DNA of 64,000 nucleotides from Candidatus Melainabacteria bacterium (GTDB lineage Bacteria; Cyanobacteriota; Vampirovibrionia; Obscuribacterales; Obscuribacteraceae), in the NCBI GenBank assembly GCA_003963305.1, contig RXJR01000026.1:1-64000 (forward strand), given 5' to 3'. Shown one piece after another: positions 1 to 64,000 of the stretch. The notes below the pieces were generated by a model that saw only the letters and a program-made list of their open reading frames with translations, had not been told where the DNA came from and did no database searches. Made by a program: the position numbers and the translations under genes. Every line of letters starts with the position of its first letter. Positions within the stretch are counted from its first letter, which is position 1.

Positions 1-234
1 GATGTGAGTGGCCGTCAAGTGTGTTCTCGATGGCCGCCTGTTCTCGTTGCGGGTGGTCGCCCTGGCGCGAAATTCACAACGACAATTAGAACTGCGCCTT
101 TTTGGGTGTGTCTAACGACAACTAAAACCGTTTTTAACGACAATTAGAATTGCGGGTTGAAGAACCTCGAAAGCCTCGCCAGTACTTGATGACGTAACCT
201 TAGGTTGTTACGGCACCTGGACTGGGGAACATCG

Positions 235-1698
235 ATGACTTGCACAAAGGCGCAGGTACGCAAATTCATGCGATTTCGCAAAACACACTCCTTCGAAGTG
301 GCGGCTGCGAAAGCAGGCATGTCCGAGAACACGGCACGAAAATACTTCAAACAGGGAGGTCAGATTTTGCCAACACCAGATCGTGACTATCGCACACGCC
401 AAGACCCTTTCAGCGAAGTTTGGAATGAGCTGCAGTCGATGCTTGAGAAAGACAGTGGTCTCGAAGCAAAGACGCTTATGCAGTGGCTGTTGGAGAGGTA
501 TCCGGACAAATTCAAACAAGCACATTTGAGAACTCTCCAGCGTCGCGTTTGTAATTGGCGTGCACTGAATGGTCCAGACAAAGAAATTTTCTTTCCGCAA
601 AATCTTCAACCAGGTAGGCAGAGTCAAAGTGACTACACTAACTGCAACGAGCTGGCGGTAACGATTGTCGGCGAGCCATTCGATCACTTGTTGTTTCACT
701 TTATGCTGCCGTACTCTCGATGGGAATTCGTTTCAATCGCTTTCACGGAAAGTTTTCAGTCATTGACAGACGGTTACGAGCAAGCCGTTGTCGAACTCGG
801 TGGCGTAGCCCCAGAACATCGCACGGACAACCTGGCTGCTGCAGTTCCAATCGGACAGAGAAAAGAATTTCAGAAGCGATGGAAAGACTTTTTGCATCAC
901 TTTCGGGTTACTCCAACGACAAACAACCCGTATCAAAGCAACGAAAATGGTTCGGTTGAAAAATCGCATGATCTTTTGAAGAAGGGCTTGGATCAGCGTT
1001 TGCGATTGCGTGGCAGTAGGGAATTTCCAACACGCAACTCGTACGAAGAGTTCATATCTGCCTACGTTGAACGACGAAACCGGGAGAGAAAGGAGCGGGT
1101 AGCAGAAGAACTTTGCCTTCTTCGAGAGCTGCCACGACGAAATTGGAGTGCGCCGCAGGAGCTTGTGGTAACAGTCCGACCATGGAGCACTGTCACTATT
1201 TTGAAGAGCCTGTACTCGGTTCCGAGCAGGCTGGTTGGGGCGAAGTTGCAGGCTCTGGTTTACGCACAAAAAGTTGAACTCTACTACGGTAAAAAACTTG
1301 TTCAAGAGATGGAGCGAGTGCGCCCAGGGGAGAATGCGATCAACTATCGACATGTAATTGGACATCTATTGCGCAAGCCGGGTGCATTCGAAAATTACAA
1401 ATTCCGTGATGAGCTGTTTCCGAGCGCCACTTTCCGACGGGCTTTTGACGTACTGTCTGAAGCAGGCAAAAGCGACAAGGAGTACTTAAAGCTTCTGAGT
1501 GTGGCAGCGTTAGATGGCGAGCATCATGTTGAAACAGCGTTGAACATCTTGATTGAGCTTTGCGAGCTGCCTACCGCCGACGCTGTGAAAGCCCTGCTGG
1601 TGACCAAGCATGCTGTGCCGGATGTCACTGTCCAACAGCCAAATCTTTCAATCTACGACGGATTGTTGAATAGTCACCTGGTCGGAGTTATGTCATGA
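235..1698 (+). CDS. istA: IS21-family transposase IstA
   Basis: This is the DDE-type transposase that cuts and joins the ends of the IS21 element. The protein is about 487 residues if it starts at the ATG at 235; an in-frame TTG at 205 would add 10. The N-terminal 40 residues form a helix-turn-helix (KAGMSENTARKYF), followed by an RNase H-like integrase core with QSDYTN and later HRTDNL and NGSVEK stretches that supply the acidic residues. The C-terminal part has the basic beta-barrel-like region usual in IstA. The stop overlaps the istB start by four bases (ATGA), implying coupled translation. Length and order match the family. Confidence 0.92.
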   Translation: MTCTKAQVRKFMRFRKTHSFEVAAAKAGMSENTARKYFKQGGQILPTPDRDYRTRQDPFSEVWNELQSMLEKDSGLEAKTLMQWLLERYPDKFKQAHLRTLQRRVCNWRALNGPDKEIFFPQNLQPGRQSQSDYTNCNELAVTIVGEPFDHLLFHFMLPYSRWEFVSIAFTESFQSLTDGYEQAVVELGGVAPEHRTDNLAAAVPIGQRKEFQKRWKDFLHHFRVTPTTNNPYQSNENGSVEKSHDLLKKGLDQRLRLRGSREFPTRNSYEEFISAYVERRNRERKERVAEELCLLRELPRRNWSAPQELVVTVRPWSTVTILKSLYSVPSRLVGAKLQALVYAQKVELYYGKKLVQEMERVRPGENAINYRHVIGHLLRKPGAFENYKFRDELFPSATFRRAFDVLSEAGKSDKEYLKLLSVAALDGEHHVETALNILIELCELPTADAVKALLVTKHAVPDVTVQQPNLSIYDGLLNSHLVGVMS

Positions 1699-2474
1699 CT
1701 GAAAAAGCAAACAGACAAGAACAGCTGGACGGCATGCTCATGGGATTTCATTTGCCATCGTTCAAAAAGCACTATCTGACTTATGCTCGGAAATCAGAAT
1801 TAGAGAAGCTTGACCACGTAGCCTATCTGTTTGAGCTGAGTAGGACAGAACAGGAAGACAGATACAACAGAAAAACGGAGAGATTGATCAAGGAGGCAAA
1901 ACTGCCAGCTGGCAAAAGGCTCGACCTCTTTGATTTGAGTAACGTACCGAGTTTGTCTCCAAGCAAAGTCAGCGAACTTGCGACAGGCAAATGTCTCGAT
2001 GCCTGCGAGAACGTCTTGATTTTCGGGAACCCTGGAACGGGCAAAACACATCTCGCAGTCTCGCTTGCTCGCGAGTGGTGCCTAATCGGAAGACGAACCT
2101 ATTTCATCACCGCAGCAAAGCTGGTGCAAGAGCTGCTAAAAGCAAAACGGGACCTGAAGCTGAATTCGCTACTGAGCAAGTTGGACAAGTATGAAGCCTT
2201 GATCATTGACGACCTCTCCTACATTCCACAAGAACGTGATGAGACCGATGTGCTATTTGTCCTGCTCGCTGAGCGCTACGAACGTCGCAGCGTCGTCATC
2301 ACTAGCAATCTTCCGTTCTCAAAATGGGACACTATTTTCAAAGATCCGATCACCGCAATGGCAGCTGTCGACAGGTTGGTACACCATTCAACGATCTTGG
2401 AATTGAACGGTGAAAGTTTTCGAGCAACTGCCGCCTCTAGAAAAAAGGCTGCAGCTAAAAATGTTGAATTCTAG
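1695..2474 (+). CDS. istB: IS21-family helper ATPase IstB
   Basis: This is the AAA+ ATPase that helps IstA select target DNA. The 259-residue protein has a family-typical length. The Walker A motif GNPGTGKT lies at residues 111-118 and the Walker B stretch ALIIDDLSY at about 168-176. The N-terminal 70 residues are helical and charged, as in other IstB/DnaC-like proteins. The start ATG overlaps the istA stop. The gene ends just before the right terminal repeat at 2477. No lesion is visible. Confidence 0.93.
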   Translation: MTEKANRQEQLDGMLMGFHLPSFKKHYLTYARKSELEKLDHVAYLFELSRTEQEDRYNRKTERLIKEAKLPAGKRLDLFDLSNVPSLSPSKVSELATGKCLDACENVLIFGNPGTGKTHLAVSLAREWCLIGRRTYFITAAKLVQELLKAKRDLKLNSLLSKLDKYEALIIDDLSYIPQERDETDVLFVLLAERYERRSVVITSNLPFSKWDTIFKDPITAMAAVDRLVHHSTILELNGESFRATAASRKKAAAKNVEF

Positions 2475-2519
2475 AAACCCGCAATTCTAATTGTCGTTCA
2501 AACTCAATTTAATTTGACG

Positions 2520-3155
2520 TTACTCAACTGTCCTGAAAACTGCTCTTACACGACCGTCTGGACTCGGAGCGTAAGCAATTTGAACGTCCCTTTCAAAATG
2601 AATGATACTGTCTCGCAAGTCTCGACTTTCTTCAAACCAATCATTAGAGCAGATTAGTTCGGTTAATTCGGCTCCAATCAAGTTGCGCACACGATTTGGC
2701 TCATTTTGACATTGCGTTCGCAGCTGGCTGTAGGTTTCTTTCAACTGTTTCGATTTCGACGCAGAATCGCTTATTGTTTTTGCGACGGCATCAAACATAG
2801 ATCTAATTTCAGCGTGAAATGCGTGAATATCGGTTTTAAGATACGCATGCCAATGGTCCGTTGAAAGCCCTTGTTGCTGCCACTGAACTGTTAGCCACTG
2901 AATCTTGTGCATTATGGTGACGATGGTGTCAAAATCATTTCCGAGAATGAACATTCGTTCGCAGAATTGGTCTCCTTTATGTCCGTATCCTTGCCAGTTG
3001 GGATCTTGATGAGGCATGGCTCTATTAACTTGACCCAATCCAAAATAGTAGAAAAATTCACCATGTAACGGACTATTCTCAGAGTTGTTATCTTCAAGGA
3101 TAAGACGCAGTTCGCTCAATGCAGCTGCATTTTCAATTTGACTTTGATTTTTCAC
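2520..3155 (-). CDS. HEPN-like hypothetical protein
   Basis: This 211-residue protein is largely helical. Near its C-terminus it carries RDSIIH (about residues 180-185), an R-x4-H motif as found in HEPN-superfamily ribonucleases, in a setting (DLRDSIIHFERD) resembling Cthe_2314-type HEPN proteins. That assignment is pattern-based only. It ends about 20 bp from the IS21 right end, which might have clipped downstream sequence. It lies 30 bp downstream of another minus-strand gene (3186-3671), so the two probably share a transcript. A toxin or anti-phage role is a hypothesis; no neighbouring antitoxin family was recognised. Confidence 0.6.
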   Translation of the reverse strand: MKNQSQIENAAALSELRLILEDNNSENSPLHGEFFYYFGLGQVNRAMPHQDPNWQGYGHKGDQFCERMFILGNDFDTIVTIMHKIQWLTVQWQQQGLSTDHWHAYLKTDIHAFHAEIRSMFDAVAKTISDSASKSKQLKETYSQLRTQCQNEPNRVRNLIGAELTELICSNDWFEESRDLRDSIIHFERDVQIAYAPSPDGRVRAVFRTVE

Positions 3156-3185
3156 GTATCAACAAGCTTCTATCTCTGTTGCAGT

Positions 3186-3671
3186 TTAGTCAGCGAACGA
3201 ACTGTATTCTACGATGATGGAGTATTCAATCGGGAGCATACATCTGCTGTTACCAGGTCTTGTTTCGCCGCCGTGCTTTCCTTCGCAGTGAGTCGATTTA
3301 GAAATAGTACTTTGACGATTTCTAACTAATTCAATAATCTCACCCTCTAGATCTAGACCTCCACGGCTGCAATTATCTGAATTCTCATAACGACACGGAA
3401 AATGAAAATAAGCTCTGTCATCACTGCGATAAGAGCGTGGAACCGTTCTCGGTCCACCACCCAGTTCTTCCTCAGGCTTCTCGTGAATCTCTATGGATAT
3501 GCGATTAACGCTGGGAAATCGCTCTTTCATTAGTTGAGCCCGTCCAATATTATCCAGCCGTTGCCTCTGCCACAGCGGTAGTTGATTTCGATCTTTGCGC
3601 ATGTCTTTATATGCCTTCTTATCAATTAACGAGTCGTACCTGACTATACAGAGTGATTTTGAAGAAAGCAC
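3186..3671 (-). CDS. hypothetical protein upstream of HEPN-like gene
   Basis: This unrecognised protein has up to 161 residues. The GTG start at 3671 lacks a clear ribosome-binding site. The in-frame ATG at 3602 has AGAAGG about 11 bases upstream and may be the true start (138 residues). The sequence is hydrophilic, with a Gly-rich turn (EELGGGPRTVPRS) and several Cys and His residues in the C-terminal half (PCRYENSDNC, THCEGKHGG), which could bind metal. It is followed by the HEPN-like gene in the same direction, so an operon is likely. No function is assigned. Confidence 0.5.
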   Translation of the reverse strand: MLSSKSLCIVRYDSLIDKKAYKDMRKDRNQLPLWQRQRLDNIGRAQLMKERFPSVNRISIEIHEKPEEELGGGPRTVPRSYRSDDRAYFHFPCRYENSDNCSRGGLDLEGEIIELVRNRQSTISKSTHCEGKHGGETRPGNSRCMLPIEYSIIVEYSSFAD

Positions 3672-4230
3672 TGTGGCAGATCTACCCCTGAAACCAATAC
3701 AGAGGTCGTCACTTCTGCCGCTACAAAATATCCATCGAGTTCATTATTAGCGCATCATCGGGTGGATATAAGCCGATTCAAAAAACAAGTTTTTTTACTT
3801 TTGACTTCTCTCTGCTGGCAAACCAGGATATTGGGTTCGCGAAGTTATTGGTTCAAATAACAGGGTATCAAGAGCGATCCACGTGAGCCAACATTCGATG
3901 CACTCTTTCTACGCAGCACAGCAAAAGTATCGCAGAGTATCGAAATTTGCAACTCAAAAACAATCACTGGTGAACAGGCAACAGAATTCACAAGTTCCGC
4001 ATACTTCTCAATTGCGGTCAATATCAAAACTTTCGAGCAAGCTAAACAAGTTTCAGCAAGGTTGCTATGTTGTTCAAACTTTCAATCGTCAAAATATAGA
4101 TGCTGCAATTCGCGTGGAAGGCGACCGGGTTTGTAACGTGTTTCACTTAAGCTTTCTCGAACGTTTTGCGATTGTACAAAAAATAAAATCCAAGTCACTG
4201 TGGAATTGTGCAACCGGTCTAATACTTGGT
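3672..4230. other. intergenic region, no confident gene
   Basis: About 560 bases separate two minus-strand genes. A plus-strand frame from a GTG at 3883 to 4272 is open for 129 codons. It has no ribosome-binding site, an odd Gln/Ser/Lys-rich composition, and overlaps the end of the next gene, so it is not called. AT-rich stretches near 3780-3800 could hold the promoter of the minus-strand pair, but no convincing -35/-10 pair was fixed. Confidence 0.5.
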
Positions 4231-4524
4231 CTAATATTTAATCACGCAACTCGTAAACTCTTTACGAGTTGAGATGGTTCCAGATCGTAGCCGGTCTTTG
4301 ATCCACTGGCGAATTAGTTTTTGGGTCTCTACACCATTTGCACTATCTTCAATTTTCTCTCTGCTGAAGAAGATGTGATCGCCCTGGTTCGTGATTAGAA
4401 CGGCTCCATCGTAACCGGACAAATTCATAGAAGTCCAACTAAACTCATCAACTCGTGAAGAGTTCGATAACTCAACGAATTGACTAATAATCCACTCTTG
4501 ACCCTTGTCTATTTGATCTCTCAT
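4231..4524 (-). CDS. small hypothetical protein
   Basis: This 97-residue protein starts at the ATG at 4524, preceded by GGGAGG eight bases upstream, which favours it over the in-frame codon at 4566. The sequence (SWTSMNLSGYDGAVLITNQGDHIFFSREKIEDS) suggests a compact alpha/beta domain; the family is not recognised. It is soluble, with no signal peptide. It could be a cargo or immunity-type small protein by size and context only. Confidence 0.55.
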   Translation of the reverse strand: MRDQIDKGQEWIISQFVELSNSSRVDEFSWTSMNLSGYDGAVLITNQGDHIFFSREKIEDSANGVETQKLIRQWIKDRLRSGTISTRKEFTSCVIKY

Positions 4525-4755
4525 TTGTACGCCTCCCAGGAGCTGCTTGAACTCAATTATGCACAATTAGTGCTCACAAAAAACTTGAGAGAACGACATT
4601 CCTCACGCCAGAAGTTTGGTCCCTAAAACCATCCTTTACCCTAACCAAATTTCAAAATTTCATGCTAAATTGGTGGTTACATCGGCATGTCGCCTGAAGC
4701 GGACCAAGCAAATGCTTTAATCACCGCAAGGCCGTGAACCTCGGAGGAGGAACCG

Positions 4756-5211
4756 ATGAAAGAAGAAGTATTAAACGCATGGAGTTGCTCCACCTACTTG
4801 GCGCAAAATGCAATTGCAATAGGCGCCTACGGTGATGCAACGATTCACTACATCGACGCCCTAAATATCGCTTTGCAGTTGAAAGAAAGCGCTCCAATAT
4901 GTTGTGCAGAGACACAAGTAGCGTTGGCGGCTCTAAGTCTAATGGCAGACGAGCCGGGTCTCGCGATTACGCTCCTCACCGACGCCCTGCCAATTTATGC
5001 GCAGACGTATCCGCGCTCTCACAGCAAGATGCTCGAACTGTACCACCTGGTAGCCAACGCGCATCACCATGTGGGGCTGTACGAGACCGCGAGATACTGG
5101 TACGAACTAACTTTGGAAAACATGGCACATTTGCCCTGGAATCACGTCGATAAACAAGTAGTGGCAGAAAATTTTCGTCAGTTACTGGAAAACAAAAAGT
5201 ACGCGGCGTAA
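4756..5211 (+). CDS. TPR-like protein
   Basis: The ATG at 4756 follows a strong GGAGGAGG ribosome-binding site. The 151-residue protein is all-helical with repeated small-Ala/Tyr-Leu patterns (GDATIHYIDALNIAL, LITLLTDALPIYAQ-like, LYETARYWYELTLENM) characteristic of about three tetratricopeptide repeats, so it likely mediates protein contacts. It opens the run of plus-strand genes leading to the relaxase. Another TPR-like gene lies at 20298-20774. No signal peptide is present and no partner can be named. Confidence 0.7.
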   Translation: MKEEVLNAWSCSTYLAQNAIAIGAYGDATIHYIDALNIALQLKESAPICCAETQVALAALSLMADEPGLAITLLTDALPIYAQTYPRSHSKMLELYHLVANAHHHVGLYETARYWYELTLENMAHLPWNHVDKQVVAENFRQLLENKKYAA

Positions 5212-5375
5212 ATAATAAACACTTTCGAAAAACGCTATCAATTTCACAAAACCACCACTAATTTTGGGGAATATGAAGTAACTAAATTGCACATCGGAAA
5301 TGCGATGTCTAATGCGGGAAAAGGATAAGGAATTCTTTTGCGCATAGACCGTAAGAGTCCTCGAAGGAGGGTCCG

Positions 5376-5924
5376 ATGGGTGCAAAGAATCCAAAAAATT
5401 TCGCACGAACATTGCAGCAGCTCGCGCAGATGTTCAGCGACAAACAAGTTTTAAACGAAATCGAAAATCAGATCGATTCGTTCATTCGAAATAACAACGT
5501 CGTGATTGGCGAGTTAGAGGCACGTGCCGCAGCGCTGGACACAGAGTCGTACAAAACAAGTACGTCGCTACCGCTCCATCGCTACAAACGCCTTATAAGC
5601 AACTACAGCGACCTCAATGACGGTCTGGAAGCGGTGCGCAAGTACACGAGAAATTCCCAGTTCGGAATAGTCTCGCAATATATGTCGAAAGAGCTGTGGC
5701 CACTAGTTCTTGAAACCACCTGTCGATATGCCGAAGAGTCGGGAAAACCAGGTTCATCAATTGATGCACTTGCGACGCTCTACGCAACCATCGGCAGGTA
5801 TTCCGGTATGCGCGTTTCAAGTCGCGAGAATTCAACAGTTAAAGGAGTTCAAATCCAATCAAACAAGTCGCCAATTATCGCCATTAGAGATCTCAGAGAC
5901 AATCAAGCGGAGGAAAAAGAATAG
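5376..5924 (+). CDS. hypothetical protein of mobilization gene run
   Basis: The start ATG at 5376 follows GGAGGG with good spacing. The 182-residue protein is soluble and mainly helical, with an amphipathic N-terminal region (FARTLQQLAQMFSDKQVLNEIENQIDSFI) that may form a coiled coil. The family is not recognised. The next gene starts on the base after its stop codon, so it is co-transcribed with the small membrane proteins and, probably, the relaxase genes downstream. A role in transfer is inferred from position only. Confidence 0.65.
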   Translation: MGAKNPKNFARTLQQLAQMFSDKQVLNEIENQIDSFIRNNNVVIGELEARAAALDTESYKTSTSLPLHRYKRLISNYSDLNDGLEAVRKYTRNSQFGIVSQYMSKELWPLVLETTCRYAEESGKPGSSIDALATLYATIGRYSGMRVSSRENSTVKGVQIQSNKSPIIAIRDLRDNQAEEKE

Positions 5925-6365
5925 ATGGAAACAACAATGAACAAAGAAACCGGCACAAACACCAGTCAGCAAAATGACGGTCGGGAGGTGCGACGAAAAA
6001 TAGTAAAAAAACTCAAACCGACAATCATAGCGCTGTTGGCTCTTTGCTGGATGTCGCATTTCGGAAGCACTAGCATGTCGAACGCAGAGCGAAGAAATCG
6101 CGACGAAGCCATTCGCGATGCGATGCAGTACGACATGCTAACAAACGGTACTGCATTCGGTGCATACGCAAGTTCGGGAGCAAACATCGTTCAGCGTTGG
6201 GCAAACGTATCCAACCAGGACGAACAGAAGAGACAGGAAGAAGACCACGGGAGAGCAGTTAATTTCTTCTTTCTCGTTGCCTTCACAGGATTGGGTGCTT
6301 TCTTCCTCGCTGCACCGAAAGGAAAGCAGATGGTTGAGACGTACATCGAAAATGGAATCAAGTAA
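5925..6365 (+). CDS. small membrane protein with two TM segments
   Basis: This 146-residue protein begins immediately after the previous stop. One hydrophobic segment lies near residues 32-47 (IIALLALCWMSHFG) and a second near 112-130 (NFFFLVAFTGLGAFFLA), with a charged loop between. Two-segment membrane proteins of this size occur next to transfer genes, but no family is recognised. It may help form a membrane platform for the downstream coupling ATPase, which has no membrane anchor of its own. That link is inference. Confidence 0.6.
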   Translation: METTMNKETGTNTSQQNDGREVRRKIVKKLKPTIIALLALCWMSHFGSTSMSNAERRNRDEAIRDAMQYDMLTNGTAFGAYASSGANIVQRWANVSNQDEQKRQEEDHGRAVNFFFLVAFTGLGAFFLAAPKGKQMVETYIENGIK

Positions 6366-6402
6366 CAACAAATTCAACAGGATATTTTTAAAGGAGCAAC
6401 AA

Positions 6403-6696
6403 ATGAAATCAGAGCAAAGCAAAGGAAGTTCAGCACCAATCGTTATCGCAATAATTATTGCATTCGTCCTGTGGGTAAAGGCTGAGCGAGCAACGCAATC
6501 AGAGACATCTAGACCCGATGGACAAAAAGTTGGTGACCAGGGAAAGCTGCCGACATCAGGTTATCTCGGTGAATTGGGACTTCAAGATACGTACAAAAAT
6601 CAAAAAAAATTCTGGGGTGATGACACTATCAGCCAAGGAGCTGAGGGCATCGCCGGCCAGATTGGACAAGGTCTGAACAAATTACAGAGCAACTAA
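6403..6696 (+). CDS. small single-pass membrane protein
   Basis: Preferred start is the ATG at 6403, behind AAGGAG at seven to eight bases. The resulting 97-residue protein has a short charged N-terminus, one transmembrane segment (APIVIAIIIAFVLWV, about residues 11-25) and a polar tail rich in Gly, Lys and Gln. It matches no family I know. Its place between other membrane proteins and the relaxase suggests a small accessory subunit of the transfer machinery. Confidence 0.6.
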   Translation: MKSEQSKGSSAPIVIAIIIAFVLWVKAERATQSETSRPDGQKVGDQGKLPTSGYLGELGLQDTYKNQKKFWGDDTISQGAEGIAGQIGQGLNKLQSN

Positions 6697-6757
6697 ATCG
6701 CTCTCAAACGGAATCAAGCAAACACACAACAAACTAACCAAAAGGAAAACAGTTCAA

Positions 6758-7393
6758 ATGAATAACTATTTCAAAGCAAGCCTCTATGCAGTACCGATCT
6801 GGTGGGGCACAGGCGCCGTGGTAACGGAATTGGGACATGCAGTGAGCCTGTATCGTCCTGCGGAATCTGGCTTCATGTGGGCTAATTTAGCGGCACTAGG
6901 GTCGATCTTCTACCTGGCAAATAAGTTCAACAAAAAGGATAAGGCAGAAGATGTGCGCTTGTATCACCGACGCAGAGTCTATTCCACGGAGATGGAAGAG
7001 GCTTTTCGCCTGGTGCAACTGACATTCTCGGGAGCGTACAGCTCGACAAGCCGGTGGGATTTCATGGTGGGCGATCTCAGCTCTGGCATGCTCCAATACT
7101 CAATCAATTGGTATAACGCACTGCCCGGTCGTCCAATCATCACTCAATCCTGTTTAGGGCAAGTGACTATGCACTTCAAAGATGTCTCCGATGACATTCA
7201 GCAGAAGACAGAGGTGACGTATCTCTTCGATACCAACGCTAACACTCTTGAGAGTCGCAAACAGTTTAGAGAGATGGTGAAACATATCGTCGCCAGATTG
7301 GATCATCAAATTCCGAACCATGAAAAAACGTTCTTAACTGAAGCTGAAAAAACAGACTTGAACACCGAATACGAATTGACCGACGGCGACTAA
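6758..7393 (+). CDS. membrane-anchored hypothetical protein
   Basis: This 211-residue protein has two hydrophobic segments in its first 60 residues (about 8-28 and 40-55), then a cytosolic-looking alpha/beta domain of about 140 residues ending in an acidic tail. The family is not recognised. The layout (paired N-terminal TM helices plus soluble domain) resembles the detached anchor part of a VirD4-type coupling protein. The coupling ATPase at 11291 lacks TM helices, so a partnership is plausible but unproven. Confidence 0.6.
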   Translation: MNNYFKASLYAVPIWWGTGAVVTELGHAVSLYRPAESGFMWANLAALGSIFYLANKFNKKDKAEDVRLYHRRRVYSTEMEEAFRLVQLTFSGAYSSTSRWDFMVGDLSSGMLQYSINWYNALPGRPIITQSCLGQVTMHFKDVSDDIQQKTEVTYLFDTNANTLESRKQFREMVKHIVARLDHQIPNHEKTFLTEAEKTDLNTEYELTDGD

Positions 7394-7485
7394 GCCGCAT
7401 CGCTCGACTCCAATAGAAACGCCTTCTGAGAGGCGTAGCCTAAGCAAGGTTTGCCAGGCCGCTTATTTCAGATGTTGGAGGACAT
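7394..7485 (+). promoter_or_regulatory. possible oriT/leader hairpin upstream of relaxosome genes
   Basis: The short gap before the ribbon-helix-helix and relaxase genes contains a perfect hairpin: ACGCCT at 7419-7424, a six-base loop, and AGGCGT at 7431-7436. GGTTTGCCAGGCC follows at about 7445-7458. Transfer origins often lie just upstream of relaxosome genes and contain such hairpins, so this is a candidate oriT. It could equally be an attenuator or terminator of the preceding gene. No nick site can be defined from the sequence alone. Confidence 0.3.
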
Positions 7486-7668
7486 ATGAGCAACAAAAAT
7501 TTTAAATCTGCTTCCTCGGAAGCACAGTCAAATAACCACGAATTTTGCAGTGAACGCGGATGCTATCGCACACTGCATGGCTGGTCACCGAATCGAAAAC
7601 CGCCAACTACGAACGAAGAATTACATCAAGACCCAGCACCAGAAGAGCAAGGTGATGCCGATGAATAG
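7486..7668 (+). CDS. small hypothetical protein overlapping RHH gene
   Basis: A strong TTGGAGGA ribosome-binding site precedes the ATG at 7486. The 60-residue product is polar with one C-x4-C pair (CSERGC) and a Pro-rich end. Its 3' end overlaps the start of the next gene (7655) in another frame, an arrangement that often couples translation. It may be a leader for the relaxosome operon. Its own function is unknown, and expression rather than product may be what matters. Confidence 0.5.
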   Translation: MSNKNFKSASSEAQSNNHEFCSERGCYRTLHGWSPNRKPPTTNEELHQDPAPEEQGDADE

Positions 7669-8086
7669 TCCCAAGATATCCTTTCGTCTCGAATCAGCTT
7701 TGTACGAAGAAGTCAGCCGAATCGCCGCAGCTAACGGCAAGAACATGTCGGAAGCAGCAAGACTTCTGATCGAGAGCGCGGTGATACGACGCTCTGAAGA
7801 AATGACAGACACGCAGTTGCAACTAGTTGAACGTCGACTGAACTACATCGAAAAAAGATTCTCAGCTTTTCTCGTCAAGATTGCTAAGTCAGCGGCACGT
7901 ACTGAATATTTCGCATCAACCATCCTTCTTGAAAGTGCCGGTACCGATGAACAAGGTATGCGCTTACGAGAATTCTTCCGCGATGAAGCTGAAATATTCG
8001 CCGTCAAAGTTCTTAAAATGAAATCGAAAGAAGAAGCAGACAGCACCGACTTTGTTCTACCTGTAAACAAAGGAGAGGCAGCGTAA
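7655..8086 (+). CDS. ribbon-helix-helix relaxosome accessory protein
   Basis: From the ATG at 7655 (a second in-frame ATG at 7661) this is about 143 residues. Residues 3-45 (ISFRLESALYEEVSRIAAANGKNMSEAARLLIESAV) show a beta strand followed by two helices, the ribbon-helix-helix DNA-binding fold of MobC/TraY/Arc-type proteins. A long helical region follows and probably mediates oligomerisation. Its stop codon shares a base with the relaxase start (TAATG), so the two are translated together. The likely role is to bind oriT and recruit the relaxase. Family identity is inferred from fold and context. Confidence 0.7.
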   Translation: MPMNSPKISFRLESALYEEVSRIAAANGKNMSEAARLLIESAVIRRSEEMTDTQLQLVERRLNYIEKRFSAFLVKIAKSAARTEYFASTILLESAGTDEQGMRLREFFRDEAEIFAVKVLKMKSKEEADSTDFVLPVNKGEAA

Positions 8087-11000
8087 TGGTGAGCGGCTTC
8101 CAGAGTGACGGCTGGTACGACGTTTACCGGCGCAAAAAATCCAGCGCTCCTTCCGGTCAATCAGGTAAGAGGAAAGGTGGTGGCGGCGGTGGTGGTGGCA
8201 AAAAATCTCGTCTTGGGCGAGTTGGTGCGCCAGGTCGACTCATACCCAAAGACGGGTCATATGCCACCAAACGGAGCGTCATCATAAAAGCAAAATATTC
8301 AAAAACAACTGCAGATTCTGATTATCACATTCAGGCTTGGTTGACATACTGCTCGAAAGAGAAAAGCAGAGAGAATGCTGATAGCCCTGTTCTTACTCGT
8401 GAGCGGATAGACGAGATCCTGCAAGGTGAGCGTCCCTCCAACCAGTTTGAATTAAGAGACCCAGAATTCTTCAGTGCTACCCGTCAGCTAATTTCGCGGC
8501 AAGAAGCCATAAAAACAATTTCCGACAATAAAGGCAGTCAAATTGCAGACTACGAAATAATTCTGAGTCCAGGTGATCGAACTATTGACCCATATGAGTA
8601 CACCAGAGACCAAATGTCGGCGCTGGAAACGAGGTTGGGTCACAGCCTCATTTGGGTGGCTAACGTACACCGCGATACGGGACCGGACCAGGCGCACATA
8701 AATGTCACCATCGCAGGAAAGATTCCAGGATTCAAAGAAATCGCAAAGGCTGACCGAGTTGAAGAAACGCGAGAAAAAGACCCTGCTTACTTTGCTCTCG
8801 ACTTAAGCAAAGTGTCGCCCAAAGATCAAATCAAAGGACGAGACGAAAAGACTTACACCAAATTTGACTCGTTGGAGAAACTTAAGGCTTTTGATGACTA
8901 CTGTAAAGAGAGCTTTGCCAACTGGCTTCCAAAGCCTCAATATCAAAAGCTTTGGTCATGGATCGGCGCGAAAACGAAGCATGGAGAAGATGTGTATGGA
9001 AAAGGACCACAAAAGAAAATCGAGCGAGAGATAGATTTAGATCGGCTGGAGGACAAGGACAAGATTTTAATCAGTAATCGAGCCGCTACGCCTTTTCACA
9101 CAAAAGAACAACTGGAAGCTTTTCAAACTTGGCAAGACAGCGTTCAAGACCAATCGAGGAAGATAAGCTCAGAAGATCAGTCGAAGCTGCAAGATTGGAT
9201 TAGACAGAAAAACGAACTGGGAGAAAATTACTTAGGCGATCCGCCGATGCGTGAAAAACCTGCACCGGCATTTGATACCAAGCGAAGTATTGACTTAACA
9301 GACATTCCCGAGTCAGAACGTCTAAATTTGACTGGGCGCGATTATACAAAGTTCGATACCAGCGAAGATTTGATCAAGCTACAGAACTTCGGTCTAGATA
9401 AAAAGCTGCTGTCCAACGAAAAAGAGCAACTACTTAAGAGCTGGCTCGACGCGAAGAGACAGGAGGGTGAACAAGTATTCGGAAAGCCGAAGTACAAAGA
9501 TGTAGCAATCGATAAAACATATGTTCTTGACGAAAAGAAAATCGCCAAAGACGACAAAATTCAAATAGCAAAAGAAACCTGGAGCAAATACTCATCCACA
9601 GATCAACTAATCGAGTTGATCGACAAAATTCAATATGGACTCGAACCAAAGGATGCCCGTTCCAAGCACTTTGAAAAGCTCGACCGCTGGCTTAGTGATA
9701 AAGAGAGAAACGGACACGAATTTGAGAAGGCGCCCCCCGTTCGCGAGATTGTTCATCGCTACAGAGAATTAGATTTAAGCGCGATTACGGAAGACCAACG
9801 TGTATCTGTCGGTGGCAACATAATCACAAAGTTTCATCCGCTCGAAGTCTTAAGAGAAGCGCGGCACGATCTCGATAAAGACATCAAAAACAGGGAGCGA
9901 GATAGCACTACTGGAAAAGACAAAAAGCTCGATAAGGACAAAGAAAGTGAGCAGTCGCAGCTCCGCGATTTTGAACTTCTTGAACGCGCAAAGTTGCAAT
10001 TATGGATCGAGTTAAAAGAACGATTCGGAGAGCCTGTAGTTGGTGCTCCTCCTACAAAAAATCTGGAAATCGATTATGGAAAAATCGGCAAGGGTGACCG
10101 AATACACAGCGACGGCAAAACTCACACAAAATACGATTCGAAAGAAGTTTTGCTTGAGGTTTCATCGGAACTCGGTCAGAAAGAAGACTCTAAGTCACAG
10201 GCGCAGAAAAGCCTTGTCGATAGTTGGATTAAGACCAAAGAAGAACTTGGTCGTGACGATGTATTTGGTGAGCCACCTCTCAAATCAATAGATGAACACG
10301 ATAAGGCGCTGGATTCAAGATATATCAAAGACCCTCTGGAACGAGCCGTAGCAGAATTGCTGGGAGAGGGTGACCTATCAGTTGAGGCAGTAAATCTCAA
10401 CCGGGCTTTGAATAAGTACGACCGTATCCGCCAATGGGAGGACAAAGACCAGCAGCATCGCCGCCTGGCCAATGAGCGCGGAGATGTCTTTCTAGACAAA
10501 GCGACACTCAACTACTTGCGCGCTCGCGGTAACGAATACGTTCATTCGGGGCGTGCCCCTATAAGAGAATTGGATCGTGAAATCGAGCGAGATCTCGATC
10601 AGTCGCGCTTAGAGCGACAAGACAGAAAAAAGGAGTTGATGCAACAAGTAATTCAGCTTCGGAAAAATCAAAGAGATGACACCGAGCGTGGTGAACAATA
10701 CTCGATAGATTTCAATAAAGAAGGTGACCCTTATCTAAAGAGAGAAACATTCGAGCGACTGCGTTTAGGTTCCCCTGATTTAACCAGAATACCGGACTCA
10801 GAGCGCCTGCTGGGACAAATTCAATTGAAAGAAATCGTACAGGAGAATGCACCCGATAAGCGCGAGAACGAAAAAAGAGACAGAGAAAGAGAAGGAAAAG
10901 ATCAGCAAGACCCAGTTCAGAATTTTCAGAATCGAACGATAAAGGAAACATTCGAAAGACTGCGCTACGGTCCATCTGAGTTAACGCAGATGCCGGACTC

Positions 11001-11286
11001 AGAGCGCCTGACCAGATTGCAAGATGTGAAACTGGCTGATTCTTCAGAGAAGTCCAACGAACCAACGGCCGACAAAGAAAAGGAAAAAGAGGAACGCGAA
11101 CAACAGGAACAAGTGACATCTTCTAGAAACACAATTCCAGATTCAGCAGCAGATAAATATCAGACACGCCAAAACATGGTCGACTCAGGCATCATGCAGC
11201 TCGGTCAAATGAACGACGCAAATAGCGAGAGCGACCGCAGCCACGACGATCAAACGAGAGAACACGAAGACGGATTACAGAGGTAA
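8086..11286 (+). CDS. relaxase with C-terminal repeats (MobA/VirD2-like)
   Basis: This is a DNA-nicking relaxase that would start transfer at oriT. The 1066-residue protein begins with a Gly-rich linker (8 Gly near residue 33), then a relaxase domain of about 200 residues. Key signature: H195-x-D197 ... H204-x-N206 in VHRDTGPDQAHINV, close to the HxDxxxxHxH metal site of MOBP/MobA-type relaxases but with Asn in the last position; YEIILSPGD precedes it. Residues about 235-735 hold six degenerate units of 75-100 residues, each with a beta-type start, a K[FY]-containing strand, helices ending in W-I/L, and a G-x-P turn. Two further copies of KETFERLR...PDSERL occur near the end. The catalytic Tyr was not identified. 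Confidence 0.85.
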   Translation: MVSGFQSDGWYDVYRRKKSSAPSGQSGKRKGGGGGGGGKKSRLGRVGAPGRLIPKDGSYATKRSVIIKAKYSKTTADSDYHIQAWLTYCSKEKSRENADSPVLTRERIDEILQGERPSNQFELRDPEFFSATRQLISRQEAIKTISDNKGSQIADYEIILSPGDRTIDPYEYTRDQMSALETRLGHSLIWVANVHRDTGPDQAHINVTIAGKIPGFKEIAKADRVEETREKDPAYFALDLSKVSPKDQIKGRDEKTYTKFDSLEKLKAFDDYCKESFANWLPKPQYQKLWSWIGAKTKHGEDVYGKGPQKKIEREIDLDRLEDKDKILISNRAATPFHTKEQLEAFQTWQDSVQDQSRKISSEDQSKLQDWIRQKNELGENYLGDPPMREKPAPAFDTKRSIDLTDIPESERLNLTGRDYTKFDTSEDLIKLQNFGLDKKLLSNEKEQLLKSWLDAKRQEGEQVFGKPKYKDVAIDKTYVLDEKKIAKDDKIQIAKETWSKYSSTDQLIELIDKIQYGLEPKDARSKHFEKLDRWLSDKERNGHEFEKAPPVREIVHRYRELDLSAITEDQRVSVGGNIITKFHPLEVLREARHDLDKDIKNRERDSTTGKDKKLDKDKESEQSQLRDFELLERAKLQLWIELKERFGEPVVGAPPTKNLEIDYGKIGKGDRIHSDGKTHTKYDSKEVLLEVSSELGQKEDSKSQAQKSLVDSWIKTKEELGRDDVFGEPPLKSIDEHDKALDSRYIKDPLERAVAELLGEGDLSVEAVNLNRALNKYDRIRQWEDKDQQHRRLANERGDVFLDKATLNYLRARGNEYVHSGRAPIRELDREIERDLDQSRLERQDRKKELMQQVIQLRKNQRDDTERGEQYSIDFNKEGDPYLKRETFERLRLGSPDLTRIPDSERLLGQIQLKEIVQENAPDKRENEKRDREREGKDQQDPVQNFQNRTIKETFERLRYGPSELTQMPDSERLTRLQDVKLADSSEKSNEPTADKEKEKEEREQQEQVTSSRNTIPDSAADKYQTRQNMVDSGIMQLGQMNDANSESDRSHDDQTREHEDGLQR

Positions 11287-11290
11287 ACAT

Positions 11291-13249
11291 ATGCCATTTG
11301 CAAGAAGAAAGACAACATTACGAGCCCCATCTCAATCAATCACGGAGATACTCACACCTGTTTTAGCAAGACAAAACTATCGAGTTGAAACGGCAAGCGA
11401 GGGATATTTTAAGTGCGTAAAACAGGATAGCGGGCGAGTTCTCCGCACAAACAAATTCGTTCGGTATGAACTGACCATCGAATGGTCTGACGAGACCAGA
11501 ACTGAGGAGCTGGAAGTACAGCTCGATGATGAAGTGACATGGCCGGAGTTGAACATAAACGTTGCAGTGGAGGAAATCAACAACACCTGGACTGGAGCGA
11601 AGTGCAAACAGGAAGCCGATAACATAATCTCACTTCTGCACCATGACCTGGAGCGCTGGCGCGAACAAAATAAGATTTGGTGCAACGACACCAGATTTGG
11701 AAGCGCGCGATGGGCACCACTGAATGAATTAAAAGAACAAAATTACATCTCGGACTCGGTAGACACTAACAGCTTTTTGATCGGGCGATATAAAGTTAGT
11801 CCGACAGAATATCGTTACCTGAGCGTTCCGCCTGGAGAGACAAAAAGACATGGTCTTGTTTGCGGTCCAACAGGTTGCGGTAAAACAGCCACCATTTTTA
11901 CGCCAAATTTGATTGAGCGTTTGGACTCTTCAGCGATAGTGACTGAAGCAACACCAGGCGGCAAGTTGCCAGATCTTTTCACCAAGACATCGGGCTGGAG
12001 AAAAAACGCCGGCCACAACATCTATTACTTCAATCCAGATGATCCAAGGTCTAATTGTGTAAATCCAATTGACCGTGTCGAAACGGTGTCACATGCGCAG
12101 GAATTAGCTGAGATCATCATCCGAAACACAACTCTAAACAGTCACGCCGGTGATCAAGTTTGGGTAACATCCGAGAGACACCTCCTGACCGGCTTGATCA
12201 TGATTGCCGCTCAGAGGAAAGGTGATCTGACGATGGTCCGAGAACTTCTTATGCAAGGACGAAAAGAACTCAAGGAGACGGTCGCCAACGGTCCTACAGG
12301 GCGAGGAAGAGACGAGTGCCTGGCAATGTTCAATCTCTCCAGCGAAGGCTTCTTAAACGGGGTCATGGTCGGTCTAGCAGTGAGATTGGCGCCGTGGTCA
12401 ATTCCGACGGTGTCGGCGCTCACTTCCAAAACCGACTTTGACCTGGCAAAACTGCCGGATGAACTGTTTACCTTTTACCTGGCGGTACCTTCTGGAAAGC
12501 GCCATGCTAAACCGGTAGCTGCGGTAATTTTGAACTTTTTGCTCGATATCATGCTCGACCAACTACGCACCCGCGACAAATTCGCACACCCGCTGATGAT
12601 GTTCTTGGATGAGCTAACCAACTTCGGTTTGATACCAGATTTGCCATCGCAGCTAACTATTTTGAGGCACGTAAATATTCCGATAGTGCTCGGTCTGCAA
12701 GATGCCGAACAACTGCGCAAAGTTTACGGTCCATCTGACGCTAAAATATTATTTTCACAACCGGCGACAAGAATATTTTTCAGACCAAACGATTTTTCAA
12801 CGGCAAAAGAGATATCAGACCAATTAGGCAATGCAACAAAACGAGACGTGACTTACAGCCGTGGATTCCCGCGATTCTACAGTCGTAAATTGATGACCGC
12901 AGACGAGGCGCGAAGTTTAGACACGCAGCGTGCAGTATGCTTTCCGCCAACCACAGATCCAATTAAACTGTGGAAGTTAAAACCGGACGAATATGATACT
13001 CGCGTCAGCATGTTTCCACCGGCATTAAGAAAAGCAGTCGATGTAAACGAAAAACTCGACGCACCAAGAAATGAATACAAATTGATGGAGGCCCAGGTCC
13101 TCAAAGAACTTCCAAAACTTTTCGATGAACCAAGGAATGCAACTGAAGAGACGGCACTCATTTCAAAACAAAACGAAAGCCTGAAGAAATTCACCCGCAA
13201 TTCGTTGCAAGAAATTTATCAGCGGCAGAGCATAAGCAAAGAATTCTGA
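11291..13249 (+). CDS. VirD4/TraG-family coupling ATPase without TM segments
   Basis: This type IV coupling protein would deliver the relaxase-DNA complex to a secretion channel. The 652-residue product carries Walker A GPTGCGKT at 192-199 and a Walker B stretch LMMFLDELTNFG at about 434-445, with the usual TraG-type C-terminal segments. The first 170 residues are polar, with a helix-strand domain instead of the two membrane helices typical of VirD4. Membrane attachment may come from the small membrane proteins encoded upstream. It starts four bases after the relaxase stop, behind AGAGGT. No VirB4 or other channel gene is visible, so the element looks mobilizable rather than self-transmissible here. 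Confidence 0.88.
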   Translation: MPFARRKTTLRAPSQSITEILTPVLARQNYRVETASEGYFKCVKQDSGRVLRTNKFVRYELTIEWSDETRTEELEVQLDDEVTWPELNINVAVEEINNTWTGAKCKQEADNIISLLHHDLERWREQNKIWCNDTRFGSARWAPLNELKEQNYISDSVDTNSFLIGRYKVSPTEYRYLSVPPGETKRHGLVCGPTGCGKTATIFTPNLIERLDSSAIVTEATPGGKLPDLFTKTSGWRKNAGHNIYYFNPDDPRSNCVNPIDRVETVSHAQELAEIIIRNTTLNSHAGDQVWVTSERHLLTGLIMIAAQRKGDLTMVRELLMQGRKELKETVANGPTGRGRDECLAMFNLSSEGFLNGVMVGLAVRLAPWSIPTVSALTSKTDFDLAKLPDELFTFYLAVPSGKRHAKPVAAVILNFLLDIMLDQLRTRDKFAHPLMMFLDELTNFGLIPDLPSQLTILRHVNIPIVLGLQDAEQLRKVYGPSDAKILFSQPATRIFFRPNDFSTAKEISDQLGNATKRDVTYSRGFPRFYSRKLMTADEARSLDTQRAVCFPPTTDPIKLWKLKPDEYDTRVSMFPPALRKAVDVNEKLDAPRNEYKLMEAQVLKELPKLFDEPRNATEETALISKQNESLKKFTRNSLQEIYQRQSISKEF

Positions 13250-13283
13250 GATACAGCACCAGGCTGAAAAGGAGAAGCAACTG

Positions 13284-13760
13284 ATGACGACAGAATCAAC
13301 GATTCCAGAGGAGTATCTAAAGAAGCTGACTGAATGCGGTTTGTGGCACTCTAAGCCTATGGGATGTTTTGGAGGTGGGGTGTGGATCGTCAAACCGTCG
13401 TCATCCAAGGGAAATAAAATTCCTGACTATGAGCCTAGCGGTTTAGTTTTTATAGATGACGGAGGAGAAGCGGTTCCAGAGCAGCCCGATTCTGACGCGC
13501 CCATGCTCTCCTTATCTCCGGACACCCAAGACAATAAATGGGTCGTACTCGGTGTGGATGGTGTTGGCGGTATGAGTGCAGCCGACTTTGTCACCATCTG
13601 GGACACTCTCGACGAAGCGATTGCAGATATAAAAGACTTCTACTTTGGCGATCCGACACGCATGAGCGCGAAGGCTGCATATCGATTAGATCCTCGTGGT
13701 GAAACAGAGAAGGCTGAACGCGAGGGACGCATGCCAAAATGGCCTTGGACCAAAGAATAG
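13284..13760 (+). CDS. hypothetical protein at end of mobilization run
   Basis: The ATG at 13284 follows AAAGGAGAA. The 158-residue soluble protein has a Gly-rich stretch (GCFGGGVW) and repeated beta-like segments, with an acidic middle and a basic end (EREGRMPKWPWTKE). The family is not recognised. It sits 34 bp after the coupling ATPase and before a terminator-like hairpin, so it is probably the last gene of the transfer transcript. It could be an accessory or cargo protein. Confidence 0.6.
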   Translation: MTTESTIPEEYLKKLTECGLWHSKPMGCFGGGVWIVKPSSSKGNKIPDYEPSGLVFIDDGGEAVPEQPDSDAPMLSLSPDTQDNKWVVLGVDGVGGMSAADFVTIWDTLDEAIADIKDFYFGDPTRMSAKAAYRLDPRGETEKAEREGRMPKWPWTKE

Positions 13761-13782
13761 AACATTGTCCATGGCAAACAAA

Positions 13783-13822
13783 AAGCGGTTCGTCTCAAAG
13801 CTGAGAGGTTCCGTTTCTTTTT
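13783..13822 (+). terminator. putative rho-independent terminator
   Basis: An imperfect stem pairing CGG...GTCTC with GAGAG...CCG closes at about 13786-13813 and is followed by TTTCTTTTT. It lies 22 bases after the stop at 13760 and would end the mobilization transcript. The stem has internal mismatches, so strength is uncertain. Confidence 0.5.
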
Positions 13823-13841
13823 GCAATATGCGCAAATACTC

Positions 13842-13957
13842 TGTCGACAAGGCTTCTGTGATAGTAGCGGGCTGCGTCGGGATGATGTCGACAAAAACCG
13901 AGTCATGTCGACACTGACAGTCCTAACTCTACTCAGATTTCAGTCTTCCTGTCGACA
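13842..13957. repeat. symmetric array of four TGTCGACA palindromes
   Basis: Exact copies of the 8-bp palindrome TGTCGACA start at 13842, 13886, 13906 and 13950. Start-to-start spacings are 44, 20 and 44, so the whole array is two-fold symmetric about 13899/13900. The chance expectation for this 8-mer is about one per 65 kb. No gene is called here. The pattern fits cooperative binding of a dimeric protein, as in partition, replication, transfer or repressor sites. A second cluster lies at 16012-16201. Confidence 0.75.
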
Positions 13958-14177
13958 GCTTCGATTAATGCAACATTTGACCAGCTTTGATTTGCCACTG
14001 GTAACCGGTATTCGAAACAGCTGTAAAAGAGATAACGCGCCGGTGGAAGCAAAGGTCGAATCCATTTTGACGCGCTTGGAAAGGGTGAAAGAACTGAACA
14101 AGTGTAACCGGATATGGTGACCTAATCGGTTAGCGCGCAACATGCGAATTCGGTCATGTCTGCAGTTAAGTTTCTTC

Positions 14178-14546
14178 CTATTTCACAGCGGTGCTCCGAG
14201 AGCCAGTCTCTGAGAAATCCACGGCCACTGTTTTTAAAAGCTCGATTGGCAAACAATACTTGCCCAAAATTTCGCTCGGTGCGCCTGCCATGATGAAATC
14301 GTGCGAACCTTCAACGATTGTTTTTGGTGACAGAGCCATAAAATAGGAAGAATCACCATCGTCTTTCATGTATTCCGCAAATATAATTTCTCCGTCGATG
14401 CCGATGGTTAGTGCAAATCCGTTAGAACAAATTAGCTGACCTGTTATTTTTGTTTGCTGATCGATAAAATCTCTCAGCTCGGAAGCTGACTCAAATGTAC
14501 GCTCCGGTGAGGTGCTATCGGCATAATCTTCGAATTTTATTTTCAT
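14178..14546 (-). CDS. Imm1-like immunity protein, copy 2
   Basis: This 122-residue protein resembles its neighbour at 14581-14970: both open with K-F-x-D-Y-A, have IGIDG (about residue 49) followed by a strand, a YFMALSP/YYMALAP segment, an SHDF segment, and a C-terminal helix ending D/EF-x-x-TG-x-RS. The last part recalls the EF-x-x-TG-x-R-P...W ending of Imm1-family immunity proteins, which neutralise nuclease or deaminase toxins. This copy stops before the Trp of that motif. Imm1 membership is pattern-based. Orphan immunity genes occur as tandem cargo in mobile elements; no toxin gene is nearby. Confidence 0.6.
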   Translation of the reverse strand: MKIKFEDYADSTSPERTFESASELRDFIDQQTKITGQLICSNGFALTIGIDGEIIFAEYMKDDGDSSYFMALSPKTIVEGSHDFIMAGAPSEILGKYCLPIELLKTVAVDFSETGSRSTAVK

Positions 14547-14580
14547 TGTGCGTCACTGATTTAGAATCAATTTGACTTTT

Positions 14581-14970
14581 TTAAACTTCTTCCCATTTCA
14601 CCAACTCGCTTCTTTGCCCGGTTTGCAAGAACTCTATGACGATTTTTTTTAGCAAGTCAAAAGGGAGACAGTGCTCACTTGCTACATAAGTCGCTGAGCC
14701 GGTCATATCGAAATCATGTGAATCTTCTTCTATTATTTGAATGGGCGCCAGCGCCATGTAATATGGCGGCATATCGTCGTTGCTTAGAAACTGCGCACAG
14801 CCAATGTCTCCATCTATACCTATTTGAAGCTGATAACCACTATCGCTTACTAATTTGCACATCATCGACTCGTTACGTTGGTCTTCCAGGAAATCGTTCA
14901 AGGAGTTAGCGTCAAGAAAATCTCGTTCCGGTAGCGGCTCTATGGCATAGTCCTTGAAATTCAGCTTCAC
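14581..14970 (-). CDS. Imm1-like immunity protein, copy 1
   Basis: This 129-residue paralog lies 34 bp upstream of the gene at 14178-14546 on the same strand; both arose by tandem duplication and have diverged strongly. It keeps the full C-terminal signature EFLQTGQRSELVKWEE expected of Imm1-like immunity proteins, and the central IGIDGDIG/YYMALAP block. It is soluble and acidic. The likely role is protection against a secreted toxin of a neighbouring cell. Specificity cannot be read from the sequence. Confidence 0.62.
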   Translation of the reverse strand: MKLNFKDYAIEPLPERDFLDANSLNDFLEDQRNESMMCKLVSDSGYQLQIGIDGDIGCAQFLSNDDMPPYYMALAPIQIIEEDSHDFDMTGSATYVASEHCLPFDLLKKIVIEFLQTGQRSELVKWEEV

Positions 14971-15194
14971 TTTTTATCTCCGATGAATGTACGGATCGTA
15001 CCATTTGGCAAAGGGTTGAGATGGAGCGCTTCGTGCAAGAAGAGGATTACAAAGAGATGCGCCAACTGTGTCGTGTGGAGTGTGTGAAGACAATACGAAT
15101 GCAGCAGCCGTTGCTCAAATAGCGACGCGAGTTTCACTTTTCAGTTGCATGTGAAAAAAGGAGAGCGGCTATGCAAGCCGCTCTCTTTGATTGA

Positions 15195-15674
15195 CTAGAA
15201 CGGAATTTCTGTTTCCGAATCGCCCCAATTTTCCAGGTTAAGTGGCTCCGAGTTAGCCTCTGGTAGCGCATCTCCAATTGCTCGCACAAATTCAGGCAGA
15301 TGTTGTCTGACATCAATCCGAACTTGAGCGGGCATCTCGATTAGCGGCTTTACCAGATAACGATTTCGCTCGTAGTCATTTTCATGGATGTAACGCGACT
15401 CGTAAACGAGACGCCATTTCGACTCATGTTTTTCCCATTTGAGCTTGATTCGCTCCGTGGCGATTTGCTCGCCATCGCTAATCCTCACCCAAGGTTTTTC
15501 TTCCAGCGAGTGCTCGATTTCAATGCACAAACCGTGTTCAGATAACCAAGCCTCCAATCGCTTGATGTCGTCTGATATCTGATCGAGATTGTTAGTGAGA
15601 TTGAGAAGACGCGGAGCAGTTACTGACGCTGCCTCACAGAGCGCAGAGTCGTGAAAGTTTATTCGATTGTCCAT
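15195..15674 (-). CDS. hypothetical protein near palindrome cluster
   Basis: Start is placed at the ATG at 15674, five bases after AGGAG; an in-frame codon at 15707 lacks a site. The 159-residue protein begins with an amphipathic helical half (LLNLTNNLDQISDDIKRLEAWL) and continues with a beta-rich half (WVRISDGEQIATERIKLKWEKHESKWRLVYE). The family is not recognised. Position between the two TGTCGACA clusters with the Imm1-like genes suggests it belongs to the same cargo. Confidence 0.6.
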   Translation of the reverse strand: MDNRINFHDSALCEAASVTAPRLLNLTNNLDQISDDIKRLEAWLSEHGLCIEIEHSLEEKPWVRISDGEQIATERIKLKWEKHESKWRLVYESRYIHENDYERNRYLVKPLIEMPAQVRIDVRQHLPEFVRAIGDALPEANSEPLNLENWGDSETEIPF

Positions 15675-16415
15675 ATATACTCCTAAAACATTCGACGAGT
15701 TCAGCAATCAAGCTGAAGACCAATCAAGGCGAGAATGTCCACTCAAGGCTAATGGGTCCAGTCAAGGACTTGTTGATCCTACAACGTCTTTTGCGTTTTG
15801 TCAGTACGCCAAATGCATATACGACAGACTCCGGTCACGTTCGGAAGAGTAATCCTTCACATTGAATAAGTTGCACCACAGTTTTCGCAAGAGCCGCAGA
15901 AGCTATTCGCTACTTTGTTCGAAAGAAACTAGCCAAATTAGCTGAAATCACTCGAACGAAGAACTGCCAATTTAGCGGACGCTATGTTAGGTTTGCCACT
16001 TGCTGATTATTTGTCGACTGATCAAACAAGGGCACAGCTAAATGCTGCGCCTGACAAAGCGCGGATCTTCCGTTATGAATGAGAACACCGTCGACACCAG
16101 AACGCTCACAGGAGCGCAAGGAACTCAGTTTGTCGACACAGAAGCCTCAACTGTCTCCGTGTAAAACCAAGCCAGGCAAGCGTTCTCACTCATTGTCGAC
16201 ATCCCTTATCCTGCCTTCGGAAAGCAACACCTACAATCAATGGAGCAACATCAAATAACAAGGCGATAACCAACAACTCAGGCGCAGCAGAAACAAATCA
16301 ACGGGGGCAACATTTTCAATCGAGGAGCCTCGAACAAAATCAAGGCGAACCAGATCAAATATCAACGGCCAATATTCATTGGGTTCTCCAATCAATGGAG
16401 CGAGATCTTTCAATT
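15675..16415. other. intergenic region with second TGTCGACA cluster
   Basis: No supportable gene lies here. From about 16012 it contains the second palindrome cluster. From about 16220 to 16410 the sequence is A-rich with repeated ATCAA-type words (TCAATGGAGC occurs near 16236 and 16392). This composition, low complexity beside clustered palindromes, is typical of plasmid replication or partition regions, but no replication initiator gene is present in the window. Confidence 0.5.
16012..16201. repeat. second cluster of TGTCGACA-like palindromes
   Basis: Copies start at 16012 (TGTCGACT), 16089 (CGTCGACA), 16131 (exact) and 16194 (exact), with spacings of 77, 42 and 63. Part of the flanks matches the first cluster in reverse: GGCTTCTGTG beside the site at 13842 recurs as CACAGAAGCC at 16136-16145. 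The two clusters therefore look related and bracket 14178-15674. Confidence 0.6.
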
Positions 16416-16547
16416 TCGCCAGGATGGTTTCGACATTTATATATCGGTGTCTGACAGACCTTAATCACAATACATTTGTCAGCTTCAGGAATCACAGTAA
16501 GCTGACGACATGAGCGGATCACGCTTAATTCACAAAGGAGCTTGAAA

Positions 16548-16982
16548 ATGATCAATCAATGCTTCGTCAGCGGTAATGTTGGCAAAAAACCTGGAAGCAA
16601 AAAATTTGAATCCGGCAAATAACTCGCTCGCTTTTCCATCGCCGTCAATCAGTATTCCAAAACCAACGACCAGCCCGAATCCCTCTGGCTAGACATCGAG
16701 TGTTGGGACGGCGTCGCTGAGCGTCTGCAAAAATGTGACCTCGACGAAGGCAAGCGAATCACCGTGGTCGGATCGGTTGCTCCTAATGTCTATCGACAAA
16801 CAATCGGTAGCGAATCCATCACTCACCGCAGGGTGAAACTGAAGATGCGACTTTTGAGGGCTTTGGTTATAAAATCGCCGAAGAGACTGTCGAGGAGGCG
16901 GAGCTTTTAGTCAGAGAAAAGTCGCCGACATCAATGAAGGTGGTTGCTGCCGGAACCTGCAAACTTGCATTGAAGCGGTGGT
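16548..16982 (+). pseudogene. decayed copy of ssb
   Basis: This is the left-arm copy of the single-strand DNA-binding protein gene. Its ATG at 16548 follows AAAGGAG. Codon 25, CAA (Gln) in the intact gene, is TAA here at about 16619. A one-base loss near 16844 (ATGCGAC against ATGCTGAC) shifts the frame before the C-terminal tail, and the original stop has become TGG. Two or more independent lesions make it non-functional. Confidence 0.85.
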
Positions 16983-17108
16983 GCCGCCTAACGTGTGAAA
17001 TTGGCAGGAATAGTGAAAGGCGGTGAAAGTCGTCTTTTGTTATTCCGAAAAAAATGAAGGTGATGTCCTTCAATCAAGGGCCGATAGCGGAAAGGTTGGT
17101 GTCTGCCA

Positions 17109-17134
17109 AAGAGTTGATAAATCAACTCTTTTTC
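17109..17134 (+). terminator. rho-independent terminator in the spacer of the inverted duplication
   Basis: AAGAGTTGAT pairs perfectly with ATCAACTCTT around a two-base loop and is followed by TTTTT-like sequence. It lies between the arms, downstream of the decayed ssb copy, and would stop plus-strand transcription before it reads antisense into the intact ssb. Confidence 0.65.
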
Positions 17135-17198
17135 TGATAGCAAGCTTGGAGCGTTATGCAAATGTATCGAATACATCGCCTTCGTTTTTGACGGAATA

Positions 17199-17224
17199 AC
17201 AAAAGGCGACTTTCGCCGCCTTTC
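17199..17224 (-). terminator. terminator of ssb
   Basis: On the minus strand AAAGGCG pairs with CGCCTTT around an eight-base GCGAAAGT loop, followed by TTGTTATT. It lies 34 bases after the ssb stop. The left arm has the corresponding, slightly altered structure near 17014-17040. Confidence 0.55.
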
Positions 17225-17257
17225 GCTATTCCTGTCGATTTCACGCGTTAGGTGGTA

Positions 17258-17692
17258 TCACCGTTTCAATGCAAGTTTGTGGGTTCTGGCAGCAGCCACC
17301 TTCATTGATGTCGGTGGCTTTTCTCTGACTAAAAGCTCCGGCTCCTCGGCAGGCTCTTCGACGGTTTTAGAACCAAAGACCTCAAAAGTCAGCATCTTCA
17401 GTTTCACCCTGCGGTGAGTGATGGATTCGCTGCCGATTGTTTGTTGATAGACATTAGGAGCAATCGAGCCGACTACGGTGATTCGCTTGCCTTTGTCGAG
17501 GTCGCATTTTTGCAGACGCTCAGCGACGCCGTCCCAACACTCGATGTCTAGCCAGAGGGGTTCGGGCTGGTCGTTGGTTTTGGAATACTGATTGACGGCG
17601 ATGGAAAAGCGAGCGAGTTGTTTGCCGGATTCGAATTTTTTGATTTCAGGTTTTTTGCCAACATTACCGCTGACGATGCATTGATTGATCAT
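17258..17692 (-). CDS. ssb: single-stranded DNA-binding protein
   Basis: This OB-fold protein coats single-stranded DNA in replication, repair or plasmid transfer. The 144-residue product starts at the ATG at 17692 behind AAGGAG. It opens with MINQCIVSGNVGKKPEIKKF, continues LARFSIAVNQ and LWLDIECWDGVAERL, then GKRITVVGSIAPNVY, the usual SSB core order. The C-terminal tail is basic (KVAAARTHKLALKR) and lacks the acidic DDDIPF tip that recruits partners in chromosomal SSBs. It is therefore probably an element-borne SSB. A dead inverted copy lies at 16548-16982. Confidence 0.88.
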   Translation of the reverse strand: MINQCIVSGNVGKKPEIKKFESGKQLARFSIAVNQYSKTNDQPEPLWLDIECWDGVAERLQKCDLDKGKRITVVGSIAPNVYQQTIGSESITHRRVKLKMLTFEVFGSKTVEEPAEEPELLVREKPPTSMKVAAARTHKLALKR

Positions 17693-17824
17693 TTTCAAGC
17701 TCCTTTGTGAATTAAGCGTGATCCGCTCATGTCGTTAGCTCACTGTGATTCCTGAAGCTGACAAATGTATTGTGTTTAAGGTCTGGCAGACACCGATATA
17801 TAAATGTCGAAACCATCCTGGCGA

Positions 17825-18182
17825 CGACCAGCCCGGCTCCGTATCTCGCTCACCAACATTCTCAAACCAAAGCAAGATCACGAACACACCGAACAGACAC
17901 TAACTCCGACTCTCGGCTGCGACGACCACCCGCCAAACAGTTTCTATGGAACAGCGACAATCGCGACACCGAGTTTACTCACCAAGGATTTATCGCCAAA
18001 ACCTCTTTAGACACGAGGAAAAGCTACCGGCGTTTGAGGACACATTTCCTTCAAAAGCAAGTCCGAATGCGATCTGCACCACTGCGAATATGAATTCGGC
18101 AACACCAAAAGAATATTCTCAACACATTGTAAAACCGCACTAAAACCAGTGAAGTCAGCAAAAGATAGATCCACACAAATCC
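17825..18182. other. intergenic region, no confident gene
   Basis: Short overlapping plus-strand frames exist (17770-18143) but have no ribosome-binding site and an unnatural His/Arg/Thr-rich composition. Together with the upstream region of ssb and the hairpin element that follows, this forms more than 800 bases of non-coding DNA. I see no family resemblance. Confidence 0.5.
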
Positions 18183-18331
18183 GTAACTTGACGCTGGGGG
18201 ATCGCATGCCAGGCTTGATGCCGGGCAGCCCGCGCGCGGTAACACCAGAATGCGCCACTACCATAAAGACCGCGCACGGCGCTGCTCCGGCTGCCTGAAT
18301 GCATGCGATCCGGGACCCAGGGTCAAGTTAC
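18183..18331. repeat. GC-rich long inverted-repeat element
   Basis: The ends are inverted: GTAACTTGAC at 18183-18192 matches GTCAAGTTAC at 18322-18331, and ATCGCATGC at 18201-18209 matches GCATGCGAT at 18301-18309, with CTGGG between on both arms. Pairing continues inward through CAGGC, CCGG, GCAGC and GCGCGG blocks to a loop of about 25 bases. The element is far more GC-rich than its AT-rich flanks, suggesting a MITE-like insertion or a structured origin or RNA. Confidence 0.6.
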
Positions 18332-18525
18332 TCTCATACAATCGATCATAAAAAGGAGCACCAAATATATTTCAAAATCATCAAATTTCAAGAAACATAC
18401 ACGTCTTTCAGACGTCTGTATAATTAGTCGCAAGACAAAAGTTTAAAACCTAACTCCGAAGCCAAGCCAAGCGTAGTGTCTGTGCAGGAAGCAAGACACC
18501 GGTTGCCTGACTAAGGAGGTCAAAT

Positions 18526-18762
18526 ATGGAACCATTGTCCAATACTCTTTCTTTCGAGCGTTTTCGCTCAGAGCTTCTTACTCGTAAAGAAGCCGCCCTA
18601 TACCTCGGTGTTACTGAACAAACCCTCGCAGTTTGGAAGTGCACCAAACGATACAACTTACCGGTCGTCAAAGTCGGACGACTAGTCAAATACAAAAAAA
18701 GTGACCTAGATCAATTCATCAAGATTCGCACGCTAGGTGCGTTTCCACCAAGCGCATCTTAG
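18526..18762 (+). CDS. excisionase-like helix-turn-helix protein
   Basis: A near-perfect TAAGGAGG site precedes the ATG at 18526. The 78-residue protein carries LTRKEAALYLGVTEQTLAVWKC (about residues 18-39) and VVKVGRLVKYKKSDLDQFI (46-64), the pattern of a MerR-like winged HTH of the excisionase/AlpA type (HTH_17). Such proteins help excise mobile elements or regulate them. No integrase gene is found in the window, so regulation is as likely as excision. Confidence 0.8.
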   Translation: MEPLSNTLSFERFRSELLTRKEAALYLGVTEQTLAVWKCTKRYNLPVVKVGRLVKYKKSDLDQFIKIRTLGAFPPSAS

Positions 18763-18793
18763 TTCGCTAAAACAAATTCGAAAGGTATTTCTG

Positions 18794-18952
18794 ATGAAGA
18801 CATATCCGATTCGCGTTCCACAAAATTTAAATGCTGCGCTCAATCTGCCGGCATTTAGTGATAAATTCACAAGCCCCGTAAGAAAAACTGGACCACGTCA
18901 AAAACGTCGAAGACGCAACAAGCGAAAACAACGCCAAGTTTCGATCCAGTAA
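18794..18952 (+). CDS. small basic protein
   Basis: The ATG at 18794 follows AAAGGT and lies 31 bases after the HTH gene. The 52-residue product starts MKTYPIRVPQNLNAAL and ends in a very basic tail of Lys/Arg (KRRRRNKRKQRQ), suggesting nucleic-acid binding. The family is not recognised. A terminator hairpin follows at 18975-19010, supporting a two-gene transcript with the HTH protein. Confidence 0.5.
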   Translation: MKTYPIRVPQNLNAALNLPAFSDKFTSPVRKTGPRQKRRRRNKRKQRQVSIQ

Positions 18953-18974
18953 ACCAGTTTCAAGTCTAAAATTT

Positions 18975-19010
18975 CAAAGTGAGAAGCCAGCCGAAACCAG
19001 CTTCTCACTT
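18975..19010. terminator. bidirectional terminator between convergent genes
   Basis: AAAGTGAGAAGC (18975-18986) pairs perfectly with GCTTCTCACTTT (18999-19010) around a 12-base loop, followed by TGCTTTTAT on the plus strand. It lies between the end of the small basic gene and the end of the minus-strand sigma factor gene, so it can serve both directions. Confidence 0.75.
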
Positions 19011-19025
19011 TGCTTTTATCGTCAA

Positions 19026-19556
19026 TTACCGCATCATCTGCGATAACTTGGCTGCTCCTTCCTTCTTGGCGTAGTGAAGTCTTGACCTCACAGTACCAGC
19101 AGGCAAATTAAGCTTCTCAGCGATTTCATTCGTGTCAAAACCGTCAGCCTGGAGAACTAACACCTGCTGATACTTCGGCAGCATCTCTGCCACCACTCGA
19201 TCAGCAGAGGCAATTAGCCAAGGGTCTAAGTGTTCAGGAGTATAGAAACCCTCGTAACTGCGCTCTATCACTTCTCCATGCTGAGGTTTGACCTTCTCAA
19301 CTCGATGCATCTCAGCCAGTGGATTTCGATACTGTTTGCGAAGAAAGTCATTAACTACATTTCTGACCAGCGAACAAACGTAACTCTTTCTCGATTTACC
19401 AACCGGGATTCGGTTGCGTTTCTCAAACAATTTCAGCATCGCATCTTGCATGATGTCTTCCATCTCTGGATGCCATTTTAATTTGCGCACCACTATCATG
19501 TTAGTCAGATTTTGCATTTCTGCAGTTGTTTCTTTTGTCCACAATTCCATATTCAT
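19026..19556 (-). CDS. ECF-like RNA polymerase sigma factor
   Basis: This sigma-70 family protein of 176 residues starts at the ATG at 19556 behind AAGGAG. Region 2 is seen in HPEMEDIMQDAMLKLFEKRN (about 29-48) and RKSYVCSLVRNVVNDFLRKQ; region 4 in LPKYQQVLVLQADGFDTNEIAEKLNLPAGTVRSRLHYAKK (about 124-163). Spacing and size fit extracytoplasmic-function sigma factors. No anti-sigma gene is adjacent. A 24-bp inverted repeat lies about 40 bases upstream and may control its expression. Confidence 0.85.
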   Translation of the reverse strand: MNMELWTKETTAEMQNLTNMIVVRKLKWHPEMEDIMQDAMLKLFEKRNRIPVGKSRKSYVCSLVRNVVNDFLRKQYRNPLAEMHRVEKVKPQHGEVIERSYEGFYTPEHLDPWLIASADRVVAEMLPKYQQVLVLQADGFDTNEIAEKLNLPAGTVRSRLHYAKKEGAAKLSQMMR

Positions 19557-19592
19557 CACACATCTCCTTTTTGGGGTGTACGATGGGGGGTG

Positions 19593-19666
19593 CGGGGCTG
19601 TCGTCTCCGAAATCAACGCCGGCCAGTAGCTACCAGAAACGATTGATTTCGGAGACGACCGCCCCG
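19593..19666. promoter_or_regulatory. long hairpin upstream of sigma factor gene
   Basis: A 24-base arm at 19593-19616 (CGGGGC then GTCGTCTCCGAAATCAA) pairs with 19643-19666 with one mismatch around a 26-base loop. Outside it, GGGGTGT at about 19573 and ACACCCC at about 19677 extend the pairing. The structure lies in the 5' region of the minus-strand sigma gene. It could be a leader RNA structure, an operator or a small inserted element. The surrounding 19557-19876 holds no gene. Confidence 0.6.
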
Positions 19667-19876
19667 ATCATGGAAGACACCCCCTGTCGAGATGTTTTCT
19701 CGGCCAGGGGTGTCACAGCTAAAGACCATCAATCTACAAAAACGTGCTGATAAGCGACATCACGAACGCACCCGATTCGACCATCTCGAACAGGGCGAAG
19801 ATCTCAGCTTCTTCCCCTCAAATCAAACAAAAAACGAGAGGCAGATTTGACAGCACAGAGGCACTAAATTCCCGAC

Positions 19877-20179
19877 TCAAAATTTAGACTTAAGCTCATA
19901 TCCAAGACTTCGAGCCAGTTCAAATAGAACTTGTTCCTGCGCATCTTGAGCTGTTCTCAACTCTTCAATGGCAGTTAAAACCAAGCCCGAACAATCGGCG
20001 CAAAAATGATCTTGACGCACATTAGCCTTCAACTCAAAGAGACGCAGAAAACATTCGTCCACAGCTCTATTGAACAGGTCTTTAACCAGCTCACTGTGGG
20101 CACTGATTTCAACCGACGACCTGCGGCTACGCAGATCGATTTCACCAGCATATAAACAACGAGGACGGTGTACATTCAT
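19877..20179 (-). CDS. small hypothetical protein with CxxC
   Basis: Start is set at the ATG at 20179, eight bases after GAGGAG, giving 100 residues. The protein is mainly helical, with one C-x2-C pair in DHFCADCSG (about residues 57-65) that might bind metal. The family is unknown. It is transcribed in the same direction as the TPR-like gene upstream (20298-20774) across a 118-base gap. Confidence 0.55.
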   Translation of the reverse strand: MNVHRPRCLYAGEIDLRSRRSSVEISAHSELVKDLFNRAVDECFLRLFELKANVRQDHFCADCSGLVLTAIEELRTAQDAQEQVLFELARSLGYELKSKF

Positions 20180-20297
20180 GTGAAAACTCCTCGGTTGGCA
20201 CTGCGGCTCAACCCTGAACATGACAAACAAAAAACATTCAATAACCGAATGCAAAAGGAAAGAGCGGATTGAATATCGATCCGCTCGGCAAGGCAAT

Positions 20298-20774
20298 TTA
20301 CGCAGCTTTACGACGCCTGTAAGCAAGAAGCTTTTTGGCAGTGTTCTCAGGAAACTGCTTATTCAACTTTCGCAGCAAGCACCAGGCATCGTTAACGATT
20401 TCCGGCTCGACGCTATTAGTTTCGTAGAGCAAATAAAGAAGGCTATTGCAAGCGTAGGTAGCCTCTTTCACATATCCCATCTCAAACATCGAGATGATTT
20501 TAAACAGCAAACAATCAGGCTCATCGCTGTAATTAACTTCAAGCACCAGATAGAGCTTGAGCAACAGCATCGATGCCATCGCTTCGTCTCCCTCCTGGTG
20601 ATAAATATCAGCCAACGCCTCATATGGATAAAGCAGCTCTCGCGCCGATGATCCATGCTCAGCTTCAATTGCCACAATCGCATCATGAAGCATCAATTTC
20701 TTTTGGGCAGAATCTTTGATTGACTCACACCGTTCATGCAAACGACGCCAATTAGGTTTGTTATTAGAATCCAT
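20298..20774 (-). CDS. TPR-like hypothetical protein
   Basis: This 158-residue all-helical protein has ELLYPYEALADIYHQEGDEAMASMLLLKLYLVL (about 47-79) and a second similar helical pair, pointing to two or three degenerate tetratricopeptide repeats. It ends in a basic tail (YRRRKAA). No signal peptide is present. It resembles the TPR-like protein at 4756-5211 in style rather than by a clear alignment. Partner unknown. Confidence 0.6.
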   Translation of the reverse strand: MDSNNKPNWRRLHERCESIKDSAQKKLMLHDAIVAIEAEHGSSARELLYPYEALADIYHQEGDEAMASMLLLKLYLVLEVNYSDEPDCLLFKIISMFEMGYVKEATYACNSLLYLLYETNSVEPEIVNDAWCLLRKLNKQFPENTAKKLLAYRRRKAA

Positions 20775-21062
20775 ATAAAATCACCTGTAAAAGTGGTGGC
20801 ATAAGCGCACCATGTTGTAAAACCTTGAGTGATTCACGCCGTCGCACAGTGGCAAGATTGCTCACAAGCGGAATATTCACTTGAGTAGATTGACGAACCG
20901 ATTGAAACCCTGTTCCACAAAGCGATTTTGCTCAAAATTGATCAAAATTACTGACCTTAAACAGTCACTGGAAAGACGACAGATTTGCTAAAAAGACGGG
21001 CTTCATTTAGGCTAATCAAAGGTCGTAGACCAATCTAATAAAAGAAGACAGCAACACAGAGA

Positions 21063-21074
21063 GGTTTGCAAACC
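21063..21074. promoter_or_regulatory. GGTTTGCAAACC palindrome, putative operator
   Basis: A perfect 12-bp palindrome lies just upstream of the HEPN gene. A longer version, GGGTTTGCAAACCC, occurs at 21792-21805 inside the following gene, and a partial copy, GAGTTTGCAACC, lies near 21602. Recurrence within 750 bases suggests a binding site for a local regulator. Confidence 0.4.
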
Positions 21075-21113
21075 CAAACCGAATTGACCAGGCTCGCAAA
21101 CAACGATAAAAAT

Positions 21114-21578
21114 ATGGCAGTGGACAGAAAAGAAATGGCAAAAGTATACCGGCTCAAATCAGATGAGTCTTACGAAGCCGCGCAAGAATGCTTGAGAAAA
21201 CAGTTGTATCGAGCAACGTGCAATCGCTCATGGTATTCGGTAATGCAAATCATTACAGCCGCCGTCTACGAAGATTTAAACGAACTACCAGCCAACGATA
21301 AACCAAACTGGACACATGAACGGCAAAGCAGCCTCTTCAGAAATTTAGTAAAAAAACACAAGGTCTGGCAAGAACATCATGCACTGGCTGCGGAAATAGA
21401 TATGATGAGGGAAAGACGCAACGACGCAGACTATTTTGCGCCTCACGAATTGCACGCCAATTCGCAAGCAGCAGAACGTTCGTTAGCCGTCGCAGGGAAA
21501 GTAAGAGCAGTAATTTTCCAGTTGATGAGCGAAAACTGGAGCTCTCAGATGACTTCAGTCAAGGACGGTAAAGGATGA
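21114..21578 (+). CDS. HEPN-domain protein (UPF0332-like)
   Basis: The helical protein SDESYEAAQECLRKQLYRATCNRSWYSVMQIITAAVYE, HERQSSLFRNL and RRNDADYF follows the layout of UPF0332-type HEPN proteins, which act as RNA-cleaving toxins or as partners of minimal nucleotidyltransferases. Residue count is 154 from the ATG at 21114; a TTG at 21066 would add 16. The start is uncertain because no good ribosome-binding site is seen. The usual R-x4-6-H catalytic pair is represented only by R-N-D-A-D-Y. A gene of unknown family follows 52 bases downstream and could be its partner. Confidence 0.6.
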   Translation: MAVDRKEMAKVYRLKSDESYEAAQECLRKQLYRATCNRSWYSVMQIITAAVYEDLNELPANDKPNWTHERQSSLFRNLVKKHKVWQEHHALAAEIDMMRERRNDADYFAPHELHANSQAAERSLAVAGKVRAVIFQLMSENWSSQMTSVKDGKG

Positions 21579-21630
21579 CAGCAAAGGAAGTATCAATTCA
21601 AGAGTTTGCAACCGGAGACCGCAATTAAAA

Positions 21631-22362
21631 ATGCAAACCAGCCAAGCTTTACTGGCAAACAATCCAAACGCCACTCGTAAGGAAAAGGCGATTATACGTC
21701 TCTTGGCAGAACGAGCGCAGAAGGCTTGTCCGGGAGTTAAAATTCGCTTCGTTCAACGTGATATCGATGCTCCGGAGACACTATTGATAGTGGGTTTGCA
21801 AACCCCAATAACAGAAGCTGCTGAAAATTACGCTTTATTCGCAGTTCCCCATGAACTATCAGAACAATATGAAAATATAGTGCTGACTGTCACACAAAGA
21901 GTCTCACCCATAGAGGGAAAACAACTACTCAAAATCCGCAAACTCTTGAACAAAGATCAGCTCGCTAAAGATCTAATCGAACCTGCGCCAATAAGTCTGC
22001 GTAAGCGTATTCACGATCTAACTTGGGATTCTGCGGCATTAGTGATTTGGATTTTGTTATTTGTGGTTGGTTATGCGACTGGAACTTCGCATCCGCATAC
22101 ACCGCCGAAAATCGACCGTGCCCAGTTAACACCACCGCCGGTGAAGACTGTAGAAGAAACCGTCAACGAAGCCATGCGTCGAATCGATGAAGAAATGGCT
22201 AACAATGGGACTTTGCGATTAACTCCAGAACAATTGCAGAAGCTTCAGGAAAGCAAAATAAATCTTGGTAAAGCGCTGAAAAATTTGACGCACGTAAAGT
22301 ATCCGGAATTGGAAACAACCTCTCCTGGTTCATCCAAGATCCCACCTTCGCAAACGCGGTAG
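21631..22362 (+). CDS. single-TM hypothetical protein, possible HEPN partner
   Basis: This 243-residue protein has a cytosolic alpha/beta N-terminal half (RLLAERAQKACPGVKIRFVQRDIDAPETLLIVGL, about 23-57), one transmembrane segment (about 132-150, DSAALVIWILLFVVGYATG) and a Pro-rich then helical C-terminal part. Its N-terminus (MQT...LANN) echoes the 5' frame of the HEPN gene starting at TTG 21066. The family is not recognised; the N-terminal half vaguely suggests a nucleotidyltransferase-like fold but has no clear GS...D-x-D motif. Co-transcription with the HEPN gene is likely. Confidence 0.55.
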   Translation: MQTSQALLANNPNATRKEKAIIRLLAERAQKACPGVKIRFVQRDIDAPETLLIVGLQTPITEAAENYALFAVPHELSEQYENIVLTVTQRVSPIEGKQLLKIRKLLNKDQLAKDLIEPAPISLRKRIHDLTWDSAALVIWILLFVVGYATGTSHPHTPPKIDRAQLTPPPVKTVEETVNEAMRRIDEEMANNGTLRLTPEQLQKLQESKINLGKALKNLTHVKYPELETTSPGSSKIPPSQTR

Positions 22363-22443
22363 ACTCCGCGCATTGTTGTTTTCATTTTGTTTTACAAAAG
22401 ACTCGGCTACTAGACAACAGATGATTGGATGAATAACGCTACG

Positions 22444-22809
22444 TTACGATTCAGTCTCATTACCGCTACTCTCAAGCATGCATATTGCTCGTTCTAACAA
22501 TACACCGACACAGGGATCTATGATGCGGTAAAAGATATTAACGCCACTACGTCTGGTATCAACAACTTTGTAAGCGGCAAGCTTTTGCAGCTGATTTGAG
22601 ACTGCCTGAATCTTCATATCGAGAGCCTGACTTAGATCGTTTACGCACATCTCGCCACTAATGCTTAGAGCATGCAATATCCGAAGCCTGGTTTCGTTTG
22701 CCAGTGCTTTAAAGAGATCTTCCAGGTCGGCCGCTTTCAATTGACTGATCAGTTGCGCGTTAATCTCTTCCTTACTCAGCTGTTCGCAAGCTTGCACTTT
22801 AACTTCCAT
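22444..22809 (-). CDS. ArsR/SmtB-family metal-responsive repressor
   Basis: This winged-helix repressor is divergent from a copper-storage-like gene. It shows the ArsR core LFKALANETRLRILHAL, MCVNDLSQALDMKIQAVSNQLQKL and the wing RRSGVNIFYRI. Cys residues in MCVNDL and in the last helix (DPCVGVLLERAICML) could bind metal. The ATG at 22809 is preferred because an upstream ATG at 22833 lies inside the putative operator; that longer form would add eight residues. It is paralogous to the regulator at 42025-42399, and both loci share an operator half-site. Confidence 0.85.
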   Translation of the reverse strand: MEVKVQACEQLSKEEINAQLISQLKAADLEDLFKALANETRLRILHALSISGEMCVNDLSQALDMKIQAVSNQLQKLAAYKVVDTRRSGVNIFYRIIDPCVGVLLERAICMLESSGNETES

Positions 22810-22821
22810 ATTTCTATCACA

Positions 22822-22861
22822 GCCATTATACATTAATCCGTGTAATCGTGTAATATAAGAC
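22822..22861. promoter_or_regulatory. ArsR operator and promoter
   Basis: GCCATTATACATTAATC at 22822-22838 matches 16 of 17 bases of the sequence at 41961-41977, which lies in front of the paralogous regulator. It is followed by a tandem CGTGTAAT repeat (about 22838-22854). On the minus strand TTACAC and TATAAT lie 17 bases apart, a plausible promoter for the regulator gene. Confidence 0.6.
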
Positions 22862-22888
22862 TATTGCTCAACGACAGAGGTAAATATC

Positions 22889-23170
22889 ATGTCAGGAGCT
22901 TCATGTGTGGATGCCTGCAGCAATGCGATTTCCTATGCTAAAGAAAAAGGCGAAACGTATGCTGCATTGGTTAGTGTAATTGAGGACTGTGTAGCACTGT
23001 GTGCACTCAGAGAAGAATTTCAAAAGCGAAGTTCCGCACTTTTGGCTCAGATAAAAACTCTATGTGGCGAAGCCTGCTCACGATGCGCTTCTGCATGTGA
23101 ATCTATGGATGATGAAAACCTGGCTAACTGCATAAAAGACTGTAGAGAATGTTCAGATAACTGCAAATAG
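22889..23170 (+). CDS. Cys-rich four-helix copper-binding protein (DUF326/Csp-like)
   Basis: This 93-residue protein carries 13 Cys residues placed along helices: CVDAC, EDCVALC, TLCGEACSRCASAC, CIKDCRECSDNC. That pattern is characteristic of the DUF326/cytosolic copper storage (Csp3-like) family, whose four-helix bundles hold many Cu(I) ions. No signal peptide is present, so it would act in the cytoplasm. It is divergent from an ArsR-type regulator and so is probably induced by metal. Copper as the ligand is inferred from the family. Confidence 0.8.
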   Translation: MSGASCVDACSNAISYAKEKGETYAALVSVIEDCVALCALREEFQKRSSALLAQIKTLCGEACSRCASACESMDDENLANCIKDCRECSDNCK

Positions 23171-23315
23171 ACGGTCTCACTCCTACTGCCAGCTCTCAAA
23201 ACGCAAAACGCCATTGAAGCAAGCCATATAAGCGTCGCCAGTCGTAGAAGGTTAAGGTAGTTTGCCGTCCGTTTAGACGAAATTTTGAGCCCGTACAGTC
23301 CCCAGGAAACTCTGA

Positions 23316-23344
23316 TTGACAAATCTCCATTATTTCGATAATAT
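23316..23344 (+). promoter_or_regulatory. promoter and operator of ars operon
   Basis: TTGACA at 23316-23321 and TAATAT at 23339-23344 are 17 bases apart, close to consensus. The dyad ATTAT-TTCG-ATAAT at 23329-23342 overlaps the -10 box, as expected for ArsR repression. Confidence 0.7.
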
Positions 23345-23351
23345 TGGAAGC

Positions 23352-23651
23352 ATGAAAACAACAAATGCGGTCAAAGCTTTAGGAGCTTTGGCGCAAGAAT
23401 CACGTTTAGAGATTTTCCGGATGCTTGTCCGTAGGGGCAAGGCGGGTATGGCCGCAGGAGCACTGAGCGAACATTTCTCCATGCCACCAGCAACAATGTC
23501 ATTCCATTTAAAAGAACTCAGTAACTCGGGTTTGATAACATCACGCCGGGAAAGTAGATCAATTATTTATGCGGCCAACTACGAACAAATGCAAGAGCTG
23601 CTCGGGTTCTTGATGGAGAACTGTTGCGCCGACAATGGAGGTAAGTGTTAA
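23352..23651 (+). CDS. arsR: arsenic-responsive repressor ArsR
   Basis: This 99-residue winged-helix repressor is the first gene of the arsenic operon. Its core includes LGALAQESRLEIFRMLV and MPPATMSFHLKELSNSGLI. The C-terminal ENCCADNGGKC supplies Cys91, Cys92 and Cys99, the C-terminal As(III) site known from the Acidithiobacillus ferrooxidans type of ArsR, rather than the helix-3 CxC site of the E. coli type. Its stop overlaps the next start (TAATG). It probably represses its own operon through the dyad at the -10 box. Confidence 0.9.
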   Translation: MKTTNAVKALGALAQESRLEIFRMLVRRGKAGMAAGALSEHFSMPPATMSFHLKELSNSGLITSRRESRSIIYAANYEQMQELLGFLMENCCADNGGKC

Positions 23652-24127
23652 TGAAGAGATTCCACGTACACGTAGCTGTGTCAAATTTGGAGCAATCAAT
23701 CAAGTTTTACTCCACATTCTTCGATGTGCCACCGTCAGTGACTAAAGAAGATTACGCAAAGTGGATGCTAGATGATCCTAGGATAAATTTCGCTATCTCA
23801 ACCCGTGGTAGAGAGCCAGGTCTAGATCATCTGGGCATCCAGGTGGATGATAGTGATGCTCTCAAGCTTATTTCAGCGCGTCTCAAAGCCGCAGAACAAC
23901 CGATATTGGAACAGGAGCAAACCACTTGTTGTTATGCAAAAGCCGATAAAGCTTGGGTTCATGATCCACAAGGTATTGCATGGGAAAGTTTTTACACAAC
24001 TGATAGCGCCACTACATATGGTGAAGATGCAGACTTCACGACTCAAACGAATTCAGCTTGTTGTGCTCCAATGCCAGACGCCGTTCCAGTATCAATCAGT
24101 TCAAGCAAAAAGGAGTGCAGCAAATGA
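23651..24127 (+). CDS. arsI: ArsI-type C-As lyase (glyoxalase fold)
   Basis: This is a Fe(II)-dependent dioxygenase of the vicinal oxygen chelate fold that cleaves the C-As bond of methyl- or aromatic As(III). The 158-residue protein has likely metal ligands H5, H60 (GLDHLGI) and E112 (WESFY), and the paired Cys93-Cys94 in TTCCYAKADKAWVHDP that bind trivalent organoarsenicals. Related CadI proteins share the fold, but the CC-Y-A and the ars operon context favour ArsI. The C-terminal tail has extra CC and C residues. It overlaps arsR and arsC by one and four bases. Confidence 0.85.
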   Translation: MKRFHVHVAVSNLEQSIKFYSTFFDVPPSVTKEDYAKWMLDDPRINFAISTRGREPGLDHLGIQVDDSDALKLISARLKAAEQPILEQEQTTCCYAKADKAWVHDPQGIAWESFYTTDSATTYGEDADFTTQTNSACCAPMPDAVPVSISSSKKECSK

Positions 24128-24546
24128 AAGTAATCTTTGCTTGCGTTCATAACGCTGGACGCTCACAGATGGCAGCCGCATTTTTCAACCAATCGGCAGA
24201 CCCGACAAAGGCGCACGCAGTTTCCGCTGGAACTAAACCCTCTGAGAAGGTGCACGATTGCGTTACCGCAGCTATGAACAAAGTGGGCATCGACCTCTCA
24301 GCAGCAAAACCACAACTGCTAACCGAAGAACTTGCAAAAGACGCAACCTTTCTGGTGACGATGGGATGTGGTGAGGCGTGCCCTTACATACCTAATTTGA
24401 AGCGAATCGATTGGCCACTACCAGATCCGAAAGGCAAATCAGACGACGAGGTTTGCCACATTCGCGATGAAATCAAAATGAGAGTGCTCCGGCTTCTCAA
24501 CGATCTTAATGCACTAAAATGCTGCGATTTAGAAGTATCAAAGTAA
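24124..24546 (+). CDS. arsC: arsenate reductase (LMW-phosphatase type)
   Basis: This cytosolic enzyme reduces arsenate to arsenite. The 140-residue protein has the P-loop C7-V-H-N-A-G-R13-S near its start and the later WPLPDPKG segment with the general-acid Asp of low-molecular-weight tyrosine phosphatases. Cys in MGCGEACPY supplies further redox residues of the thioredoxin-coupled family. The start ATG overlaps the arsI stop. The product arsenite would be exported by the next gene. Confidence 0.9.
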   Translation: MKVIFACVHNAGRSQMAAAFFNQSADPTKAHAVSAGTKPSEKVHDCVTAAMNKVGIDLSAAKPQLLTEELAKDATFLVTMGCGEACPYIPNLKRIDWPLPDPKGKSDDEVCHIRDEIKMRVLRLLNDLNALKCCDLEVSK

Positions 24547-24659
24547 TCGAACAAAATAAGAAATTTTCAGTGTAAAACATCATGAAAGTTGTCAATCAAC
24601 CCAGCCCGTTCACTTGCTCAAACAAAATCGACCACCGGCATCTAACTACGAGAAAAATT

Positions 24660-25736
24660 ATGACCGAGACAGTTACACCACTAAGGGAAAAAATCAATGC
24701 GCCTCAAATAGGCTTCTTTGAAAAGTGGCTTACTGTATGGGTCTTCCTTTGCATTGTGGCAGGCATTATTCTCGGACAGTTAATTCCCGAAGTCTTCAGA
24801 GTTATAGGTTCGATAGAAATAGCCCAAGTAAACATTCCCGTCGGTGTTTTAATTTGGGTAATGGTCATCCCAATGCTGCTAAAGATCGACTTCAAATCAA
24901 TCGATCAAGTTAAACAACATTGGCGCGGAATGGGCGTAACGCTTTTTATAAATTGGGCGATCAAGCCGTTTTCAATGGCATTGCTGGGATTCATCTTCAT
25001 CAGACATGTCTTCGCACCATATCTTCCAGTCGGTCAAATCGACAGCTATATCGCTGGTTTAATTATTCTGGCAGCGGCTCCCTGTACGGCTATGGTGTTC
25101 GTTTGGAGTCAATTGACAAAAGGTGACCCATATTTCACACTCAGTCAGGTTGCTGTAAACGATCTGATTATGGTATTTGCCTTCGCTCCTATAGTCGGAC
25201 TGTTGCTTGGACTTTCATCAATTACGGTGCCGTGGAACACGCTTCTAATTTCAGTTGGTTTGTACATCGTTGTACCCGTGATAATTTCACAACTCTGGCG
25301 TGGTATGACGCTCAAAGGCGGACCAGAAGCGCTTGAAAAAACACTCAAAATGTTAAGTCCACTTTCGTTGGTCGCACTACTCACAACATTGGTTCTACTG
25401 TTTGGCTTCCAAGGAAAGGCTATCATCCAACAACCGCTAGTAATTGCGATGCTGGCTGTACCAATATTGATTCAGGTGTATCTAAACTCCGCATTGGCAT
25501 ACTGGCTGAATAAGCGCTTTGGTGTAGCTCATTGTGTGGCTGGACCGTCCGCGTTAATCGGCGCCAGCAACTTTTTTGAACTTGCAGTAGCGACAGCAAT
25601 CAGCCTATTCGGATTTAACTCAGGTGCCGCACTAGCTACTGTTGTAGGTGTTCTTATCGAAGTCCCGGTCATGTTGTCTGTCGTAAAAATCGTCAATTCC
25701 AGTAAAGATTGGTACGAGAGAAACACCGCAAATTAA
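24660..25736 (+). CDS. acr3: arsenite efflux permease Acr3
   Basis: This ten-helix permease of the BART superfamily extrudes As(III). The 358-residue protein begins, from the ATG at 24660, with FFEKWLTVWVFLCIVAGIILG as in other Acr3 proteins; an upstream ATG at 24582 would add 26 polar residues. AAPCTAMVFVWS carries the conserved Cys of the transport site. It ends the arsR-arsI-arsC-acr3 operon. No lesion is visible. Confidence 0.92.
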   Translation: MTETVTPLREKINAPQIGFFEKWLTVWVFLCIVAGIILGQLIPEVFRVIGSIEIAQVNIPVGVLIWVMVIPMLLKIDFKSIDQVKQHWRGMGVTLFINWAIKPFSMALLGFIFIRHVFAPYLPVGQIDSYIAGLIILAAAPCTAMVFVWSQLTKGDPYFTLSQVAVNDLIMVFAFAPIVGLLLGLSSITVPWNTLLISVGLYIVVPVIISQLWRGMTLKGGPEALEKTLKMLSPLSLVALLTTLVLLFGFQGKAIIQQPLVIAMLAVPILIQVYLNSALAYWLNKRFGVAHCVAGPSALIGASNFFELAVATAISLFGFNSGAALATVVGVLIEVPVMLSVVKIVNSSKDWYERNTAN

Positions 25737-25829
25737 AGCACTGAAGATCATATAAAGCTGTGATTGCTGATAGCTTAGAAGCCGTCAAAAGCTGGCTCTT
25801 CAGTGAGCGATTAATTGCACTATGACTAC

Positions 25830-26141
25830 AGATGAAGACAAACTGCGTACGTGTCACAAAGGTTTCGAAAGCACCATCCTTCCGACGAATCGGAAACTCC
25901 ATATGAAAGGGCTTTGCAAGGCTCGCTTTCCAACGTTCTACTACCTTCGGCAAAATAGTAGGATCGTGGACTTTTTCCCAACCCCAACCTTCCATCTCTT
26001 CAAAGTGGTGCCGGTGTAGTCATACCAGCCTTGGTTATAAAAATCGATGTGACCGTCAGCTTTTGCAGTCCAACCGAGTTGTGGCATAAGATCGAATAAG
26101 GCACAGAATTGAGTTGCTTCTTCCTCAGCCTTAGCATTCAC
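25830..26141 (-). pseudogene. fragment of PAS-domain sensor kinase
   Basis: Read on the minus strand, ALFDLMPQLGWTAKADGHIDFYNQGWYDYTG (about 26110-26015) and, in another frame, EGWGWEKVHDPTILPKVVERWKASL (about 25995-25920) together make a PAS fold of the type in histidine kinases. A frameshift near 26000 splits them. No kinase domain follows. It is a decayed remnant between the ars and copper operons. Confidence 0.7.
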
Positions 26142-26409
26142 CGCGTCTTCGAGCGGTTATTTGAAGCGTGCAATTCACTATTTGCAGTTTCTAAATCCGC
26201 TGCTTGTCGCCAACGCCTTATTAACATCGTCCAACTCTTGCGGACAGCGCGGACAGACTAGATAGATCATTGCTTCGACGGCTCTCACCAGACCGAATTT
26301 GTTCGAGAATTGTTTGAAAACATTCAACACGCCAAGTCCAACTATGCTTTCAAAAAGTGCAATGTACAGATGGTGATAACTCAAAAGCCGTATATCTCAT
26401 ATCAACCGA

Positions 26410-26668
26410 TCGATAAAGGCTTGGCAGGTCCTGGTCTGCTTGCAAAAAAATGCCACTGACAAATTCTGATTGCATTTGCGTCCTTGAATATTTCCATCAA
26501 TTGTTCGATGGCGGATAGACTCCTTAGCCTCTGTCAGTCCGTTCAGGCGATGAGATGAGCCCCTGCGCCTCATACTGGTGGATTGTTTGTGAGCTGACGC
26601 CAAGCTGTTTTGCGACTATGCCAACTAAAGATTCCTTGTTTATATTGTCACTATAAACCCTCTAATAT
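26410..26668 (-). pseudogene. decayed MerR-family regulator
   Basis: On the minus strand LVGIVAKQLGVSSQTIHQYEAQGLISSP (about 26643-26560) is a MerR-type winged HTH. The frame then meets a stop where a one-base loss (GGCTAAGG for GGCTAnAGG) shifts GYR-SLSAIEQLMEIFKDAN into another frame. Upstream a MerR-type promoter (TTGACT, 20-base spacer with an ACTCTC/GAGGGT dyad, TATAGT at about 26685-26654) survives. It is divergent from the copper operon and may be its lost regulator. The rest of 25737-26863 holds no gene. Confidence 0.65.
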
Positions 26669-26863
26669 ATTTGAGAGTCAAGAGGCGTTTTGGAGTTGCG
26701 TGTTGTAAACAGATCGGTCGCAATGAAGGAACAAGCCAGCGGATATGAAACTCGTGCAATCTAGGCAAGGCAATGGATTTGCCGGTCGGGAAGGGCGACG
26801 ACATTCGCGAAGCAATTTCTAAGTGTTGTACAATGTCCCAGCGTGTACTCTTGCAAGGGAAAT

Positions 26864-27259
26864 ATGGTCAAGCGGCTCATCTGTCTGATTTTCGCCTTCA
26901 TCGCAGCTGCCAGTAGTGGCGGCTGGGGGCGGGCTGCCTATGCTGGTACACAGGCTTGCGCCAGCCCAATTATGGCATGCTGTGCAGGTAAGACACATTC
27001 TTGCTGCGAGACGAAAGCCGCAACTGGCAGCGAGCAAGCGGCGTCTTGTGGTTGCAGCGGACAACCGGAACCACAAGCGATGAGCTGTTCCGTGTTCAAG
27101 CTTGCACCGGAGCTTTTAAAAGTCGTTGTTGTGGCGTTGATTTCGCTAATCGGTCTAGCTTTTGCAATCGCGACCTGCTCGCTTAGATATTTTGAAATTG
27201 ATTGCTGGCGACCGCCCAAGATACCGCTATTTCTTTTCTATCGAGTCCTAAAAATCTAA
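26864..27259 (+). CDS. secreted or membrane Cys-rich protein
   Basis: From the ATG at 26864 the 131-residue protein begins with a signal-type segment (VKRLICLIFAFIAAASSGGWGRAAYAG). A Cys-rich region follows (CASPIMACCAGKTHSCCE, ASCGCSG), then one transmembrane segment near the C-terminus (about 86-104). It probably binds soft metals on the periplasmic side. It lies about 100 bases upstream of the RND pump genes in the same direction. The family is not recognised. Confidence 0.6.
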   Translation: MVKRLICLIFAFIAAASSGGWGRAAYAGTQACASPIMACCAGKTHSCCETKAATGSEQAASCGCSGQPEPQAMSCSVFKLAPELLKVVVVALISLIGLAFAIATCSLRYFEIDCWRPPKIPLFLFYRVLKI

Positions 27260-27357
27260 AAACATCCCTCTTCTGATCTGGGCAAAGCTGGCTGTCAGCT
27301 CTGCCTAAGTGTGTTCGTCTAGAAGGGGGCTGGCTGGTTTCAGTCAGCATAAAGAAC

Positions 27358-29280
27358 TTGGCACAAGATACAAACGCCTATTCGCCTGCGCGTCTATGGC
27401 TAAAAAAGAATATTTGGTCTTTAACTTCACTCGCTGTCGTAGTGCTGGCGTGCTTCTTCATCGTTCAGCACTTCAAAAAACCTGGACAGATGAGTGTCAT
27501 CGAGTCGCAAGCCATGGACATGACGGCCATGAAACCGACACGTGGAGCCGTCCCAGTTGCTGTTGCTGCTGCTAAAGAAGATGAGCTGGATGCGTCAGTC
27601 ACATACACTGGAGCAGTTCAGGCGTTTGAAGACGAGGACGTTTATCCGCGCATCACAGGACGGATTGTGGCAATGCCAGTCTACCCGGGTGATAGGGTCA
27701 AGCCAGGTCAACTACTGGTTCAACTGGACCCGGCTGTAAACTCGGAATACTCAGCTAAATTGCAAGAATCGCAGTATGCAGCCGATGCAGCGGTACACAA
27801 CTCAAGCATTGCTAAAGAAGAGCTGACGCAAAAGGCATTTGATCTAGATGCAGCAAAAGCAGCTGAGGATGCTGTACTAGAAGAGCTGAAGCAGGCCCAA
27901 GCAGATCTCGATTACTGGACGGCTGAAATATCCCGTGAGACCAGTCTTCTCAAGACGCAGGTGATTTCTCAGCAAGAATTCGATGACGAGCAGAACAAAT
28001 ACAAGCAGGCGAAAGCCAAAGTAAAACAGATGACGTCGAAGCTGGCGCAGGCAAAGAATGCACGGCTTTCAGCCTTCGCTGCATCCGAGGCAGCAGCTCA
28101 CCATGTCGGTCATATCATGCTTACTGCCAAAGAAGCACAAGCCGCACAGCAGACGGCGGAGATAACCAATAGCTATACACGCATCCTAGCGCAATCACCA
28201 GGCGTTGTCACGAAGAGACTGATCAGCCCCGGAGTGACAGTTAGTCCCGGCATGATGATTTTGAAAATCAGTCACATGCGAAAGGTGCGTGTGCAAGCGC
28301 AAGTGGCTCCAGAGGACGCTGCCAGAATAAGCGTGGGCAATTCGGTGCACATAAAAAATGCGGCCAATGCAAAAGAGGAAATTGAGGCGTCGGTCACCGC
28401 CTTGTTTCCTGCCGCCGATCCAAACACTAAAACAGTTGTTGTCGAGGCATTAATAGACAACGTCGGACGACCGTTGGGTGCGCATGGCGTGAGTACAGTG
28501 AAAAATTTAGGCACATTCCGACTGCTACCTGGCGAATACGTGGTTATGCGTATCAGCGTAGGTGAAAAGAGAGCAGTGGTCGTGCCATCTAGCGCCATTA
28601 TTTGGCGCAACGGCAAAGCGCAAGTTTGGAAAGCGCAAGGCGGCTCTGGCAATAAAACCGGCAGCTTGTATACGTGCCTAATGCACCCGGAAATAAAAAG
28701 CCCGCAACCAGGCAAGTGTCCAAAATGTGGCATGGAACTTGTTCCTACTACCGCTTCAGGCTCCATGACAGCACAGCTTGCAGATATTGAAGTTGGTCTG
28801 TCGAATGAAAACGAAACCGAAGTTGTCTCAGGTGTAAAATCCGGCGACTCAGTTATCTATGCCGGTTTTGCCAACCTGCAAGATGGCATGCCAGTGGTAG
28901 CAACTGATTGGGATGACAGCGGTCCGGCAAAGCTGCCGGAGGCTTCAGCCGTCCAACACAACCGGCTGGACGCAAGCAATAAATTCAGCAAGCAGTTCCG
29001 AATCAAAGACATTTATGTATCAACGACGCTTGAGACTTCAGGTAATGCCCGAAACAATTTTGTTTGTCTATTGAAAGACTTGCAAGGCAAGCCTGTAGAA
29101 CACGCAAGCGTAAATGCTAAAACTTCGATGCCTAGCATGTCGATGGCGGGCCCAAATTTGAGCGCTGAAGAAAAATCCGGCGGCCGTTACGTGTTTACAA
29201 CGAATTTTATGAGCGGTCTGTGGCGCATTGATCTAACGATAAACGGCGAAGAAATATCGGTGGATGCAGACGTACCATGA
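27358..29280 (+). CDS. CusB-like periplasmic adaptor with metal-binding domain
   Basis: This membrane fusion protein links the RND pump to the outer-membrane channel. It has 640 residues if it starts at the TTG at 27358, where the ribosome-binding site is weak. An N-terminal anchor (about 18-38) is followed by lipoyl and long helical hairpin regions and beta-barrel parts. At about 438-463 it carries YTCLMHPEIKSPQPGKCPKCG, a heavy-metal-binding domain usually found at the N-terminus of CusB homologs or P-type ATPases. A C-terminal domain of about 100 residues (from about 540) resembles FixH/YtkA-like beta domains with Met-rich SMPSMSMAG. It overlaps the pump gene by four bases. Confidence 0.85.
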   Translation: MAQDTNAYSPARLWLKKNIWSLTSLAVVVLACFFIVQHFKKPGQMSVIESQAMDMTAMKPTRGAVPVAVAAAKEDELDASVTYTGAVQAFEDEDVYPRITGRIVAMPVYPGDRVKPGQLLVQLDPAVNSEYSAKLQESQYAADAAVHNSSIAKEELTQKAFDLDAAKAAEDAVLEELKQAQADLDYWTAEISRETSLLKTQVISQQEFDDEQNKYKQAKAKVKQMTSKLAQAKNARLSAFAASEAAAHHVGHIMLTAKEAQAAQQTAEITNSYTRILAQSPGVVTKRLISPGVTVSPGMMILKISHMRKVRVQAQVAPEDAARISVGNSVHIKNAANAKEEIEASVTALFPAADPNTKTVVVEALIDNVGRPLGAHGVSTVKNLGTFRLLPGEYVVMRISVGEKRAVVVPSSAIIWRNGKAQVWKAQGGSGNKTGSLYTCLMHPEIKSPQPGKCPKCGMELVPTTASGSMTAQLADIEVGLSNENETEVVSGVKSGDSVIYAGFANLQDGMPVVATDWDDSGPAKLPEASAVQHNRLDASNKFSKQFRIKDIYVSTTLETSGNARNNFVCLLKDLQGKPVEHASVNAKTSMPSMSMAGPNLSAEEKSGGRYVFTTNFMSGLWRIDLTINGEEISVDADVP

Positions 29281-32200
29281 ACCACGGCCCATCAGCAAAA
29301 GAACACTTCAACATTTCGGCTTGGTCGATCGATCATCCCTATACTGTCTTTGCCTTTTTTCTGGCAGTGATACTGCTAGCGGTGGCAGCCATCGGCTTCT
29401 ATATGCCCAAGAGGTTGATGCCTTATGTAGAAAGTCCAATGATAGGCATTGTCACCATGCAACCGGGTCTTTCCGCCGAGGACATGGAGCTTTACATCAG
29501 TAAGCCCATAGAAGAGCGTATGGTGGACATCAAAGGCGTTCGCTACATCCGCTCGTCTGCTCAGGAAGGCTTCTCGATGGTGTCGCTTGAGTTCCCTTAC
29601 GGCACAGATATGAAGCGGGCTCTGGTGGATGTGCAAGCACTGATGAACGTAGTGCAAGCAGATCTGCCAGTTACTGGTGCTAACCTGAAGCCTTCATGGG
29701 TTCTGCCGATTGACCCCTTGAACTTGCCAGTTTTAACGTACAACCTGTCGTCTAAAACCATGGACCCTGTGCGGCTGCGCGAGCTTGCTGACAATGAAAT
29801 CACCAATCGACTGAAGCGAATTCCGCATGTTTGGTCAATTTATACTTTTGGCGGCTTTAAGCGTCAGATGCAAGTCTTAGCCAACCGTGACAAACTGTCT
29901 GCCTACGGTTTGTCGATTCTGGATGTGCGGGACGCTCTAGACAAGCAAAATGTGGCACGTCCGGCCGGCAGAATAACCAATCGGGCAAATGAATCGATTG
30001 TTCGTGTCGACACTTTAGCCAAAGACCCGTCACAAGTGGCAAATTATCCGCTCAAAGCGGCGGCGGAAAGCATTGTCTATCTCAAAGACGTTGCCAAAGT
30101 AGTAGATACCTTTTGGGAGAAGCGGGCAGCCTACCATCATGTGCACGACGGACGGATTGACGAAGGCATAGAAGTAAGCGTCATCCAGGAGCCCTCAGCC
30201 AGCAGTCCAGAGGTTATTCGCGGCATAGCAAAAGAAGTCGAGGAAATCAAAAAAGAATATCCGGCGCTTGAGTTTCAAATCAGTTATGACAACTCTGATT
30301 TTGTTCAGATCTTGATGAACAACATGGTCGAAGAATTGCTTGTGGCAGTGCTTTTGACCGGTATTGCCGTGTATTTATTCATCGGCGATTGGCGCGGCAC
30401 TTTAATCTCGATGATCACCATTCCTATTTCACTTTCGATGGCTATTTTGTGCCTGATACCGCTTGGAATGACATTGAACAGCTCCACCTTGATCGGGCTA
30501 TTGCTCTCGATCGGGCGGCTTGTAGACGACTCGATCATCGACATTCACTCAATTGAAAGACATCTGCATATGGGCAAAGACCCGCGCACGGCGACGATCG
30601 ATGGCATCACAGAAGTGCGCCTGGCGGTGGCAGCTTCGACTTTAGTTTTGATACTTGCTCTAGTGCCTCTTCTTTTTTGTGGTGGCATTGTAGAGCAAAT
30701 GTTCGTAGGGCTTGTCTGGCCGATTATTTTTGGTCTGCTGGCGTCATTTTTCGTTTCATTGACACTAACTGCGGTGTTAGCCGAAAAAATTTTACGCGTA
30801 CACGATCTGTCCAGAGAGCCAAAGAACCGCATCGAAAGAACCATACAGAAAAACATACTTTTGCCCTTCGACAGATTTTTGTCCAATCTGGAAGAGCGTT
30901 ATGGGCGGTGTGTGGCGTGGATGTTAGAGCATCGCTTCTTAAATATGACGCGCATTTTGATCACCATAGCTATTGGCTTTACCTTTTACAACTTTATTGG
31001 CAGTGAAATGATGCCTCTAGCCGATGTCGGGCAAGCGTATGGCGTTTTGGAAACTGATGCTGGATCTTCCTTTGAGCAAACAGAGCGCATCACGCGGCAA
31101 GTTGAAAAACTGATGCTCAAACACCCCGAAATCAAGCACGTATCGTCTGAAGTAGGCGTTGACCCTGGCGGCACTTATTTCAACGGCTACAGCATGCAGC
31201 AGGCTAACACAGCCACGTTCATGATTACGTTGTCGGACAAAGACGCGCGAAAAAAAACGATCTGGCAAATTATCGACTCTGTGCAATCGAATGCATTGAG
31301 CCAGATACCAGGGATCAGGCGACTGCAGATAAAAGAGATGGGCTCTGACGTGATGGCGAGCTCACAGGCACCTATTTCAATTCTTGTTACCGGTCCGGAT
31401 TTGAAAGTGGTGACGATGATGGCTGAGCAAGTAGCTCAAGTCGCCAAGACCACTTTTGGTATGCACCAAGTGGCCACCGACTGGGCGTTGTCGAAACCTG
31501 ATTGGGAGATAAAAGTCGATCAAAGGCGGGCATTGGAGGTGGGTCTTACGCCCCAGCAGGTAGCCGATCAAGCCTACTATGCCATAAACGGCGCCCTGAC
31601 TAATGAGTTTTACCGTTTGCCTAATCTCAGGCAACGGACAATCCAAGTTCGCTACGACGAACCGCAAAGAAAAACGCCTCAAGAGCTGCTTTTGATGAAA
31701 GTGTCAAATGCAAGTGGTGAACAAATTCCCCTTAAAACCATAGCCAGCCTTAATTTCAGACAGGCGCCGTCGTTAATAAATCATGACCAGATGCGGCGAG
31801 CGGTAACTGTCATGGGCTACTACCGCATCGGCGAGCCCCCGTCGATGGACACATCAATGGACGTAATGATGAAGGCGATGGCGAAACTCAACTGGCCGCC
31901 CGGCTACACCATCGAGATGCGTGGCGACATGACCCAGATGATGGATTCGTTTTCGCGTTTATTGGTGGGGCTGCAATTGGCGATTGTCTTCATTTTCCTT
32001 TTGCTAGTCGGTCAGTTCAAAGGTTTTCTGCAACCGCTTCAGATGATCTTTTCCCTGCCCCTTGAATTGGCTGGTGTTTTCATAGCTCTTTGGTTGGCTC
32101 ATCAAGCCTTTTCCACGGTATCAATTATGGCCGTGATTATTCTGACAGGCATGGACATTACTACTGCGATTTTGCTTATCGACCAGATTATGCGCTTCAG

Positions 32201-32483
32201 GCATGAGGGAATGCCCAGGAACGAAGCCATTATCAAAGCTTGCCCGATTCGTTTGAGACCGATTTTGATGACATCGGTAATCACAATCATCGTCATGTTA
32301 CCTGTGGCGTTGTTTCCCAAAACTGGCATGGATGCTTATTCACCACTTGGAACAGTTATTGTCGGTGGACTTTTAATTGGCACTTTGCTCAGTCTTTTTG
32401 ACATACCGATCATGCATGCCTACGTTGATGATTTCAGCAACTGGATTAAAAGAAAGCTTCCAGGGGCGGAGGTGCGTGACTGA
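29277..32483 (+). CDS. CusA-type heavy-metal RND efflux pump
   Basis: This inner-membrane proton-driven pump has 1068 residues, the family length. The N-terminal helix begins at about 24 (TVFAFFLAVILLAVAAIGF). TM4 carries GRLVDDSIIDIHSIERHL (about 414-431) with the paired Asp used for proton relay; the second half repeats the porter and 6-TM layout. Its operon, with a Met/Cys-rich adaptor and a multicopper oxidase, suggests Cu(I)/Ag(I) as substrate. Substrate choice is inferred from context. It overlaps the outer-membrane gene by one base (TGATG). Confidence 0.9.
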   Translation: MNHGPSAKEHFNISAWSIDHPYTVFAFFLAVILLAVAAIGFYMPKRLMPYVESPMIGIVTMQPGLSAEDMELYISKPIEERMVDIKGVRYIRSSAQEGFSMVSLEFPYGTDMKRALVDVQALMNVVQADLPVTGANLKPSWVLPIDPLNLPVLTYNLSSKTMDPVRLRELADNEITNRLKRIPHVWSIYTFGGFKRQMQVLANRDKLSAYGLSILDVRDALDKQNVARPAGRITNRANESIVRVDTLAKDPSQVANYPLKAAAESIVYLKDVAKVVDTFWEKRAAYHHVHDGRIDEGIEVSVIQEPSASSPEVIRGIAKEVEEIKKEYPALEFQISYDNSDFVQILMNNMVEELLVAVLLTGIAVYLFIGDWRGTLISMITIPISLSMAILCLIPLGMTLNSSTLIGLLLSIGRLVDDSIIDIHSIERHLHMGKDPRTATIDGITEVRLAVAASTLVLILALVPLLFCGGIVEQMFVGLVWPIIFGLLASFFVSLTLTAVLAEKILRVHDLSREPKNRIERTIQKNILLPFDRFLSNLEERYGRCVAWMLEHRFLNMTRILITIAIGFTFYNFIGSEMMPLADVGQAYGVLETDAGSSFEQTERITRQVEKLMLKHPEIKHVSSEVGVDPGGTYFNGYSMQQANTATFMITLSDKDARKKTIWQIIDSVQSNALSQIPGIRRLQIKEMGSDVMASSQAPISILVTGPDLKVVTMMAEQVAQVAKTTFGMHQVATDWALSKPDWEIKVDQRRALEVGLTPQQVADQAYYAINGALTNEFYRLPNLRQRTIQVRYDEPQRKTPQELLLMKVSNASGEQIPLKTIASLNFRQAPSLINHDQMRRAVTVMGYYRIGEPPSMDTSMDVMMKAMAKLNWPPGYTIEMRGDMTQMMDSFSRLLVGLQLAIVFIFLLLVGQFKGFLQPLQMIFSLPLELAGVFIALWLAHQAFSTVSIMAVIILTGMDITTAILLIDQIMRFRHEGMPRNEAIIKACPIRLRPILMTSVITIIVMLPVALFPKTGMDAYSPLGTVIVGGLLIGTLLSLFDIPIMHAYVDDFSNWIKRKLPGAEVRD

Positions 32484-33910
32484 TGAGAAGACTTAGTCTA
32501 GCGCTTTCATTTTTACTGATGGTGTTTTCACATTCGCCAACACAGGCGCAAGATGCGCCTTTTTCTGAACCACAGGCAACGACGGAGCAAGAAGTAGGCG
32601 TCAACAATCCAATCAAACTGACAATTTCCGCCACAGCACTTGGCTCTGATCTACCGACTGTGACCGGACCGCTGACGATGGACCAGGCAGTGCAGTCCGG
32701 CTTGAAAAACAACCTGGATAACAAGCAATCGCTTTTGGACACGGAAATATCGAGGCTTAATAGTCGGGCAGCCCTGGCACGGTTTGGACCGAACATCTCC
32801 TTGAGCACCTTTTATTCGACTTCATCGTTGAACCAGATGCTTTTCTACCCAAACGATGGCGTTGTAGCTTCGGCACCAATGCAACCAATAGTTAGAGGAA
32901 GCTCCTTTAGCACGATAGTGGCAGGTGTGCAGCCACTCTTCACAGGCGGCTATCTGCGGGGTAATTATCGGGCTGCAAAGTCGTCAGAGCGTCAGTCGCT
33001 AGCTAAGTATCAACAGTCTCGCATTGACATAGCCAGAACGATTAAGCAAGCGTATCTTCAATGCGTTTGGAACCGAGCCCGCTTGCAAGTCGACACTGAT
33101 TACGTCAAATTCCGCACTTTGTCCACATCAAACATGCACCAGCGGATGGTTGATGGTAAAGCACCAAGAGCGGACTTTTTGCGAGAAGAGGCGGAATTGG
33201 CTCAGGCAAAAGCTCAGGTGAATCGAGATTATCGAGACTTCAACGTTTCGATAATCAACTTGAAAGCAGCCATGGGAGCAAATTTAAGTTCGCTCATCGA
33301 TGTAACTGAAGGCTTAAACTACGCACAAAATCAAAAGGACCTTAATGGATATCTGAACGCTGCCGGCACCAATCGGCCGGAAATAAGACAGGCTCAGTCG
33401 AAAGTTGAGGAAATGAAGGCCAGGAAGCTGATTGCAAGAAGTCAGTACCTGCCACATGTTGATCTTTATGGACTAGGAAGCAACATAACAGGCACCAGTC
33501 CTGATGGCACTGCCGAAGGCAAGTTTGGTGGATTTGTCAGTGTAATCGGACATTACACCTTGTACGATTCCGGGCAACGCTCAGCACAATTGCATTCGGC
33601 TCACAAGGCAATTACACAATCTGGATATGCGCTTCAGCAAACCAGACTGAAGGTAGCTCAAGAGGTGTCGACGGCCTGGGTAGACCTTGATTTAAGTGCA
33701 CGGAATGTCGATCTGGCTAAGTCCCAGGTTGTCTCAGCCGAAGAAGATTTTCGCTTGATAAAAACCCGCTACAACATCGGTAAGTCGACGGCGCTCGAAC
33801 AATTCGATGCCGCCGTCAAGTTGTATCGGGCGAGACTAGCTCTTACCGAATCGATCTACAACTACCGACTGGCTCAGACGCAGATTGTCTGGGCAAGCGG
33901 CGACATCTAA
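32483..33910 (+). CDS. TolC-family outer-membrane efflux protein
   Basis: This 475-residue outer-membrane channel starts with a signal peptide (RRLSLALSFLLMVFSHSPTQAQ). The two internally duplicated OEP domains show long coiled-coil helices with Ala/Gln/Leu-rich heptads (for example QSRIDIARTIKQAYLQCVW and RTALEQFDAAVKLYRARL-like segments). It directly follows the pump, completing the tripartite CusCBA-type system. Confidence 0.88.
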   Translation: MRRLSLALSFLLMVFSHSPTQAQDAPFSEPQATTEQEVGVNNPIKLTISATALGSDLPTVTGPLTMDQAVQSGLKNNLDNKQSLLDTEISRLNSRAALARFGPNISLSTFYSTSSLNQMLFYPNDGVVASAPMQPIVRGSSFSTIVAGVQPLFTGGYLRGNYRAAKSSERQSLAKYQQSRIDIARTIKQAYLQCVWNRARLQVDTDYVKFRTLSTSNMHQRMVDGKAPRADFLREEAELAQAKAQVNRDYRDFNVSIINLKAAMGANLSSLIDVTEGLNYAQNQKDLNGYLNAAGTNRPEIRQAQSKVEEMKARKLIARSQYLPHVDLYGLGSNITGTSPDGTAEGKFGGFVSVIGHYTLYDSGQRSAQLHSAHKAITQSGYALQQTRLKVAQEVSTAWVDLDLSARNVDLAKSQVVSAEEDFRLIKTRYNIGKSTALEQFDAAVKLYRARLALTESIYNYRLAQTQIVWASGDI

Positions 33911-33925
33911 ACAAGGAGAAAACAA

Positions 33926-34321
33926 ATGATCAAAGCAACGTTAAAAGCAGCTTTATTGGTGACTTTTCTGACTAGCTCCACTAGTTTTGCTAGTTTCGCC
34001 CACGAAGGTGAGAGTGACAGCAAGCCTTCTGGAACGCAGGTGGGCACCGTGCATGGCGTGATCGGAGACAGCATGTGCAAAACGGATCACAAAGGAATGA
34101 TCAAGAGTGGCAAGTATGGAAAGACTGATGCCGACTGCATCGCTAAGTGTCTTAAAGATGGCATGAAGTTGACTCTTGAAGATCAAAAGACAAACACCTC
34201 ATACACGTTCGTCAATTCAAAAGAAGCCAAAGCCTTCGCTGGCAAGAAGGTTGCCGTTACCGGACACATCGATCACACCAACAAAGTAATACACATTCAT
34301 TCCATCAAAGCAGAAAAATAG
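33926..34321 (+). CDS. periplasmic protein of copper operon (DUF5818-like)
   Basis: A signal peptide (about 1-25, ending ASFA) precedes a domain with VHGVIGDSMCKTDH, DADCIAKCLKDG and GKKVAVTGHIDHTNKVIHIHSI. The three Cys and several His residues suggest a metal- or redox-active periplasmic OB-type domain, resembling small proteins with CxxxC and a VTG segment (DUF5818 style). It lies 15 bases after the TolC-like gene behind CAAGGAGAAA. Function unknown; a metallochaperone role is a hypothesis. Confidence 0.65.
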   Translation: MIKATLKAALLVTFLTSSTSFASFAHEGESDSKPSGTQVGTVHGVIGDSMCKTDHKGMIKSGKYGKTDADCIAKCLKDGMKLTLEDQKTNTSYTFVNSKEAKAFAGKKVAVTGHIDHTNKVIHIHSIKAEK

Positions 34322-34347
34322 GCAATCTCAGAAGGAGGGAGAAAACC

Positions 34348-34812
34348 GTGGCGGAGTCAATTTTTCAAGGGTTAACTACAAGAAACATTCAAATAGCCCA
34401 ACTAGGGTTGCTTCTTGGCGGGATCTCCCTCCTGTTGGTGGAGATCAGATTCGAGCACCAGGCAGTTTTGGCTGACAAATGGCAAGCGTGGATACCTATT
34501 ACTTATCTGGCACTGGCGCTTTTGCTAGGTACTGTCGCGCTTGTGTGCTTAAGGAGTTTCGGCAAAAATTTGTTAATTGTCCTTTTTTCCGGACTGGCGG
34601 CTTTGGGCATAGCGGGCTTTTGCTTTCACAGCCTGGGCAAACCGGTCAAGCAAGTATCCGAGGTTGTCTCGGTGGACTTTAGCAAACCTGGTCAACTCAA
34701 GGCTGATGATGGCGAAGAGTCACACCCACCAATATTGGCACCTCTGGCGTTGGTTGGGCTGGGAGTACTTGGGATCTCGACATGTCTGATAAAAACAGAA
34801 GGAGTGAGTTGA
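34348..34812 (+). CDS. four-TM membrane protein
   Basis: A GTG start at 34348 follows AGAAGGAGGG. The 154-residue protein has hydrophobic segments near 18-32, 49-66, 72-92 and 128-147, with a polar stretch before the last. No family is recognised. Its stop overlaps the next gene's start (TGATG), so it belongs to the copper operon and might form part of its periplasmic or membrane machinery. Confidence 0.65.
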   Translation: MAESIFQGLTTRNIQIAQLGLLLGGISLLLVEIRFEHQAVLADKWQAWIPITYLALALLLGTVALVCLRSFGKNLLIVLFSGLAALGIAGFCFHSLGKPVKQVSEVVSVDFSKPGQLKADDGEESHPPILAPLALVGLGVLGISTCLIKTEGVS

Positions 34813-36302
34813 TGCGGCGTTTTAGACTACCAAAATCATCGAACACTCAGGCAAAAATACCATTGGCTCTAATTCTCGCCTATCTTTGTCAAGCTCCTGC
34901 TTATGCTCAGCAGATAAGCCCGGCAGATGCCGGAATGCCAACCAAACTGGATGCATCTGTTTCGCAGTCAGACCAGGCTATAAGCCTGCCAGAGCTGCAA
35001 AAATTCGCATCGCAGAGTAATCCCACTTTGTTGCAAGCGAATGCCGCCATAGAGGCAGCCAGGGGGCGCGCAAAGCAAGCTGGTCTGCCACCCAACCCGG
35101 TCTTTGGCTTTGAAGGTGCCGAATGGGCCTTCCGGGGATGGAACCAAAAAGCGGAATATTTTGGCTTTTTCGAACAGACTGTGCCCTTGGGCGGCAAGCT
35201 CAAAAAAGCGCGCAAGATCTACGAACAAGAAGCCAAGCAGGCAGAGATAGAAGCTTTGGCCCAGAAGTTCAGAATTGAAAATTCAGTGTGCATAGCTTTT
35301 TATGAGGCGTTGGGTGCTCAACAGCAAGTTGACATCAACACTGAACTTTTAGGTGTCGCCCAGACGGCGACATCTACAACCTCTGAACTTTTCAACGTCG
35401 GTCAAGCCGATAAGCCAGACTTTTTGCAAGCGGAAATCGAGCTAGAAGAAGTTAAACACGATCTGGTAGTTGCTCAAAACACGTTAAACCAGAATTTGAA
35501 AGAACTTGCGGCTGTAGTAAACAGACCATTACCAGCCTCTATCCGGCTGTTAGGCGAGCTGGATGCACGTATTCCGGAATTTGACGAGAATGCCAAACTC
35601 ACAGAATTACTAAATCAGAGCCCGCAAATCAGAGCTGCCGAAGTGCAGGTAGCAAGGGCTAAGGCGGTATTAGCGAGAGCTAAAGTTGAACCATACCCGG
35701 ATATGTTTTTGCGCAGTGGTTTTGGTTACAGCTCTGAATTCCTTGATAATGGCGGATCTTCGCAATCGGGGGGAAGTCCGCCCCGCACTGGCGCGGAGAT
35801 GAATATGCAGGTTGGTTTTTCGTTGCCTCTCTGGAACCGCAACCAAGGTGGTATCGCCACAGCAAAAGCCGAATTGGTGTTTGCCCAAAATGAATACAAC
35901 AGGCTGAGACTAGGTCTGGGCATGCGTTTTGCGCAAACTCGCAATTCATATGTCAACGCCATCGACAAAGTGCGCAGGTACAAGAACGTCATTCTGCCGA
36001 AGGCAGAAGAGGCATACCGCTTGTACTTTGACAGATATAAAACGATGAGCGCCTCTTATCCACAAGTGATCATTTCACAAAGAACACTCTTCCAAGCGCG
36101 CAGACAATACATCATGGCTCTGGTTGATTTACGCCAGACAGCCACACAACTGGAAGGATTTCTCTTGACGGGCGCGCTGGATGCTCCAGCTATGCGTCAG
36201 GACACCACAGGTATGAATCAATTCGAGCTAAGCGGAGCACCAAGCGCGATTCGAACCGGACACGACAACGGTGCCGATACTGCCGGGCTTGTTATGCCTT
36301 AA
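34812..36302 (+). CDS. second TolC/CusC-like outer-membrane protein
   Basis: Start is taken at the ATG at 34812, with GGAG upstream and overlap with the previous stop; an upstream ATG at 34782 would add ten residues. The 496-residue protein has a signal peptide (about 15-33, ending AYAQ) and two OEP repeats with long Ala/Glu-rich helices (ANAAIEAARGRAKQAGLPPNPVFGF). Having two TolC-like channels in one operon with one pump is unusual. This one may serve another pump, or the multicopper oxidase pathway as CopB-type proteins do. Confidence 0.85.
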   Translation: MRRFRLPKSSNTQAKIPLALILAYLCQAPAYAQQISPADAGMPTKLDASVSQSDQAISLPELQKFASQSNPTLLQANAAIEAARGRAKQAGLPPNPVFGFEGAEWAFRGWNQKAEYFGFFEQTVPLGGKLKKARKIYEQEAKQAEIEALAQKFRIENSVCIAFYEALGAQQQVDINTELLGVAQTATSTTSELFNVGQADKPDFLQAEIELEEVKHDLVVAQNTLNQNLKELAAVVNRPLPASIRLLGELDARIPEFDENAKLTELLNQSPQIRAAEVQVARAKAVLARAKVEPYPDMFLRSGFGYSSEFLDNGGSSQSGGSPPRTGAEMNMQVGFSLPLWNRNQGGIATAKAELVFAQNEYNRLRLGLGMRFAQTRNSYVNAIDKVRRYKNVILPKAEEAYRLYFDRYKTMSASYPQVIISQRTLFQARRQYIMALVDLRQTATQLEGFLLTGALDAPAMRQDTTGMNQFELSGAPSAIRTGHDNGADTAGLVMP

Positions 36303-36313
36303 AAGGATAAAAA

Positions 36314-38149
36314 ATGAAATCGACAACTAAAATTTTGATGAAGGCTATGGTGGCAGTGAGCTTGCTGGTATCACATATGGTTACACCAGTATTTGGCACA
36401 AGCGTAAAGCATCCAAGTGGTAGCGCCCAGCAATCGAGTGGACAACCGATGGTTGTCACCCCAGATCTACCGCATCTTCCATGGAGGATGGAAAACGGCG
36501 TCAAAGTTTTCCATTTAACTGCAGAAGTTGTGGAAAGGGAATTGCTTCCGGCATCCGAGATGGGTCCAGCGAAACGAATTAAAGTCTGGGGCTATAACGG
36601 AACCGTGCCGGGCCCGACAATAGAAATCAATGAAGGCGACCATGTGCGCATCATTTTTCATAACAACCTACCGGAAGATACGACAATTCACTGGCACGGA
36701 TTTGAAGTTCCGATTGCCATGGATGGAATGCCCTTTATCAGCCAGCCTCCCGTAAAGCCTGGTAGAAGCTTCGTTTACGATTTCACGCTCCATCAAAATG
36801 GCACTTACTTTTATCACTCGCATGGCGCTATGCAAGAAATGATGGGCATGATCGGCTTATTCATCATTCATCCCAAGAAAGTCTATGCTCCTCCAGTGAC
36901 AAGGGATTTCGGCATTATCGTTCAAGAGTTTGCAGTGTTACCGAACAACGAAATTGCTAATTCCATGGCTATGGAATTTAACTGGCTGACTATTAACGGA
37001 AAAGCCGCTCCTGCCACAACACCTCTAATTTGCAAACTTGGCGATCGAGTGCGAATTAGAATAGTCAATCTCGGCATGGATCACCATCCCATCCATTTGC
37101 ACGGCAATCAATTTTTCGTCACTGGAACTGAAGGTGGTCGCATTCCTAGTTCCATTTGGTACCCTGGCAATACAGTACTCGTTGGGGTCGCCCAGGCTCG
37201 TGATATCGAGTTTGATGCAAAATACGTCGGTGATTTCATGCTTCATTGCCACTTACCACATCACATGATGAACAACATGGTATCGAGCGTGGGACCGTTG
37301 TCCCATGTCGGTCAGGGCATGCATACTGGCATGGGAATGCAAGAAGGCATGGGCATTGTTCGTGAGGGCAATGCCACCGGTGAAAATATCGGTCCAGGAT
37401 TAGGACGCGGTTTGGGGATAACCGCTGATAGAGAGCAAAATACCTCACATGTAATCGGTCATACACCAGAAAAAGTCACACCAAATGCCGAACAATCATT
37501 ATCCAGTTCGCCCTCTTTAGGCAGCGATGCAAACACGAGAACAGCCGTTGGTTACCCGCAAGATGCAACGATGATGATGCCGATGGACGCGGCTGTAGCA
37601 AAGCCTGAAAATAACGGCCTGGCGCCAGGGTGGTCGGCTGCTCTGCAAGGTATGATGTCTCTTGTACGCGTTTTACCTGCCGACAAGTACGACAAACTCA
37701 TGGCTGACATCAAAGCCGGACGCATCGACCCTGCTCAGATGAAGGGCATGCAAATGGATAACATGCCTGGCATGAACATGAATCAGGGCGACATGAAAAA
37801 CATGCCCGGCATGGATATGAAACACGACACCATGAAAAACATGCCCGGCATGAACATGAAGCACGACAACATGAAAAACATGCCCGGCATGGACATGAAG
37901 CACGACAACATGAAAAACATGCCCGGCATGGACATGAAGCACGACAACATGAAGAACATGCCCGGCATGGACATGGACATGAAGCACGACAACATGAAGA
38001 ACATGCCCGGTATGGACATGAGTGACGAAGGAAGCAAAAAAACAAAGATGCAAAAAACAACGCCCGTGAAAACCAAGCCTCCAGTGAAGAAAAAAGCCGC
38101 ACCATCAATAGAAGAACAAATGAAGCTGAACCCCAATATGAAAATGTAG
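36314..38149 (+). CDS. multicopper oxidase with Met-rich repeat tail
   Basis: This periplasmic copper oxidase (CopA/CueO-like) would oxidise Cu(I) and detoxify it. After a signal peptide, the four copper motifs are all present: H126-W-H128, H168-S-H170, H258-P-I-H261-L-H263 and H311-C312-H313 (HCHLPHHM), the full T1/T2/T3 set in a compact two- to three-domain core of about 340 residues. The C-terminal 270 residues are extra: a low-complexity linker, then seven units of about 13 residues (MKNMPGMDMKHDN) at DNA 37755-38030, then a Lys-rich tail. The Met/His repeats likely bind Cu(I). Total length 611. Confidence 0.92.
   Translation: MKSTTKILMKAMVAVSLLVSHMVTPVFGTSVKHPSGSAQQSSGQPMVVTPDLPHLPWRMENGVKVFHLTAEVVERELLPASEMGPAKRIKVWGYNGTVPGPTIEINEGDHVRIIFHNNLPEDTTIHWHGFEVPIAMDGMPFISQPPVKPGRSFVYDFTLHQNGTYFYHSHGAMQEMMGMIGLFIIHPKKVYAPPVTRDFGIIVQEFAVLPNNEIANSMAMEFNWLTINGKAAPATTPLICKLGDRVRIRIVNLGMDHHPIHLHGNQFFVTGTEGGRIPSSIWYPGNTVLVGVAQARDIEFDAKYVGDFMLHCHLPHHMMNNMVSSVGPLSHVGQGMHTGMGMQEGMGIVREGNATGENIGPGLGRGLGITADREQNTSHVIGHTPEKVTPNAEQSLSSSPSLGSDANTRTAVGYPQDATMMMPMDAAVAKPENNGLAPGWSAALQGMMSLVRVLPADKYDKLMADIKAGRIDPAQMKGMQMDNMPGMNMNQGDMKNMPGMDMKHDTMKNMPGMNMKHDNMKNMPGMDMKHDNMKNMPGMDMKHDNMKNMPGMDMDMKHDNMKNMPGMDMSDEGSKKTKMQKTTPVKTKPPVKKKAAPSIEEQMKLNPNMKM
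37755..38035 (+). repeat. 39-bp tandem repeats encoding Met-rich tail
   Basis: Seven tandem copies of a 39-bp unit (one lengthened by 6 bp) encode the MKNMPGMDMKHDN-type peptide of the multicopper oxidase. Several units are nearly identical in DNA, so copy number can change by slippage without breaking the frame. Confidence 0.85.
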
Positions 38150-38171
38150 ATAACTAGAAGGAAACGACGCC

Positions 38172-39461
38172 TTGGATTCAGATTTAAATGTCGACTTGAT
38201 CGTCCGGCTAATCACAAGCTACAAAGCCGATCCTGAATCGGTCTACAACACCTGGTTTTCAGGAAGCGACGAGCGACTGAAAGCCTTTCGCTCGATACGT
38301 TTAGGTGTAAAAAAGACCTACACCGCAATTGCCGCTGGCACATTCGGAAATGACTTTCGCGGTTCACCGCTGGAAGTGGTGATGACCGCAATTACAGAGC
38401 AAAAGCAAGTGTTTGCGGGCGCCGCGCATGCTTTCTACTGGAAGCCCAAATTGCGAATTCCGGACATTTACGAGAACGAAGACAACAAGCGAAAGTTTGG
38501 AAACTTCTTGGAGCTCTGCTATTCCAATTCAAGAGAGGATCAGATTCTGGAGCAACTTTCCAGGTTGGCGTCTCACGAGATCAAGGGACTCGGTCCAGCA
38601 GTGTCAAACATTGTTTATTTTCTGCATCCGACCATAGTTTTGCCGTTTAACACAGCCATGGTCAACGGATTCAATGTGCTGACTGGGGAGAAAATCAAGC
38701 TTGGTTCGTGGAAAAGTTATCTAGAAATGCGCGAGATTTGCGCGGAGCTGAACAGCAATCCGCAGTTGAAAAGCCTGTTATCAAAAGATTTTGGAGCGCT
38801 GGCAGGATTGCTTTTTGAAATTGGCAACGGTCGCATTGTCTTTGGTGGCAACTACGAATCTGTTTTGTCCCAGGTGAATGAGCGCGCGAAAAACATAGTC
38901 AAGACCAGACATAACGAGGTTTTATCCGAGCAGCTTGAAGAGTCAGAACACACTCAAACACAGCATTTGCTTATTAAAATTGGGCGGGCGTTGAAATTGA
39001 ATGTGCATGTTGCCAAAAACGACAGACATAAATCCTGCAACGGCGAGGCATTTGCCCAACTTACTCTGTCCGAGTTACCACTAAGAGAACGAATGCATCA
39101 GGATGTTTACGACACGATCGGCTTAATCGATGTGTTGTGGCTAAACCACGAGGGTCGCATCGTAAGCGCCTTTGAAGTGGAAAAGAGCACTTCCATCTAT
39201 TCTGGAATTTTGCGCATGGAAGACTTGATGCGTACGCTTCCCGATCACAATTGCAACTTCTTTCTTGTGGCTCCAGACAGAAGAGAAAACGAGGTGATTG
39301 CACAGTTCCAGAGACCAGCTTTTAAACAATCGTTGTCTGAAATGTCGCTGAGCTACATACCTTTTACTGAGCTTAAAACTCACTGTGAGGGATTGTGCAA
39401 ATTTGGTGATAACCACAAGATAATGCACAAGATCGCTAGGCACTGCACCTGTCCGAACTGA
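38172..39461 (+). CDS. PD-(D/E)XK-like nuclease-domain protein
   Basis: This 429-residue protein uses a TTG start at 38172 with AAGGA upstream. The N-terminal 220 residues are helical (DUF-like, no motif recognised). The C-terminal half holds IDVLWLNHEGRIVSAFEVEK (about 315-334), where Asp, then Glu-x-Glu-Lys fit the PD-(D/E)XK fold, followed by STSIYSGILRMEDLM. That combination is seen in uncharacterised restriction-endonuclease-like proteins. It sits 22 bases after the copper oxidase and 12 bases before a methyltransferase gene. A DNA-cleaving or defence role is plausible; its partner is not clear. Confidence 0.65.
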   Translation: MDSDLNVDLIVRLITSYKADPESVYNTWFSGSDERLKAFRSIRLGVKKTYTAIAAGTFGNDFRGSPLEVVMTAITEQKQVFAGAAHAFYWKPKLRIPDIYENEDNKRKFGNFLELCYSNSREDQILEQLSRLASHEIKGLGPAVSNIVYFLHPTIVLPFNTAMVNGFNVLTGEKIKLGSWKSYLEMREICAELNSNPQLKSLLSKDFGALAGLLFEIGNGRIVFGGNYESVLSQVNERAKNIVKTRHNEVLSEQLEESEHTQTQHLLIKIGRALKLNVHVAKNDRHKSCNGEAFAQLTLSELPLRERMHQDVYDTIGLIDVLWLNHEGRIVSAFEVEKSTSIYSGILRMEDLMRTLPDHNCNFFLVAPDRRENEVIAQFQRPAFKQSLSEMSLSYIPFTELKTHCEGLCKFGDNHKIMHKIARHCTCPN

Positions 39462-39473
39462 TTGAGGTTAAGC

Positions 39474-40199
39474 ATGCAGCATAATCTACCACTCGTTCAT
39501 GCAGAAGGCATAAGACTTGCTCGCACCGGTTGTGATGGCATTTTTCACGTCCGTGTGATTGATAAGGGAGCGAAAAACCGGCTTTCTTGGGACCGCTTTG
39601 TACGATTGCAGGCAGCAGCGGAACAAATAAAAACAAACTTGACGGCAGCATGCTCCGTTCTCGACGTTGGTGGCTATGAGGGCGCACTTGCGTTCTTTCT
39701 TGTCGAGAGTGGTCATTCCGTCGATGTGCTCGATCCCGAAACAACCGGGGGGACGGCAACTTGCATAAACGCTGCTGATTTCAGTTACGAGGTCGTCACG
39801 GCTGTCGATGTTCTGGAGCATATTAGTCCCGAGCAACGTCAGACTGCCATCTTTGAATGCGCTCGAGTCGCATCCAAGTTATTGGTGCTCAACTATCCTT
39901 GCCGGGAGAGCGCTCCGGCTCAGGAATTGATGCTTAAACTAACCAACAATGCTTTTGTAAGACAGCATGTTGAGTGGGAATTGCCAGATAGCAACTGGGT
40001 GGTTGGCGAGCTAGCGGAAGCGGGTTTTGACTGTCAAATTATCCCGCATACAAATCTGGGCATTTGGCTCGGTCAGTATCTTGTGCAAAATTTACTGCCC
40101 GAAGTGGCGCCAGCACTCAATGCTGCTTTGATTGCACGTCACTCGGCAGAGCCATTCAGCAGTCCGCTCTATCACCTAGTCGTCGCAATACGGGATTGA
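39474..40199 (+). CDS. class I SAM-dependent methyltransferase
   Basis: The ATG at 39474 follows GAGGTTAAG; an in-frame TTG at 39462 touches the previous stop. The 241-residue protein has SAM-binding motif I VLDVGGYEGALAFFL (about 61-75), an acidic end of strand 2 (VDVLDPE) and motif VVTAVDVLEHI (about 104-114), the Methyltransf_11-type core. No NPPY/DPPY motif of N-methylating DNA methylases is present, so it more likely acts on a small molecule, lipid or protein. It is probably co-transcribed with the nuclease-like gene. Confidence 0.78.
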   Translation: MQHNLPLVHAEGIRLARTGCDGIFHVRVIDKGAKNRLSWDRFVRLQAAAEQIKTNLTAACSVLDVGGYEGALAFFLVESGHSVDVLDPETTGGTATCINAADFSYEVVTAVDVLEHISPEQRQTAIFECARVASKLLVLNYPCRESAPAQELMLKLTNNAFVRQHVEWELPDSNWVVGELAEAGFDCQIIPHTNLGIWLGQYLVQNLLPEVAPALNAALIARHSAEPFSSPLYHLVVAIRD

Positions 40200-40245
40200 G
40201 AGACCCCGTCGACGCTCGAACGAAACATAGTTTTTATCAGAATCA

Positions 40246-40779
40246 TTAGCCGGAAGTCGGCGTTCTTACTTCGCATGAACTACCAGGGACAACACAACAT
40301 TGTTCAGAGTTATTTCGGTAATTCCACCAAACCGCAGCGCTTACCGCAAGGGTGGCAATGCCTGCACTGATCAGCTTTGCCATAGGGAGCACATTGGCAC
40401 CAAAGAGCGTCAACCAGATACCCAACATCGGCGAGCCGCAGCAACCCAAGAGAAAGCACCCGCCGCCGCAAAATAATGCTGTTAAACCGGCACTGCCAGC
40501 CGCCATGTTTCGAGCCGCAGTTGACCGGATGTCAATGTACCGCCTGAGCGAATCGGCAGCAAAAGCAAATCCTAGCGCGCATGAGTAGCCTAGTAAATAG
40601 TTCTGCGTTTGGATATAGCGATCCAACATTGAAGGCAAATTACAGCCGTCCTCGCAAACGTCCTGCGTCAGCAGCTCTGGGTACGCACTGAACCACAAGT
40701 AGTGAAGCCCGTAAGCAAGGCAAAACACTCCTACAGGCAAAAGCCACTTACCTAGCGACTTGATCGTAGTGTTCTTCAC
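40246..40779 (-). CDS. Cys-rich four-TM membrane protein
   Basis: This 177-residue inner-membrane protein has hydrophobic segments near 12-30, 62-78, 95-113 and 125-150. Cys clusters lie in the membrane (LFCGGGCFLLGCCGSP) and at the C-terminus (EQCCVVPGSSCE), with another pair outside (VCEDGCN). Cys pairs inside membrane helices suggest transport of a soft metal or thiol-disulfide transfer. The family is not recognised. It lies 37 bases downstream of the MtrA-DUF4346 gene in the same direction, so it likely shares its ArsR control. Confidence 0.6.
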   Translation of the reverse strand: MKNTTIKSLGKWLLPVGVFCLAYGLHYLWFSAYPELLTQDVCEDGCNLPSMLDRYIQTQNYLLGYSCALGFAFAADSLRRYIDIRSTAARNMAAGSAGLTALFCGGGCFLLGCCGSPMLGIWLTLFGANVLPMAKLISAGIATLAVSAAVWWNYRNNSEQCCVVPGSSCEVRTPTSG

Positions 40780-40815
40780 AGATTGCCTCCAGTCTTATGA
40801 GCAGAACACGCAGAA

Positions 40816-41934
40816 TCACAGCCACAGCCGTCGCTGCGGTTGTTGAACCGGATATGGAACGCGATCTTGTACGTATGCTTCACCAGTTACTAACGAATTG
40901 TAAGCGCGATCGAGCTCTCGACCGAGATAGGCAGCGTGATCTAGTCGGCTAACGAAATTTTTTTCAATGGACTGCATATAAATTGCTGTTGGCGTTTCGC
41001 CTTCGATAATGCAGTCTAGAACACCAGTCGGTGTATAGTGTTCGACAAGGAGCAACTTTCTTTTACTATCAGGATAGATAACAAAAAAACCAGCCGCATC
41101 TGTCACGAAGCGCTCGGTCTCGGGCGCTCGCACCACTTCTACTTTTGTAGTCTTGATTTGTTTTTCAAATGGTCCGGGATTGCGCGCGGCGCAAGCCTTG
41201 ACCTGCTCAGCTATAGCGGCAACGTCAGTGGTTCCAATCAAAGATATCAGCTCAACTTGCTCAAGGAAAAATTGCACCTGTTCTCGGCTGACGTTTTTGA
41301 GATAAGGCCGTTTGCCCTTTGCCTCGCGAATCCTCATACCGTCATCAACGCCGTGCTTAAACAGGCTTTCCATAGATTGCCCTGGCAGATGACCGACTGC
41401 TTGTTGAGTGTCATCACCACAAACAAGCAGAAAACGAATGTTGGGGTTACCAAGAGCGTTTTGAATAACGCGCTCAATGCCAAGGTTTTCCGTATGCATG
41501 GGTCCGACTACTGCCATGCCTTCTGGATTAGCTGCTCGCAATTTTTCGGCTAGATCTTCACTGTTGAGCGTAACCACGGCAACCGGCGCCGTATAACGCG
41601 ATACCTGATATTCACCAGGCAGAGGCGGCCAGCCGGCCCGCTCTTCGGGCATCTCTGTTGGACACAAATCAAGACTTTCGCTTTGTTCTGGATAGGCCTC
41701 GGCAAAAGCGTTGGCGGCAATTGCGGGATAGCAAATGGCGCAGCCAAGACAATCATACTTTTTCGCTGTAAAGTTATCGCGCGCGCGTCCTAACAAGTCG
41801 GATAGCACATCTCTACCGGGCGCGGTTAGTGCTAGCGCTTCTGTCGTCTGCTGAAAGCAACCGCAGCTATGGCACTTAGCCAAAGAGGCCGCTGTTTCAA
41901 TCTGCTCGTGTATGACATCCAGGGGGGATTGCAT
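40816..41934 (-). CDS. MtrA/DUF4346 fusion protein
   Basis: From the ATG at 41934 (AGGA upstream) this is 372 residues. An N-terminal Cys region (KCHSCGC, YDCLGCAICYP) is followed by an MtrA-like domain (SRYTAPVAVVTLNS ... EGMAVVGPMHTENLGIERVIQNALGNPNIRFLLVCGDD, about 110-200) known from the corrinoid-binding subunit A of methanogen methyltransferase. A C-terminal DUF4346 domain follows (GFFVIYPDSKRKLLLVEHY ... LDHAAYLGREL ... YVQDR). The Cys region may hold a metal or Fe-S centre. It is divergent from an ArsR repressor. Bacterial function unknown; a link to metal or methylated metalloid handling is an inference. Confidence 0.82.
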   Translation of the reverse strand: MQSPLDVIHEQIETAASLAKCHSCGCFQQTTEALALTAPGRDVLSDLLGRARDNFTAKKYDCLGCAICYPAIAANAFAEAYPEQSESLDLCPTEMPEERAGWPPLPGEYQVSRYTAPVAVVTLNSEDLAEKLRAANPEGMAVVGPMHTENLGIERVIQNALGNPNIRFLLVCGDDTQQAVGHLPGQSMESLFKHGVDDGMRIREAKGKRPYLKNVSREQVQFFLEQVELISLIGTTDVAAIAEQVKACAARNPGPFEKQIKTTKVEVVRAPETERFVTDAAGFFVIYPDSKRKLLLVEHYTPTGVLDCIIEGETPTAIYMQSIEKNFVSRLDHAAYLGRELDRAYNSLVTGEAYVQDRVPYPVQQPQRRLWL

Positions 41935-41963
41935 TAGATTTTCCTGTAGCAAACATCATAGCC

Positions 41964-41995
41964 ATTATACACTAATCAATTGAATAGTATATAAT
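41964..41995. promoter_or_regulatory. ArsR operator palindrome between divergent genes
   Basis: The two 16-base halves (41964-41979 and 41980-41995) are inverted copies with 14 of 16 positions matching (ATTATACACTAATCAA against the reverse of TTGAATAGTATATAAT). ATA...TAT-type palindromes of this size are typical ArsR/SmtB operators. It sits midway between the MtrA-like gene and the ArsR gene and includes likely -10 sequences for both. The left half recurs at 22822-22838. Confidence 0.75.
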
Positions 41996-42024
41996 GCCAA
42001 CAGATACCCCTTCGAGGTTCAAAG

Positions 42025-42399
42025 ATGGACGAACCAGACAAGTGTTGCAGCCCCAAACCGCTCTTAGAGGACCGTCCAGTCTTTTCCCTTAATCAGGCTG
42101 CTGAACTGGCAGAGCTGTTCAAGCTGCTGGCGGATGCGACACGGGTCCGGCTGCTGCAACTGCTGTTAAAACACGGCGAGATGCGAGTGTCTGAGATTTC
42201 AGGCGCGCTGGAGATGACACCGCAAGCTGTTTCAAACCAACTTCAAAAACTAGCGTATAACAATGTCGTTGCAGCCAGAAGAGCAGGCGTGAATATTCAC
42301 TACCGCGTCGTTGATCCGTGTGTTCGTGAGCTGCTTCAACAGGGTATGTGCCTTCTTGAAGATGCGCGCCAGAGCAGGAATCACGCTGATGTTGTCTGA
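42025..42399 (+). CDS. ArsR/SmtB-family metal-responsive repressor
   Basis: The 124-residue winged-helix protein has an N-terminal CC pair (DKCCSP), the core LFKLLADATRVRLLQLLL, DNA-recognition helix EMTPQAVSNQLQKL and wing RRAGVNIHYRV, and a final helix DPCVRELLQQGMCLLE with two Cys. It closely resembles the regulator at 22444-22809. Metal choice cannot be told. It is followed two bases later by an emfourin-like gene and is divergent from the MtrA-DUF4346 gene. Confidence 0.88.
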   Translation: MDEPDKCCSPKPLLEDRPVFSLNQAAELAELFKLLADATRVRLLQLLLKHGEMRVSEISGALEMTPQAVSNQLQKLAYNNVVAARRAGVNIHYRVVDPCVRELLQQGMCLLEDARQSRNHADVV

Positions 42400-42400
42400 T

Positions 42401-42772
42401 ATGAAAGTAAGTTTTCGTAAAAAGGGCGGCTTGCTAAATGCGCAGCTTGACTGTGAAATCGATTGCAACAATGTTCAGCAGCTCACTCAAGAGGAATCCC
42501 GCGAGCTAGTGGCTTTGCTGAATAAATACCGCCCGGCGTGCGCTTGCACAGATGAAAGCATTAGTGGACAGAGAAATGAATTCAGCTATCAGATCAGTAT
42601 CGATGATGGCGAGAACAGGCTGAAACTGGCATTCTGTACGGGAATGTATCTTGAAGATATCGAGCTGTGGCGCAGCGTTGAGCTGATCGAAACCCTTTGT
42701 TATCGTGCGTGTGGTGCGGAGCAAAGACCGATCTCTATCGGATGTTGCCCTAGATCGAACGTCGAGGGATAA
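42401..42772 (+). CDS. emfourin-like small protein
   Basis: From the ATG at 42401 the 123-residue protein starts MKVSFRKKGGLLNAQLDCEI, continues LTQEESRELVALLNKY and a YQISID strand, and has a helix near 85-105. This resembles emfourin, the protealysin inhibitor family, but extra Cys residues (ACACTDES, TLCYRACG, GCCPRS) are unusual for it and could bind metal. It overlaps no gene and follows the ArsR stop by one base, so it is co-expressed with the regulator. The match is pattern-based. Confidence 0.5.
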   Translation: MKVSFRKKGGLLNAQLDCEIDCNNVQQLTQEESRELVALLNKYRPACACTDESISGQRNEFSYQISIDDGENRLKLAFCTGMYLEDIELWRSVELIETLCYRACGAEQRPISIGCCPRSNVEG

Positions 42773-43042
42773 AGTTTATTATTTGCTTTTAGGCTTCCAT
42801 GAGGGCGGCGATCGTGTCAATACCCATGTTTTCGTTCAATTTTCGTCATCTCAGGCGCGCAAAGTAGGGAGAGTGGATCCTCTTCCCATGCGCTTTTTGT
42901 GCCCTTGGACATTCGTTCGGTCGACGCTAGTCAGAGTTGACTGCACACCCTTCCATTCGTAATCAGGTTGAGTCCGTGCTGGGCCGGTATCAACCTTTTT
43001 TAACGTTCTCTGTGCAAGCACAGTAACGGGCCGAAAAACGTC

Positions 43043-44125
43043 CTAGCCCAGCGTCATCCTTTTCTCATCGAATTCTTTTTTGTCCTTTAAAACGTGATAT
43101 GCGATCTCTGCAATCGTTCGGGCGATCGCAACTATTGCGGTTTTTTTGCCTCTGCGCTTAAGTATTGTGTTGTAGCGACTCAGAAACGGCTTCGAAGTTC
43201 TTACAGCCATCCATGCGTCTTGTAGGAGTATCCATCGCAAAATTCTTGGACCTCTTTTTGTAATTGCTCCCATTCTCATCACACTGAACTCGCATAGAGG
43301 CGAGGCACCAAGCCGATATAACCAGCAACATGCCGAGCGTTCTTAAACCTCGTGATGTCACCCAATTCAGCAGCTATCATTAATGCCGAGATATCTCCAA
43401 CACCTGGAATCGTTTTCAGCAACTGCACTTCGGGAGAGTCCTTTGCTAGTTGCATTAAGATTCGATCCCGATTTACCATCTTTTCTTCAAAATAATCGAT
43501 CACCTCGAGGCACTCCCCAAGCTGCTGTGACGCTCGGGAGTGAGACTGCTTTCTTGTTGTAGACAATTGCGCCCAAGCGCGGACCCCAATCGAGCTTCTT
43601 TGTTTCCTTGTCCAGAACCGCATGTGCGATGTTCTTGTATTGTGTTCGTGAACGCATCAGTCTTGTCCGCCATCGCAAATTCTCTCTCAATATGCGCTCA
43701 TTTCTGCTCGGTTGATAGCAGACCGGCAGGTAGTTTCGGATGACTAACTCCATCAGAATTTTGCTGTCGATTTTGTCATTCTTTTTGACACTATCGGCTA
43801 TTAATCTCACAGCATAGGTGTTTGCGACTTTAACTTTCGAACCGCATTGTTTGACTGTTTCAACGAACCATTCGTTGCCGCGGCAATTCTCAATCGCACA
43901 AATTACTGGGTCCAATCGCAGAAAAAACTTTCGAACTTCGTGCTCGTCATTCGACAGTTTGTGCTGGCTCAGCACCTCTCCCTTCTCGTTTCCCACAGTA
44001 ATTACAGAGAAACGTTTGTGGAAATCGATTCCTACAAACGTAGCTTTACCTTCCATGGGCGTGATAGATTTCGGCATAGGCATGTTCTCCAAAGCAGTGT
44101 TGGGTTTGTTTCGCAAAACTTCCAT
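43043..44125 (-). pseudogene. IS110-family transposase, two frameshifts
   Basis: Three consecutive minus-strand frames together make one IS110-type DEDD transposase. Frame 1 (44125 to about 43500) has GIDFHKRFSVITV, CAIENCRGNEWFVE and NDKIDSKILMEL with the catalytic acidic residues. Frame 2 (to 43279) has LLKTIPGVGDISALMIAAELGD, the transposase_20 helix-hairpin-helix. Frame 3 (43282-43043) has the C-terminal RMGAITKRGPRILRW. Shifts lie near 43550-43600 and 43280. The gene is inactive as read. Terminal ends were not found; 42773-43042 holds nothing else. Confidence 0.85.
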
Positions 44126-44272
44126 ACCCTGTTTTTTGGTGCTGTCTGTACCGCCACCTGGCGCGTCTCCAAGCCATGCGACAGAGATTGGTCAGACAGC
44201 AATCATCCTGAACCCGCCCTGCATACAATCTTTTTTGGCATAACGACGGAGACACTAGACCCGTCTAGACCT

Positions 44273-47200
44273 TTATTGAGTACTGGAAATCGTCACAACC
44301 GAAGGATTATCAACCAGGTTTTGACGGCTGGGACCAAAACGACTGAACAACGCCGGTATAACAACCAGAGTCAGTGCTGTGGATGTGAAAAGACCACCGA
44401 ACACAACATAAGCAAGGGGTTGCAGAATTTCCTTTCCGGCACCGCCACCAATCATCAATGGCAACATGGCCATAGCAGCGGTCAAGGCGGTCATTAGCAC
44501 GGGTGACAGTCGCTCCATTGAGCCTTCTTTGATTGCTTGTCGGATAGGCACTCCTGCCTCAAGCATGTGGTTGTAGGTTGTGACCAATATAATGCCGTTT
44601 CGGTTGGCCACGCCAAACAAGGTTATGAAGCCAATTAATGAGGCTACTGATAGAACACCACCACTTACAGAAACAGAAATTATGCCGCCGATTAAAGCCA
44701 GGGGCAGGTTGGTTAGTATCAAAATTGTGGACCTTATTGAACCTACCGACTGATGGATTAGAACCGCGACGAAAAGCATTGCCACCAAGGTATACACAAG
44801 AAGCTCTTGACTAGCCCTTTGTTGTGCTTGAAATTGTCCACCGAGATCTAGGTAATAACCCGGCGGCAAAGCAACGTGTTCGCTCAATTCTCTTTTGACA
44901 TCGGACACAACAGAGCCGATATCTCGGCCTGAGACATTAGCTGAGACAACAATGCGCCGGGAAACATTTTGCCGATTGATTGTATTAGGGCCTGAATCGC
45001 GGACGAGAGTAGCAACCGATGATAACGGCACCTTGACTCCAGTCGGCGTATCAACGAGAAGATTGCCGATCTTTTCAGCGTTATTTCGAGCAGCTGGTGA
45101 CAGCCACACGACTAGGTTGAATAAGCGCTGACTTTCCAGTACCTGTGAAACTGTCTTTCCGTTGAGCGCGGTTTCCACTGTGTCCGCTAGTGATCCAACC
45201 GTCAACCCATAGCGAGCTGCACTGTCTCTGTCGAAGCGAACAGAGATTTGCGGAACCGGCTGTTGAGGCTCAATTTGTAGATCTACTAAGCCTTTTATTT
45301 TTTCGATTGCTCCGGCGACGGATTGCGCTTGGGATCGCAAAATCATCAAGTCTGGGCCAAAAATCTTTATCGCCAGAGCAGCCCTGGTGCCTGATAGAGT
45401 CTCATCAATTCTATTTGAAATAAATCCGCCGAGATTGGCTGAAACACCAGGATAGCGAGCCAGCTCTTTGCGGATCATTTCCATCACTGTGGCTCTATCT
45501 TTAGAGTGTTCAGCAATTTGTATATCCAATTCGCCAAAAGTAACGACACCAGCATCGTCATCACCAAAGGCTCGCCCAGCACGGAATTGAACGGTCTCAA
45601 TTTCTGAATGTTTCATAAGCGCAAGCTCGATGGCCTTGCCGATTTGTTGAGTGGATGCCAAAGAAGCGCCAGGCATTTGATTCAATGTGATAACTAAGCT
45701 GCGCTCCTGAAATTCAGGCAGGAACGTTGTGCCCAACGCAGGCAAAAGCAAAAGGCTCGCGAAAAATCCCAAAACGGACGCAAGCAAAACAACCATTGGT
45801 CTCCTCATGGCGAAGGCTAATATCGGTTCGTAGATCCCTTTGAGCTTGCGCACTGTCCATGTTTCGTCTTCGGGCAATTTTCGATTAGCGAGCAATAGAT
45901 AACAGAGTGCTGGAGTAACTGTCAGTGCCACCAGCAGTGATGCCAGTGTAGAGAGGATATACGCCAAACCAAGTGGAGTAAAAATGCGCCCTTCAATTCC
46001 AGACAGGGCAAAGATTGGCAACACAACGACACAGAGAATCAATGTAGCAAATACAACAGAGCCTCTAATTTGTACTGATGCTTCGAATACTACTTTGAGA
46101 GGTGGTTGTGCCGCACTGCCCTTTATGTGGTTTTCACGAAGGCGCCGGTACACGTTCTCAGCATCTATGATTGCGTCGTCGATGACGCCACCCAGCGCGA
46201 TGGCAAGACCGCCCAGAGTCATTGTATTTAAGCCAACTCCAAACCAGTTCAGGACAACAAGACCAAGGACTATCGAGAGTGGCAACGCAGTGAGCGTGAT
46301 TGCAATGGTTCGCCAATTGCCCAGGAATAAAACCAAGACTACGGCGACAATGAGGGCGCCGTCACGCAGGGCTTCTACCACGTTCTCTACGGACTTCTCG
46401 ATAAAGTCTTCCTGTCGAAATGTGGTCGCTACCCTGACATCAACAGGCAGAGTTTTTCTGATCCCGTTCATCGCGGATTCGACTGCTCCTGTTACTGTTG
46501 GCGTATCGGCAAAAGGTGAACGGGTGACCGTTACGATGACAGCATCTTCTCCGGCGAAAGAGCCGTCCCCGCGTTTGACACCTGAACCAATGACGACATC
46601 AGCAACATCGATAAGGCGAATCGGAATACCGCCCTTGTTTACCGCCACCACTGACGTTTTCAGATCGGAGATACTACGAAGGCGACCCAAGCCGCGGATA
46701 AGAAATTCACGGTCTGGCTTTAAAAGAAAGCCGCCGGGAGCATTTAAATTAGCATTGCGGGCAGCTTCGGTAACTTGCAGCAACGTCACACCAAACTGTT
46801 TCAGCTTCTCCGGGTGCACCAAAACCTGATACTGCTTTTCGCCGCCGCCAAGAACCAGTACCCGCGTCACCCCCGGAATAGCCAGGAGTCTGTTGCGAAT
46901 TTGCCAGTTGGCGATGGTAGCCACATCTAGTAACGTTGTTGGATCAGAACTAGACTTGGTTCTATCGATGGTGAGGGCATACTTAATGACGTCTCCAACC
47001 GGATTGCTAATAGGTGATAACAACGGTGGATTGACTCCTTGAGGCAGGCGTGGTGCAACTTGCTGCACCTTTTCAGCGACGAGTTGCCTGGCTCGATAAA
47101 TATCTGTGGAGCCCTCAAAGATAGTGGTTATTACAGATAGTCCGATTGCCGAACTAGATCTAATATCGACCAGGCCCGGTGTTCCGTTCAGGGCACTCTC

Positions 47201-47407
47201 TAGCGGTAAAGTGACAAGTGACTCCACCTCTTCCGGGGCTAAGCCAAGCGCCTCGGTTTGAATGACTACTTGCGGTGGCGCAAAGTTAGGGAAAACGTCA
47301 AGTGGCAGCTTCAAAACGACACTAAGCCCCATTCCTAGGGCCAAAATCGATAAAATGACTACAATGAATCGATTGCTAATCGACCATAAAATCAAACCAT
47401 TAAGCAT
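44273..47407 (-). CDS. CzcA-type heavy-metal RND efflux pump
   Basis: This RND pump of about 1044 residues starts at the ATG at 47407, overlapping the adaptor gene by eight bases. TM1 is at about 14-32 and the PPQVVIQTEALGLAPEEVE porter start is typical. TM4 has GGVIDDAIIDAENVYRRL (about 410-427) with two Asp and a Glu, the pattern of divalent-cation (HME) pumps. With a CmtR-like repressor at the operon head, Cd/Zn/Pb-type ions are more likely than copper. It is the last gene of the operon. Confidence 0.92.
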   Translation of the reverse strand: MLNGLILWSISNRFIVVILSILALGMGLSVVLKLPLDVFPNFAPPQVVIQTEALGLAPEEVESLVTLPLESALNGTPGLVDIRSSSAIGLSVITTIFEGSTDIYRARQLVAEKVQQVAPRLPQGVNPPLLSPISNPVGDVIKYALTIDRTKSSSDPTTLLDVATIANWQIRNRLLAIPGVTRVLVLGGGEKQYQVLVHPEKLKQFGVTLLQVTEAARNANLNAPGGFLLKPDREFLIRGLGRLRSISDLKTSVVAVNKGGIPIRLIDVADVVIGSGVKRGDGSFAGEDAVIVTVTRSPFADTPTVTGAVESAMNGIRKTLPVDVRVATTFRQEDFIEKSVENVVEALRDGALIVAVVLVLFLGNWRTIAITLTALPLSIVLGLVVLNWFGVGLNTMTLGGLAIALGGVIDDAIIDAENVYRRLRENHIKGSAAQPPLKVVFEASVQIRGSVVFATLILCVVVLPIFALSGIEGRIFTPLGLAYILSTLASLLVALTVTPALCYLLLANRKLPEDETWTVRKLKGIYEPILAFAMRRPMVVLLASVLGFFASLLLLPALGTTFLPEFQERSLVITLNQMPGASLASTQQIGKAIELALMKHSEIETVQFRAGRAFGDDDAGVVTFGELDIQIAEHSKDRATVMEMIRKELARYPGVSANLGGFISNRIDETLSGTRAALAIKIFGPDLMILRSQAQSVAGAIEKIKGLVDLQIEPQQPVPQISVRFDRDSAARYGLTVGSLADTVETALNGKTVSQVLESQRLFNLVVWLSPAARNNAEKIGNLLVDTPTGVKVPLSSVATLVRDSGPNTINRQNVSRRIVVSANVSGRDIGSVVSDVKRELSEHVALPPGYYLDLGGQFQAQQRASQELLVYTLVAMLFVAVLIHQSVGSIRSTILILTNLPLALIGGIISVSVSGGVLSVASLIGFITLFGVANRNGIILVTTYNHMLEAGVPIRQAIKEGSMERLSPVLMTALTAAMAMLPLMIGGGAGKEILQPLAYVVFGGLFTSTALTLVVIPALFSRFGPSRQNLVDNPSVVTISSTQ

Positions 47408-48815
47408 TGGTATGGTTCTCCGCAGTACCCACAGGTGCATCGTTTGCGAGCGATTTTTCGTCTATAGCTTTGTTGCCGCGTCCGGTCAGCTTGCCTGCAA
47501 CAAATGCGACTATTATTAGCACCGCTCCAATCAGCAAACCTAGCCACATTGGGAAAGCTGGCTTAGCATCCGCCTTTCCTTCGCTTTTTTCGTCATCGTC
47601 AGAAGGTATGCTTGATTTAGAGGTTTCCGCAAGTAATTGATAAGCTCGTTCTGTCACGACGTTATCATTGGCGGCCAGCCCAGTTGACACGCGCACGTAA
47701 TTGTCTTTAGTTTCACTAACACTAATGGGAACGAGTTGGAAATGCGTGCTATCCCGCTTAATAAAAACGGCGTTTTTCCCACTCGATGTCACCAGTGCAT
47801 CACTTGGCAAATACAGCGCTTTCGAGGGGTTCTTGGTTGAACCGACAAGCTCTATCGTTGCAAACATTTGTGGTTTTAAAAGACCTTTTGGATTGTTGAT
47901 GAGCGCCCTAACTCCTATGGTTCGAGTGACTGGATCGACCTCTGGATCAATGGCCCCTATGATTGCCGTAAAAGACTGACCGGGACATGCAGGGGTCTTA
48001 ACGATGATTTTTTGTCCTATCTGGGCGAGGTGTATGTCCTTTTCATAGACTTGCGCCACGGCCCATACCTGCGACGTATTAACGATTTTCAGAAGTAGTC
48101 GAGCAGGCTCTACGGATTCTCCAGGTGTAACTTGTTGATCAGAAATAACTCCGGAAAGCGGACAATACAAGGTGACATGACCATCGGCTGTTGCTTGTAT
48201 TCGTTGCCCCAGTTGAGCCAATCGATTTTTCAGCATGGCATTGCTTAGCTGCAATTGCACGTGCGCGGCTTTTAAATCAGCTTCAGATTGCCGCAAAAGA
48301 CTTTCGGCGGCTTGATAGTCTTTTTGGGCGGTCACTTTGAGTTCTAGAAGAGTCTTTTCCCGTTCAAAGTTTGTTTTTGCCAGACTGAGCCTAGCTTGAG
48401 CCTGCTCTACAGCGAGGCGATTCTGTGCAATTGTTCGCGAGGATTCGACTGCGAGTTGTCGAATCTCTGGAGTATCGACAACTATCAGTGGATCGCCTTG
48501 AGAGACCCTCTGTCCTTTTTGTGCTAGCAAAGTGAGTATCCGTCCTGCTAGCGGCGCATTCACGTCAGCAGTATTTGCTGGTATAGACTCAATTTGCCCA
48601 TTGATGATATGGCTTTGCGTTGAGTCTAGGAGTGCTGGTTGCTGGGTTGTAAGACCCATCGCTTTTTGAACGTCAACAGCAATTTCCACATTGCCAGTGG
48701 TATCAGCGTCTTTTGATTTGTTTGTCTCTTCTTCAGCGTAACCATAACTGGCAGAAACGGTTAGGCTGATCAAGGTTGCAATAGCCAGAAGTGGTAAGAG
48801 ATTTCGACTGTACAT
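47400..48815 (-). CDS. CzcB-type adaptor with C-terminal TM helix
   Basis: This 471-residue membrane fusion protein has a signal sequence (about 1-27) and then lipoyl, long helical hairpin (AVEQAQARLSLAKTNFEREK) and beta-barrel domains, as in CzcB. Oddly, it ends with a hydrophobic segment (MWLGLLIGAVLIIVAFVAG, about 425-443) and a polar tail, which ordinary adaptors lack. It would be anchored at both ends or exported and tethered C-terminally. It lies between the outer-membrane channel and pump genes. Confidence 0.88.
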   Translation of the reverse strand: MYSRNLLPLLAIATLISLTVSASYGYAEEETNKSKDADTTGNVEIAVDVQKAMGLTTQQPALLDSTQSHIINGQIESIPANTADVNAPLAGRILTLLAQKGQRVSQGDPLIVVDTPEIRQLAVESSRTIAQNRLAVEQAQARLSLAKTNFEREKTLLELKVTAQKDYQAAESLLRQSEADLKAAHVQLQLSNAMLKNRLAQLGQRIQATADGHVTLYCPLSGVISDQQVTPGESVEPARLLLKIVNTSQVWAVAQVYEKDIHLAQIGQKIIVKTPACPGQSFTAIIGAIDPEVDPVTRTIGVRALINNPKGLLKPQMFATIELVGSTKNPSKALYLPSDALVTSSGKNAVFIKRDSTHFQLVPISVSETKDNYVRVSTGLAANDNVVTERAYQLLAETSKSSIPSDDDEKSEGKADAKPAFPMWLGLLIGAVLIIVAFVAGKLTGRGNKAIDEKSLANDAPVGTAENHTNA

Positions 48816-48827
48816 TTGTTACTCCAT

Positions 48828-50255
48828 TTACCGCGGGGCTATTGTGTGTCCTACGGCTTTTTCCAGGTCTGACCAAGCGTTTGCGTAAGAGATGACGGCG
48901 TCAAAATATCCTGAATTTACTTGCTGCGCTGCTTGTTGCGCCAGAATTACGTCAGCTAGGCGATTTTTGCCATACTTGTACGCAAGTTCAGCGGCCTTAG
49001 TGGAACGCTGCGCGTTTTCAATCAGGTTCATTTCATACTGATTGATGTTTGCTTGCGCCAAATGGAAATTTTCGTATGCAGCCTGGATCTCGGCTTGAGT
49101 TTTTCTTCGCGTAATAAGGACATCTGTAGTCGATTGGTTGATTACAGCCTGAGCCGCAGCAATTTCGCCCTGCCTTTGATAAAAAATTGGCAGGTCAACG
49201 TTGACGTTCAAAAATGCACCGAATTGTTGTTTGGGCACATCTCGAAAGGTTGTGTAAACAAAGCCAGACCCTATTATGACATCCGGTATGCGCTGCGCTT
49301 TAGCAAGCCGAAGCTGTTGAGCTGATAGGTTTATTTGCTGCTTTGCTGCCAAAAGATCCGGGCGTTGGGAGAAGCCACTTTCAACAAGTTCATTGAGCTG
49401 GGGCAAATTCATCCCATGTTTCGGCACCAGATCTGTAGGTTCTGAAATAGTGACCGATACTTGTTCTTGAGCAACTACAGCCGAATTTGTCGGCAGTCCC
49501 AAAAGAGTGCTGAGCTGGATTTGAGCTTGTCTGATTCTGCCGTTTGCAAGATTGACTTGGGTATCAAATTGATTTTTACTCAATTCCGCCTGGTAAGTGT
49601 CCGACTCCGGTACATCTCCAGCCTTAAAACGTTCGCGTGCAATGCTTAGCAATCGTTCGGCTAGACTTCGCTGGCGCACAATAAGCTCTGTAAATGCCTG
49701 CGCCGCCGACAGCTCTAGGTATGCTCTGCGAACACGTGTGTGAATATCAAAGCGTACAGCCCGTAATTTAATAGCCGATAATTCGTGAGAAGCTTTGGCC
49801 ACACGTATGCGGGAGTGGCGTTTGCCACCTGTTTCAAGTATCTGATTGATTCCAACGGCTTGTGGCTCACCAGCAATAGTATTTGTATAAGCCTGACCAA
49901 AACCGGACTGAAGGGTGAGCTGGGGATTTGGAATTGCTGCGGCACTTTTGATACCGGCTGCGGCTACAGAGACATCATTTCCTGATCGAATTATTTCGGG
50001 ATTATTGTCATCAGCCAATTTAAATGCGGCTGACAAAGTGAGGGGGACTGGCTCACCACCAGACAAAAAATAAAGATTTGGCGTGGCTACCGATTGTTGT
50101 GAATCTGTTGAACTAGGTACAGCACTTGGTTTGGGACCTAATGCCGGGTTCTGTTGGGGCTGCTCAAAAATTGGACCTTGCGCGGCAACAGCACTCAATA
50201 CAGAGCTAAACAGTGCGAAACACTGAATCAAAACGTAGTTCAAAGATTTATTCAT
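48828..50255 (-). CDS. CzcC/TolC-type outer-membrane efflux protein
   Basis: The ATG at 50255 overlaps the end of the upstream regulator gene by eight bases. The 475-residue protein has a signal peptide (about 3-25, ending AVAAQ) and two OEP repeats (ASHELSAIKLRAVRFDIHTRVRRAYLELSAAQAFTE and a second set). It completes the tripartite czcCBA-type system: channel, adaptor, pump in that order. Confidence 0.88.
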   Translation of the reverse strand: MNKSLNYVLIQCFALFSSVLSAVAAQGPIFEQPQQNPALGPKPSAVPSSTDSQQSVATPNLYFLSGGEPVPLTLSAAFKLADDNNPEIIRSGNDVSVAAAGIKSAAAIPNPQLTLQSGFGQAYTNTIAGEPQAVGINQILETGGKRHSRIRVAKASHELSAIKLRAVRFDIHTRVRRAYLELSAAQAFTELIVRQRSLAERLLSIARERFKAGDVPESDTYQAELSKNQFDTQVNLANGRIRQAQIQLSTLLGLPTNSAVVAQEQVSVTISEPTDLVPKHGMNLPQLNELVESGFSQRPDLLAAKQQINLSAQQLRLAKAQRIPDVIIGSGFVYTTFRDVPKQQFGAFLNVNVDLPIFYQRQGEIAAAQAVINQSTTDVLITRRKTQAEIQAAYENFHLAQANINQYEMNLIENAQRSTKAAELAYKYGKNRLADVILAQQAAQQVNSGYFDAVISYANAWSDLEKAVGHTIAPR

Positions 50256-50571
50256 AGTTGCGACACTGCTTGACTTGCCCTGCAACATCAGCCGTCACTG
50301 AGCGAACCAGCAACAACAAGTCAGCTATACGCTGGTTACTCAGCGAGTAGTGAACAAATCGCCCCTCACTGGTGCAATCTACGAGACCGCACTCCTTAAG
50401 GCATGCGAGGTGGTTTGAAACATTAGGCTGCCCAAGTCCTGTTCCTGCAACTAACTCATTAACGGTCATAGATTTTTCGGTAAGGCAGCTGAGAATGGTG
50501 AATCTTGATGGATCTGCCAGTCCCCGCAGGAATTTATGCACCAATAGGTCAGCGTCAGATTTTGTTTGCAT
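50248..50571 (-). CDS. CmtR-like ArsR-family repressor
   Basis: This 107-residue winged-helix repressor carries HLACLKECGLVDC (recognition-helix end, about 57-69) and a C-terminal QVKQCRNYE. The C-x3-C plus a C-terminal Cys reproduces the Cd/Pb site of CmtR from Mycobacterium (Cys57, Cys61, Cys102). It heads the czcCBA-type operon and is preceded by an 18-bp palindrome. A second CmtR-like protein at 53987-54316 shares both features. Confidence 0.85.
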   Translation of the reverse strand: MQTKSDADLLVHKFLRGLADPSRFTILSCLTEKSMTVNELVAGTGLGQPNVSNHLACLKECGLVDCTSEGRFVHYSLSNQRIADLLLLVRSVTADVAGQVKQCRNYE

Positions 50572-50590
50572 TGGTTGATCTGGTCAAATA

Positions 50591-50608
50591 TATCAGTGAA
50601 GACTGATA
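50591..50608. promoter_or_regulatory. CmtR-like operator
   Basis: TATCAGT-GAAG-ACTGATA at 50591-50608 is a perfect palindrome with a four-base centre, 20 bases upstream of the CmtR-like start. It matches 15 of 18 bases of the palindrome core at 54348-54365, in front of the other CmtR-like gene. The two regulators may therefore cross-bind. Confidence 0.7.
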
Positions 50609-51011
50609 CGTTATAGCATGGACAGTCTAAGCCGTCCACAAGTGGGGTTTACGATGCAACACAAAAGTGCTCTATAAATCGCGAACCATTGCAGCGGCGG
50701 GGTTTGCTCCTTCGAACGCTGACTGACAAACACCTGGATTCTTTCTGAAGGAATTGTGTGTTTGGTGGCAGCAGGCTTTTTGCTCGGTCGGTTGCACTGC
50801 AGGATTTGATGTCGACTCGTTACTTGAAATAACGAGTTCTGTTGTCGGCAAACAACGATTGGAGCATCGGAATCAAACCCGAGAGTACGCTTGCAGATCA
50901 TTTAAGTCGCACAGTGTACAGCTAACATTAGCGGATTGATCAGGGGAAGGAAGTGTGAATTGATGTCGATGAATAGGTGTGCAGATGAACTCTAAAAACT
51001 CTTTTACAGCC
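50609..51011. other. intergenic region, no confident gene
   Basis: About 400 bases lie between the czc-type operon promoter and the end of the lipid kinase gene. Only short frames on both strands are open. Those on the minus strand are not preceded by ribosome-binding sites. No repeat or structure stood out. Confidence 0.5.
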
Positions 51012-52022
51012 CTAACTTGCAGCGAGCTGGTCAGCCTGGGAGCAATGACAAATTGTTCGTTCAAAAACTGCCTTGGGAATGATTACGTTCACCGCATGTG
51101 GTATCACCTCGACAAGAACCGGCGTCAGTCCTTCAATGTCGCCATCGAGCATCAATGGCGTTTTATTTGCAGGTAACGAAGATTGATTTTGCTGGCAGGT
51201 GGAATCTTCCAGCACTTCGATCTTTGCACTGCGCACATGTAAGATTTCATATGGCAAATGTGTTGAAGCCCGTCCGAAAAAGAACCATTTAGCGAAGCGC
51301 AGGGCTATCTCGATCATTTCGCCATAAGTGCGTGGATTAAGGATGCACAAATCCAGTGTTCCATCACAGATCTGGTGGACATCGACGCCCTGCCCTATGC
51401 CCATATCTATTGCGTTAGTGATCAGTAAGCCGCGAGCACGGCGCTCGAAAGTTTCCCCGTCGCTGGTTATTCTAAGGCGGATCGGAGCAGTCCTTGCCGC
51501 CTTCCATAAGGGTTTGATATAAGACAACAACTTCCAGCGTCTTTTCTCAGTTGGGCTGGGTGCGGCAATTGCTTCAGCAAAGGGACCGATCCCTGCATCG
51601 ACAGTGAAATAATGTCCATTTGCTTTGCCTAAATCAATACAGATAGGACTGCCGTTTAGTATGGTATCAACGGCATGCCTGACTCGGTGACGTTCATTAG
51701 GACTTACCAAACCCAGACTACGAGCGAGAAGATTACCTGTCCCAATGGGAATGATAGCGACCGGTGTTTGTAGACGTGCCTGTGCCACTGCCTCAAGAAC
51801 TGTTCGCACAGTCCCATCCCCGCCAGCGGCAATGATTAGATCAGCCGATAGGAATTCATCGTCCAGCAGGTGTCGCGGTTCTAGGGTTAATGTTCGAAGG
51901 TTCAGGCGCCAATTATTCTGGCAGAGACTGTCAGTGAGTTCTCGAACAGCCTGACTGAGCCGATCGGCTCGGCCTGAACCTGGATGAAAAATCAGGATTG
52001 CTTGTTTCCATGCCCTCGTCAT
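51012..52022 (-). CDS. diacylglycerol/sphingosine-kinase-family lipid kinase (YegS-like)
   Basis: This 336-residue protein has the catalytic GGDGT (about 67-71) and PIGTGNLLAR (about 95-104) of the DagK/YegS/LCB kinase family, which phosphorylates lipid hydroxyl groups. The middle Asp (ICIDLGKANG) is also typical. It is the last gene of a CmtR-P1B-ATPase operon with a four-base ATGA overlap, so its expression follows metal stress. Lipid head-group change under metal load is a plausible reason, but no direct evidence exists. A C-terminal Cys-x-Cys (TICHCSQ) is extra. Confidence 0.85.
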   Translation of the reverse strand: MTRAWKQAILIFHPGSGRADRLSQAVRELTDSLCQNNWRLNLRTLTLEPRHLLDDEFLSADLIIAAGGDGTVRTVLEAVAQARLQTPVAIIPIGTGNLLARSLGLVSPNERHRVRHAVDTILNGSPICIDLGKANGHYFTVDAGIGPFAEAIAAPSPTEKRRWKLLSYIKPLWKAARTAPIRLRITSDGETFERRARGLLITNAIDMGIGQGVDVHQICDGTLDLCILNPRTYGEMIEIALRFAKWFFFGRASTHLPYEILHVRSAKIEVLEDSTCQQNQSSLPANKTPLMLDGDIEGLTPVLVEVIPHAVNVIIPKAVFERTICHCSQADQLAAS

Positions 52023-53974
52023 GATTGTTGTGCCTCTTGATTTCGCAAGATTCTCAAACCGCTAGCAATGACGATAAGCTCGCTAATTTCGTGGGCGAGA
52101 ACAGCGCCCGGTAGTGATAGAAATCCAAAAATTGCAGCGACAACGAGAGCGGCGATAACTGCACTTGAAAGATACAAATTCTGCGTGACGATTGCCCTAG
52201 TGCGTTGAGCTAATCTGAATGCGATCGGTAGCTTACTCAAGTCGTCTGCCATCAATGCAACATCAGCTGTCTCTAGGGCGACATCGCTTCCGACTGCACC
52301 CATTGCGATGCCAACGGTGGCAGCAGCGAGTGCTGGTGCGTCGTTTACACCATCTCCTACCATAGCTACGAATTGGTGCTTTTCCAACAGTTTGTTGATT
52401 GCAATGACTTTGTCCTCGGGCTTCAATTCGGCAAGCACAGAATCGATCCCTACTTCGGATGCTATATGCTGGGCGGCTTTTTCATTATCGCCAGTGAGCA
52501 TCGCCACCGCGATCTTTGCTTCGTGAAGCGCCTTAATAGCTGTCTTCGCTTCAGCTCGAATGCTGTCGCTTAGTGCAACGGCGCCCCAGGCACTGCTTTC
52601 GTCGCCAATGAGAATTACGGTATTGCCTTTGGATTGCCAGACTTTAACTTGTATCTCAGCAGACGTATTAGTCTCCAGTTGGCGTTTAAATAGAGTTGGG
52701 CTGCCAATCGAAACGACGCGATCCTTGATCCTTCCTGTGGCGCCAGCACCTATGATGGAACGCCACTGGCTGACATCGTGCGATGGAAGACCTTTGGACT
52801 GTCCGTACCTGACTATCGCACGAGCAAGCGGATGTTCGCTGTAACTCTCTAGACTTGCCGCATACGAAAGCAGTTCAGTCTCAGTAATATTTCCGGTCTT
52901 TTCAAAAAGTGCAAATTCCGAGACTTCAGGCTGGCCACGAGTAATCGTGCCTGTTTTGTCGAGGGCCACTGCTTTTATTGTGGCCAGATTCTCCAGGTGA
53001 ACACCACCTTTGACGAGAATACCCATGCGGGCTCCCGCCCCGATAGCAGCCACAAGTGTGATCGGGATTGAAATCACCAACGCGCAGGGTGCGGCTGCGA
53101 CGATGAACACCGTTGCGCGGGTCAACCAGTCAGACCAAGGTAGCTGGAGAAACAGGGGAGGAATAATTGCCAGCAGTAGTCCGAGCAAGAGAACTATAGG
53201 ACTGTAGCGCCTGCCGAAACGTTCTATGAACTTCTGGCTTTCACCTTTTCGTTCTTGAGCTTCTTCGACTAAGTGAATTATTTTAGCAATGGTATTCTCA
53301 GCAGCAATCTTTGTAGCCGTTATTTTCAGCATCCCCTCGCTGTTGATGGTGCCTGCAAAAACTTGGTCGCCGACTGCCTTTTCAACAGGTACGCTTTCAC
53401 CTGTGACTGGTGCTTGGTTTACACTGGATGTGCCTTCGGTAACTTTGCCATCGGTAGCGATTGACTGTCCGGGTCGTACAAGAAACAAATCGCCGACTGC
53501 TAGCTGATCTATAGGTATTTCTTGCAGAGAGCCCGAACGCTCAACTGTGACTACTTTTGGCGCCAGCTTCATCAGAGCGCGAATCGATGAACGTGTCTTT
53601 TCCTCCGTGTATCCTTCAACAGCCTCAGAGATTGAGTAGAGGAATGCGAGCATGGCTGCTTCAGGCAATTGTCCCATTACTGCCGCAGTGACACCAGCCG
53701 TGGTCATGAGCATTTCTATACCTATCTCACGCTCTTTGAGAAGCTCTTCTGCGGCTTCTTTAGCGAAGTAAAATGCGCCAATGACTGCGGATGCACCATA
53801 TATCCAGTTCGCAACGAGATAATTCTGGGAAAGCCCAATAAGATAGCCAACCAAAAGCAGGAGACCGGAAACGGACGATGTCAACACTTTGGGATTTTGC
53901 CAGGGCTTCAAACTCTCGCTGGTAGGCGTCCGTGATGATTTGCAGCTTGAACAACTATCTTCTACGGCGGTCAT
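52019..53974 (-). CDS. P1B-type heavy-metal ATPase
   Basis: This metal-exporting P-type ATPase of 651 residues has TGES (about 182-185), DKTGTIT (about 341-347), an EHPLA nucleotide-site motif and GDGVNDAP. The sixth helix has VAAAPCALVISIP, so the usual C-P-C is A-P-C, and TM8 has HEISELIVIASGLRILR. This departs from Cd/Zn-type CPC exporters, so ion choice is uncertain. The N-terminus has CSSCKSS but no full HMA domain. It is driven from the CmtR-like gene 12 bases upstream. Confidence 0.9.
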   Translation of the reverse strand: MTAVEDSCSSCKSSRTPTSESLKPWQNPKVLTSSVSGLLLLVGYLIGLSQNYLVANWIYGASAVIGAFYFAKEAAEELLKEREIGIEMLMTTAGVTAAVMGQLPEAAMLAFLYSISEAVEGYTEEKTRSSIRALMKLAPKVVTVERSGSLQEIPIDQLAVGDLFLVRPGQSIATDGKVTEGTSSVNQAPVTGESVPVEKAVGDQVFAGTINSEGMLKITATKIAAENTIAKIIHLVEEAQERKGESQKFIERFGRRYSPIVLLLGLLLAIIPPLFLQLPWSDWLTRATVFIVAAAPCALVISIPITLVAAIGAGARMGILVKGGVHLENLATIKAVALDKTGTITRGQPEVSEFALFEKTGNITETELLSYAASLESYSEHPLARAIVRYGQSKGLPSHDVSQWRSIIGAGATGRIKDRVVSIGSPTLFKRQLETNTSAEIQVKVWQSKGNTVILIGDESSAWGAVALSDSIRAEAKTAIKALHEAKIAVAMLTGDNEKAAQHIASEVGIDSVLAELKPEDKVIAINKLLEKHQFVAMVGDGVNDAPALAAATVGIAMGAVGSDVALETADVALMADDLSKLPIAFRLAQRTRAIVTQNLYLSSAVIAALVVAAIFGFLSLPGAVLAHEISELIVIASGLRILRNQEAQQS

Positions 53975-53986
53975 ACTTCTGAACCT

Positions 53987-54316
53987 CTAATAGCGAGTGC
54001 AGTTGGTGATATCAGCGTCACACTCGTTTAGCAACGCTTCAGCATGCTCCAGAATGATTGAGACTCGGGGATCGGCTATCTTGTAACAGACGTACTTGCC
54101 GTTCTGTTCAGCGCTGAGCAGTCCACATTCACGAAGACAAGCCAGATGATTGGAAACGTTTGGCTGTGTTAAGCCTGAGGCTGCAACAATTTCGCTGACG
54201 GACTTTGGTCCGTCGTCGCGCAAGGTTTCAATTATTAACAGGCGTGAAGCGTCTCCAAAACCCCTGAAAAGCTTGGACTTGAGCTGAATTTGGCTTGTTT
54301 TGTTAACAGCTTGCAT
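53987..54316 (-). CDS. CmtR-like ArsR-family repressor
   Basis: This 109-residue winged-helix repressor has the core FGDASRLLIIETLRDDG, a recognition helix with QPNVSNHLACLRECGLL and a C-terminal ITNCTRY, giving C-x3-C plus a last Cys as in CmtR, the Cd/Pb sensor. It heads an operon with a P1B-type ATPase and a lipid kinase and is a paralog of the protein at 50248-50571. A perfect palindrome lies upstream at 54346-54371. Confidence 0.87.
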   Translation of the reverse strand: MQAVNKTSQIQLKSKLFRGFGDASRLLIIETLRDDGPKSVSEIVAASGLTQPNVSNHLACLRECGLLSAEQNGKYVCYKIADPRVSIILEHAEALLNECDADITNCTRY

Positions 54317-54345
54317 CGTTTTACCTTTGGACTCTTTACCCAGGT

Positions 54346-54371
54346 ATCATATCAGCATAGACTGATATGAT
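54346..54371. promoter_or_regulatory. CmtR-like operator
   Basis: ATCATATCAG (54346-54355) and CTGATATGAT (54362-54371) are perfect inverted arms around a six-base centre, 30 bases upstream of the CmtR-like start. The core matches the palindrome at 50591-50608 except for three bases. Confidence 0.75.
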
Positions 54372-55256
54372 CTCAAAAAGTGCCTTGCTGAAGTAAAGAA
54401 AAGATGGAAACGGAAATCGAGACATTCGCAAAAAAATATGCCTATTGTCAACAAAAGCACACCCGTAACAATGAGCACCCAATTGCAGTTTTTGGGTGGT
54501 TGTCCCCTCTTTTGTGCTGGACTGTTCCAGAGCGCGGCCTGCGCGGCAGACATCAGCGCACCGGAAATGAACCCAAAAAAACGATGATCGCTGCTCGGAA
54601 AAACATGATGTTATGGCACATCTTTTTAGCGCGGCGGGGGCACCGCTGCGCAACGTGGCGGCAGCCTGGGGCGGGCTGGGAGGAGCCAATGCCGAGGCGG
54701 CACCGAGGCAGAATATATCGGCCACATTACACCGGTCCATTGTCCTTAAACAATCACCTCGGGCAGTGGGGCTTAGAAGGAGCAAAACATGAGCAAAGGG
54801 TTTCGCGTCAGTTCCGACAAAGGGCAGCATGGCATCAAGATTTACTGGCTCCTGGACGAATTGAAGAAGCGCAAGATCCCGCAAGTTGTCTTTGCGGAAC
54901 GCCTTGGTATTACGGTCCCAGTCTTGACCGGCAAAAAAGGCGTTTTTCCAGCCGATAAAGTCTAGCTGTGCATGCAGTTGTTAGAGAACTGGATGGCAGG
55001 CTTGCTAACAATCATGGCGGCGGTCGCATGACTGCAGCGAACCCTTTTGAACAGCGTTAAATTCGCTTTTTGCTCAGGCAAGAGATTGCCAATGTTTCAT
55101 TCCAGCCCGAAACGCCACCCACTTCAGGCTTTAAACCTTTCAATTTCTAGCGGCAGGTTGATAATTTTCTATCCCTATTCATTTCTGGGGGAGTAACTTG
55201 CTTTTGTGCTTCGCGTATGTTTGGTTCGGTAGCAGCTTTAACTTAAATCTCACTGA
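54372..55256. other. region of unclear content
   Basis: Apart from the small HTH remnant at 54789 there is no firm gene. On the minus strand a frame at about 54347-54553 encodes PKNCNWVLIVTGVLLLTIGIFF, a possible small membrane protein. It is overlapped by longer frames in both directions and has no ribosome-binding site, so it is not called. The segment near 54630-54720 is distinctly GC-rich against its surroundings. 54966-55256 holds nothing recognisable. Confidence 0.4.
54789..54965 (+). pseudogene. truncated XRE-like HTH protein
   Basis: AGAAGGAG lies seven bases before the ATG at 54789. The 58 codons read GIKIYWLLDELKKRKIPQVVFAERLGITVPVLTG, a helix-turn-helix of XRE style, and end at a TAG. 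If that codon is ignored the same frame continues LCMQLLENWM before a second stop at about 55030, so the original domain seems cut by a nonsense change. It may still make a short DNA-binding peptide. No partner gene is evident. Confidence 0.45.
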
Positions 55257-56150
55257 CTATTTTTTTCTGAGATGTAGATCTAAAAAGTCTATGACTACTT
55301 TGGCATTTCGCTCACTGATCAAAGAATGATTTGCGCCGCGAATAATGTGCAACTGGACATCAGCCCCTGCTTTTAGAAGAACTGTATATAATTCTTCGCT
55401 CTGTGATACAGGGACAACTTCATCTTGATCGCCATGCATAATAAGAAATGGCGGCAAATCTTTTTTGGCAAAATAGACAGCACTGGCCATTTTTGCTAAA
55501 TCCTGATTCTTACTAGGCTCCCCGTTTAGAAGTTTTTCGATCAAAATTCGTCTGTGCGGATCTTGATCGTAGTATTTCGCCATGTCGGTTATTCCAGACC
55601 AATCAACAACCGCCTGAACTTGAGCGGTCCCACTTTCCGATGCCGTATCACCAGGCGCAGTGCCAAGAAGAGCAGCTAGGGTACCCCCAGCCGAAACACC
55701 AAATAAAGCTATACGTGAGCTATCCAGTCCGAATTTCGGCGCGTTTTTGCGCAGAAATTTCAAAGCAGCATTGCAATCAAGTATTTGCGCCGGAAATGGT
55801 GCGTCACCGCTAAGTCTGTAATTGATGCTCGCTACCGCGTAACCGTAATTGGTTAAGAAGGTTGGTACAAACATAGTTTTATCGCCTTGGGAAAATCCTC
55901 CACCATGAATCGAAATAACTAAGGGCGATAGATGTGTTTTGTCTCTCGGAAGATATAGATCGAGTTTTTGCCGCTCGGATTCATCAGCGTAAGAGATGTC
56001 AGCGATTCGTTGAGCATCGGCAGGACGAAATATTGATGGGCCTGCCTTAATATCTTCCGAAGATTCGCTTTTAGGCACAAGCAGGCAAGCGCCCAGAAAA
56101 GCCCCGGTCGAGAAGATAGCAAGGGATTTAGATCTTGAATACAGGTGCAA
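55257..56150 (-). CDS. secreted alpha/beta hydrolase (BD-FAE-like esterase)
   Basis: This serine hydrolase has 297 residues. The N-terminus has a hydrophobic stretch with FLGAC at about 18-22, a lipobox, so it is probably a lipoprotein. Catalytic elements: oxyanion HGGGF (about 83-87), nucleophile GVSAG, Asp in MHGDQDEVVP (about 243-252) and His in ANHSL. It resembles the Bacteroidetes ferulic-acid-esterase-like/carboxylesterase family (BD-FAE). The TTG at 56150 lacks a clear ribosome-binding site, so the start is uncertain. It shows no link to metal genes beyond position. Confidence 0.8.
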   Translation of the reverse strand: MHLYSRSKSLAIFSTGAFLGACLLVPKSESSEDIKAGPSIFRPADAQRIADISYADESERQKLDLYLPRDKTHLSPLVISIHGGGFSQGDKTMFVPTFLTNYGYAVASINYRLSGDAPFPAQILDCNAALKFLRKNAPKFGLDSSRIALFGVSAGGTLAALLGTAPGDTASESGTAQVQAVVDWSGITDMAKYYDQDPHRRILIEKLLNGEPSKNQDLAKMASAVYFAKKDLPPFLIMHGDQDEVVPVSQSEELYTVLLKAGADVQLHIIRGANHSLISERNAKVVIDFLDLHLRKK

Positions 56151-56965
56151 TTAGCAATTACCATACAGAATCGACTGGAGCCCAATTTAAGGCATCGGCT
56201 TCGTCAGGTCATGATACCAAAGTTCCACCTCTAGCCGCTCTTTAGCCACCATTCCGAAAAGCTCTGCCCATCTGCATCTTACCGCCCTGCCACTGCCTTT
56301 CGCGCCTCAGTGTTCTCTGGCGCCCCAATTTGTGCCGACCATATTGACACTAAATATACCGTCTCAAGCGTTCCCGTTCGTGCATAGAACTGGCTTGCCG
56401 CAACCGCTTTCACCGCCTTGATCAATAGAGTGTGCCGGGGTACGAGGGCGGCTCTGCGGGTCGAGCGCTGGGGCCGCAGCCCTGGACAAAGTGCGAAACG
56501 GCTTGACGCGCGGTGGCGCTGCCCCCGTATGCTCGAACAACGAACCCGACAAAGACGGTCAACCTGCCAGCTCTCGGTCTCCGACTGCCCTCTCCCAGTC
56601 GCCTAGTTCGCGGCGGGCGCACCTGCCTCCATGCCTGAAAAGCGAAGAACTTGGGTTCCATCGTCAAGGCAACCCGCTGCGCGGGCGGCAGAGCCGACTT
56701 TGACGATGGGGGTTCGAGCTAGGCTATGAGCTGGGCATGGGAGCAAGCCGGGGGTCGTCAGATCACGCGGCAGAAACTAGCGCTCTCAGAGCTGAACAGT
56801 TTTTTGACATGGAACAGCGGGGCAGTGGTGACAGCTAAACAAGGCACGCATTGACGAAAAGGCAAATTAGAACAAGTAGTAAAAGGAACGGCCTGCTTAG
56901 TTTCCAGCGCCCTGCATCGATGGCGACCAGACAACATGAAATCTGCTCGGATTTAAGAAAAAAGC
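56151..56965. other. GC-rich non-coding region with hairpin
   Basis: More than 800 bases lack a supportable gene. About 56440-56760 is markedly GC-rich; its open frames on both strands are Arg/Pro/Ala-rich, typical of non-coding GC-rich DNA. It contains a hairpin with CCATCGTCAA at 56658-56667 and TTGACGATGG at 56700-56709, whose interior (AACCCGCTGCGCGGGC) can also pair. It is probably inserted DNA from a different background. Confidence 0.5.
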
Positions 56966-56997
56966 TTGACCTTAAAGCGTGGTTCAGGGTTTATGCT
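56966..56997 (+). promoter_or_regulatory. MerR-type promoter
   Basis: TTGACC at 56966-56971 and TATGCT at 56992-56997 are separated by 20 bases, the overlong spacer of MerR-regulated promoters. Within it ACCTTAAA and TTCAGGGT form an imperfect dyad. It lies 24 bases before the MerR gene, consistent with autoregulation. Confidence 0.65.
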
Positions 56998-57020
56998 ACC
57001 TCTTGACTTCCGGGGGTAGT

Positions 57021-57476
57021 ATGATTGAACGCAAAGACAAGTCTTTATCCATAAGCGGACTGACAATAGGGCAGGTGGCAACAGAAGCCGGTGCGACAGT
57101 TGAAACCTTACGCTATTACGAAAAATTCGGTTTACTAGAAGCTCCTGAAAGAACAAGCTCAAATTACAGATTCTATCCAGTGCAAACTGTTTCAGTAGTG
57201 AGATTCATCAAAAACGCACAAGAACTGGGTTTTCCGCTTAAGGACATAAAGCAACTTCTCAATTTACACCAAAGCCCAGTTGGTGATACTGCCGACGTAA
57301 AAGCTCTTGGACAAGCACTTTTAACTGAGATTGATTATCGTATAGCGTCATTGCAAGCAATGCGCGTGTCTCTAAACAAACTCGTGGAGCAATGCCCTGG
57401 GCAAGGACCCAAGGAGTGTTGTCCCATACTTGGTGCACTTGCCAGCGAACAACCAATTAAATCTACCGAACAATGA
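57021..57476 (+). CDS. MerR-family metal-responsive regulator
   Basis: This activator has 151 residues from the ATG at 57021. The N-terminal HTH is LTIGQVATEAGATVETLRYYEKFGLLEAPER, followed by a long dimerisation helix. The metal-binding loop is EQCPGQGPKECCPIL near 129-143, close to the MerR (Hg) C-x8-C pattern, but the third MerR ligand (a Cys near position 82) is not seen in the SPVGDTADV segment. Ion choice is therefore open. No merT/merA gene is present; the nearest downstream gene encodes the duplicated Cys-rich protein at 57601. Confidence 0.85.
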   Translation: MIERKDKSLSISGLTIGQVATEAGATVETLRYYEKFGLLEAPERTSSNYRFYPVQTVSVVRFIKNAQELGFPLKDIKQLLNLHQSPVGDTADVKALGQALLTEIDYRIASLQAMRVSLNKLVEQCPGQGPKECCPILGALASEQPIKSTEQ

Positions 57477-57600
57477 GATGCCGTACTTAGCTCGGTACAA
57501 GTAATTTGGTGATCTTCGCGCCGCATAAAAAACCAAGAAATTATAGACACTCAAAATAGCTGCCACTAAATCTAGTATCAAGTAAAACGGAGGTTCAGCA

Positions 57601-58218
57601 ATGGCTGAACAAGAACAAAACGACAGCAGGCTGAGCCCCGAAGACCTTTACCAGAGGCTGATCTACGAACTATACGAGAACGGTCCATTCCGGCTGGTGG
57701 ACGAGAAAGGACACCCTGATTTGATCAACGACAAGACTCGCCTGTGTTGCTTGCGGGAGAGATTCTTGGACGCCATCACTGTGCTGCAGAAACACGACTT
57801 GGTGCGAGAGTTTAGAAACGAGCAAGAAAACCGCCTTTACACCCTGACCTACAAGGGCTATTTGACGGCACTTCTTGCACGCTGCAAATTAAACCGAGAC
57901 AGCCGATGTAAGTGCAACAAGTGCGTCAACGAATTGGTGCAAGCCTTCGAGCATCTCTTGAAAGAGATGAAGCGCGGCGGTCCCATGGAATTGGTGATAA
58001 GCAATCATCGCAATCACCCGCACTTTGTGGCAAGCGAATCCCAATTGTGTTGTTCACAAGCGCCATTCCTTGACGCAATGTGTGAGCTGGAGCATTACGG
58101 ACTGGTGAGCAGGTCGGCAAACTTCTTCTACCAACTTACTTCAAAAGGCTTGATATCAGCTCAGATTTCGCAACTACCCAACAGCAAAGAACGAAGTGAG
58201 CGGGCAAGCGCAAACTAA
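57601..58218 (+). CDS. duplicated winged-helix-like Cys-rich protein, paralog A
   Basis: This 205-residue protein starts behind CGGAGG. It has two halves of the same type. Half 1 (about 12-85): LYQRLIYELYENGP...RLCCLRERFLDAITVLQKHDLV...YTLTYKGYLTALL. Half 2 (about 115-190): AFEHLLKEMKRGGP...QLCCSQAPFLDAMCELEHYGLV...YQLTSKGLISAQI. Each looks like a winged helix with a buried LCC pair; the linker has CKCNKC. Eight or so Cys suggest metal binding. Its paralog lies at 62994-63596. The family is not known to me. The MerR regulator lies 124 bases upstream, in the same direction. Confidence 0.7.
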   Translation: MAEQEQNDSRLSPEDLYQRLIYELYENGPFRLVDEKGHPDLINDKTRLCCLRERFLDAITVLQKHDLVREFRNEQENRLYTLTYKGYLTALLARCKLNRDSRCKCNKCVNELVQAFEHLLKEMKRGGPMELVISNHRNHPHFVASESQLCCSQAPFLDAMCELEHYGLVSRSANFFYQLTSKGLISAQISQLPNSKERSERASAN

Positions 58219-58252
58219 ACACAGCCGATCATAAGCAACATCCGAGGTATCG

Positions 58253-58342
58253 ATGAACACGGTTAGAAAGGACAAACCAGCAAAAGAGCCAGAGCTGCAG
58301 CTAGTAAAAAAAAGAAGAACAAGAACACGAAGAAGAAAATAA
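58253..58342 (+). CDS. very small basic peptide
   Basis: GAGG six bases upstream precedes an ATG at 58253. The 29-codon frame encodes an N-terminal polar part and an Arg/Lys-rich end (KKRRTRTRRRK), reminiscent of the basic tail of the 52-residue protein at 18794-18952. It could be a nucleic-acid-binding peptide or a chance frame. The rest of 58219-58492 shows nothing else. Confidence 0.35.
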   Translation: MNTVRKDKPAKEPELQLVKKRRTRTRRRK

Positions 58343-58492
58343 AAATAGCAGCAACACTCTCCCTTATCAATGCGTCTGCACTTTGGTCAAAAGCAAACTT
58401 GTTGATTGTCGAGTTCATCGCCTTGCAAGCCTCTTGCCTGAAGCCAGATTAAGGGAAGTTTTTCTATCTCACGTTATGGATTGATGGCTATG

Positions 58493-58852
58493 TTAGACCA
58501 TTGATAATGCTTTCATTTGAATTTCTTGCACTTGCTCCGTTGCTGCCGACACACAAAATTTATCAGGCCCGGAGATTGTCCAGACTTGTTTAAGTAACTG
58601 ACGTTCTTCGTAAGTGAGAGCGGCTCTAAGTTTTTGTAAACTACTAGACCAAAGCTTTTTCGAGTCATTGTTCGGTTGTGATATTCCTGAATGAGAAGTT
58701 ATTTTCCAAACGGCCATACGCTGGACCTCCCAAATATTCTGCCGACTTACTCCTAAAATTCTGGCTATTTCAGCCAGTTTTAACGGTCGACCATCGGTCA
58801 ATCCATATCTCAAATCGAGCACAAATTTTTCTTTGTCAGTCAGGGGCTGCAT
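58493..58852 (-). CDS. sigma-70 region 4-like HTH protein
   Basis: The 119-residue protein starts with LTDKEKFVLDLRYGLTDGRPLKLAEIARILGVSRQNIWEVQRMAVWKI (about 4-51), the region 4 helix-turn-helix of sigma factors that reads the -35 box, without region 2. Its C-terminal half is unrecognised. It lies 15 bases downstream of the stop of the lysozyme-like/M23 gene's coding strand neighbour, in the same direction, so it may be co-transcribed. It may act as a stand-alone DNA-binding regulator rather than a sigma factor. Confidence 0.65.
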   Translation of the reverse strand: MQPLTDKEKFVLDLRYGLTDGRPLKLAEIARILGVSRQNIWEVQRMAVWKITSHSGISQPNNDSKKLWSSSLQKLRAALTYEERQLLKQVWTISGPDKFCVSAATEQVQEIQMKALSMV

Positions 58853-58867
58853 TCTTTCAATTTCCGA

Positions 58868-60511
58868 TCAAGCAAGCGGATTTGCGAGTTTGTGGTCTCT
58901 CAAATATGGCAGTGGATCTACGGTTTTGCCGTTCACCATAACATCGAACATCAAATGCGGACCGGTGGAGTTACCTGTAGATCCTTCCTTCCCAACATCT
59001 TGGCCAACCTTCACAGTGTCGCCTTTTTTGACGTCAATGACTGCCATGTGGTCGTATGCCGTAGTCAACCCATTGCCGTTATCGATTACAACGCGGTTAC
59101 CGTAACCTCCATCAGGTCCGGCAGATATGACCGTTCCATCTGCAGCGGCGCGCACCGGAGTTCCCGCAGGTTTCGCTATGTCCAGACCAGAATGAAACTC
59201 CGAACCACTTCCGGTGAAGGGATTGGTGCGATTGCCGTAAGGTGAAGTGATGAGGCTTTCATCGGCACTGGTCCAGGCTAAATTGCCGGGCACATTACCA
59301 GCAGCAGTTTGCCCGCTCGGCTGTTTTTCTGCCTGGGCAATCAATTGGCGAGCCTCATCCATGGACGCATCCACTTTCGCAACATAACCCGGCATATCGG
59401 CTGGGCGCTGAGACTGCGAAGCCAGATCGCCACCAGATATTTTGCCGTCACCATTGATGTCACGCACTTTATTTTCATTCTGGGCAAAAACAGAAAGAGC
59501 GGTCTCCGCATTCAATCTGGGGTCTTCTCTTTGAGCCACAGACATACCGGAACCTTCGCCATTGTCATTCAGTTGAAACAGCCCGATGCTATGACCGCCG
59601 TCACCGACAGCTTTGTTGTCACCGCCGCTTTCAACCAGCATAGTAGCCACTGCCAGTGTCGGATCAATGCCCTTTTCTTTTGCAACTTCCATTACAGTTC
59701 TCACGTTGCTTAAGACGGTCTGCTGATCCGAACTCGGTGTGGCACCACTAGATGCGGTGCTGCCACCATCTGGTCCTCGGTAGGTCGGACCGGGGTTGTA
59801 ACCAGCACCTTGCCCATCGCCGCCGCCGCCGCCGGCACCTGGACCACCAACTGTGCCGCCACCGCCCGGCCCACTGGACGGCCTTGCTGGTACATCAGAA
59901 GCTGGAGCTGGTTGTGCTTGCCGTTGCTCAGGCGGTTGAGGCTGCTCCGGTGCTGGCGCAGGAGTGTCTAAGGGCGTAACTGGTGGAGGCAAATCAGGCT
60001 CTTTGTTCAATTGGTCTAGCCAGTCTTGCGGTAACTTCGTGCCTGGCGGATGGCTGTTCTTGAAGTAATTAATCAAATCCTTGATAGTGGACTTTTGCAG
60101 CTGATCGGCAAGCTTTTTAGCATCTGTCTCGGTCTTGTTTTTCGATTGAATCTCAATTGTTATGGAGCCATCTTTACTCGGTGTAGTCTTCAATAGATTG
60201 GCTTTGAGCTTGCCATCTTCACCAAGGATGAAGTCAGGCTGTTGTCCGCTTTTAGCATCTTGTGCCGGACTAGTGAAATTGATGATGGTGGCATTTCTTA
60301 CAGCCGCTCGAACCTGATCTGCAGTGGCACCAACGGACTGACCATAGAGTTGTGACGTCTCCAGATTTAAAGTGGCAGGTAAATCGGAAGAGCTGCGTCC
60401 ACTCGTGCGTGGCATATCTCGCCACATTTGAGCAGATAAAGCTGGCGAGCTAAAGCCTTTTGCATAAGGCTGCTCGGAAAATTCTGTTGGAGCAAAGGCT
60501 TGTTTTGTCAT
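58868..60511 (-). CDS. lysozyme-like/M23 peptidase multidomain protein
   Basis: This 547-residue protein has an N-terminal region of about 180 residues with a PDFILGEDGKLKANLL motif, a Pro/Gln/Gly-rich linker (about 185-275), a transglycosylase-like domain (ATMLVESGG...GHSIGLFQLN, catalytic-type Glu near 308), an EF-hand-like DINGDGKISGGDL, and an M23 domain (EFHSGLDIAKPAGTPV, YDHMAVI, GPHLMFDV). The final H-x-H of M23 is H-L-M, losing a zinc ligand, so the peptidase part may be inactive or altered. No signal peptide is visible. It likely acts on peptidoglycan. Confidence 0.85.
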   Translation of the reverse strand: MTKQAFAPTEFSEQPYAKGFSSPALSAQMWRDMPRTSGRSSSDLPATLNLETSQLYGQSVGATADQVRAAVRNATIINFTSPAQDAKSGQQPDFILGEDGKLKANLLKTTPSKDGSITIEIQSKNKTETDAKKLADQLQKSTIKDLINYFKNSHPPGTKLPQDWLDQLNKEPDLPPPVTPLDTPAPAPEQPQPPEQRQAQPAPASDVPARPSSGPGGGGTVGGPGAGGGGGDGQGAGYNPGPTYRGPDGGSTASSGATPSSDQQTVLSNVRTVMEVAKEKGIDPTLAVATMLVESGGDNKAVGDGGHSIGLFQLNDNGEGSGMSVAQREDPRLNAETALSVFAQNENKVRDINGDGKISGGDLASQSQRPADMPGYVAKVDASMDEARQLIAQAEKQPSGQTAAGNVPGNLAWTSADESLITSPYGNRTNPFTGSGSEFHSGLDIAKPAGTPVRAAADGTVISAGPDGGYGNRVVIDNGNGLTTAYDHMAVIDVKKGDTVKVGQDVGKEGSTGNSTGPHLMFDVMVNGKTVDPLPYLRDHKLANPLA

Positions 60512-60692
60512 TGTTTTAGTAAAGTGGGCAATTCTAGCGGCTTAGAACTCCCCCGCCAAAATCAAAAGTGAGCAAATAACGATAAGTGTTGAAATCTCCA
60601 AGGTTAGAGGAAAGAAGTAAAAATTTCCGGAACGACTTGTAGATATTTAGTGTATTGACGCCCTCCTGTTTTAGATTTTCTCCAGTACCAGA

Positions 60693-61454
60693 TCAACCAA
60701 TTGCCAGTTGGGGAATAGTCCCAGCAGAATTAGCAGTCTTGGCCACAGCTAGCGATTGTTCAGCCTGGGACTCAAGCGATGTTGCACCAGGGCGGTCCGT
60801 AGCGCTGGCAGTAGATTTACCGGCGCCTTGAGTCAAAGCCGCCTGCAACGCATTGACAAAGCGGCTGTCATTCATGATGCCAGGGTTAAGCTGAGCAGCT
60901 TGGATCAGCGCCATGATACCGGACATCTTGTCACCGCCTGCGATGGCAGATAAACCTTGTTGTACCAACTGCGAGGAAACATCACTGCCTGGAGCTGCTG
61001 TAGCGGTGGCTTCTGTAGCAGTTGCCGGTTTTGATTGAAGAGTCGTATCACTTGGTTGCTGTTGTTGCTGTGCCCGACCATCAAGACCAGCATTTTGTCC
61101 TTGCATCGCACTCTGCATCTGTTGCGCATCGAGAGGATAAGCGTGTATGTGCGGGTGCACATCGCCTACGGCTTGTTTGAGACCTTCAATGAACCGCTGA
61201 TCCTGAACAAGCTCAGGCTTTTGGGCTGCTCCTTTCATCAACTCCAGGATTCCATAGGTCTCGTTTTTCCCAGAAATATCTTTCAAGCCCTGAGCAAGAA
61301 GCTGTCTAGCCTGCTGGTCAACTCGACCTTGATTAGCATCCGGGTTGGTCAGCAGCTGCGAAGCTTGCTGTTGCAACTTGCTGTCATTAGGTTGTCCGAT
61401 CGGTTGTACTACTTCAGGCTTCGCTTCCGGGCTGTGATCGGGGGTGTGTGACAT
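60693..61454 (-). CDS. low-complexity protein with internal duplication
   Basis: This 253-residue polar protein contains two related helical units: QQARQLLAQGLKDISGKNETYGILELMKGAAQKPELVQDQRFIEGLKQAVG (about 47-97) and SQLVQQGLSAIAGGDKMSGIMALIQAAQLNPGIMNDSRFVNALQAAL (about 160-206), joined by a Gln/Ala/Thr-rich linker with several His near the end of the first unit. No signal peptide. It lies upstream of the lysozyme-like/M23 gene in the same direction, about 180 bases away. Start behind GAGAAT is weak. Function unknown. Confidence 0.65.
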   Translation of the reverse strand: MSHTPDHSPEAKPEVVQPIGQPNDSKLQQQASQLLTNPDANQGRVDQQARQLLAQGLKDISGKNETYGILELMKGAAQKPELVQDQRFIEGLKQAVGDVHPHIHAYPLDAQQMQSAMQGQNAGLDGRAQQQQQPSDTTLQSKPATATEATATAAPGSDVSSQLVQQGLSAIAGGDKMSGIMALIQAAQLNPGIMNDSRFVNALQAALTQGAGKSTASATDRPGATSLESQAEQSLAVAKTANSAGTIPQLAIG

Positions 61455-61789
61455 AGATTCTCCTTGTGCTTGAGCAGAAAGATTTCGTTAATACAAACAG
61501 CTGCCCAAGCACTGATAAGAGCAAAATTGTGATGGGATGCCAATCTCCTTTGTAGTGCGTTCCGTCTCAATCAGACGATAAAATCCCGCCTCAAAACGAA
61601 CCCATCGTTTTGACCGTCATACTATTTGCTGTTAGTAATTGGGAAGCAGGCGAGATTTAGAGCGATGAATTACAAGAGTGCCTCCAAAACACTCTCTTTA
61701 AAATTGCAGACATTTGGGCTTTTCGTTCCTCAGTTTTACAACCCTGTTGCCACTATATGTCAAGTGGGAGAAATACGTAGTCGGATCAT

Positions 61790-62010
61790 TTTTATCGAAG
61801 ACCTATAGACCTCATCTTCATAATCCTGGTGCCAGATATCTTCATGGTTGTAAAGGGCCTTGCGGGCGCAACCGCCAGCCTCTTGCAGCTCGATAGTCGT
61901 GAAAGAGCGGTTGAGTTTTTTGAGCCTATCCAGAGCTTCGGCGATCCGCTTGCGGGCGTTGTTCTTGCGATTAGCATTTTCGCGTCAACGAAATTGTGCA
62001 AAAGACTGGG
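61790..62010 (-). pseudogene. remnant of DUF6262/Tn554 TnpC-like gene
   Basis: On the minus strand from about 61987 the frame reads RKRIAEALDRLKKLNRSFTTIELQEAGGCARKALYNHEDIW, resembling the small DUF6262-type accessory proteins encoded with Tn554-like tyrosine recombinases. A TGA precedes it and no intact recombinase follows. It is a relic, suggesting past integrase activity here. Confidence 0.45.
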
Positions 62011-62261
62011 CTAACTCAGCCGAACGTTTCCAATCATCTTGCTTGTCTGCACAGTTGCGGATTGGTAAAGCGCGAGTCGAATGGAAAGTTTGATAGTTAT
62101 GAACTTGCAAGCTGTTATTGCCGACCTTTTGGGTCTGGCAGATTAAATACTGGGGCAGGTAGACGATGACCTCGACGCCTGTCCGAAAGAGCAGATCAAT
62201 TACTCAAATCTGTTCTCAGCTGGTACAAAATCGAACCATAATACAGATAAAAACAGTTTAA

Positions 62262-62276
62262 GGGGGGGGGGGGGGG
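62262..62276. repeat. homopolymeric G15 tract
   Basis: Fifteen consecutive G follow AGTTTAA. Such tracts vary in length by slippage and can tune promoters or frames. Here the nearest good gene starts 700 bases downstream. It might also be an assembly or sequencing artefact. Confidence 0.8.
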
Positions 62277-62993
62277 CACACGTTCGCAAGAATTCTGCCT
62301 GCGAAATCTGTTCTTGCGTGAGTTTTGAGCCCATAAGAACGGGAACCTGCTGTGCAAGTTCAATCACTCTAGCGGATTATACAGATGGCATGAGCCTCTC
62401 TGGTAAGAAATGAATGACGGAAAGCGTAAGATCCGTCATTCACTAGGCTTAGATGGTAGCACTACTAAACCGCCAGTGAAATTAATATATGAAAATCAGT
62501 TGCACCGCGTATGGTGGCAAGGAGCATGGTCATATGACAAAAGATCTATTGAATACATCCGACCTAGTAGTTATGAGCACGGCCAGCGTCCATCAGGTAG
62601 CTTGAGGCCGCATGATTGCTTGGTCAACTTGCTACAAAGCTCGCCTATTGAGCCCGTCAAGTCCTCCTGGATCATTGTCTTTACTCAAAACAAATCAAAC
62701 AAATGCAGACAATGGTGAAGGCAAAAGTAGAGGTAATGTTAAATAAGGAGAATCTGAGTCGTTGCGTGCTGAGTTAGTATCGACGATTGGCGAAACACAC
62801 TATTAAATTAATTGCTTGAATGCTTTTTCATATTGACAAGCATCCCGTCGTTCATTATCTTGAAAGCACCCGGGATAAAATCCAAAAACTTCATGCTCAG
62901 TTGTCTGATTTAACGAATCAAAATAACTGCTCATCTTATCTTTGGAATACGGGTTTGATAGTTTTACTACACAATAATAAAGAGCCTGATCTA

Positions 62994-63596
62994 ATGCCCG
63001 AACAAAACAAAAGCAGGCTCAGCGCCGAAGAGGCGTATGAGCGATTGATCTCAGAACTTTATGACAATGGACCAATGGAGCTTGTTGGAGATGAGCAGCA
63101 TGCAGACTTGATTAACGGCCAAGTGCGCCTTTGCTGCGTTACTGAGCCATTTTTAGCCGTGATCAGGGTAATGCAAAAACATCAGTTGGTTCGAGCCGTG
63201 AAAAAGGAGTCGCAGCGGCTCTTCGTACTTACATCGAAAGGCTATCTGACAGCGTTGGTAATGCGATATCGAGCTCGACGGGATACTAGATGTCGATGCA
63301 ACAAATGCGCAGTGGAAGTAGCGGAGGCATTTGAAAAACTCCTTCTTGAGCTTCAACAGAACGGCCCGATGGAACTTACAGCAAGCAATCATCGAGACCA
63401 TCCTCACTTTATGAGTGAAAACAGTCAATTGTGTTGCAGACAGCATCCATTTCTTGATGCGGTGAGTGACCTGGAGAAGTTCGGATTAGTAGAAACGACA
63501 CACGACTTTGTGTACAAGCTGACGGAGAAAGGTGCATTGTCAGCGCGCTTATTGCAATTGCCAGCACAGAAAGTGGGCAACCCTCTGTTCAACTGA
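62994..63596 (+). CDS. duplicated winged-helix-like Cys-rich protein, paralog B
   Basis: From the ATG at 62994 this 200-residue protein aligns with the paralog at 57601-58218 over its whole length: LISELYDNGPMELV, RLCCVTEPFLAVIRVMQKHQLV, CRCNKCAVEV, QLLLELQQNGPMEL and QLCCRQHPFLDAVSDLEKFGLV. A longer frame from 62820 would add 58 residues absent from the paralog, so it is not used. It keeps the LCC pair in both halves and the C-x-C-x2-C linker. Metal binding is inferred from the invariant Cys. It precedes a truncated gene resembling the M23 protein. Confidence 0.7.
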   Translation: MPEQNKSRLSAEEAYERLISELYDNGPMELVGDEQHADLINGQVRLCCVTEPFLAVIRVMQKHQLVRAVKKESQRLFVLTSKGYLTALVMRYRARRDTRCRCNKCAVEVAEAFEKLLLELQQNGPMELTASNHRDHPHFMSENSQLCCRQHPFLDAVSDLEKFGLVETTHDFVYKLTEKGALSARLLQLPAQKVGNPLFN

Positions 63597-63629
63597 ACAG
63601 CGTGGAATCAATTTAGAGGAGCTTAGATC

Positions 63630-64000
63630 ATGAGTAACGGAGATTCTCACGCCGAAGTTGCGAGACTGCAGCCGAACACTTTGCAATTAGATCGAGTCGA
63701 CACGCTTTCCCAGAAATTTTATTCCGATGCCAGCTTAACAGGCTCGATACTGCGCTCTCAAGGTAACAATGAGAGTGTTGTCTCTGACCAGCTGGTTATC
63801 CCACCAGCACCATATTCACGTGAGGGCGATAAGTTTGTTACCACGCGACAACCCAGTGATGCAGCATTGCCAGCACCGGTAGAGCAAGCCATAGAGGATG
63901 GTAAACCTATTCGATTTAGCAGTCAGAGTGAAAATAAAGCAGCTAATCGGCAACCCGATTATTTCCTTACTCCAGATGGAAAGGTAGAAGCGAATCCAAA
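63630..64000 (+). CDS. partial protein similar to N-terminus of the M23 protein
   Basis: The gene starts at ATG 63630 (AGAGGAG ten bases upstream) and is open to the window end, 123 codons so far. The part PDYFLTPDGKVEANP (about 110-123) matches PDFILGEDGKLKANL of the protein at 58868-60511, and both are polar, Ser/Thr/Pro-rich in front of it. It is probably the start of a related multidomain protein. The rest lies outside the window. Confidence 0.6.
   Translation, partial: MSNGDSHAEVARLQPNTLQLDRVDTLSQKFYSDASLTGSILRSQGNNESVVSDQLVIPPAPYSREGDKFVTTRQPSDAALPAPVEQAIEDGKPIRFSSQSENKAANRQPDYFLTPDGKVEANP

Follow-up and report, generated by a model that had tools for sequence, protein, structure and literature searches.

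The locus studied here raises the question of what a protein of the MtrA type, known mainly from methane-making microbes, does beside a metalloregulator gene in a bacterium. The window (the whole stretch of 64,000 nucleotides analysed, from a Candidatus Melainabacteria bacterium) had been read, in an earlier note made from the sequence, as encoding a fusion of an MtrA domain, a cysteine region and a DUF4346 domain, divergent from an ArsR repressor gene, in line with a gene for a Cys-rich membrane protein and accompanied by an emfourin-like gene; methyl-metal(loid) chemistry had been raised as a possibility. All four genes are present in the layout described (Table 1). The occurrence of such a protein in resistance operons of diverse bacteria hints that soft metals such as cadmium, lead or mercury may be detoxified in a manner so far little explored, possibly through the transfer of methyl groups. 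Mercury methylation centres on corrinoid proteins, and, to our knowledge, HgcAB alone is established in it. No publication on DUF4346, or on MtrA of this type in metal resistance, was found in a search that lay mostly outside the subscription journals.

Table 1. Features of the MtrA-DUF4346 locus, with positions in the window.
Feature	Position	Strand	Basis or remark
Cys-rich membrane protein (fam7), CCGSP in hydrophobic segment	40246..40779	-	no Pfam family
Cys-rich C-terminal tail SDGCGCDSACSAHKTGGNL	40776..40835	-	other frame than the MtrA-DUF4346 ORF
MtrA-DUF4346 corrinoid-type protein, 372 aa	40816..41934	-	PF04208 156.6 bits, PF14251 70.1 bits
DUF4346 (PterinBD-DUF4346) domain	40864..41100	-	PF14251 E 2.8e-19
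Predicted MtrA corrinoid-binding domain	41146..41640	-	5laa superposition; invariant H182, E149, C172
N-terminal cysteine domain, KCxxCGC ... YDCLGCxxCxP ... C91	41641..41934	-	seven Cys
Palindromic operator-like site CATTATACACTAATCAATTGAATAGTATATAATG, 34 bp	41963..41996		between divergent mtrA and arsR
ArsR/SmtB metalloregulator, class A (CCSPKP ... DPCV ... GMCL)	42025..42399	+	NF033788 79.6 bits
Emfourin-like small protein	42401..42772	+	PF20242 23.9 bits, below cut-off 27

Domain Structure of the MtrA-DUF4346 Protein

The central ORF extends from 40816 to 41952 on the minus strand; its preferred start is the ATG at 41934, and a 78%-identical homologue begins at the matching position. The fusion is borne out by the Pfam scores, which lie far above the cut-offs of 25 bits for PF04208 (MtrA, E 6.6e-46) and 29.6 bits for PF14251 (DUF4346), and by an N-terminus with seven cysteines. 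The whole 372-residue protein was modelled by AF2 with a pLDDT of 84. Its DUF4346 region matches the C-terminus of the dihydropteroate synthase-like proteins of TIGR00284 (model positions 397-495), whereas the central part of that model, after which the family is named, is unmatched in the window protein.

Among the NCBIfam models, NF002128 (PRK00964.1-6) spans the protein nearly end to end (residues 3-369 on model positions 5-374 of 390), although the score of 486 bits misses the curated cut-off of 568. Its name carries a label of Mtr subunit A and methanogenesis, for which the gene neighbourhoods give no support, and the equivalog model of the true Mtr subunit A, TIGR01111, is also missed (154.7 bits against a cut-off of 249.15). 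The MtrA of the Na+-pumping methyltransferase of methanogens ends in a membrane part, in place of which the window protein has DUF4346; its family differs further by the N-terminal seven-Cys domain, by a Cys tail in most members and by its location in bacterial metal operons. The partner of MtrA, MtrH (PF02007), was not found over cut-off in any of 22 carrier genomes. Its absence speaks against the reaction of the methanogen Mtr complex, and a role in such a complex was rejected on this ground. With TIGR01111 below cut-off and MtrH absent, the MtrA-DUF4346 protein is no true Mtr subunit, and its reading as part of a metal operon would correct an annotation, "methanogenesis subunit", that is misleading in bacteria.

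Predicted Corrinoid Binding

In methanogen MtrA the cobalt of the corrinoid is ligated by His84, to which Glu54 is bonded (PMC4915002). The predicted MtrA domain of the window protein superposes on the MtrA-cobalamin structure 5laa over 153 residues (VIA-align, Z 24.4, rmsd 1.6 A), with His182 as the counterpart of the cobalt ligand and Glu149 as that of its hydrogen-bond partner. Among 60 aligned homologues His182, Glu149 and Cys172 are invariant and the GKRPxLKN meander is retained throughout, so that the likeness to MtrA (PF04208; 5laa, 5l8x) comprises the corrinoid fold, the His ligand, the Glu partner and the meander. The corrinoid-type reading of this domain thus found support both in the sequence and in the model, and the conserved ligand together with the fold match makes corrinoid binding by the protein likely.

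Cysteine-Rich Parts

The seven cysteines of the N-terminal domain are invariant in the 48 N-termini that were aligned, as well as in the 60-sequence alignment, and the domain is confidently predicted (AF2 pLDDT 89). Taken alone, it had no Foldseek match in the PDB with an E-value of 0.001 or less, a result that is not proof of a new fold, and none of the 13 top Foldseek chains gave a Z of 2 or more in VIA-align. A CFeSP-type Fe-S domain (PF04060) was considered and rejected: its cysteines align with those of the N-terminus, yet the hhalign probability is only 0.5-1.7%. Also discarded were Pfam matches of the N-termini to Med16_C (six members), Fer4_21 (three) and the LdpA Fe-S domain (one), which are weak, inconsistent or unrelated. 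Neither hhalign nor the Pfam scan of the N-termini matched an Fe-S family significantly, and an Fe-S nature of this domain is only a suggestion.

An in-frame C-terminal Cys tail with at least two cysteines (for example CGCxxxC) is found in 52 of the 60 homologues. The window ORF terminates with RRLWL; read in another frame, this stretch of DNA encodes SDGCGCDSACSAHKTGGNL, followed by a stop at 40776, which points to a frame break either in this copy or in its assembly; having lost the in-frame tail, the copy may be decaying. Neither this out-of-frame tail nor the 34-bp palindrome appears in the earlier note.

Such an abundance of thiols, which the Planococcus homologues, encoded behind a P1B ATPase, extend by a CGC-repeat insert, would fit a metal buffer or chaperone, with the invariant cysteines and the widespread tail sequestering soft metals and the MtrA-DUF4346 body serving as an inactive scaffold. 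However, the preservation of His182, Glu149 and the meander in all the homologues would be superfluous in a pure thiol buffer, and we consider this explanation rather unlikely.

Regulatory Genes and Operator-Like Site

The window ArsR scores above the NF033788 (HTH_metalloreg) cut-off of 55 bits, and its nearest solved relative is 6uvu_A (111.5 bits), with an identical Cys pattern. The divergence of its gene from the MtrA-DUF4346 gene, which had been claimed, was confirmed, and the two are separated by 72 bp according to the listed ORFs, or 90 bp if mtrA starts at ATG 41934. A near-perfect palindrome, CATTATACACTAATCAATTGAATAGTATATAATG, lies between them; 15 of its 17 positions pair, as do 17 of 18 in the homologous site of locus L039, which lies in a related genome, and the palindrome score of either was reached by no shuffle out of 3000. 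When the regions upstream of all arsR genes were searched for operators, clear palindromes emerged only at the window, at L039 and at part of the class A loci, with no consistent palindrome at the loci that have a CadC-type regulator.

The 46 classified rows of ArsR divide into 23 of class A, to which the window protein belongs (CxPKP, DPCV and GxCL; closest to 6uvu), and 23 of class B, marked by C...CF close to the N-terminal end and by ELCVCD within the recognition region. The latter were assigned as CadC-type through their best solved relatives, Lmo1102 (9t6r) and CadC (1u2w). The cysteines of CadC-type ArsR proteins bind Cd(II) and Pb(II). On the tree of the corrinoid-type protein the ArsR class switches about three times among the same 46 rows, and in the Paraburkholderia locus ArsR is replaced by a MerR protein of the CadR/PbrR type (148.5 bits), meaning that unrelated soft-metal regulators have become attached to the same gene.

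The emfourin-like gene begins at ATG 42401, one base past arsR, rather than at TTG 42311 of the ORF list, and is possibly cotranscribed with arsR. The gene noted after arsR is thus present; its emfourin label is weak, because the PF20242 score falls below the cut-off, and it is not conserved, with no homologues in the surveyed loci or in 39 related genomes. An emfourin or protease inhibitor was accordingly dropped as a part of the system.

Metal Genes around MtrA Homologues across Bacteria

A genome scan gave 80 loci, and, with plasmid matches, 75 loci were taken into the neighbourhood analysis; they were located by short peptide patterns and their genes are mechanical ORFs, so that the counts describe the loci found and not a frequency across bacteria. 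They belong to about ten phyla (Acidobacteriota, Pseudomonadota, Myxococcota, Thermodesulfobacteriota, Nitrospirota, Planctomycetota, Chloroflexota, Ignavibacteriota, Bacillota and others) and lie both on chromosomes and on plasmids. Cultured carriers include Anaeromyxobacter oryzae (on the chromosome), Methylomonas methanica, Dechloromonas hortensis and Paenibacillus naphthalenovorans, and plasmid copies occur on a Paraburkholderia megaplasmid and on Planococcus plasmids.

In 58 of the 75 loci the mtrA homologue has an ArsR gene no more than 1.5 kb away, and ArsR density falls tenfold, from 0.317 per kb inside this distance to 0.033 per kb beyond it; the counts contain a few false matches, at L083 and L111, where the ORFs are rhodanese-like. 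The ArsR genes upstream, usually immediate neighbours, are on the same strand in 55 cases and on the opposite one in six, and in twelve pairs the two genes share 4 nt. No ArsR match occurred in the controls without the N-terminal Cys domain (the short-form bacterial loci L108, L109 and L112 and five methanogen loci), a small set in which L109 is short. Other neighbours among 74 loci are RND pumps (20), P1B ATPases (10), MerR-type regulators (10), MerC (9 by BLAST, 12 by clustering), MerT (4) and MerA (3), and on the Planococcus plasmids arsR, an HMA protein gene, a Zn/Cd/Pb-type ATPase gene and the mtrA-DUF4346 gene form a single row. These loci resemble mer and cad operons (MerR/MerC/MerT/MerA; CadC/CadA) in their CadC-type ArsR, CadR/MerR, MerC, MerT and P1B ATPase, but the centre of those operons is MerA or CadA, and here it is a corrinoid-type protein.

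The metal link, which the earlier note would have taken for coincidence had homologues lacked metal-gene neighbours, held in this survey. That a stray methanogen-type gene merely sits inside a resistance island might be imagined from the window, a mobile metal-resistance element rich in metal-resistance genes; with the ArsR association repeated in about ten phyla, on chromosomes and plasmids and with a tenfold difference in density, this explanation is hardly credible. A metal-regulated role of the MtrA-DUF4346 protein in detoxification is very likely, and even this modest reading, a metal-induced corrinoid protein, would give metal-resistance operons an effector of a new kind. The emphasis on arsenic, in contrast, found no support: ACR3, ArsC and ArsI are each near just 2 of 74 genes, for which reason an arsenic-specific function was rejected, and CadC-type proteins make up half of the classified ArsR set. 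The metal would more likely be of the Cd/Pb/Hg class than arsenic.

Membrane and Redox Partners

The Cys-rich membrane protein in line with mtrA was confirmed and recurs downstream of it in 11 other loci, with a vicinal CCxxP inside the hydrophobic segment, present as CCGSP in all 12. It has no family in Pfam or NCBIfam, and the Pfam models of MerT and MerC do not match it; it is probably a soft-metal transporter. In place of this protein, the downstream partners may be a pair of a Trx-like and a DsbD/CcdA protein or a MacB/FtsX exporter, and DsbD_TM is found in about 30 loci. In several loci MerC (PF03203, 44.8 bits, over the Pfam cut-off) lies immediately upstream of the mtrA homologue. By analogy with MerT and MerC, which serve MerA, the MerC, CCGSP and DsbD-like proteins may be taken as a hint that the corrinoid protein is supplied with metal or electrons through the membrane.

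Cofactor Supply and Methyl Donor

Of 22 carrier genomes, 19 encode B12-dependent MetH, the window genome among them, which indicates that B12-type cofactors are in use there, while the corrinoid reactivator RACo was found in just four of the 22. No C1-transfer gene is conserved beside mtrA-DUF4346 in the surveyed loci. The methyl source of HgcAB was found to be SAM (PMC11588087), and a pterin methyltransferase would thus be dispensable in principle.

As MtrA is a methyl carrier, the protein might instead be a metabolic backup under metal stress, such as a corrinoid carrier of methyl groups by which methionine synthesis is protected or replaced once metals poison thiol or zinc enzymes, and a stand-alone DUF4346 gene does follow metE on a Nostoc plasmid. 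The conserved neighbours, however, are metal and thiol transport proteins and include no metE-like genes, which leaves a backup role quite improbable.

Methyl transfer involving a metal, in one direction or the other, is reasonably probable. In the demethylating direction, methylmercury, methylarsenite or alkyl-lead would be demethylated onto cob(I)alamin, and the methyl group would then pass to a pterin or thiol, independently of MerB. The position of MerC, whose NCBIfam name is organomercurial transporter, agrees with such a demethylase, as do the occurrence of DUF4346 at the end of the dihydropteroate synthase-like, presumed pterin-binding proteins and an ArsI/CadI family gene within the window. 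Against it, neighbouring C1-transfer genes are not conserved, MtrH is absent, and CadC- and CadR-type regulators indicate inorganic cations; we regard demethylation as unlikely.

Proposed Function and Comparison with HgcAB

In HgcAB the C-terminal cysteines are needed for full activity, a Cys93His variant of HgcA retains partial activity, and ArsR-like regulators adjoin hgcAB (PMC7305189, PMC7438021). The likeness to the window system lies in the combination, predicted for the window protein, of a corrinoid protein with a Cys-rich redox part, in the C-terminal cysteines and in the neighbouring ArsR-like regulators, and the C-terminal Cys pair that HgcB carries on a flexible tail is matched in the homologues with an in-frame tail, the window tail being out of frame. 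HgcA, however, belongs to PF03599, has a Cys ligand and contains five TM helices, whereas the window protein is one soluble chain with an MtrA fold and a His ligand: the Pfam scan gives MtrA and DUF4346 only, with PF03599 absent, and the cap-helix Cys ligand of HgcA is not kept, its position being that of the invariant His182. HgcAB is the closest functional analogue, and the MtrA-DUF4346 protein is not a member of the HgcA family.

The reading that we tentatively prefer, at close to even chances and by this analogy, is a soft-metal-inducible operon whose corrinoid protein would methylate thiol-bound metal, in the manner of HgcAB on an unrelated fold. The ArsR repressor would occupy the palindrome until a thiophilic metal releases it, whereupon the MtrA-DUF4346 protein would be made together with the CC-x-x-P membrane protein, in place of which relatives would employ MerC or a DsbD/CcdA-like protein, and which would carry metal or electrons through the membrane. 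Metal, an Fe-S cluster that keeps cobalt reduced, or both could be bound by the Cys tail and by the N-terminal seven-Cys domain, and the MtrA domain, with a His-on corrinoid, would methylate the thiol-bound metal, much as mercury is methylated by HgcAB.

Several observations count against this reading: the corrinoid of HgcA is Cys-on and its family another, a methyl donor partner is not conserved, the likeness of the N-terminus to the CFeSP motif is non-significant, RACo is present in few carriers, and the tail is lost in the window.

The broader idea, of a second and independently evolved corrinoid system for metal transformation, MtrA-folded and His-on, methylating or demethylating soft metals, is possible though doubtful. 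If true, this system would have its Cys/Fe-S and metal-delivery parts built in and would be present in many bacterial phyla, with no requirement that these also possess hgcAB or merB. A widespread corrinoid family under regulators of the Cd/Pb/Hg type, present in culturable isolates, would add a testable route of metal methylation or demethylation.

Genomic Setting of the Window Copy

The window is itself a mobile metal-resistance element, in which an ArsI/CadI family gene is also present; the MCO, RND and ArsI genes around this copy were treated as general features of the island and set aside. In the window's own family the gene is carried by only 2 of 36 genomes, as would suit an accessory system that is mobile.

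Mobile metal-resistance element

Most of the window is occupied by a mobile metal-resistance element, which carries IS21 istAB, genes for a T4SS coupling protein and SSB, an ArsI/CadI-ArsC-ACR3 row and a MerR-type regulator. It also encodes a P1B ATPase, a multicopper oxidase and, in two operons, RND efflux systems. Numerous near-identical Met/His repeats (NMPGMDMKHDNMK) fill the oxidase's C-terminal half, and this tail is probably copper-binding. A restriction-enzyme-like gene, whose product resembles a type II restriction enzyme in its C-terminal part (PADLOC PDLC03534, E 1.7e-9), immediately precedes a methyltransferase-like gene, and the two could form a small restriction-modification pair within the metal island. 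An IS110-type transposase, split over several ORFs, adjoins the arsR/emfourin-like pair.

Two similar proteins are encoded in the window, both with CCLRE/CRCNKC-like cysteine motifs; no Pfam family was found for the first copy.

Coordinates of the features (window unless a locus is named)
Feature	Position
Mobile metal-resistance element	205-57476
Multicopper oxidase, C-terminal half	37600-38150
Restriction-enzyme-like and methyltransferase-like genes	38172-40199
MtrA-DUF4346 Cys tail	40776-40835
IS110-type transposase	43043-44125
Cys-motif protein, first copy	57601-58218
Cys-motif protein, second copy	62820-63596
DUF4346 gene, Nostoc plasmid	L006 6007-6390
V4R-domain protein	L041 2243-2782

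MtrA-DUF4346 proteins and their relatives

The Cys-rich C-terminal tail of MtrA-DUF4346 is out-of-frame in the window; in a 78%-identical relative (L039) it is in phase. Short MtrA-DUF4346 proteins lacking the N-terminal Cys domain are encoded in two loci (L008 and L112) from Vampirovibrionia, the class of the window's organism, where the neighbouring genes do not include ArsR, and may represent a housekeeping form. A stand-alone DUF4346 gene lies behind metE on a Nostoc plasmid, with a DUF1636 gene nearby. In several Acidobacteriota, and also in Methylomonas, a V4R-domain protein is encoded between arsR and mtrA.
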